From a virus, in the IMG/VR virus record IMGVR_UViG_3300005747_000025, positions 1-23,696 of that record: 23,696 nt of DNA. The stretch is one strand, 5' to 3'. The position numbers were made by a program, and so were the translations under genes. The notes beneath the pieces were generated by a model that ran no database searches, had not been told where the DNA came from, and saw nothing but the letters and a program-made list of their open reading frames with translations. Numbering within the stretch: the first letter of the stretch is position 1; the number at the start of each line of letters is the position of its first letter. This document shows positions 1-23,696 of the stretch, piece by piece.

Positions 1-347
1 TCATTTAAACCAATAAACTTGTTAGATGTTGAATTGTAAAAGTCTATACTTGAGTTACTCCTTACAACACTACCCGCATTATTAGGGAGGGTAACCTCAA
101 CACCATCTGATAAAAGTAATTTTGTGGAATCATCTTCACCAACGTAAAAAGTGTCGTTATATCTTGACCACCCTAAGTTTAAACCTCCTGTTTGTGGGTA
201 AACTATTACGTTTTCATTGTTATGGCCCATATACAAAGCGTCTTGGGTATGGAGCATCGCACCATCCTCAATATTAACGGAATCAACTTCCGACTGTGTG
301 GTATGGTGGACGTGGACTTTGTAAGACGTATTGTTTGATGTAGCCAT
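1..347 (-). CDS. Fibre- or head-decoration-like structural protein, N-terminal part
   Basis: Open reading frame starting MATSNNTSYKVHVHH and running off the left edge of the window; 115 residues are visible. The start ATG overlaps the TAA stop of the XkdF-fusion gene upstream by one base (TAATG), which supports the start. The visible part is rich in Asn, Ser, Thr, Asp and Gly, with short alternating hydrophobic stretches and no membrane segment or signal peptide, as in beta-structured phage fibres and decoration proteins. I do not recognise a named family. Its place at the end of the structural operon suggests a virion protein; a fibre or adhesin is inference only. Confidence 0.55.
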   Translation of the reverse strand, partial: MATSNNTSYKVHVHHTTQSEVDSVNIEDGAMLHTQDALYMGHNNENVIVYPQTGGLNLGWSRYNDTFYVGEDDSTKLLLSDGVEVTLPNNAGSVVRSNSSIDFYNSTSNKFIGLN

Positions 348-1684
348 TATTTTTTGCTTTTAGGGTGTTTCTTTGGTAATAGATCGTAGTCAGTTGTATA
401 CTTTGGATTCTGTGGTCTACCGTTCTTAATTAGGTAGAGGTAAGCGTTAACACGAGCAAAAGCCCACTGAGAAGCTGACCTAACTTTAGGACTATGAGAT
501 GTATTAAAAGCTCCCAAACCACGCTGAAAAACAGAAGAAAGGACACTAACACTAACACCATACCCCAATTTATCTTTATACTTTTTATTAAATTCATCCG
601 ATTTATTTTTTAAGGTAGCTCTGTCTTTAGCGGACACTTTAGCTCCTCTTTTCCCAGAAGCGTCTCCTTTAGCAGTTCCTTTACCTTTTGGATTCTTATT
701 GGGGGTACCTGACTTTGGTGCTTTAGGACTAGACTTAACATTTCCTTTATCATCTACTTCCGCTAAATCTATCTCTCCCAATTCTTTCAGTTTACTTCTA
801 CTCCATCTTAAGGCAGCTTTACCACCCCAAGCATCATACATCAACTTACCACACCCATCAGAATAGCTCTTAGAAGCATCTAGATCGCCTTTATGACGAG
901 ATAGGAAGCTGTACATTCTTTTGATCGTTGACACTGTTAAATTAGATTTTGAGGCTAATTGTGAGGCTCTTCGTTTCCCTACGGCAGTCCCACAAGATCC
1001 CCATCCGTTTTTATCAACCCACTCTAATACTCTTTTAGCATTGCTTACAACTCCTTCTGGATAGTCGCTATAAGTCTTTAATTTCAGCATCTTTTCTTGT
1101 AAAAAGTCTTCTACTTCTAAAAGTATTTCATTCGCTTCTGCCTCATCAAAGCTGGAGACTTCCCCCATATTAACCTTATCAGTAAAATATCCCTCAATAG
1201 AGAAACCTTTGACCAAACCAGTTTTAACATAATTTTCCCAAACATCATCGTTATTTACTTTCATCGAAACCATCCAAGTGCCTACTGGAAGTTCCATTCC
1301 GTACTTTACACTCTTATCGTGGACTTCGTCTTCTACTATCCAAGATTCTACAACGGACAACCCATATAATTCAGCTTGATGCTCTAACGTAGATTTATTT
1401 TGATTCCCCCTCATTAAGAATAACTCAGAGGCTTTTCTAACAGTATCTTCAGAGAAGTATATATAATACTCATCTTCACCATCAGCTCTGTAGATGTGTT
1501 TGTTGGGAACCAAAGCAGCCCCCATTAATATTCTTTTTTCTTTATCTACTTCAGCAAGTTGATGTCTTTGTTGTTCGTTTAAAGCAACGAAATGTTCTTG
1601 AATTGCTGGTCTGTCTACTATAGAGATAGCTTCGATACCTGATAACAATTCGTCTTCATCAATAAGTAATTCTATAATTCTCAT
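347..1684 (-). CDS. XkdF-like prohead protease fused to two additional head-associated domains
   Basis: A 445-aa protein with three parts. Residues about 1-170 resemble the XkdF-type putative phage serine protease, which matures the procapsid. His102 (in TLEHQ) and Ser162 (in KGFSIEGYF) fit the His and Ser positions of prohead proteases, and VVESWIVED lies between them. Residues about 205-300 (NAKRVLEWV, then TVSTIKRMYSFLSRHKGD and MYDAWGG) match a small domain that recurs in phage head proteins. A Lys/Gly/Pro/Ser-rich linker at about 312-360 leads to a C-terminal domain (GYGVSVSVLSSVFQRGLGAFNTS, then WAFARVNAYL) that resembles DUF5824. The protease call is fairly safe; the roles of the other two domains are unknown. 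The gene follows the tape measure, so head genes probably continue to the left. Confidence 0.75.
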   Translation of the reverse strand: MRIIELLIDEDELLSGIEAISIVDRPAIQEHFVALNEQQRHQLAEVDKEKRILMGAALVPNKHIYRADGEDEYYIYFSEDTVRKASELFLMRGNQNKSTLEHQAELYGLSVVESWIVEDEVHDKSVKYGMELPVGTWMVSMKVNNDDVWENYVKTGLVKGFSIEGYFTDKVNMGEVSSFDEAEANEILLEVEDFLQEKMLKLKTYSDYPEGVVSNAKRVLEWVDKNGWGSCGTAVGKRRASQLASKSNLTVSTIKRMYSFLSRHKGDLDASKSYSDGCGKLMYDAWGGKAALRWSRSKLKELGEIDLAEVDDKGNVKSSPKAPKSGTPNKNPKGKGTAKGDASGKRGAKVSAKDRATLKNKSDEFNKKYKDKLGYGVSVSVLSSVFQRGLGAFNTSHSPKVRSASQWAFARVNAYLYLIKNGRPQNPKYTTDYDLLPKKHPKSKK

Positions 1685-1694
1685 ATCTATTAAA

Positions 1695-3725
1695 TTAACT
1701 ACTTAACCCAGCAGTTGTTACAATATTTCTATCTAATTCTTGTTGGTTGGTTATATCTTTTCCTACTACAAAAGCTTTTACAGGTTTAACTTGTTGTTCC
1801 GCTACGGACTGTGCTAACTGGCTTTCTGGAGATGCTCCAACTACGTTAAAGTCTGGTGCCTCTACATTTACTTGAGATTTAGCAGCAGATGGTTTAGACT
1901 TGCCTTCTGACATAATAGCTTTAACATTTGACAATCCACTTGCAACTGCTGCTGCTGCTGCCAATGCCCCTCTAAGTGGACTGGTTGATGTTGGAATAGG
2001 TAAGAATTGAGACTCAAAAGCTTTTTGAGCTGAAGAGTAAGTAGATATTAAAGTTGATGTTATAGCCAGAGCCTTACCAGCCTTAGTCTCTTTTCCTGCT
2101 AAATCTGAAAAAGCACTTAGTGCATTACCAACTTGATTTAACAATTCTCTTTTTCCTTGAGCTTCAGCCTCAGCAATATTTATTCTTATTGTAGCCTGTT
2201 CGTCTTCAACTTTACTTAAGTCTTGTTGTAGTCTAACTCTCTCCTTGAAAGATAAGTTTTCGCTATCTAATCTTTGCTGTATAAACAACCTATCAGATTC
2301 TAACTGATTTTGCCTTAACTCCAGAAGATTTCCAGCTTTTATACCTTCATTTAATATTTCTTGGTCATCCCTTTTTTGGGATAATACAGCTAAATCTTGA
2401 TCCCTCTTTCTATAAAAGTCTAATAATTGACGAGACTGTTCTATTGTCAGATTTTGTAGGGCAACAGCTTGTTCTTTATTAATTTGTAAAATGTAAGAAA
2501 GTAATTCTTCTTCAGCTTCTCTTATAGACTTATTAAAACTTTCAGTTGCCTTGTTTTTTTGTTCCTCATAGTTTTTGTCATTTTCTATTGTCTTTAAAAA
2601 GGCATCAAGTCTTCTTTTTTGGTCATCTTTAAATTCTTGAGTTTTTATTCTAGCTCTATCCCTAATACCCTGAAATTGAACTATAGTTTGAGCTTCTTCA
2701 CTTTTTGTTAAGTCTTTCAGTATTCTTTCCCTAGACTTCTGTCTTTCTTGTTCAAAATCTAAATCACCCTCTCTAAAAGCCTTGTTTCTCCTTTGAGTAG
2801 CTTTAGTGCCTTTTTTAGTTTCTAATTCAAATAATTTCTCAAGTTCTATTAATTCCCTTAAGAGTTGATTAAATATTCCTCTTTGTTTTATGGATTCTTT
2901 TGTTTCCTTACCTTGTTCTGTTAAGCTTTTTTTGTATTTTTCGTCAGCTATTATAAGTTCTTTTTCTACATTTAATAATCTACCAAAAGAATTAACTAAA
3001 TTTTTTACAGCATCATCATTTTGATCAAGCCCTTGTTCTTTTAGTCTTTTCATTCCATTCTCAAACTTAGAAAATCTATTTGATAATAATGAAACAGTAT
3101 CTTTTAATGCGTTTCCAGATGTAGAAAATTTAACAAGACCAGTTGCAAGTCTATCAAACAATACTATTTGATTAGAAATAGATTTTGTTAATTCATCTAT
3201 TTTCTTTTTAAATTCCTCGGCAGCCTTTGAAGCTCCAAAGAAGAAGTTGTATATATCATCACCAAAAGCAATAAGTAATTGAATTCCAATCAAAAGACCT
3301 CCACTCCCTAATAATGATCTTCCTAATTGTTTTAATGAGTTTAATGTTCCTCCAGCGGTTTTACTGAAACTAAAAAACAAACTTACTATCTGACCCAAGT
3401 TATTAGCCATCCCTTGGAACCCATAAGATGCATCTGATGCCAACCTAGAAGTTTCAAGAAGTATGGCATTGTTTAGTCCAGACTGAGCTCGAAGTGGCTT
3501 TCCACTGTTAGCTGCCATTAACTGAGCTGCCGCTTGTTCTCTAAAAGACGCTGAAACTCCAGCATTAGTGATCTTCAACTTTTCAGCTTCAATCCTTTGC
3601 TTAATTTCAGCTTCAGTAAGCTTACTCAGGTCTTGAGTAGCTTTTTTTGTGGAATTAGATACACCTTCTGCACCAGTTTGCTTTACATCTATAGATATTA
3701 ATATCTTTTTACTATCTGTTGCCAT
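1695..3725 (-). CDS. Tail tape measure protein
   Basis: A 676-aa protein that would set tail length in a siphovirus and pass through the tail tube. The N-terminal part is Ala/Gln-rich. Around residues 105-165 there is a hydrophobic region (LFFSFSKTAGG and SGGLLIGIQLLIAFG) typical of tape measures. Residues about 165-530 are highly charged and helical, with long coiled-coil stretches rich in Glu, Lys, Gln and Arg. A second Ala-rich hydrophobic patch (GALAAAAAVASG) is near 580-595. It lies in the tail operon downstream of the chaperone frameshift gene and the large tail proteins. It overlaps the 49-aa gene upstream by 14 bases. Family membership is inferred from composition, length and context, since tape measures share little sequence. 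Confidence 0.8.
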   Translation of the reverse strand: MATDSKKILISIDVKQTGAEGVSNSTKKATQDLSKLTEAEIKQRIEAEKLKITNAGVSASFREQAAAQLMAANSGKPLRAQSGLNNAILLETSRLASDASYGFQGMANNLGQIVSLFFSFSKTAGGTLNSLKQLGRSLLGSGGLLIGIQLLIAFGDDIYNFFFGASKAAEEFKKKIDELTKSISNQIVLFDRLATGLVKFSTSGNALKDTVSLLSNRFSKFENGMKRLKEQGLDQNDDAVKNLVNSFGRLLNVEKELIIADEKYKKSLTEQGKETKESIKQRGIFNQLLRELIELEKLFELETKKGTKATQRRNKAFREGDLDFEQERQKSRERILKDLTKSEEAQTIVQFQGIRDRARIKTQEFKDDQKRRLDAFLKTIENDKNYEEQKNKATESFNKSIREAEEELLSYILQINKEQAVALQNLTIEQSRQLLDFYRKRDQDLAVLSQKRDDQEILNEGIKAGNLLELRQNQLESDRLFIQQRLDSENLSFKERVRLQQDLSKVEDEQATIRINIAEAEAQGKRELLNQVGNALSAFSDLAGKETKAGKALAITSTLISTYSSAQKAFESQFLPIPTSTSPLRGALAAAAAVASGLSNVKAIMSEGKSKPSAAKSQVNVEAPDFNVVGASPESQLAQSVAEQQVKPVKAFVVGKDITNQQELDRNIVTTAGLSS

Positions 3726-3861
3726 ACCTCACCCTTTTTAATTGCTCTCTTAAATCTTTAATATTACCACAAGCTTTATACTTACCTTTAGCAATATCTA
3801 TATTTTCTGATACCCCGTACCAGTCATTTATCGATAGTAATTCTAATATCTGTTTTATCAT
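3712..3861 (-). CDS. Small protein between tail genes, 49 aa
   Basis: Reading frame beginning MIKQILELLSINDWYG and ending LKRVRYGNR. Its ATG overlaps the stop of the 742-aa tail gene (ATGA), and its end overlaps the tape measure start by 14 bases, so it is wedged into the operon with no spare sequence, which favours a real gene. It is basic at the C-terminus and has one Cys (KACGNI). No family recognised. It could be a small tail assembly factor or simply a coupling peptide for tape measure translation; neither can be shown from sequence. Confidence 0.6.
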   Translation of the reverse strand: MIKQILELLSINDWYGVSENIDIAKGKYKACGNIKDLREQLKRVRYGNR

Positions 3862-6086
3862 TCGACTATATCTTCGCTAAATATATTTAACAATTCTATT
3901 TCTGATTTACCTGTTGTAAGTTCTGTTGTTATAGAATTAATCCGAAACATCTTATCTTGTATCTTTATTTGGTCATTTAATCTATAATTCACTAATATAT
4001 TTGAAGGTAAATAAGCAGTTAATTTAAATAACCTCTTAGCTACGTTAAATACACCTTCTACATAATTTTTATAGAATACTTCGTATAATGAATTATAATT
4101 ATAAGTTAAATTCCATTCATCAAATTCTAGATCAAAATTTAAGCTATTCCCAGTAGATATATCATTAGTTCTAGAATTAGAAGGTTTCCAATAACTTGAC
4201 AAACCGCTCGTTGTTGAGTCATCGTTAATCCAATTTATTGTATTAGTAATACCAGATTGTAATATACCGTAAAACAATAATGGCTTAATAGTCATAGTAT
4301 CATAATCTCCAGTTGGAGTAGGAACGTCAGTGTCAGCAGTGAACTCACCTCCAGCACAGTACCCCCATTGAATATCAGTTAGCGAACCAAGTGCAGCAGT
4401 GTCTAATATCCTTTCATACTTCATATGGGAGAATGGTATTTTTATTTCGTACTTTGTCCCTCTATCTATCTCATCAGGAAAGTTTCTCCTGACATTAAAC
4501 TCCGCATCACCAAAAACCTCATTAAACTGTTCAAAATGATTATTCATTAAAACTGTTTTAGTCTCCTCATATTTGAAGTTTATGTCAGTAAAGGGAAGTG
4601 TTGAGTTTACAGTGTGATCAGTTGTATCAAGATATTTATCTATATTTATTGTTGGCCCTATTTTGTTATAAGTTGCATCAGAATAAAAGTTATCAAGAGT
4701 ATCAACGTATATCTTGCCAAAATTAGAGTCTGAAACATCATCTATATAGAACGCTGTAAGATTGAATATCTTAAAGATTCCTACCATAAAATCCATTACT
4801 TTCATTTTAGGTAGTTTTTTTAATACATCTATATAAGCAAGAGTTTCTAAGTTAGCAGATCCATCATAAATATACCAAAGAGGAAGAGCGAACAAGGTGT
4901 TTAATATGGCAAGTTCTGCTGTTAATATTGTCAGTGGTTGTTCTGATTGAATCTCTATTTCATAATTAGCTGTTCCAGACACAAGATTATATGTGAATGC
5001 ATCATCACCGATACTATCAAAAACATCTTCGGTGCCGTTTGATAAATTCCTAAATATTACTTTGTATTTTATATTTTGATCTGAAACTGATAAATCTATT
5101 CTCATTTGTCTTAATAAATCTCCAGTAAGCTGTATTGTTGACCCATCAAAATTAATAAGAGCTGTTGGTGCAACACCACTTTGATCTGGTGATGTAGCAA
5201 GAGGTGATCTTTGGTGAGCAAATGTATATCCAGTAATTTTTTTTGAGAATAAATATCCCTCATCATCATCAAGATCATCAAAATCTCCCTTTTTACTATT
5301 GATCCACATATAAAGATTAGAAAAGTAGTCTGATGAAAAGAAAGTGTTTCTTGTGGTATTTCCTGTATTTATAGTTCTTGTGAAATTTATTCCGTATTGC
5401 TCTTCTATAGCTTCTATAATGTGAAGCGTTTTAATAGCTGGCTTAAGATCAGTAAACTCAAGTCCTCTAGTTGTTGATGGACTTGCATCTCTGTATAAAT
5501 TACCGTCTGAATCTAAAACCGATGCAGATACTGAAGGGCTATCAGAATTGTAGAACAATCTTTTTTTAGAAGTAATTAATGGATATATTACCGAATCCGA
5601 CTGGCTATTTAAATCAAGACCTTGTGTTAATCCACTTTTGACAGTATCATTATCGTAATTGTGGGAGTAGTTATCTAAATAGGTTAGATCAGTAAGCTCA
5701 TCATCCCCTATTAAATCTTTTAGAGATACCGTTTCTCCGTAAAAGGTTATGGTGTAGGCGTAAGGACTGTTCATCTTCATCTTGACATTGTTCAAGAATA
5801 TCTTTCCCCTACGGAACGGCATATAATTTATATGGATTTCCGCTCTCTTTTTCTTTCTAGAATCATAAACCCCTTGCGTTATAAAGTAATTGTAAAAGTG
5901 TCTAAATATCTTATTATTAGTTTCTGATGCTGGAACAGTAAAAGTTTGAGAATAGTCTGTAAAAACATTCCCTATATCTTTTATATCCTGAATCGTAGAA
6001 GTTAACTGTATAGATTCATTGTCAAATAAATCTATAAGCTTAAGATCTCCATTAACATCTTCAATGTATATTTGGACTCTCTGCAT
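3858..6086 (-). CDS. Large tail protein, distal tail/baseplate type
   Basis: A 742-aa protein. Its N-terminus (IDLFDNESIQLTSTIQDI, then VFTDYSQTFTVPAS and NNKIFRHFYNYF, then FRRGKIFLNNV and YTITFYGET) matches a conserved tail protein family common in phages and prophages of Bacteroidota. The pattern of an N-terminal beta-rich part that refers to Dit/Tal-like functions, followed by a long body, suggests a distal-tail or baseplate hub protein, but the precise role is inference. The C-terminus (NYRLNDQIKIQDKMFRI, then LTTGKSEIELLN) is beta-strand-like. No signal peptide or membrane helix. Its start overlaps the previous stop by one base (TAATG), and its stop overlaps the start of the small gene before the tape measure. 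Confidence 0.65.
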   Translation of the reverse strand: MQRVQIYIEDVNGDLKLIDLFDNESIQLTSTIQDIKDIGNVFTDYSQTFTVPASETNNKIFRHFYNYFITQGVYDSRKKKRAEIHINYMPFRRGKIFLNNVKMKMNSPYAYTITFYGETVSLKDLIGDDELTDLTYLDNYSHNYDNDTVKSGLTQGLDLNSQSDSVIYPLITSKKRLFYNSDSPSVSASVLDSDGNLYRDASPSTTRGLEFTDLKPAIKTLHIIEAIEEQYGINFTRTINTGNTTRNTFFSSDYFSNLYMWINSKKGDFDDLDDDEGYLFSKKITGYTFAHQRSPLATSPDQSGVAPTALINFDGSTIQLTGDLLRQMRIDLSVSDQNIKYKVIFRNLSNGTEDVFDSIGDDAFTYNLVSGTANYEIEIQSEQPLTILTAELAILNTLFALPLWYIYDGSANLETLAYIDVLKKLPKMKVMDFMVGIFKIFNLTAFYIDDVSDSNFGKIYVDTLDNFYSDATYNKIGPTINIDKYLDTTDHTVNSTLPFTDINFKYEETKTVLMNNHFEQFNEVFGDAEFNVRRNFPDEIDRGTKYEIKIPFSHMKYERILDTAALGSLTDIQWGYCAGGEFTADTDVPTPTGDYDTMTIKPLLFYGILQSGITNTINWINDDSTTSGLSSYWKPSNSRTNDISTGNSLNFDLEFDEWNLTYNYNSLYEVFYKNYVEGVFNVAKRLFKLTAYLPSNILVNYRLNDQIKIQDKMFRINSITTELTTGKSEIELLNIFSEDIVE

Positions 6087-7174
6087 TATCTAACTAAGTT
6101 TATTTCGCTATAAGCGTAATCAAAGTTAATTGTGTAGTTTAGTAGCTTCTCGTATAAGTTAGTTTGATATTCCACAACATTATCTTTGGGAACAACTGGA
6201 TATACTTTATTGTCCTCGTGTATCCAAACGTGTTCGGATAAAAGTAGTTGCTGAACAACCTCATTATAATCCTCGCAAACAAAACCTGTGTTTAATGTTA
6301 AGGCTTTCTTGGATTGTACATTGTGGATTGTATCAGTAGCTTTGTAAGTTGGATAATAAGTTCCTGTTGATGGAGACTCAATAGTATTTACTTTATAGGA
6401 TTCTCTACTAACATTAGCCCTTTCTTTTCTTCTTCCGAACATCCATATATCTTGCAAAGCTCCGAACCTATTTATAAAAGTAATTTTATAGGGAGTGTTT
6501 TTACATTCCTGTATTAGATTGATATCAAGGTTTATATTTTGATTATCACTGGTTGTGAGAATAATCTTATTAACTCCAACTTGAGTAGAGACTCCACTTG
6601 TCTGGAATCCACTAGAATCAAGCTCTATTGTTGAGGTTCTGTCTGCTGTAAATAAAGTGTTGTCTGCCTCGTAATTAGTGTTATCTGCTGTTAAAGGAAT
6701 AATGACGCTACCATAATTCAATTTATTTACTGACTGATCATCAATAAAGAATTCAACACTGTAAAGTTCTCTATCTCTATATAGTGGAACTCTTATCTTC
6801 TCATCGTGTTTCCAATAGATACAGGTATTAGATTGCTGAAGTGGGGTTGTGGAAAGCTGAGGATTAATCTGATCTTCAAAATAACCGTATCCGTGGGTGG
6901 CTAATATAGTATCAGACCTTGATGCAATAGTGCCATCACTATAGGTAGATGTTATTATCCAAGTTGCCCAAGCCGTAAGAACAGCAGTACCATAATCTCC
7001 ATCGAAGTATATAGGAATAAAGTCTTTAGCTAATTCAGATATTTCAAAAACTACGCTAGTCTCTCCAGGTAGTGGAGTTTTAGTTATGGTGTAGTTTGGA
7101 TTGGTAGGGTCGTAAATATTTATTTGACCTGTATAGACCCAAAGCTTTAATTCTGAATTGCTTAATGTTGCCAT
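6086..7174 (-). CDS. Tail structural protein, 362 aa
   Basis: Begins MATLSNSELKLWVYTG. It is rich in beta-strand-like sequence and has a few Cys residues (SNTCIYW, QECKNTPYK, FVCEDYN). The stretch YKITFINRFGALQDIWMFGR and the C-terminal YTINFDYAYSEINLVR resemble proteins found beside the large tail protein in Bacteroidota phages. It sits directly between the PKD/VWA-like protein and the 742-aa tail protein, with 1-3 bases of spacing or overlap, so the three are surely co-translated. No enzymatic motif seen. Probably a baseplate or tail-tip component; assignment is by context. Confidence 0.55.
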   Translation of the reverse strand: MATLSNSELKLWVYTGQINIYDPTNPNYTITKTPLPGETSVVFEISELAKDFIPIYFDGDYGTAVLTAWATWIITSTYSDGTIASRSDTILATHGYGYFEDQINPQLSTTPLQQSNTCIYWKHDEKIRVPLYRDRELYSVEFFIDDQSVNKLNYGSVIIPLTADNTNYEADNTLFTADRTSTIELDSSGFQTSGVSTQVGVNKIILTTSDNQNINLDINLIQECKNTPYKITFINRFGALQDIWMFGRRKERANVSRESYKVNTIESPSTGTYYPTYKATDTIHNVQSKKALTLNTGFVCEDYNEVVQQLLLSEHVWIHEDNKVYPVVPKDNVVEYQTNLYEKLLNYTINFDYAYSEINLVR

Positions 7175-7176
7175 AA

Positions 7177-8808
7177 TTATATATTAAATCCGTAGTCTCT
7201 AAGAGCTTGTATAATATAGTCGTGATAATAGTAGGGATTAGTAGAATAGTCGACCCCATCAATTAAAATATCATCTTCAATACTTACTTCTGATCTATCA
7301 CCTAATCCTTTAGAACCATCAAATCCATTAGTACCATTGAAAATATTAAAGAAGAATGTGTTGTCTAAAGAATAAGAGTCTATCTTAAACATTTTAAGGA
7401 AGTATTCCCCATAATTTGCAGAATCAAGAAAAGATCTAAATTCTGCTAAATGAGCAGTATAGGTACTTGTTATATCAGAGTAGCCTCCAGTATATGGGCT
7501 GTTATCTTGATAGCCTCTCCTGACTTCGTCCATAAACACCATATATATGGTTTTAGTTGCACTTGGGTTTACTTTGCCTTTTGTGGCTAATTTCAAGAAA
7601 TCTTCTGGAAAACAATTTATATTAAAGGCGTCTCTAAAACCAACTATTCCATAAAACTTAACATTATCGTTGTATTTAGATACATCATTGTTATAAAACT
7701 GTAATAAAGTGTCCTTGACAGTTCCCTCGAAAGTTTTTAATAACGGTTCTCTAGTACTTGTTGCAGATCCAGTATCATCGTATAATATAATAATCTCAGT
7801 GTTTTCATCGTATTCCTGTACTGGGGTTCCATTATCAAAGCTCTCTCCACCCTTTGTGCTATCCCCTGTACAAACAGCTACACTAACGCTATCTTCTTGA
7901 GCTGATACAAGTCGAGTTTCTCCATTGCTTAGTATTACTGTTTGAGTGTCTCCATTACTGTCAGTATAATCAAAAGTTGTGTTCCCACTAGTACAGGTTC
8001 CTTCAAGAGTGTAAAAGAATGTTTGAGTAGCTAAATCAGTTGGGTCAGGACAATTTATTGTTATTTCATAATCGTCATTATCCAATGGTGTGGTGGCCTT
8101 TAGTAGAACTTGTGTTGGAGTGGCCGCTGACTTTGTTAATGTTAGCGATGTTGGATGTTCTTTAGTGGTTGTGGAGCCTGTTGCTATATCACTGCTGTCA
8201 ACTCCAGCATCTAAAAGATCTTGATCAAACTGATCGCTCCCAACAAATCCTGTAGATCTTGTAATTCCATTCCACTCTAAACTAAAATTAACAGGAACTA
8301 CAAAACCAAAAGTTTCACCAGCAGGAGGTTCAATAAAACTTATTGTTATATCACCTATCTTATCCCCTACATCTACGATAGAGAAAACTTCCTCTCCAGT
8401 AAAGCCACCTCTTGCTATAGTGTCACCACAAGAAACTTCTGTTACTGGGTTGGTTATAATCTCTGGGATTTTCTGCCAGCAAATTCTCTTAGTTGTATTG
8501 GCAGTATCTCCATCATCATCCGTAACCTCTACATTGAAATCAATACAACCTTCGGAGCTACTGGTAACTTGTATCTCACTTGTGGTTTCTGAAGTGCTCC
8601 ATTCGTACCCCACTACAGTTCCATCTGAATCGGTAGCCACAGCAGTTAGCGTTACTATTTCATTGATGAAGGGTGATTCATTAGAAGCTGTTATTGAAAC
8701 CGTTGGAGGAGTATTTTCCTCTACTGGTGTTGGAGGGGTGGTTTCCGTAACTGAAATTACCCCATCAATATAATACGGGCTTCTTGAATTTAGTCTATAG
8801 TCTGGCAT
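7177..8808 (-). CDS. Multidomain virion protein with PKD/Ig-like and VWA-like domains
   Basis: A 543-aa protein. After a short N-terminus and a Pro/Thr-rich linker (residues 22-35), residues about 34-111 form a PKD/Ig-like domain (PPTVSITAS, VTLTAVATDSDGTVVGYEWS, FNVEVTDDDGD). Residues about 120-255 are a second beta-rich region containing SLEWNGITRSTGFVG, a pattern seen in phage structural proteins. The C-terminal third looks like a von Willebrand A domain: IIILYDDTGSATS at 339-351 has the D-x-T/S-G-S metal-site pattern at Asp344-Ser348, then an alternating helix/strand layout (KFYGIVGFRDAF, TIYMVFMDE). Cys88, 110, 127, 253, 272 and 313 could form disulfides. Such domains usually bind surfaces or glycans, so a role in host attachment is likely but inferred. 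The VWA call is moderate. Confidence 0.6.
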   Translation of the reverse strand: MPDYRLNSRSPYYIDGVISVTETTPPTPVEENTPPTVSITASNESPFINEIVTLTAVATDSDGTVVGYEWSTSETTSEIQVTSSSEGCIDFNVEVTDDDGDTANTTKRICWQKIPEIITNPVTEVSCGDTIARGGFTGEEVFSIVDVGDKIGDITISFIEPPAGETFGFVVPVNFSLEWNGITRSTGFVGSDQFDQDLLDAGVDSSDIATGSTTTKEHPTSLTLTKSAATPTQVLLKATTPLDNDDYEITINCPDPTDLATQTFFYTLEGTCTSGNTTFDYTDSNGDTQTVILSNGETRLVSAQEDSVSVAVCTGDSTKGGESFDNGTPVQEYDENTEIIILYDDTGSATSTREPLLKTFEGTVKDTLLQFYNNDVSKYNDNVKFYGIVGFRDAFNINCFPEDFLKLATKGKVNPSATKTIYMVFMDEVRRGYQDNSPYTGGYSDITSTYTAHLAEFRSFLDSANYGEYFLKMFKIDSYSLDNTFFFNIFNGTNGFDGSKGLGDRSEVSIEDDILIDGVDYSTNPYYYHDYIIQALRDYGFNI

Positions 8809-9392
8809 TAGGATTCAAATTTATATTCGTAGTTATCTCCCTTTTTAATATAACCTGCTTTTAACAAAATGTCCTCTACATTTAGCATTACGTCTTTTCC
8901 TACTTGATTCCCTAAATTATTAAGTTCCGCCATTGAATCTTCAATAGCTTTGCTTAAGAACCCAGAGGTTTCGGGAGTTCCTTTAATAGCAATCTTTCTT
9001 GCGATGAAGTAAGCTATTCTTTGTACTTGTTTGGTATCTGACAAAGAAATAATTTCCCCTGACTGTAAATCAGCTAAAGTAATTCTCTTGTCTTTAATCC
9101 ACTTTATTATCCCTCCTACATCTGGCATTCTACCTTGAGGCTTGCCTTTATCTAACTTTGATGCGTAAGAATTTCCTTTGATTTGATAAGATAGCTTGTT
9201 GCTTGTTATTTTTTCCAATGTGGATAGACTGTTAGCTAAACTACCAGTTGTGGTGATTGGAGAATTGTAGCTACCACTAACGTAATTCCTATTTCTAGAT
9301 CTTTCTATTTCCAATTTAACAAGTTTCTTCAACTTATTGGAATAGTTATCTAAGTAGGATTGCGTATTCTTAAATTTCTCTAGTACACCCAT
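8808..9392 (-). CDS. Neck/tail-completion protein candidate, HK97 gp10-like
   Basis: A 194-aa protein from MGVLEKFKNTQSYLDNYS. I chose the ATG that overlaps the previous TAA stop (TAATG) over an upstream TTG. The pattern of a helical N-terminus, a TTTGSLANSLS segment, then IKGNSYASKLDKGKPQGRMP and a helical C-terminus (RIAYFIARKIAIKGTPET, FLSKAIEDSM) is typical of HK97-gp10-type tail-completion proteins, which have a KG..AY/..GTKPRP-like loop followed by RPF.R/TGFL-type ends. It lies next to the other short head-tail candidate. A role in joining head and tail is inference from pattern and position. Confidence 0.55.
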   Translation of the reverse strand: MGVLEKFKNTQSYLDNYSNKLKKLVKLEIERSRNRNYVSGSYNSPITTTGSLANSLSTLEKITSNKLSYQIKGNSYASKLDKGKPQGRMPDVGGIIKWIKDKRITLADLQSGEIISLSDTKQVQRIAYFIARKIAIKGTPETSGFLSKAIEDSMAELNNLGNQVGKDVMLNVEDILLKAGYIKKGDNYEYKFES

Positions 9393-9883
9393 TACGACAA
9401 GCAAGAAGTTCCATCATCATTAATCAATGCCATATCGTTATTTGGTATATCCACATTTAATGTAATTGACCACCCAGATAGTAGATTTTCAAACCTATCT
9501 TCAAACTGTGTGGCAGTTGGAGAATCGCTTATCTCGTAGTTGTTCTCATTCATTCCCCCACGCCTAAGGGAACTTTGCAATCCATTTACCACACTCAACA
9601 TTGAATTTAAAATGTCTTGTTTATTATCAGTCCCATAGATAGGATTTCTATCTTGTTTGTTTTCCTCAAATTCATCTACAACATCCATACAAATCACGTT
9701 TATAGAAAAAGTTACAAAGTGTTCGTTGAAGGTAACATCATTAATAATTATATGGGCAAGAGGAAAGATAGTTTGCTTTGCTAGATCCACATCAAATATA
9801 TCCCCATAGGTAACTGTATTGATGTTATTGTTCCCAGATAAATAGTTATAAATATTGTCGACAAGGTTATAATATTCTTTCAT
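9392..9883 (-). CDS. Tail terminator/minor tail protein candidate
   Basis: A 163-aa protein starting MKEYYNLVDNIYNYL. Its ATG overlaps the TGA that ends the -1 frameshift extension of the tail chaperone (ATGA). It has a helix-first layout with NIYNYLSGN, then VDLAKQTIFPLAHIIINDV, a beta-rich centre (FNEHFVTFSINVICMDVVD), a helix (ILNSMLSVVNGLQSSLRR) and a final strand (LLSGWSITLNVDIPN). That order resembles short tail-terminator or tail-completion proteins. It ends CLS. No catalytic motif. Function by context only. Confidence 0.5.
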   Translation of the reverse strand: MKEYYNLVDNIYNYLSGNNNINTVTYGDIFDVDLAKQTIFPLAHIIINDVTFNEHFVTFSINVICMDVVDEFEENKQDRNPIYGTDNKQDILNSMLSVVNGLQSSLRRGGMNENNYEISDSPTATQFEDRFENLLSGWSITLNVDIPNNDMALINDDGTSCLS

Positions 9884-10643
9884 CGTCTCATTGATTTTTT
9901 AATCATAGCTGATTCTAGTTGATTCTTTTCTTTCTCAAACGTAAGATACATCAAACACTTAAATATTGGTTCTCTTGTAACTTGGTCAAATTTAGTGAGG
10001 TCTCCTTTAGCGATTCCATAAATCGACTGATACCAACCCCATTTTTTTCCAAAGTTTCCCTGAGCTGAGAGGTCTTGACTTTCTTCATCTCCATCTCCAA
10101 AAAGGCTAGGGAAGCTTTCGATAACTCGATCCCTAAATCGTAAAAAAAAACCATAACCCCCATAACAACGCTAAGTGGCATCTCCCTCATCCATTCCCTC
10201 AGTTCATCATTTGGCTTGTAGGGGGCTATAGTATATCTTTCTTTGCTTTTGAAATTGACTGGTCTATACAACACCGCCATTGCTTTGTGGATCTCTTGCC
10301 AGTCGGTTACGGTGGCTTCTATGTCAACGTACTCACCTAGACTCATATCGTCAAGTTTTGGTATAAGACCCATCTCTACTTCACCAAGAGTAAAGTTACG
10401 CTTGAGTTGGTGTTTTTCCTCAAAAGCTTTTCTGACTATGGATAGTATCTTATCGAACTCTACAACGGGAATAGATTCCACATCATTAAGATTAACATCA
10501 CAGAATATTTCTACGAGTTTCTTGTTTACAAAGTCGTTGTATTCATCTCCCTTGTTATCATCTAATATTTTTAGATATCGTTGATATTGCCCAAGGGTAA
10601 TCGATTCTAGAGAGGTTGGTACTTCTAATTCTATTTTTGCCAT
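9880..10643 (-). CDS. Tail assembly chaperone, -1 frameshift fusion product
   Basis: If ribosomes slip back one base at 10041-10047, the protein is identical to the chaperone for about 200 residues and then continues for 53 more (WGWYQSIYGIAKGD, KFDQVTREPIFKCLMYL, FEKEKNQLESAM, ending MRR), giving 254 aa. The extra part has a coherent protein-like sequence with Trp, Tyr and an amphipathic helix, and its TGA stop overlaps the next ATG as ATGA. Without the shift, that stretch would be an unexplained 68-base gap between genes. This is the arrangement of the two-product tail chaperones of siphoviruses. The slippage rate cannot be judged from sequence. Confidence 0.75.
9951..10643 (-). CDS. Tail assembly chaperone, unshifted product
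   Basis: A 230-aa protein from MAKIELEVPTSLE. I prefer this ATG to the TTG two codons upstream. Such chaperones coat the tape measure before tail tube polymerisation. Recognisable segments are SITLGQYQRYLKIL, LSLGEYVDIEATV/TDWQEIHKAMAVLYRP and a helical C-terminus. The key evidence is the second product: an A7T slippery run near codon 200 and a well-formed -1 reading frame downstream, as in lambda gpG/gpGT-type genes. The unshifted frame continues 30 codons past the slip site and ends at TGA. It is the first gene of the structural operon, after the non-coding repeat region. Confidence 0.75.
   Translation of the reverse strand: MAKIELEVPTSLESITLGQYQRYLKILDDNKGDEYNDFVNKKLVEIFCDVNLNDVESIPVVEFDKILSIVRKAFEEKHQLKRNFTLGEVEMGLIPKLDDMSLGEYVDIEATVTDWQEIHKAMAVLYRPVNFKSKERYTIAPYKPNDELREWMREMPLSVVMGVMVFFYDLGIELSKASLAFLEMEMKKVKTSQLRETLEKNGVGISRFMESLKETSLNLTKLQENQYLSV
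10041..10047 (-). other. Slippery site for programmed -1 frameshifting (A AAA AAT)
   Basis: Read on the minus strand in the chaperone frame: GAA AAA AAT GGG GTT. The heptamer A AAA AAT fits X XXY YYZ. A tandem -1 slip leaves AAA and AAA paired and moves to the frame TGG GGT TGG TAT. No long stable stem is obvious right after it, so stimulation may come from another structure. It lies inside a tail chaperone gene, where frameshifting is widely conserved. Confidence 0.75.
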
Positions 10644-10678
10644 ATACAAAAGTAATTACTTTATTCGATTTTGTAACT

Positions 10679-10686
10679 CAAAGATA
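10679..10686 (-). promoter_or_regulatory. Possible -7 promoter element for the structural operon
   Basis: The minus strand reads TATCTTTG, matching the TAnnTTTG element of Bacteroidota promoters, about 36 bases before the chaperone ATG. No TTTG is found 19-21 bases further upstream; instead the palindrome array begins about 40 bases upstream. This suggests a promoter that needs an activator or an alternative sigma factor, as expected for late genes. A second match (TACTTTTG) lies 5 bases before the ATG itself. Confidence 0.4.
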
Positions 10687-10725
10687 AATAAAAACCAGCT
10701 AGTATTATATTATATTATATATATT

Positions 10726-10827
10726 ATACTCTAGTATTATACTTAGTATATTATACTAAGTTATATAATAAAAAAAGAAATAGTATTATACTTAGTACAG
10801 TATACTTAGTATAATATACTTAGTATA
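10726..10827. repeat. Array of 13-bp palindromes TATACT-W-AGTATA
   Basis: Perfect copies of TATACTTAGTATA at 10738-10750, 10801-10813 and 10815-10827; near copies at 10787-10799 (one mismatch), 10752-10765 (one inserted base) and 10726-10737 (ATACT-CT-AGTAT). Centres are 14 bases apart within groups (10744/10758 and 10793/10807/10821), with a 35-base step between the groups. TATACT and AGTATA are reverse complements, so each copy is a two-half-site operator. The region is almost purely A/T. The same motif recurs at 22183-22243. Likely a binding array for a phage protein; origin and operator roles are both possible. Confidence 0.8.
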
Positions 10828-10835
10828 ATAAAGCA

Positions 10836-11220
10836 AAGCGATAACTTTTACTGTGGCAGGTGGAGATAGTTGTACACTCCGTATTGAATTCACAGGGTAG
10901 GATTGTCTATTGACCCTATTGAATTGCGTTGGCAGTTGGAAAAGATTGTCTGTGGGGAGTGGTGGTTACTTTACCCATACTACTTAACGCCCGTCATACT
11001 ACCCTTTATTTCGCATTTTAAGGTACTTTTAAGAGCGTTTTACCTTTCTCTGGTGGTCTTATATCACTTAGGTGGTTTATTGCCTCTCTGAGGGGCTTAA
11101 ATTAGCTTAGGTTTATAATTTAAAGCAAGATGCTGGATTTGATTTGATAAATTAAGCTATCAATCCAACCCTTTTTTAATTATAAACTATTAAGGCTCAA
11201 TAAGGTTAATAAAATAAAGC
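10836..11220. other. Non-coding region with inverted repeats
   Basis: No convincing gene on either strand. Contents: two TATTGAATT repeats (see separate entry); a TTGGCAGTTGGAA segment at about 10929-10942 that matches the upstream part of two promoters elsewhere; and, between 11100 and 11190, nested imperfect inverted repeats (GTTTATAATTTAA with TTAATTATAAAC; GGATTTGAT with ATCAATCC; TTGATA with TATCAA). GC content is locally higher at 10850-11090 than in the flanks. An origin, a packaging site or a structured RNA are all possible; none is shown. Confidence 0.5.
10881..10926. repeat. TATTGAATTC repeat pair in the non-coding region
   Basis: One full copy, GTATTGAATTCACAGGG, at about 10881-10897, and one variant, CCCTATTGAATTGCG, at about 10914-10928, with a short CTATTGACCC between them. 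They match the copies at 12361-12424 and 23542-23588. This is the smallest of the three clusters. Confidence 0.55.
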
Positions 11221-11222
11221 AA

Positions 11223-11247
11223 TAAAAAAACCCCCTAAAAAGGGGGT
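11223..11247 (-). terminator. Rho-independent terminator
   Basis: On the minus strand: a perfect 7-bp stem ACCCCCT/AGGGGGT (11230-11236 with 11241-11247), a 4-base loop and a run of seven T. It lies 31 bases after the stop of the 42-aa gene and closes the four-gene unit that starts near 12.23 kb. Confidence 0.9.
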
Positions 11248-11277
11248 GAAAATATTATTTATTTTTATTTTTCTATG

Positions 11278-11406
11278 TTACCAGCTATATGGGTAATTAT
11301 TTTGACTTTTATATCCGTGCTTTGTTTCGAGATATTCAGCCCGTCGTATTTCTTTCTGTTTTTTCTTTTGCTCCCTATTGTATAGGAATTGTATTTTGTT
11401 GCTCAT
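11278..11406 (-). CDS. Small basic protein, 42 aa
   Basis: Starts MSNKIQFLYNREQKKKQKE and ends NNYPYSW just before the terminator. Overlaps the end of the 113-aa gene by 32 bases. Very rich in Lys, Arg, Gln and Glu, probably one helix followed by a Tyr/Asn tail. No family recognised. Its position as the last open frame before a strong terminator, with a clean stop, supports it, but the long overlap and low-complexity composition leave doubt. Confidence 0.5.
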   Translation of the reverse strand: MSNKIQFLYNREQKKKQKEIRRAEYLETKHGYKSQNNYPYSW

Positions 11407-11716
11407 TGTTATAATTGTTTTTTATTTGTATTAACTCTCTTTTGTTACAATTGCTTTGTAAATTGCTCCTTAAAATTATATTATTTTGTTGGCAATATGT
11501 TCGGAGGCTCTGCCCATAATCTGGCGAAATCTTATTGAACTGTGTTAAAATTGCTTTTGCTTCCTGTTCGTATTGCATCCCATACCCATACTGAAACCCC
11601 ATTAAAAATGTTTCTTCTTTGTCTGTTCCATAGTCAAGCGTAATAGTGCCAGAAAAATAAGAGTTCCCATTTATTTTATCAAGCCATTCTTTTGCGTTTA
11701 CGTCTATCGTTTTCAT
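11375..11716 (-). CDS. Hypothetical protein, 113 aa
   Basis: Starts MKTIDVNAKEWLDKINGNSY with an ATGA overlap with the 100-aa gene upstream. The N-terminal two thirds is a mixed alpha/beta sequence with FSGTITLDYG, FLMGFQYGYGMQYEQEA and an Asn/Gln-rich tail (LQSNCNKRE, NNEQQNTIPIQ). I do not recognise a family by name. It pairs with the 100-aa gene, which suggests joint function. It lies in a unit with its own promoter and terminator, next to the non-coding repeat region. Confidence 0.7.
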   Translation of the reverse strand: MKTIDVNAKEWLDKINGNSYFSGTITLDYGTDKEETFLMGFQYGYGMQYEQEAKAILTQFNKISPDYGQSLRTYCQQNNIILRSNLQSNCNKRELIQIKNNYNNEQQNTIPIQ

Positions 11717-12015
11717 CTGTTCAGATCTCTTAGTTTTATTTGTCCCATTTGTATTTTTACCCTCAACAGTGGGGTGGATGTCCAGCCAATAAAGTCAGAC
11801 AAAAATTGCTTTAAGTATTTTAGGGTGGTTCGTGAATAGTCCCAGTAGTTTTTATCTAAAACGATATTTCCGCCCTCCTCTACTTCGCAAATAATTGTAT
11901 TATATGATTGGAAATAAACCTTGGTTTTTTTGTTTATTCTGGCTCTAATTTCGTATTGATTTGCCACGGGGTTTCCACTTCGTGGGCTGGTCATTTGATA
12001 AACTTTGAATTTCAT
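11713..12015 (-). CDS. Conserved-looking small phage protein, 100 aa
   Basis: Starts MKFKVYQMTSPRSGNPVANQYEI. The SPRSGNPVANQ segment, FQSYNTIICEV and LDKNYWDYSRTTLKYLKQFL look like a small compact beta/alpha phage protein that I have seen only as hypothetical. No catalytic motif is visible. It is followed at once by the 113-aa gene (ATGA overlap). The unit is preceded by a TATATTTG promoter and a leader of about 40 bases before the first small membrane gene. Confidence 0.75.
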   Translation of the reverse strand: MKFKVYQMTSPRSGNPVANQYEIRARINKKTKVYFQSYNTIICEVEEGGNIVLDKNYWDYSRTTLKYLKQFLSDFIGWTSTPLLRVKIQMGQIKLRDLNR

Positions 12016-12026
12016 AATTGATAAAT

Positions 12027-12188
12027 TTAAGCGTTAATGATGATTTGATAAAATACCCATATAAAAAAAATATAAATAGGTATTAATAAAAGTTTAGAGC
12101 TCCTGTCCAAAATAAAGATAAAAGGGTCTTTTTGTGGGTGGCTAATTAGCCTTTTCAACTGTTCTTTTTGTTTTGTTCTTTGTTTCAT
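12027..12188 (-). CDS. Small membrane protein, 53 aa
   Basis: Starts MKQRTKQKEQLKRLISH: a basic N-terminus, then one long hydrophobic segment (LLLIPIYIFFIWVFYQIII, residues about 33-51) and a very short end. By the positive-inside rule the N-terminus would be cytoplasmic. It is the first gene after the 12239-12271 promoter, and 11 bases separate it from the next gene. Possible roles (membrane attachment of replication, superinfection exclusion, lysis-related) cannot be told apart. Confidence 0.65.
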   Translation of the reverse strand: MKQRTKQKEQLKRLISHPQKDPFIFILDRSSKLLLIPIYIFFIWVFYQIIINA

Positions 12189-12218
12189 TTTAATGTGAAT
12201 TAGTTAATATTTGTTGCT

Positions 12219-12234
12219 GTGGGGGTTTTCCCAC
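12219..12234 (-). other. Short 5' leader hairpin
   Basis: Minus strand GTGGG-AAAACC-CCCAC directly downstream of the TATATTTG element, thus at the very start of the predicted transcript. There is no T run after it, so it is more like an mRNA-stabilising 5' hairpin than a terminator. Confidence 0.4.
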
Positions 12235-12238
12235 TGGA

Positions 12239-12271
12239 CAAATATAAGGCGTTTTTTTGTCAATTATCAAA
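12239..12271 (-). promoter_or_regulatory. Bacteroidota-type promoter for the 12.2-11.3 kb unit
   Basis: The minus strand has TTTG (12268-12271), 21 bases, then TATATTTG (12239-12246), matching the TTTG/TAnnTTTG consensus, with spacing at the long end of the usual range. It lies between the terminator at 12327-12365 and the 53-aa gene. Confidence 0.7.
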
Positions 12272-12326
12272 CGTTTTGTTGATTATTTGTTCATTTTAAC
12301 AAAATTTTAACATTTGGCAATATTAT

Positions 12327-12365
12327 AAAAAAATAAGGGGGAAAGCGTTTTTTTGCCTACCCCCT
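12327..12365 (-). terminator. Rho-independent terminator of the SET-domain operon
   Basis: Minus strand AGGGGG ... CCCCCT stem (12360-12365 with 12336-12341; inner GGC/GCT pairs may extend it), then TTATTTTTTTA. It lies after the 25-aa gene and just after the TGAATTCAATA repeat cluster. Confidence 0.75.
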
Positions 12366-12424
12366 ATTGAATTTACACCTATTGAATTCACAAGGGTATT
12401 GAATTCATACCCCTATTAAATTTA
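12361..12424. repeat. Cluster of TGAATTCAATA-type repeats
   Basis: Plus-strand copies: CCCTATTGAATTTACA, CCTATTGAATTCACAAGG, GGTATTGAATTCATACC and CCCTATTAAATTTAA, with starts 15, 17 and 17 bases apart. The third copy is nearly palindromic (GGGTAT-TGAATTCA-TACCC with one extra base). It sits between the last gene of one operon and its terminator. Clusters of the same motif lie at 10881-10926 and 23542-23588. Confidence 0.7.
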
Positions 12425-12427
12425 AAA

Positions 12428-12505
12428 CTAATCCTCACCGATCATCAACGCTATAATCAGGGCTGTGATTCCAGTGAGAAAAAAAATTGCTACTATTTTA
12501 AACAT
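12428..12505 (-). CDS. Tiny single-pass membrane peptide, 25 aa
   Basis: MFKIVAIFFLTGITALIIALMIGED: one transmembrane helix filling nearly the whole peptide, with an acidic end. Its ATG lies inside the last codons of the SET-domain gene (8-base overlap), the same overlap size as several other gene pairs here. That and the strongly non-random hydrophobic sequence make it a good microprotein candidate. Function unknown. Confidence 0.55.
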   Translation of the reverse strand: MFKIVAIFFLTGITALIIALMIGED

Positions 12506-12779
12506 TGTACTTTCTATAATATACTGTTAACTCTTCTCCCTCTTTTATGGGTCTCACAGTGTAAAGGGAGCTGTCTACTGGGCTATCAAGTATAAAACAA
12601 TTAGGAGTGTCACTATGGTTTATAAAGCCTCCTAAAGGCGTTCTATACAATTCACCTGATGGATGGAGGTGGGTTATTCCTAAACAAACACCTCCTGGAA
12701 TATTCTCTACGGCAAATAATCCTTGCCCGTGGATATCGCTATCCATTATCTTTAGCTGTTCTGGGAGTGGTCTATACAT
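12498..12779 (-). CDS. Compact SET-domain protein (putative protein-lysine methyltransferase)
   Basis: A 93-aa protein from MYRPLPEQLKIMDSD. I chose the ATG that overlaps the zinc-ribbon gene by 8 bases over a start seven codons upstream. SET-family hallmarks appear in order: an N-terminal SDIHGQGLFAVENIPGG (residues 14-30), the GGFINHSDTPNC motif (50-61), where NHS binds S-adenosylmethionine, and EGEELTVYY (80-88), equivalent to GEEL.xDY. The length is that of a bare SET core. SET enzymes methylate lysines using S-adenosylmethionine, so modification of a host or phage protein is plausible, but the target is unknown. Neighbours are all small unknown proteins. Confidence 0.8.
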   Translation of the reverse strand: MYRPLPEQLKIMDSDIHGQGLFAVENIPGGVCLGITHLHPSGELYRTPLGGFINHSDTPNCFILDSPVDSSLYTVRPIKEGEELTVYYRKYNV

Positions 12780-12888
12780 AATCGTCCTCAACTTCAACAT
12801 CGCAATGCTCGTAACACATAGAGCAAATAGGATCAGTAAAATTAGGTATAATTTTAGCTCCGCAACAATTACTTACTAATGTTCCCAT
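12772..12888 (-). CDS. Zinc-ribbon microprotein, 38 aa
   Basis: MGTLVSNCCGAKIIPNFT followed by DPICSMCYEHCDVEVEDDYV. Cys8-Cys9 and Cys29-x2-Cys32 (with Cys36 nearby) fit a small zinc ribbon of the CCGA...C.xC type that often occurs alone in phages. Acidic end. It overlaps the 93-aa gene upstream by 13 bases and the SET gene by 8 bases. A protein- or DNA-binding regulator is possible; role unknown. Confidence 0.65.
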   Translation of the reverse strand: MGTLVSNCCGAKIIPNFTDPICSMCYEHCDVEVEDDYV

Positions 12889-13157
12889 CTTCCTAAATTA
12901 TGGTTATCTCCTTGTTTAATCACCCATTGATTGACGTACTCGTCATACAGATCCTCAGACAGAGTAGTCCAGTTAAGGGTAGTGTTCTCCTTAGCTAAGA
13001 AAAAGTAAGGTGGGAGTTCTATATTAGATATATCGTATATCGATTGATCGTATATCTCAAGAACTTTACCTTCAGACTCGAAAGTTATAAAAAACTTTGT
13101 TCGGTATTCTTTTTGTTCCTCAGGGGTTAAATAATACTTTCTTATTACAACATCCAT
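12876..13157 (-). CDS. Hypothetical protein, 93 aa
   Basis: MDVVIRKYYLTPEEQKEYRTK; then an aromatic-rich body (YFFLAKENTTLNWTTL, YDEYVNQWVIK) and a short basic-acidic end. Mixed alpha/beta, soluble. No motif or family recognised. Overlaps both neighbours (13 bases each), a sign of a tight operon, and is in the early-middle small-gene cluster of unit C. Confidence 0.7.
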   Translation of the reverse strand: MDVVIRKYYLTPEEQKEYRTKFFITFESEGKVLEIYDQSIYDISNIELPPYFFLAKENTTLNWTTLSEDLYDEYVNQWVIKQGDNHNLGRWEH

Positions 13158-13318
13158 TTTACTTCGTTTAATTTATCTATTGTTAATTGTATTGAATCTA
13201 CTCTACTCCAATTTTGGAGGGCTATACATCTACGTTTATCGTCTTCTAATAGATACTCTAAGTATTCTATCTCATCTTGCGTTAAATCGCCTCTAAATGC
13301 TTCGTGTACTCTACTCAT
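13145..13318 (-). CDS. Small helical protein, 57 aa
   Basis: MSRVHEAFRGDLTQDEIEYLEYLL, then KRRCIALQNWSRVDS and a final helix (IQLTIDKLNEVKWML). ATGA overlap with the gene upstream and a 13-base overlap with the one downstream. Predominantly helical with one Cys; no family recognised. The filled overlaps on both sides make it a likely real gene. Confidence 0.6.
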   Translation of the reverse strand: MSRVHEAFRGDLTQDEIEYLEYLLEDDKRRCIALQNWSRVDSIQLTIDKLNEVKWML

Positions 13319-13554
13319 AATTCTATACTTCCTTTTATTGCGTCTATCAATGATTTTGTAGGTTTAAGTTTTTTGGGTTCATATATTTCTATGGGCCACT
13401 CATAGTCCTCTGTCTCATCATACGCTTTGGTTACAAGACTGACATTAAATGTGTTAAAGTGATATTCGTAATAATCCCAAGCTGTTTCGCCATTTTCTTT
13501 TGCGAATACATTTTTTCTTCTAAAGCCTAAAGCTATTAATTCTCTTTCTGTCAT
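13315..13554 (-). CDS. Hypothetical protein, 79 aa
   Basis: MTERELIALGFRRKNVFAKENG, then TAWDYYEYHFNTFNVSLVTKAYDETEDYEWPIE. Small alpha/beta protein, many aromatics. The first part (ELIALGF, WDYYEYHF) resembles small phage proteins of unknown function with a start like LIxLGFxxxxxxDEFW. Four bases after the previous stop. Function unknown. Confidence 0.7.
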   Translation of the reverse strand: MTERELIALGFRRKNVFAKENGETAWDYYEYHFNTFNVSLVTKAYDETEDYEWPIEIYEPKKLKPTKSLIDAIKGSIEL

Positions 13555-13558
13555 AATA

Positions 13559-13819
13559 TTACGCTTTGCTTATCCATTTTTTTGCTTCTAATTTTAACTC
13601 GGAAATCCTATCTTTCCCTATCCAATCTAGGAATTCAAATATATCTATTTCGACAGAAGTTTCCAATCGATCCAATACATCTATTCCTTTTTTGGCTTCA
13701 TCGTCTACCCACTCAACCCAGCTTTCCATTGTAAGGACAAAGCTCCTTGAATTTTTTTTGGGAGGTTGATAGCTCGTAATTTTGTCTAATGTTAAGTAAA
13801 TACTTTTGTCAGGTATCAT
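13559..13819 (-). CDS. Hypothetical protein, 86 aa, first gene of unit C
   Basis: MIPDKSIYLTLDKITSYQPPKKNSR. Acidic middle (VEWVDDEAKKGIDVLDRL, VEIDIFEFLDWIGKD) and a helical end. Soluble, no motif recognised. It follows a promoter with TTTG at 13870-13873 and TATATTGC at 13843-13850, giving a leader of about 18 bases. It begins the small-gene operon that includes the SET-domain protein. Confidence 0.7.
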   Translation of the reverse strand: MIPDKSIYLTLDKITSYQPPKKNSRSFVLTMESWVEWVDDEAKKGIDVLDRLETSVEIDIFEFLDWIGKDRISELKLEAKKWISKA

Positions 13820-13842
13820 AATGTTTTATTTTTGATTCGAGT

Positions 13843-13873
13843 GCAATATACAAATAAAATTCCAACTGCCAAA
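13843..13873 (-). promoter_or_regulatory. Promoter for unit C, sharing a CAGTTGGAAT element with the ERF promoter
   Basis: Minus strand TTTG, 19 bases, TATATTGC (one base off TAnnTTTG). The spacer begins GCAGTTGGAATTTT, almost the same as TCAGTTGGAATATT in the promoter at 23432-23463, although the downstream genes are unrelated. It lies right after the terminator at 13883-13913. Confidence 0.65.
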
Positions 13874-13882
13874 TATTTATAC

Positions 13883-13913
13883 AAAAAAAGGGCAACATTT
13901 CTGAAGCCCCTTT
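13883..13913 (-). terminator. Rho-independent terminator after the terminase operon
   Basis: Minus strand stem of 8 pairs (AAAGGGGC with GCCCTTTT, one G-U), 12-base loop, then a run of seven T. It ends the operon that carries the terminase genes. Confidence 0.8.
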
Positions 13914-13964
13914 AATGATGTAAAAATAATAAAATTAATTAACTAACCATTTAAAATGATTTAT

Positions 13965-13995
13965 CAAATATAAATATTATTTTTTACTTTGCAAG
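13965..13995 (-). promoter_or_regulatory. Possible promoter just upstream of the terminator
   Basis: Minus strand CTTG (13992-13995), 19 bases, TATATTTG (13965-13972), overlapping the last codons of the 81-aa gene. Together with the terminator it would give a transcript of about 75 bases. A chance match is possible in AT-rich sequence. Confidence 0.3.
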
Positions 13996-14222
13996 TATAA
14001 ATACAAATAAAATTCCCATATTTTTTCGCTAAGGTCTTTTTTATCGTACTCTTCCTTTGATATAAACACCTGTTGACCATTGACCTCCTTTATGATTTTG
14101 TAGTCTCCAGTCTTTCTAACGAACTTAGGGTATATCCTTATATACCTTTCAGTACACCATCTAAACCCATTATAATGGTCTGGGGAGGGTACGAACATAT
14201 TCCAAATGCCTTTTTTTGCCAT
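13977..14222 (-). CDS. Hypothetical protein downstream of the terminase, 81 aa
   Basis: MAKKGIWNMFVPSPDHYNGFRW, then CTERYIRIYPKFVRKTGDY, EVNGQQVFISKEEYDKKDL and a Tyr/Leu-rich end (FYLYLYLQSKK). I use the ATG overlapping the terminase stop (TGATG) rather than the GTG one codon upstream. Basic, no recognised family. Last gene of the terminase operon; followed by a terminator. Confidence 0.65.
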   Translation of the reverse strand: MAKKGIWNMFVPSPDHYNGFRWCTERYIRIYPKFVRKTGDYKIIKEVNGQQVFISKEEYDKKDLSEKIWEFYLYLYLQSKK

Positions 14223-15436
14223 CACTTCACAATATACATACCCTTAGGTACTGATCTGGTGAGTAAGTATTGAATTCCGTAACGACTAGCATCTATCAGG
14301 TGGTTGAAGGAATCTATTGGCTTTAGACCTTTAACGGCCCAAACGTAATTATTGAATTCCTTAACAAGGTTCTCCCCTTCCAAATTTATAGTGTAGTCTT
14401 GCATTAGGGCTATCCCCGATAAGATACTACCTTTTCTTTTTATTGTTGGAGTAACATTCAATGGAGGGTTTTTCATCTTCATTTCACTGAGTAGTCTCGG
14501 CTCACTGTTATCCATTACTATTAAATTCCTACCCGCTGACCGAATACAATAATCGTATATCTGGGAAGTTATAAGACCCTTCTTGTATAAATGTTCTTTG
14601 AGCCAGATGATTTTGCGGTCTCGATCTATAGCAACCTCCACCAAAGCCGACTCATCTCTGGCAAACCCTATATCCAATCCAAATATTGAATCTATATCAT
14701 TATTGAATTCCCCTATCTGCCAATCAGTAAACACAACTCCTTCGGCTTGTTGTAGCCACCCTCCCATTATTTGATGGGCGTATTTCTCAGGACGCCTATC
14801 CTTTATGGCTTCGATCTCCTTTACAAAAGACTCTGATAAATTCTCAACATTATCCAAATAGGTTGTGTGGATATAGGTTGTTCCTTCTTTACTTCCATTC
14901 CACCCATCAGCTATAGATCTATTTTGGAAAAACCTCTGGTATATCCAGTGTTCTCTTGTGGTGGGGTTTAGAATTAATATACATCGGTTCTTAGCCACCT
15001 GACTTCTAATGGAATAATCTATCTTGTCAAAAGAAGTTTCGTCCTGTAGCTCTTCCGCCTCATCAAGCACAAAAGTATTGATCCCTTGAATTGACTTTAG
15101 TTTAGCTGTTTGATCCCCACTAGCGGTCTTAATCCCACTAAAGTATATTGAACTACCCGTGATCTTATTGGTTATTTCGGTTTTGGTAATCTCAAACTGA
15201 TCCTGAATCCCCATAAGCTCTAGTTTCTCCCTGAACTCTGGAATAATACTCATTGACGCTGAGGTCATAGTAAATCGAGTAAATAAGGTTTTGGTGCCCC
15301 TCTCATAAGTTAGGAGGACTAAGAAGGTGTTAACAGCAAAAGACTTACCAGAGCCTCTACCACCTGTTATAACGTAATACCTATCATCACTATTGAATAG
15401 TGTCTGATATTTTGGATGGAGTTCTATCTTATTCAT
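14222..15436 (-). CDS. terL: Terminase large subunit (ATPase and nuclease)
   Basis: A 404-aa protein that packages DNA into the procapsid and cuts it. ATPase domain: Walker A GGRGSGKS at 25-32, Walker B TFVLDEAEE at 121-129 (Asp125, catalytic Glu126) and the coupling motif LILNPTT at about 154-160. Nuclease domain (RuvC-like fold): Asp255 in FGLDIGFARDES, Asp309 in LIVMDNSEP and Asp382 in NHLIDASRYG are the likely metal-binding acids. Length and motif order fit the PBSX/Terminase_3-type family. The ATG overlaps the stop of the HNH gene by one base. One of the surest calls in the window. Confidence 0.95.
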   Translation of the reverse strand: MNKIELHPKYQTLFNSDDRYYVITGGRGSGKSFAVNTFLVLLTYERGTKTLFTRFTMTSASMSIIPEFREKLELMGIQDQFEITKTEITNKITGSSIYFSGIKTASGDQTAKLKSIQGINTFVLDEAEELQDETSFDKIDYSIRSQVAKNRCILILNPTTREHWIYQRFFQNRSIADGWNGSKEGTTYIHTTYLDNVENLSESFVKEIEAIKDRRPEKYAHQIMGGWLQQAEGVVFTDWQIGEFNNDIDSIFGLDIGFARDESALVEVAIDRDRKIIWLKEHLYKKGLITSQIYDYCIRSAGRNLIVMDNSEPRLLSEMKMKNPPLNVTPTIKRKGSILSGIALMQDYTINLEGENLVKEFNNYVWAVKGLKPIDSFNHLIDASRYGIQYLLTRSVPKGMYIVK

Positions 15437-15945
15437 TACTTTCTAATAAAAGCCATCCTTACCTTATCAATTAAAGATAAATTATAATCTTTATATCTTC
15501 TAATATTCATTGTTAACAAAACGTCTCCAGAGAAGTTAAATTTTCTCACAGTGTTTGCAAATCCGTATTTAAGATAATAAAGATGGATTGTCTTTCTTTC
15601 TTTATTAGTATATTTCCTTCTAACACTACCATTTCTCTTCTTATCAGCTATATTATCAGCCTGAGTTCCTAAAGCTAAATTCTCAAATCTATCGTCATCT
15701 TTTATATCGTTTAAATGGCGAACAACAACACCTTTCTTTAAAGCATCATCACCCCATAATTGATAGGCTATAAATCTATTAAATCTAATTGGACTAAACA
15801 ATCCTTCGGAACTATAACCAAAAACATTCCTCCCATCTATCTTAAATCCAAGCTTTTTTCCTTTATGGTTATAAATAGTGCCGTCTTCTTTAGCTCTGTA
15901 TCCTTTTTCGTAAGCCTGTTTAATTGCGATATTACTTTTATTCAT
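15436..15945 (-). CDS. HNH homing-type endonuclease between terminase genes
   Basis: A 169-aa protein. The HNH signature is VVVRHLNDIKDDDRFENLALGTQADNIA-like: residues about 74-101 contain RHLND, then RFENLALGT, with His77 the likely catalytic residue. A C-terminal helical part (KERKTIHLYYLKYGF) would be the DNA-binding region, as in free-standing homing endonucleases. It is inserted between the candidate small and the large terminase gene, a common insertion site for such genes. It overlaps the terminase start by one base (TAATG) and the 39-aa gene by ATGA. Confidence 0.8.
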   Translation of the reverse strand: MNKSNIAIKQAYEKGYRAKEDGTIYNHKGKKLGFKIDGRNVFGYSSEGLFSPIRFNRFIAYQLWGDDALKKGVVVRHLNDIKDDDRFENLALGTQADNIADKKRNGSVRRKYTNKERKTIHLYYLKYGFANTVRKFNFSGDVLLTMNIRRYKDYNLSLIDKVRMAFIRK

Positions 15946-16061
15946 CTTTGTTTACTTATTGGTGGTTGTTTTATATAATACCCAACTATAGGATTTACAA
16001 GGTAATTCCAGAAATCCTTTGGGAAATCTTTAGGATCATTTATCTTTTTCGGTCTCGCCAT
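15942..16061 (-). CDS. Small protein, 39 aa, between small terminase and HNH gene
   Basis: MARPKKINDPKDFPKDFWNYL, then VNPIVGYYIKQPPISKQR. It overlaps the small terminase gene by 26 bases and the HNH gene by ATGA. Basic, aromatic, no family recognised. It could be a real gene or a remnant of the terminase/HNH junction before the HNH insertion. Modest support. Confidence 0.45.
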   Translation of the reverse strand: MARPKKINDPKDFPKDFWNYLVNPIVGYYIKQPPISKQR

Positions 16062-16419
16062 CTTTTTCTTCTTTGTGGTCAACATCTATTGTTTTAGGTT
16101 TTGTGAAATCAATCACTGGGATATTGATATTGGTATTTACATTTAGTTCCTGCTGTTCTTTTGGTTTACCATAACGATATTCCCATAGCATCTTAGTATA
16201 ATTGAAATTACCTTCTGATGCTTTTTTAGCTATATGGATCCAAGCTTTCTCCTCACTTCCAAAAGTCTTTGTGATAGCCTTAAGTGTGAGAGCATTCGTC
16301 TCTTTCTCCTTGATCTTAGGAGGTCTACCCTGACCCCTATATACACCTTTTACAGCACCATTGTTCCTACGTCCGTCTACCTTTTTAGTAGAAGTCTTTT
16401 TGTCTTCTTGATTTCTCAT
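16036..16419 (-). CDS. Terminase small subunit candidate
   Basis: A 127-aa protein. The basic N-terminus (GRRNNGAVKGVYRGQGRPPK) is followed by a helical middle (TLKAITKTFGSEEKAWIHIAKKASEGNFNYTKMLWEYRYGKPKEQ) that resembles DNA-binding parts of small terminases, and an acidic tail. It lies two genes before the large terminase, interrupted by the 39-aa and HNH genes. The assignment combines position and this helix-plus-GKP pattern; a different DNA-binding role is possible. Overlaps the DnaA-like gene by 35 bases. Confidence 0.55.
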   Translation of the reverse strand: MRNQEDKKTSTKKVDGRRNNGAVKGVYRGQGRPPKIKEKETNALTLKAITKTFGSEEKAWIHIAKKASEGNFNYTKMLWEYRYGKPKEQQELNVNTNINIPVIDFTKPKTIDVDHKEEKDGETEKDK

Positions 16420-16870
16420 CTATTAGTTTATTGTGGGCTTCCATTAACATTTCGTAATTCTTGGATAACAACTTAAAAGAATCTTTAAGTTTCTCATAAC
16501 TTACCGATATATCTATAAAGGCATTCCCTTCGTCTATATCTCTTTGAATATATTCCTGGTATATAGAATTCAGATGGACGTACCTTGAATTAAGATTTAC
16601 ATTGTTTAAGATATCAAATTCCAATTGATTAATTATGTGGAGAATGGTAGCGTGGTTTTTACCTATTGAACTCCCTATAGCTGAGTAAGTCATAGACGTA
16701 TTATCCCTCAGCAATTTGCTATACATCGCCCTTGCCTCAACGTACTCCCTAATTCTACGGGGAGTTGATATATCTAAATTGTAATATTGTTCCACCACAT
16801 CTCTGGCTCTTGACCTTATGTCAATATCCCTTTGAACTTGATCTATTGTTTTTTTATTCTTCACTCCCAT
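16385..16870 (-). CDS. DnaA domain IV-like DNA-binding protein
   Basis: A 161-aa protein. Residues about 39-84 (RRIREYVEARAMYSKLLRD, then MTYSAIGSSIG and KNHATILHIINQ) match the C-terminal DNA-binding domain of DnaA, where a basic loop and a (N/D)HATVLHA helix contact DnaA boxes. No ATPase region is present. The rest (about 100-160) is a predicted coiled coil (VSYEKLKDSFKLLSKNYEML). It may bind the phage origin or act as a regulator or small terminase relative. It lies between the exonuclease and terminase genes. Confidence 0.75.
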   Translation of the reverse strand: MGVKNKKTIDQVQRDIDIRSRARDVVEQYYNLDISTPRRIREYVEARAMYSKLLRDNTSMTYSAIGSSIGKNHATILHIINQLEFDILNNVNLNSRYVHLNSIYQEYIQRDIDEGNAFIDISVSYEKLKDSFKLLSKNYEMLMEAHNKLIDEKSRRQKDFY

Positions 16871-17030
16871 ATTTGTAATTTTTATAGGCTGACTTCACAC
16901 CAGCACAACATTCATAATTTTCAGTTTCTTCGTAATATCTTAATAACTGTTCTACGTCTTCCTCGGACAATAGCCCTAACGAAAGAGATAGAATAACATC
17001 ATCGTAACATTCTTTTTTACTATAGTACAT
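16854..17030 (-). CDS. Small acidic protein, 58 aa
   Basis: MYYSKKECYDDVILSLSLGLLSEEDVEQLLRYY, then ETENYECCAGVKSAYKNYK. Acidic helix with Cys8, Cys41 and Cys42; no family recognised. Fills the space between the exonuclease and DnaA-like genes with overlaps of 11 and 17 bases, which favours a real gene. Confidence 0.6.
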   Translation of the reverse strand: MYYSKKECYDDVILSLSLGLLSEEDVEQLLRYYEETENYECCAGVKSAYKNYKYGSEE

Positions 17031-17811
17031 CTTGAAAGAAAAACTCCCCTACTGGTTTCTTTTTATCTATAAAGAAATCTCTATATATTTTTACGGCATC
17101 CATAGTCTTCGACTTACCCCTCTCAAAGAATTCCCTGCTACATTTAAACAAACCTAATGACTTATTAGATTTATCGATAACGGCAAACATAAAATCCTTA
17201 TAAGAGACCTTAAACAAAGTGCTGTAAATATAACATTGAATATCGTAATTCCAATTATCTGCTGAATACCTGAACGACTTCAGATCTTTTCCCGTGGTCT
17301 TAACGTCAAGTATATAACCATCTCCCAATACATCAGCCTTCGCTCTAAAGGGAATACCCTCAATCTCTCCAATCATCGGCTCCTCATAAGTGGCATTGTG
17401 CAACATCGAAGTGCAAACCGAATTGTTTAGAAATACATCCGCTAAATCTTCAGCCTGATATTTTTCGTGGATAGTAAAAGTATTGCGATCTCCATATTCC
17501 TGGACAGCCTCTTTAAACACCTTGCTGTTTTTACCCTTTATATTTATGAAGTTCATCTCATTGAACTTATGGGGTTCTAATATCTTATAGTGGACTAGGT
17601 TCCCCATCCCAAAAGAATCGGTATACTCAGACTCTCCCTGTAGGCTCCTTTGGTATTTTAAAGGTGATTGTAGTAATGAGGTGCAACTAGAGGATGAAAG
17701 AGCGTTCTTCCCTAAATAGGAATAATAAAACTCATCATCCCTCATCTTCTCCAGGATCTCATCTTTATCCCAGAACTTGCCATCTAAAGTGGTTATAGCT
17801 TCTTTATTCAT
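17020..17811 (-). CDS. PD-(D/E)XK exonuclease, RecE/Cas4-like
   Basis: A 263-aa nuclease. Motifs in order: MGNLVHYKILEP (His74), GIPFRAKADVLGDG (Asp160), YILDVKTTG (Asp169, Lys171) and a downstream DIQCYIY (Gln192, Tyr194). This is the layout of RecE-type and Cas4-type 5' exonucleases, which resect DNA ends for annealing. In this phage it would work with the ERF annealing protein and the SSB-like protein. The start overlaps the 46-aa gene by 8 bases. It is the first enzyme of unit B. Confidence 0.8.
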   Translation of the reverse strand: MNKEAITTLDGKFWDKDEILEKMRDDEFYYSYLGKNALSSSSCTSLLQSPLKYQRSLQGESEYTDSFGMGNLVHYKILEPHKFNEMNFINIKGKNSKVFKEAVQEYGDRNTFTIHEKYQAEDLADVFLNNSVCTSMLHNATYEEPMIGEIEGIPFRAKADVLGDGYILDVKTTGKDLKSFRYSADNWNYDIQCYIYSTLFKVSYKDFMFAVIDKSNKSLGLFKCSREFFERGKSKTMDAVKIYRDFFIDKKKPVGEFFFQDVL

Positions 17812-17944
17812 TTAATGCTGTCTTTAATATTGTTTCCTTCATATAAGGTGGCACCTTAGGATCTATTAGTTCCTTTCGCATCTCCCTTATAAGTGATAAA
17901 CTAGCGTACATCTCTAAGTTCAAATCTTCGTTTTTGTTTTCCAT
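17804..17944 (-). CDS. Small helical protein, 46 aa
   Basis: MENKNEDLNLEMYASLSLIREM, then RKELIDPKVPPYMKETILK. Acidic then basic, mostly helical. It starts in the stop of the membrane protein gene (TAATG) and overlaps the exonuclease start by 8 bases. Likely a real coupled gene, function unknown. Could be an accessory or regulator of the exonuclease. Confidence 0.6.
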   Translation of the reverse strand: MENKNEDLNLEMYASLSLIREMRKELIDPKVPPYMKETILKTALNE

Positions 17945-18114
17945 TACTTTAGTAGTTTTAAAATGTTCTTTATTAACAGACCTGTTGATTTAACAACTAA
18001 CAAAAATGGAAATGAAAGTATCTCGAATACACTTCCAATAACGAACAAAACCCCTATAACCACCATAGCTATAAGGTAGTGGGGTTTAATCAGTAGTAAC
18101 TTTAAAACTTTCAT
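17944..18114 (-). CDS. Small membrane protein, 56 aa
   Basis: MKVLKLLLIKPHYLIAMVV, then IGVLFVIGSVFEILSFPFLL and VVKSTGLLIKNILKLLK. One long or two short hydrophobic helices with basic ends. I chose the ATG that follows the promoter at 18132-18162; an upstream start would put the promoter inside the gene. First gene of unit B. Function unknown; anchoring or superinfection exclusion are only guesses. Confidence 0.7.
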   Translation of the reverse strand: MKVLKLLLIKPHYLIAMVVIGVLFVIGSVFEILSFPFLLVVKSTGLLIKNILKLLK

Positions 18115-18131
18115 TATATCTTTGTTTTGAA

Positions 18132-18162
18132 CAAATATATAATAAAAATTTAACAATACAAA
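18132..18162 (-). promoter_or_regulatory. Near-perfect Bacteroidota promoter for unit B
   Basis: Minus strand TTTG (18159-18162), exactly 19 bases, TATATTTG (18132-18139), the textbook spacing. The leader before the 56-aa gene is about 12 bases. It begins the membrane protein, exonuclease, DnaA-like and terminase operon and is the best promoter in the window. Confidence 0.9.
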
Positions 18163-18168
18163 AGAATA

Positions 18169-18324
18169 TTATTTTTTAGGGGAAAACTTTTCCTTCCAAC
18201 GAGTTTGACAAACGGCAAACCTTTGGTCTCTGTCTGGGTACTCTTCACCCATCTTCGCGTTTCCCATACACCTACGGGTAAAATCCTTATTAGTCTCGTA
18301 CTTCTTTGGTTTCAAAAGTGGCAT
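18169..18324 (-). CDS. Small basic protein with CMGNAKM..YPDRDQR motif, 51 aa
   Basis: MPLLKPKKYETNKDFTRRCMG, then NAKMGEEYPDRDQRFAVCQT and a basic end (RWKEKFSPKK). The Cys19 ... Asp31 ... Arg35 ... Cys39-x3-Trp pattern is the one often written C-M-x(n)-E-Y-P-D-x-x-Q-R-x-A-V-C-x-x-x-W in phage head maturation and structural proteins. It overlaps the 42-aa gene by 35 bases. A small free-standing form of this motif is unusual; role unknown. Confidence 0.6.
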   Translation of the reverse strand: MPLLKPKKYETNKDFTRRCMGNAKMGEEYPDRDQRFAVCQTRWKEKFSPKK

Positions 18325-18418
18325 CTTCTAAGCGTTTAATTTTTTCAAGAGCAACGACTAAAGCTTGTTGGGCAATCTTAATATCGTGCTTCATCTTAAG
18401 TAACTCGGATTCTCTCAT
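18290..18418 (-). CDS. Small coiled-coil protein, 42 aa
   Basis: MRESELLKMKHDIKIAQQALV, then VALEKIKRLEDATFETKE. One amphipathic helix. Its ATG overlaps the TGA of the MazG-like gene (ATGA). It also overlaps the 51-aa gene by 35 bases, so both are in different frames of the same stretch. Plausible but short. Confidence 0.5.
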   Translation of the reverse strand: MRESELLKMKHDIKIAQQALVVALEKIKRLEDATFETKEVRD

Positions 18419-18633
18419 TTGTTCATCTTCTTTATCTTTTGAATATATAGGGCAGCGTCTAGAAGTTCCATCTGGAGCTCATCTATCCACCTATAGAATC
18501 CATCAGGATTGTCTTCCAAAGTAGTTCCGTATTCTCTCTGACCCTGCTGACTCCTAGTATCCATTATATATTTTACGTCTTCTACTATAGAATCAGTAGT
18601 AGTCTTAAAGTAATTGTTTTTATTATCACTCAT
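18415..18633 (-). CDS. MazG-like small protein, 72 aa
   Basis: MSDNKNNYFKTTTDSIVEDVKY, then RSQQGQREYGTTLEDNPDG and WIDELQMELLDAALYIQKI. The R.QG..EYG.TL...... W..EL.ME.LDA..Y pattern resembles small phage nucleotide pyrophosphohydrolase-like (MazG-type) proteins, in which the E(L/M)xDA helix binds metal and nucleotide. It is shorter than a full MazG. Function tentative. It precedes the coiled-coil protein and follows the PD-(D/E)XK-like gene (ATGA). Confidence 0.6.
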   Translation of the reverse strand: MSDNKNNYFKTTTDSIVEDVKYIMDTRSQQGQREYGTTLEDNPDGFYRWIDELQMELLDAALYIQKIKKMNK

Positions 18634-19019
18634 AATATTTCTGCATCTTTGACATCCAGCATTGCCACTTCCTTGGGTATCTTATTGGTATTACTGAATT
18701 GAGTTGTTTTATTGTGGTATTGTATTTCCCATTTTGGATCAACCTGGAAAAGGTTAAATCTAAACACTCCCTTGGGAGTTGAATTTATATAAACAGGAGT
18801 ATCTATATTATCACTACATTTTAGGTGGAGGGCTTCGTACTTTTTCTTTTCTATAAGGAGGGTGTCGTAATGTTTACCTCTGCATTTAAGTTCTATCCTA
18901 TGGAATTGATCTGGGGAATAACAGTCCCACCTGCTCATAGGTTTTCGACTCATAACCAAATCAGGGTATACATTCCGTTTAAGGTAATTAAAAAGCTCTA
19001 TTTCGGTTAAGATCTTCAC
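18630..19019 (-). CDS. PD-(D/E)XK-like protein, 129 aa
   Basis: MKILTEIELFNYLKRNVYPDLV. The core segment WDCYSPDQFHRIELKCRGKH has Asp32 ... Glu43-x-Lys45, a PD-(D/E)XK active-site arrangement, followed by a KYEAL helix and strands (TPVYINSTPKGVFRFNLF). Likely a nuclease or a degenerate member of that superfamily, but no specific family is assigned. It overlaps the 125-aa gene upstream by ATGA and the MazG-like gene by ATGA. Confidence 0.6.
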   Translation of the reverse strand: MKILTEIELFNYLKRNVYPDLVMSRKPMSRWDCYSPDQFHRIELKCRGKHYDTLLIEKKKYEALHLKCSDNIDTPVYINSTPKGVFRFNLFQVDPKWEIQYHNKTTQFSNTNKIPKEVAMLDVKDAEIL

Positions 19020-19393
19020 TTTTCGTATTCTTTGTATACCTTCTCCAGTTTGCTATATACATTATTAAGGAAACAAGACCCACAACTGGTAGTCTTAGCC
19101 TTCTCATTAAAAACCCTGTTGTATATAGTTACAAGCTCCTTTTGAGTCTCAGTAGTTACTTTGTTAGATTTAGAGGAAAAGAATTTGTCAAGATAATTGT
19201 ACTCCGCCTCATTTAAGCACTCAGGTTTTTTGTACGGAAACAAACGATTTAGAGCGTCTCTACGCTCGGAGCATTTGCAATCCTCACCTAAAGCCCACTT
19301 GGCCAACTTGTCCACACCTGTGGCTTGGAATACCTTCTCTACAGTATCACCAAGCCCAGAGGATTTTTTACTTTGTCTTTTGGTACTTTTCAT
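19016..19393 (-). CDS. Cys-rich phage protein, 125 aa
   Basis: MKSTKRQSKKSSGLGDTVEKV. Residues about 14-60 contain GDTVEKVFQATGVDKLAKWALGEDCKC..RRDALNRLFP, a motif I associate with a small protein common in Bacteroidota phages, and Cys39, Cys41, Cys59, Cys104 and Cys107 could bind zinc. C-terminal half is helical. It overlaps the sigma-like gene's end by 26 bases. Function unknown; a transcription-linked role is only suggested by its neighbour. Confidence 0.6.
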   Translation of the reverse strand: MKSTKRQSKKSSGLGDTVEKVFQATGVDKLAKWALGEDCKCSERRDALNRLFPYKKPECLNEAEYNYLDKFFSSKSNKVTTETQKELVTIYNRVFNEKAKTTSCGSCFLNNVYSKLEKVYKEYEK

Positions 19394-19910
19394 AGTCCTT
19401 TTTGGTTTTATTCCTAATCTTTTGTTTTATATTAGTTAAAGTATTAAAAATTGAACTCAGACTTATCTTTGTTTCCTTAGCTATCTTCCGCATACTCATT
19501 CCCTCAGCGAAATGAATGTTAAATATCTTTTTATCATACCAATACCACTTGTCAACTTCAGATTCTATTTTACCTATCAGATTTTCAAACTCCTCTTTTT
19601 GATTTATAATATTATAAGAATCATCTGGAATTTCATCTAATTTAGCAAAATCATCTAAATATACAAACTTATTATTTGGTTTATGATGGGTACTTAGGTA
19701 TAAGTTTCTTAAAGTAACGTATATATAAAAAGTATTTACCTCGTTATCGTTATACAATATCTTGTCAATGTTGTCAACGTACCCATAAACCCTAACGTAC
19801 ATTTGTTGAACTAATTCGTTGGAATCATCGGTAGATAGCCCAAAGGATTTAGCCATATTTAACCAATCCTCGTGCTTATCTGCCAATACATCTATTAGTC
19901 TTCTTTCCAA
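19368..19910 (-). CDS. Sigma-70-like factor (phage RNA polymerase sigma)
   Basis: A 180-aa protein beginning at a TTG (no ATG near). Residues about 29-72 resemble region 2 (SNELVQQMYVRVYGYV, then FYIYVTLRNLYLS). Residues about 128-166 resemble region 4 with a helix-turn-helix (KIFNIHFAEGMSMRKIAKET, SLSSIFNTLTNIKQKI). Fits phage sigma-like factors of extracytoplasmic-function type. It may redirect host RNA polymerase to late promoters such as those near 10.68 kb. The start is uncertain; the TTG overlaps the 52-aa gene by 16 bases. Confidence 0.75.
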   Translation of the reverse strand: MERRLIDVLADKHEDWLNMAKSFGLSTDDSNELVQQMYVRVYGYVDNIDKILYNDNEVNTFYIYVTLRNLYLSTHHKPNNKFVYLDDFAKLDEIPDDSYNIINQKEEFENLIGKIESEVDKWYWYDKKIFNIHFAEGMSMRKIAKETKISLSSIFNTLTNIKQKIRNKTKKDYEKYQKTK

Positions 19911-20053
19911 TAGTGAAATGATATACCTATAATTCCTATAATGATCTGGAATAGATGCTCAACCTCTATAGATCCCTCATCCCCATCCATTTTTGAATTC
20001 CAATAATTAACTCCAAACATAATCCCATAAATTGGAAACAACTGAACATACAT
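19895..20053 (-). CDS. Small membrane protein, 52 aa
   Basis: MYVQLFPIYGIMFGVNYWN, then SKMDGDEGSIEVEHL and FQIIIGIIGISFHYWKED. Two hydrophobic segments flank an acidic loop. It fills the gap between the RusA-type gene and the sigma-like gene and overlaps the latter's TTG by 16 bases. Real in likelihood; function unknown. Confidence 0.6.
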   Translation of the reverse strand: MYVQLFPIYGIMFGVNYWNSKMDGDEGSIEVEHLFQIIIGIIGISFHYWKED

Positions 20054-20057
20054 AATT

Positions 20058-20372
20058 TTAAACGTTTTCTATTATAACATCTAACCTTGGGTCTTGTCTA
20101 TCAATCCCCATATAACAAGCATTAACTTCAACCACAACTGATAAATCATCACTCTCTATGCAACCACATTCCACCATAGCATCCTGAAAAAACTTGTCTA
20201 CAACGCTTATTACATTCATCAAATCCCGTTTTCTTTTATCAGGGGCAAAGTAAAAGTAGTCAATTTTTATCTTACCATCAAATTTAAAGTCCAATTTCCT
20301 AGATATATCGGATTTAAATCTACGTTTTATATCGTTACTTACTTGATAATGCCAATTCCTGTAGCTATTCAT
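20058..20372 (-). CDS. rusA: RusA-like Holliday junction resolvase
   Basis: A 104-aa protein. The ATG overlaps the helicase stop by 8 bases (ATGAATAG); a longer in-frame start would lie deep inside the helicase gene and is not used. The family pattern R-D50-L-M-N53-x5-D59-x4-D64 ... E-S-D75-D76 with the surrounding KRKRD and VVVEVNA sequence fits RusA-type resolvases, whose Asp residues bind metal and cut four-way junctions. It would resolve recombination intermediates made by the ERF, SSB-like and exonuclease proteins. Confidence 0.8.
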   Translation of the reverse strand: MNSYRNWHYQVSNDIKRRFKSDISRKLDFKFDGKIKIDYFYFAPDKRKRDLMNVISVVDKFFQDAMVECGCIESDDLSVVVEVNACYMGIDRQDPRLDVIIENV

Positions 20373-22149
20373 CGTAATCCATCTTCTCCTCCCCGACTTC
20401 TCTATGAATAGGGGAAGTGATATTGTTTTGGTTTTTACTAATTCTCTCATTGTCAATTTCCTTAAATGGAGTAAATCCGTTAAAATAATACCTTTGATGC
20501 CTAACATCGAAATCAATCGATTGAACATCTTGAGGAAAACCGACAAGTTTTTGTTTCTTAATCTTTTGGGAACCAAATATCACTTGTTTATCATTGTGAT
20601 CTATAGCTTTATTAGGTCTCCATACAAATAAAACGTTGTCAGCCTTATTTGCGAATTCACTACCACCCTTGACGTAATTTAAGTCAGGTTTTGGATATCT
20701 GCCAGCATCATCCTTCCTAGGAGTAACTTGATGAGCCACTAAATGTACTGATATCTTGTTATCTACAGCAAATCTCTTTAATTCCCCCATAAACCTTGAA
20801 ATATATAGGTCTTCACGCTCCCCTGATCTCATTTTATGGTGAATTACGTTGTAAGGGTCGATAATTAACCCGTTTATACCTTTGTTTCGTACTAAATACT
20901 TTGCTTTATCAAATATAGTGGTTAAATCATAGTTCTTTTTGGGGTATATAACAAAAAAGTGGTCTTGAATGAACTTTATCGCCTCATTGTACTCATCAAT
21001 ACTCATTTGCAAGTTACCGTGGCGTTTTTGACTTGATTTTCCTATATACATCTCTATAAAATCACCAAAAAAGTCTTGTAAAGGAGTATTTTCAGGTGAA
21101 AAGTATCCAAATCTCCATCCCTCTTTGGCTGACTTAATCAAACTAAGTTGATTTAAGAATAAAGTCTTCCCTTCGTTCTGATACCCAGTCCAAACATTAA
21201 CTTCACCAGGCCTCCAAGTCCAAGCAGAATCAACTTGTGGTATATAAGTTGTCGTACCCACCTCTTGACCGTTGTGGAATGACTCAATCAACTTGTCATA
21301 TACATCACTCACTGTAAAGACACCCTCCACTTTAGGTTCTGAGGCGTTTTTAAGGCGATTTAAGAGACTTTCTCTACCCTCCTGTAGTAATACCTCATTT
21401 GCATCCTTAAAAGGGCTAAAATCGACTATTTTACACCTTTCAGTTCCTAATCGTCTAATTAACTCTTCCTGAAGTATCTTACCATTCTCATCATTATCGG
21501 TTGCAACGTATATAGTTTTAGCCATCTCAAAAGCTTCGTAGCAGTTACTAATACACTGGAGTTTTTTGTCTACCGTTTTGTCGTGGGGGTTTGGTGCCCC
21601 CATATTTACACTTGTATGGGATATGCAACCTGCTTCTTCCCAAGATAAAGAGTCTATTTCACCCTCACACACAATAATACTTGGCTTGTTAACAACCTGA
21701 TCGTAATTGTATATAACAGCCTCAGCGTTTTTAGCTTGGGTGAAGAACTTGTTGTTTAGCGATCTAGTTTTATAGTTAACCAACTCCCCATTGCGATAAT
21801 AAGGAAATATGATTGTATTGCCATCTTTAGATGAGTGGATCTTATTCCTATCAATCACACTATCGGAAATACCTCTTGAATTAAGGAACTTTCGCCCAGC
21901 GGAATTTACAGGAACTAAAGTATTTTTGTTAGGTCTAGTATAAATTTGTTCCATTAAATTAGTTTTGAATGATCCTGTCCACCCACATTTATGGCAGAAA
22001 TATAGTGATTTTTCTAAATTTACAGCCAAACATTTATCCTTATAATTTTCTTTACCAAGTTTTAAGCAATTAGGACACTGTGTTTTCTGCTGGTTTCCCC
22101 CATTAGAATTATTTATTTTTATTCCAAGATCAAATAATTGTGAATTCAT
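20365..22149 (-). CDS. Primase-helicase (T7 gp4 / Twinkle-like)
   Basis: A 594-aa replication enzyme. N-terminal zinc-binding primase part: Cys25-x2-Cys28 and Cys52-x2-Cys55. Toprim part: CEGEID with Glu162 and DND at 218-220 for primer synthesis. C-terminal RecA-type helicase: Walker A GYQNEGKT at 322-329, Walker B GLIIDPYN with Asp431, then HLVAHQVTP and VKGGSEFANKADNVLFV. It would unwind DNA and lay primers at the fork. The short A-rich sequence just before the ATG fits Bacteroidota translation starts. The palindrome array lies 34-94 bases upstream. Confidence 0.93.
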   Translation of the reverse strand: MNSQLFDLGIKINNSNGGNQQKTQCPNCLKLGKENYKDKCLAVNLEKSLYFCHKCGWTGSFKTNLMEQIYTRPNKNTLVPVNSAGRKFLNSRGISDSVIDRNKIHSSKDGNTIIFPYYRNGELVNYKTRSLNNKFFTQAKNAEAVIYNYDQVVNKPSIIVCEGEIDSLSWEEAGCISHTSVNMGAPNPHDKTVDKKLQCISNCYEAFEMAKTIYVATDNDENGKILQEELIRRLGTERCKIVDFSPFKDANEVLLQEGRESLLNRLKNASEPKVEGVFTVSDVYDKLIESFHNGQEVGTTTYIPQVDSAWTWRPGEVNVWTGYQNEGKTLFLNQLSLIKSAKEGWRFGYFSPENTPLQDFFGDFIEMYIGKSSQKRHGNLQMSIDEYNEAIKFIQDHFFVIYPKKNYDLTTIFDKAKYLVRNKGINGLIIDPYNVIHHKMRSGEREDLYISRFMGELKRFAVDNKISVHLVAHQVTPRKDDAGRYPKPDLNYVKGGSEFANKADNVLFVWRPNKAIDHNDKQVIFGSQKIKKQKLVGFPQDVQSIDFDVRHQRYYFNGFTPFKEIDNERISKNQNNITSPIHREVGEEKMDYDE

Positions 22150-22182
22150 TTGTTTTTTTATAATTATATATATATATTATAT

Positions 22183-22243
22183 TATACTTAGTATTATACT
22201 TTTATTTATTTATTATAATACTTAGTATAATATACTTAGTACT
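22183..22243. repeat. Second array of TATACT-W-AGTATA palindromes
   Basis: Copies at 22183-22195 (TATACTTAGTATT), 22217-22229 (AATACTTAGTATA) and 22231-22243 (TATACTTAGTACT), centres 34 and 14 bases apart. A related palindrome TATACA-T-TGTATA at 22257-22269 lies in the end of the winged-helix gene. All between the winged-helix gene and the primase-helicase gene. Same motif and similar spacing pattern as 10726-10827. Confidence 0.75.
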
Positions 22244-22255
22244 ATACTAATAGTT

Positions 22256-22519
22256 CTATACATTGTATAATGTACTGTGTATATTACTTGGTAAATTAAG
22301 AATTATTTTTCTCTCTTTACCGTAATGGCCTATAGACTTTGTTTCTCTAGTAATTACGTTTTTACTTTCGAGGGAACTCAAAGTTCTATAGTAAGTCCTT
22401 TCGCTAATACCAACTAGCTCCAATAATTCCTTATCAGGAACCATACAAACCCCTTTGTTTTCCACAGCAATAGTAGCTATTTCAGTAAGCAAAATAGCCT
22501 CATTGTAATTCAATTCCAT
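22256..22519 (-). CDS. Winged-helix DNA-binding protein, 87 aa
   Basis: MELNYNEAILLTEIATIAVENK; then a helix-turn-helix with DKELLELVGISERTYYRTLSSL at about 28-49, and a wing (NVITRETKSIGHYGKERKIILNL at about 54-76). The size and layout fit a small winged-helix regulator or the DNA-binding domain of a replication initiator. It is directly upstream of the primase-helicase gene, and its last codons lie next to the palindrome array, making it the leading candidate to bind that array (inference). An intrinsic terminator lies just before its start. Confidence 0.75.
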   Translation of the reverse strand: MELNYNEAILLTEIATIAVENKGVCMVPDKELLELVGISERTYYRTLSSLESKNVITRETKSIGHYGKERKIILNLPSNIHSTLYNV

Positions 22520-22532
22520 AATAAATTAGATT

Positions 22533-22556
22533 AAAAAGGGGAGCCGAAACTCCCCT
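22533..22556 (-). terminator. Terminator or attenuator between ssb-like and winged-helix genes
   Basis: Minus strand stem AGGGGAG/CTCCCCT (7 bp), 6-base loop, then a run of five T. It ends 14 bases before the winged-helix ATG. No new promoter is seen between the two, so this gene may depend on readthrough. Confidence 0.75.
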
Positions 22557-22577
22557 CTTAATTAACAATAAAAAAAC

Positions 22578-22865
22578 CTAGAACGGCATATCATCCTCTA
22601 GAGGAGCCTTTTCAACTTTAGGTGCTGGATTATTATTACCAGTATTTTCTGGCTTGTAGTCATTCACCCAAACGCTATGGGTCTTTCCATACTGATCAGT
22701 TTGTTTTAAGCCACCTACAGTAAGCTTAACATAACGATCACCATTATACTCATACCAATGGGAAGACAATTTGCTCTCCGCAATAGATATATTGATTAGA
22801 TCGTAGTTACCTGGTTTGACTCCTTTACCAACGTAAATTCTGTCATTTGATTGATTTTTACTCAT
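22578..22865 (-). CDS. Single-stranded-DNA-binding-like protein, 95 aa
   Basis: MSKNQSNDRIYVGKGVKPG, then a beta-strand-rich body (YDLINISIAESKLSSHWY, YVKLTVGGLKQTD), a disordered Asn/Pro/Lys tail and the C-terminus APLEDDMPF. The acidic-hydrophobic DDMPF end is the hallmark of SSB proteins, which use it to recruit replication and repair partners. The small body would be a minimal OB-fold but is not assignable with certainty. It follows the ERF protein with 10 bases between them, fitting a single recombination module. Confidence 0.7.
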   Translation of the reverse strand: MSKNQSNDRIYVGKGVKPGNYDLINISIAESKLSSHWYEYNGDRYVKLTVGGLKQTDQYGKTHSVWVNDYKPENTGNNNPAPKVEKAPLEDDMPF

Positions 22866-22875
22866 AATTATATAT

Positions 22876-23427
22876 TTAGGATGTTAATAAATTAGCTACT
22901 TCTTTACTTACTTTATACTTCTTTCTAATATCAGTGATTGAAAATCCATCAGCCAAAGCCTTTTTAGCATTGTTAAATTGGGCAGAATCCTTTTGCAACC
23001 AAGGTTTATTATCTGGTTCCTCTTGATTATTGGAATCGTGGGTATTGGTAGCATCAGCATCTTTGGTGTCATCTATTAAGAATAAACCATTTAAAGCGTA
23101 CTTCCTAGCATAAGACGAACTCGCTCCAAATGATTGAGCAATGTCCATTCCCTTCTTATTGGGTGATACCCCAGCTTGTGCCTTTACAACTATTGACTTA
23201 TCCCCATCAGAGATAACAGCATTAGATTGTATAAAGTAAATATCTCCAATCTGCATTGTTTCATCCGTCAGATTTAACACGAGATTGTGTTCCTTGAGTA
23301 ATGGCTTTACAGCTTCAAGGATGTCCTCACAACTACGGTAATTGTAGTTACCGAAATTGTTTCTTTGATTTTTAGGTGATTTCAGTCTCCCCTGAATATC
23401 AACCAGCTTATCATTAAGAGTTTTCAT
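22876..23427 (-). CDS. ERF-family single-strand annealing protein
   Basis: A 183-aa protein from MKTLNDKLVDIQGRLKSPK. I use this ATG because the six codons before it (from a TTG) run into the promoter. ERF signatures are FGNYNYRSCEDILEAVKPLL (about residues 27-46) and SFGASSSYARKYALNGLF (about 96-113), followed by LIDDTKDADA. The C-terminal 50 residues are a more variable helical region. It would anneal complementary single strands during phage recombination or replication, with the SSB-like protein and the exonuclease of unit B as partners. Confidence 0.9.
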   Translation of the reverse strand: MKTLNDKLVDIQGRLKSPKNQRNNFGNYNYRSCEDILEAVKPLLKEHNLVLNLTDETMQIGDIYFIQSNAVISDGDKSIVVKAQAGVSPNKKGMDIAQSFGASSSYARKYALNGLFLIDDTKDADATNTHDSNNQEEPDNKPWLQKDSAQFNNAKKALADGFSITDIRKKYKVSKEVANLLTS

Positions 23428-23431
23428 ACGG

Positions 23432-23463
23432 CAAATATAAAACAAAATATTCCAACTGACAAA
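23432..23463 (-). promoter_or_regulatory. Promoter immediately upstream of the ERF gene
   Basis: Minus strand TTTG (23460-23463), 20 bases, TATATTTG (23432-23439), then CCGT and the ATG. Transcription normally starts 4-8 bases beyond TAnnTTTG, so the transcript would have almost no leader before the ATG. The spacer starts TCAGTTGGAATATT, matching the promoter at 13843-13873. Confidence 0.8.
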
Positions 23464-23473
23464 ACATTATAGT

Positions 23474-23505
23474 AAAAAAAAAGGAGGGATAAAAACCCCT
23501 CCCTT
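23474..23505 (-). terminator. Rho-independent terminator upstream of the ERF promoter
   Basis: Minus strand AAGGGAGGG/CCCTCCTTT stem (23497-23505 with 23480-23488, one G-U), 8-base loop and T run. It follows upstream transcription (the KGIHAK small protein or the promoter at 23563-23594) and isolates it from the ERF gene. Confidence 0.85.
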
Positions 23506-23541
23506 AGAGAAACAAAGATAAAACTGGTAATACCCAACAAA

Positions 23542-23588
23542 GGGGTATTGAATTCACAAGTACAAATATAGGGGTATTGAATTCACAA
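23542..23588. repeat. Two TGAATTCAATA repeats
   Basis: Two near-identical copies of GGGGTATTGAATTCACAA at 23542-23559 and 23571-23588, starts 29 bases apart. The right copy lies inside the spacer of the promoter at 23563-23594, so a protein bound here would block or tune that promoter. Confidence 0.75.
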
Positions 23589-23594
23589 ATCAAG
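23563..23594 (-). promoter_or_regulatory. Possible promoter overlapping the repeat
   Basis: Minus strand CTTG (23591-23594), 20 bases, TATATTTG (23563-23570). A second TAnnTTTG match, TATCTTTG, is at 23513-23520. Any transcript from here would meet the terminator at 23474-23505 within about 80 bases. Confidence 0.5.
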
Positions 23595-23610
23595 ACTTTT
23601 GTCAATTATT

Positions 23611-23696
23611 TTATTTGCCTTGACCTCTATAACGCTTGACGTATAGTTTACTTGATTTTAGGCTGCTTTGTTTAGACTTTGCGTGTATGCCTTTAC
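23611..23696 (-). CDS. C-terminal part of a small basic protein (KGIHAK...YRGQGK)
   Basis: Reading frame open from the right edge for 27 residues, KGIHAKSKQSSLKS then SKLYVKRYRGQGK, and a TAA stop. The KG.HAK and YRGQG ends look like a small, very basic protein that I associate with Bacteroidota phages; such proteins are only about 30-40 aa. The start is outside the window. Real gene likely, function unknown. Confidence 0.55.
   Translation of the reverse strand, partial: KGIHAKSKQSSLKSSKLYVKRYRGQGK

Follow-up and report, generated by a model that had tools for sequence, protein, structure and literature searches.

Genes and Palindrome Arrays

The stretch of viral DNA that we have analyzed, referred to throughout as the window, is taken from a virus record, is 23,696 bp long with a GC content of 34% and, as judged from a reading of its open reading frames, carries its genes on the minus strand. 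Searches of the window for RNA families and tRNAs returned none. Two arrays of a short palindrome are found in it, and these, along with the genes and elements discussed below, are located as follows.

9951..10649, minus strand, tail-assembly-chaperone-like gene with a likely ATG start codon at 10643, opening the structural block
10647..10680, minus strand, promoter-like element separating the chaperone start from array 1, about G(R)TACAnAA-N~17-TTAnTnT-ATATG
10735..10794, no strand, AT-rich stretch in array 1, 7 G/C in 60
10738..10827, no strand, array 1, sites at 10738, 10752 (weak), 10787, 10801 and 10815
16385..16870, minus strand, DnaA domain IV-like protein (PF08299, E 8e-9, above the gathering score)
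19368..19910, minus strand, ECF-like sigma factor, a possible alternative regulator of the putative chaperone-side promoter
20365..22149, minus strand, primase-helicase (Toprim and DnaB_C)
22161..22220, no strand, AT-rich tract in array 2, 3 G/C in 60, beside the primase start
22183..22283, no strand, array 2, sites at 22183, 22217 and 22231, weak copies at 22257 and 22271
22256..22519, minus strand, O-like winged-helix protein, 87 aa (PHROGs 678 and 270; AlphaFold model; weak Pfam)
22578..22865, minus strand, SSB-like protein with an acidic DDMPF tail, recognized by its sequence and unmatched in Pfam and PHROG
22876..23445, minus strand, Erf-like single-strand annealing protein (PF04404, E 1e-36)

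Array 1 is flanked on one side by the tail-chaperone-like gene and on the other by ∼550 bp without a clear gene, and array 2 is set between the 87-aa winged-helix gene and the primase-helicase gene; the tail-chaperone and primase-helicase neighbors are those that had been named in an earlier, sequence-only reading of this DNA. The product of 9951..10649 is probably a tail-assembly chaperone or chaperone-like, as suggested by its position and by an overlapping second frame in relatives. Such a frame overlaps the end of the chaperone gene in contig L006 (13963-14277 and 14034-14726, minus strand) and in contig G001 (9728-10042 and 9279-9971 after orientation), and these overlapping frames resemble frameshifted tail-assembly chaperones.

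The core TACTNAGTA occurs seven times in the window, with four copies in array 1 (10738-10827), three in array 2 (22183-22243) and none elsewhere. When up to one mismatch is allowed the full palindrome TATACTWAGTATA gives six matches in the window, all of them inside the arrays, where 0.08 would be expected from 100 shuffles, and a random spread of the motif, which would have spoken against the sequence-only reading, is thus not observed. In simulations from Markov models fitted to the AT-rich sequence of the arrays themselves the observed counts were reached in 0/20,000 and 2/20,000 cases. Array 1 contains three perfect copies (10738-10750, 10801-10813 and 10815-10827), as had been claimed; the three near copies that were counted in addition prove generous, there being one with 1 mismatch (10787-10799) and one weak copy with 3 (10752-10764). 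The steps of 14, 35, 14 and 14 bases in array 1 are as described earlier, and so is the recurrence of the motif ∼11.4 kb away at 22183-22243, with a step of 34 followed by one of 14 between the sites at 22183, 22217 and 22231. The copies there are less exact, with 1 mismatch each at 22183-22195 and 22217-22229 and 2 at 22231-22243, and a weak copy is also present at 22257-22269 (2 mismatches) and another at 22271-22283 (3 mismatches), both within the 3' end of the O-like winged-helix gene.

Array 2 contains the lowest-GC 60-bp stretch of the window, 22161..22220, a candidate DNA unwinding element. The corresponding stretch in array 1, 10735..10794, is among the four lowest in GC in the window, and is AT-rich without being extreme. 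Among eight genomes checked, the lowest-GC 60-bp stretch falls in array 2 in five (the window, G001, G024, G027 and G049) and not in G007, G039 and G043. A strand-bias shift near the arrays had also been suggested as a mark of an origin and this expectation was not borne out, with neither GC nor AT skew at four-fold sites giving a consistent shift at either array.

Conservation of the Arrays in Related Phages

With a 27-base stretch of the array as scan query two contigs were matched, the array being at the same place in both. Array 1 is kept in place in L005 and in L013-L017, the latter obtained from protein-based searches, and array 2 is kept in place in L008, L009, L010 and L012, which also come from protein-based searches. 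In 18 long contigs an array is found between the O-like gene and the primase-helicase gene, and the other array precedes the tail-chaperone gene by 60-300 bp; the proposed search for the motif in related phages has therefore returned both arrays, each conserved in place. Contig G001 comprises 34,586 bp and, because of a 123-base end repeat, is probably a closed genome; G007 and G024 are likewise closed by end repeats, so that three of the 18 long contigs are closed. Beyond its two arrays G001 contains no further site with 1 mismatch or fewer. Across the genomes studied here the arrays are separated by 11.4-14.6 kb.

An alignment-based search produced 80 primase loci, and in ∼70 of them, nearly every relative examined, the primase is directly preceded by an O-like reading frame. 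Between the end of the O-like gene and the primase short palindromes, read by eye, are abundant in most of the ∼70 relatives and are lineage-specific. The O-like stop codon is inside a palindrome in G001, G024 and G043; in the window the copies that fall within the gene are all weak. The closest isolate by primase is Tenacibaculum phage JQ and by terminase Nonlabens phage P12024S, suggesting a flavobacterial host, and no O-like protein was found in either (a 23.6-kb stretch of phage JQ was scanned), with a tblastn search of the O-like protein against isolates yielding one weak match. Phage JQ does encode, at the same place ahead of the primase, a 247-aa protein that matches PHROG 270. No isolate carrying such an array pair was found in the collection searched, 14 contigs of the distant chaperone homologues (L022-L046) yielded no O-like match, cellular genomes gave no confirmed relatives of the primase, and literature searches, drawing mostly on non-subscription journals, turned up no paper that describes these arrays.

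Joint Change of the Word at Both Arrays

The word from which the arrays are built differs across lineages and matches between the two arrays of one genome. It is TATACTWAGTATA in the window, TACACTTAGTGTA in G043, ACATGTTA in G041 and G049 (with a related word in G037), ACATAGTGTA in G039 and G048, TACTTAGTA in G024 and nearly all-A/T in others. Fifteen further long contigs were joined from two halves and oriented, giving 18 with the chaperone gene in all, and in each we located the place in the genome where the 10-base words of array 2 best recur. This place is 60-300 bp upstream of the chaperone gene in 11 of the 18 contigs, which by phylogeny correspond to perhaps six to eight lineages and are therefore not independent cases, versus 26 of 2,700 AT-rich control windows. 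The number of shared words is larger than in at least 99% of the controls in seven of these 11 (the window, G001, G024, G039, G043, G048 and G049) and larger than in 87% in G041; for G027, G037 and G045 the place is the right one with only 3-4 words shared, and the start of array 2 in G045 was placed by estimate. The exact-word test fails in seven of the 18 genomes, mostly those with nearly all-A/T words, because such words are mostly too poor in G/C for the test. Among 12 lineage representatives the normalized word sharing is 0.098 within genomes versus 0.018 between them, and none of 20,000 permutations gave a value as high.

Since the word changes jointly at both arrays, one viral protein probably reads both, and the putative replication initiator encoded beside one of them is the most likely choice. 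The earlier suggestion of a single DNA-binding protein is thus strongly supported insofar as one protein and two sites are concerned, with the coupling of replication to late expression that was part of it being only possible.

A different palindrome, TGYC-N5-GRCA, marks both loci in several relatives, G005, G007, G027, G028 and G045 for example, with 19 occurrences in the 8,993 bp of array loci versus 10 in 597,021 bp elsewhere. It borders one or both arrays in G004, G005, G006, G007, G027, G028, G037, G041, G042, G045, G049 and G050 and is absent from the window, from G001 and from the window's clade. Where it borders array 2 the element contributes in part to the coding sequence for the C-terminus of the O-like protein, so that constraint on the protein could account for its presence; beside array 1 it lies in non-coding DNA.

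Candidate Binding Protein

The O-like protein is similar to the region of phage replication initiators that binds DNA, and it matches PHROG families of such initiators with E values of 9e-8 to 9e-5. AlphaFold models it as a winged helix (pLDDT 81), and structure comparison of this model returns generic winged helices, the initiator structures 4pql, 4pt7 and 5kbj being among the matches, at weak scores (E above 1e-3). Because the score against Pfam Phage_rep_O (PF04492) is 17.3 bits versus a cut-off of 28.7 we use the name O-like and do not file the protein in that family; a weak match to DnaD_N is also below the Pfam cut-off.

Divergence of the O-like protein correlates with the array-1 words when primase, sigma factor, TerL and chaperone are allowed for (partial Mantel r 0.25, p 0.002 for k=7; 0.21, p 0.012 for k=8). 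The values with the array-2 words are r 0.14, p 0.07 (k=7) and 0.21, p 0.007 (k=8), and primase and chaperone divergence correlate with these words as well. We favor the O-like protein as the binder since array 2 overlaps the end of its gene, since it is predicted to have a DNA-binding fold and since it diverges in parallel with the words of array 1, to which its gene is not linked. Taken together this is moderate evidence that it binds both arrays.

Two other proteins were considered for this role. The sequence-only reading had named both the winged-helix protein and a DnaA-like protein as candidates, and of these the former is favored: the DnaA domain IV-like protein, a less likely candidate that is present by profile in 16 of the 18 contigs, is encoded beside the terminase (16385..16870 adjoins a small-terminase-like gene) and the array words are not DnaA-box-like. 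The ECF-like sigma factor, which is present in all 18 contigs, was set aside as the binder because its divergence correlates with the array-1 words only (partial r 0.22, p 0.005-0.007), nearly as well as that of the O-like protein, with no correlation seen for array 2.

Comparison with Known Replication Systems

The one well-studied phage example of two-origin control by a single initiator that we found is SPP1, a lytic siphophage with an annealing protein, an SSB and a Holliday-junction resolvase, in which the origins oriL and oriR are separated by 12-13 kb and are both bound by the initiator gp38 (G38P), with one origin inside the initiator gene and the second within the late region of the genome (PMC6316719, PMC3485210). 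oriL is within gene 38 (PMC6316719), and gp38 is proposed to block forks when bound at oriR and to trigger the switch to concatemers (PMC6316719, PMC3485210). The comparison that follows is with the published descriptions of SPP1.

The likeness extends to two distant repeat arrays, one of them at an initiator gene, here a putative one, near a helicase gene and the other in the late region, here upstream of the tail chaperone. The SPP1 arrays have AT-rich stretches; here such a stretch is the lowest in GC at array 2 in five of eight genomes and is not extreme at array 1. The two separate arrays in one genome carry the same word, a predicted binding site, and one array overlaps the putative initiator gene, as seen from the O-like stop codons that fall inside a palindrome. 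The distance of 12-13 kb in SPP1 compares with the range given above for our genomes, and the accompanying genes are here Erf, SSB-like, RusA-like and primase-helicase. There are also differences, however. The sites here are short palindromes whereas direct repeats are described in the SPP1 papers, the initiator-like protein has only about 85 aa, and primase and helicase are fused, with no separate loader seen.

In phage lambda inverted-repeat iterons are located within gene O, next to an AT-rich region (PMC7466680). The present system is similar in that a repeat array is found at the putative initiator gene, whose 3' end it overlaps, and in the winged-helix DNA-binding fold that is predicted for the O-like protein as for O-type initiators. 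It differs in having two arrays of 13-bp palindromes at 14-bp steps, as opposed to one array with 4 iterons of about 19 bp, and an O-like protein without the C-terminal, partner-binding part of O. In iteron plasmids (RepA_N and similar), as proposed here, a winged-helix initiator binds repeated sites beside an AT-rich element, but the fold matches are common to many winged-helix regulators, and here we deal with a lytic phage that has a second array elsewhere.

Possible Roles of the Two Arrays

We think it reasonably probable that both arrays are iteron clusters for one initiator, the O-like protein, with array 2 as the primary origin and array 1 as a second site. Dimers of the 87-aa protein (22256-22519) would bind the individual palindromes. 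Array 2, which reaches into the initiator's own gene and has an AT-rich tract available for melting, would serve as the primary origin and hand over to the primase-helicase encoded next to it, and array 1, which heads the structural genes at a distance of 11.4 kb, would provide this initiator with a second site, acting either as a late origin or as a roadblock that stalls forks and leads to concatemer synthesis, as proposed for oriR of SPP1. An origin is favored for array 2 because it extends into the end of the O-like gene, contains the AT-rich tract and precedes the primase-helicase gene, and a two-site initiator system because of the SPP1-like spacing, the gene overlap, the AT tract and the annealing, SSB-like and resolvase-like neighbors. 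The choice between operators and origin iterons, left undecided in the sequence-only reading, thus leans to an origin at array 2, and the data for array 1 fit a second origin, a fork barrier or a late-transcription element alike. Array 1 may therefore be a late origin, a fork barrier or a site that acts on a late promoter, the last of these being possible because a recurrent promoter-like element is present beside the chaperone start.

Most letters of this element recur in the 18 contigs. It is located beside array 1 and not within it, none was identified in array 2, and in a genome-wide scan matches on the coding strand outnumber those on the other strand, for which codon bias could account. 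The ECF-like sigma factor could direct the element.

The main rival is that the arrays are transcriptional operators at which a phage DNA-binding protein, O-like or other, represses or activates promoters at both places and so times the primase and structural blocks, no origin being involved. On the coding strand each array does directly precede the gene that opens a block, the promoter-like element recurs between array 1 and the chaperone start, and the phages encode an ECF-like sigma factor whose divergence, too, correlates with the array-1 words. Array 2 is, however, placed amid a replication gene cluster, between the initiator-like gene and the primase, it contains the lowest-GC stretch in most of the genomes checked, and the best family matches of its neighbor are replication initiators and not repressors. 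We therefore regard operators as an unlikely explanation, albeit one to be taken seriously. A mixed role, with array 2 an origin and array 1 an enhancer of the late promoter that is filled when the initiator is abundant or the DNA has been copied, such that late genes follow replication, would agree with the same word at both sites and with the consistent location of array 1 close upstream of the promoter-like element and structural block. Yet the element is much alike whatever the array word and may for this reason work alone, and we rate the mixed role as improbable. Palindrome arrays also occur at centromere-like and packaging sites, but binding by a ParB/ParR-like protein or a pac function in place of one in replication or transcription was set aside as very improbable, being without any supporting gene or position: no partition genes were recognized on reading the ORFs of the window or of the whole of G001, no relatives were found in cellular genomes, and array 2 is far from the terminase.

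Should the preferred two-site reading be correct, an SPP1-like layout would extend across an environmental phage family of which the collection searched contains no cultured member. The word changes jointly at two places that are not linked, one of them beside the putative initiator gene, and this would constitute a natural series of matched protein-site pairs by which the specificity of the initiator and the purpose of the second origin become directly testable, and would supply a simple sequence rule for locating candidate origins in uncultured phage genomes. A more far-reaching proposal, and one we would put forward only tentatively, is that of a large uncultured, probably flavobacterial, lytic phage family in which a very small initiator reads two distant arrays, couples the start of replication to late expression or to the concatemer switch and re-invents the word at both arrays at once in each lineage.

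The Gene-Poor Stretch Upstream of Array 1

Positions 10830-11370 of the window, the ∼550 bp upstream of array 1, are without a clear gene in the window's own clade and gave no Rfam match. More distant relatives carry a small gene at this place and the stretch may therefore be a decayed gene. In relatives a different short repeat, about TGTGAATTCAATAGGG, is found in 1-4 copies upstream of a ∼90-aa gene that precedes array 1; it is located at about 13440-13520 in G042 (oriented) and upstream of the chaperone gene in G005, and in the window two degenerate copies are left at 10880-10930 in the gene-poor stretch.
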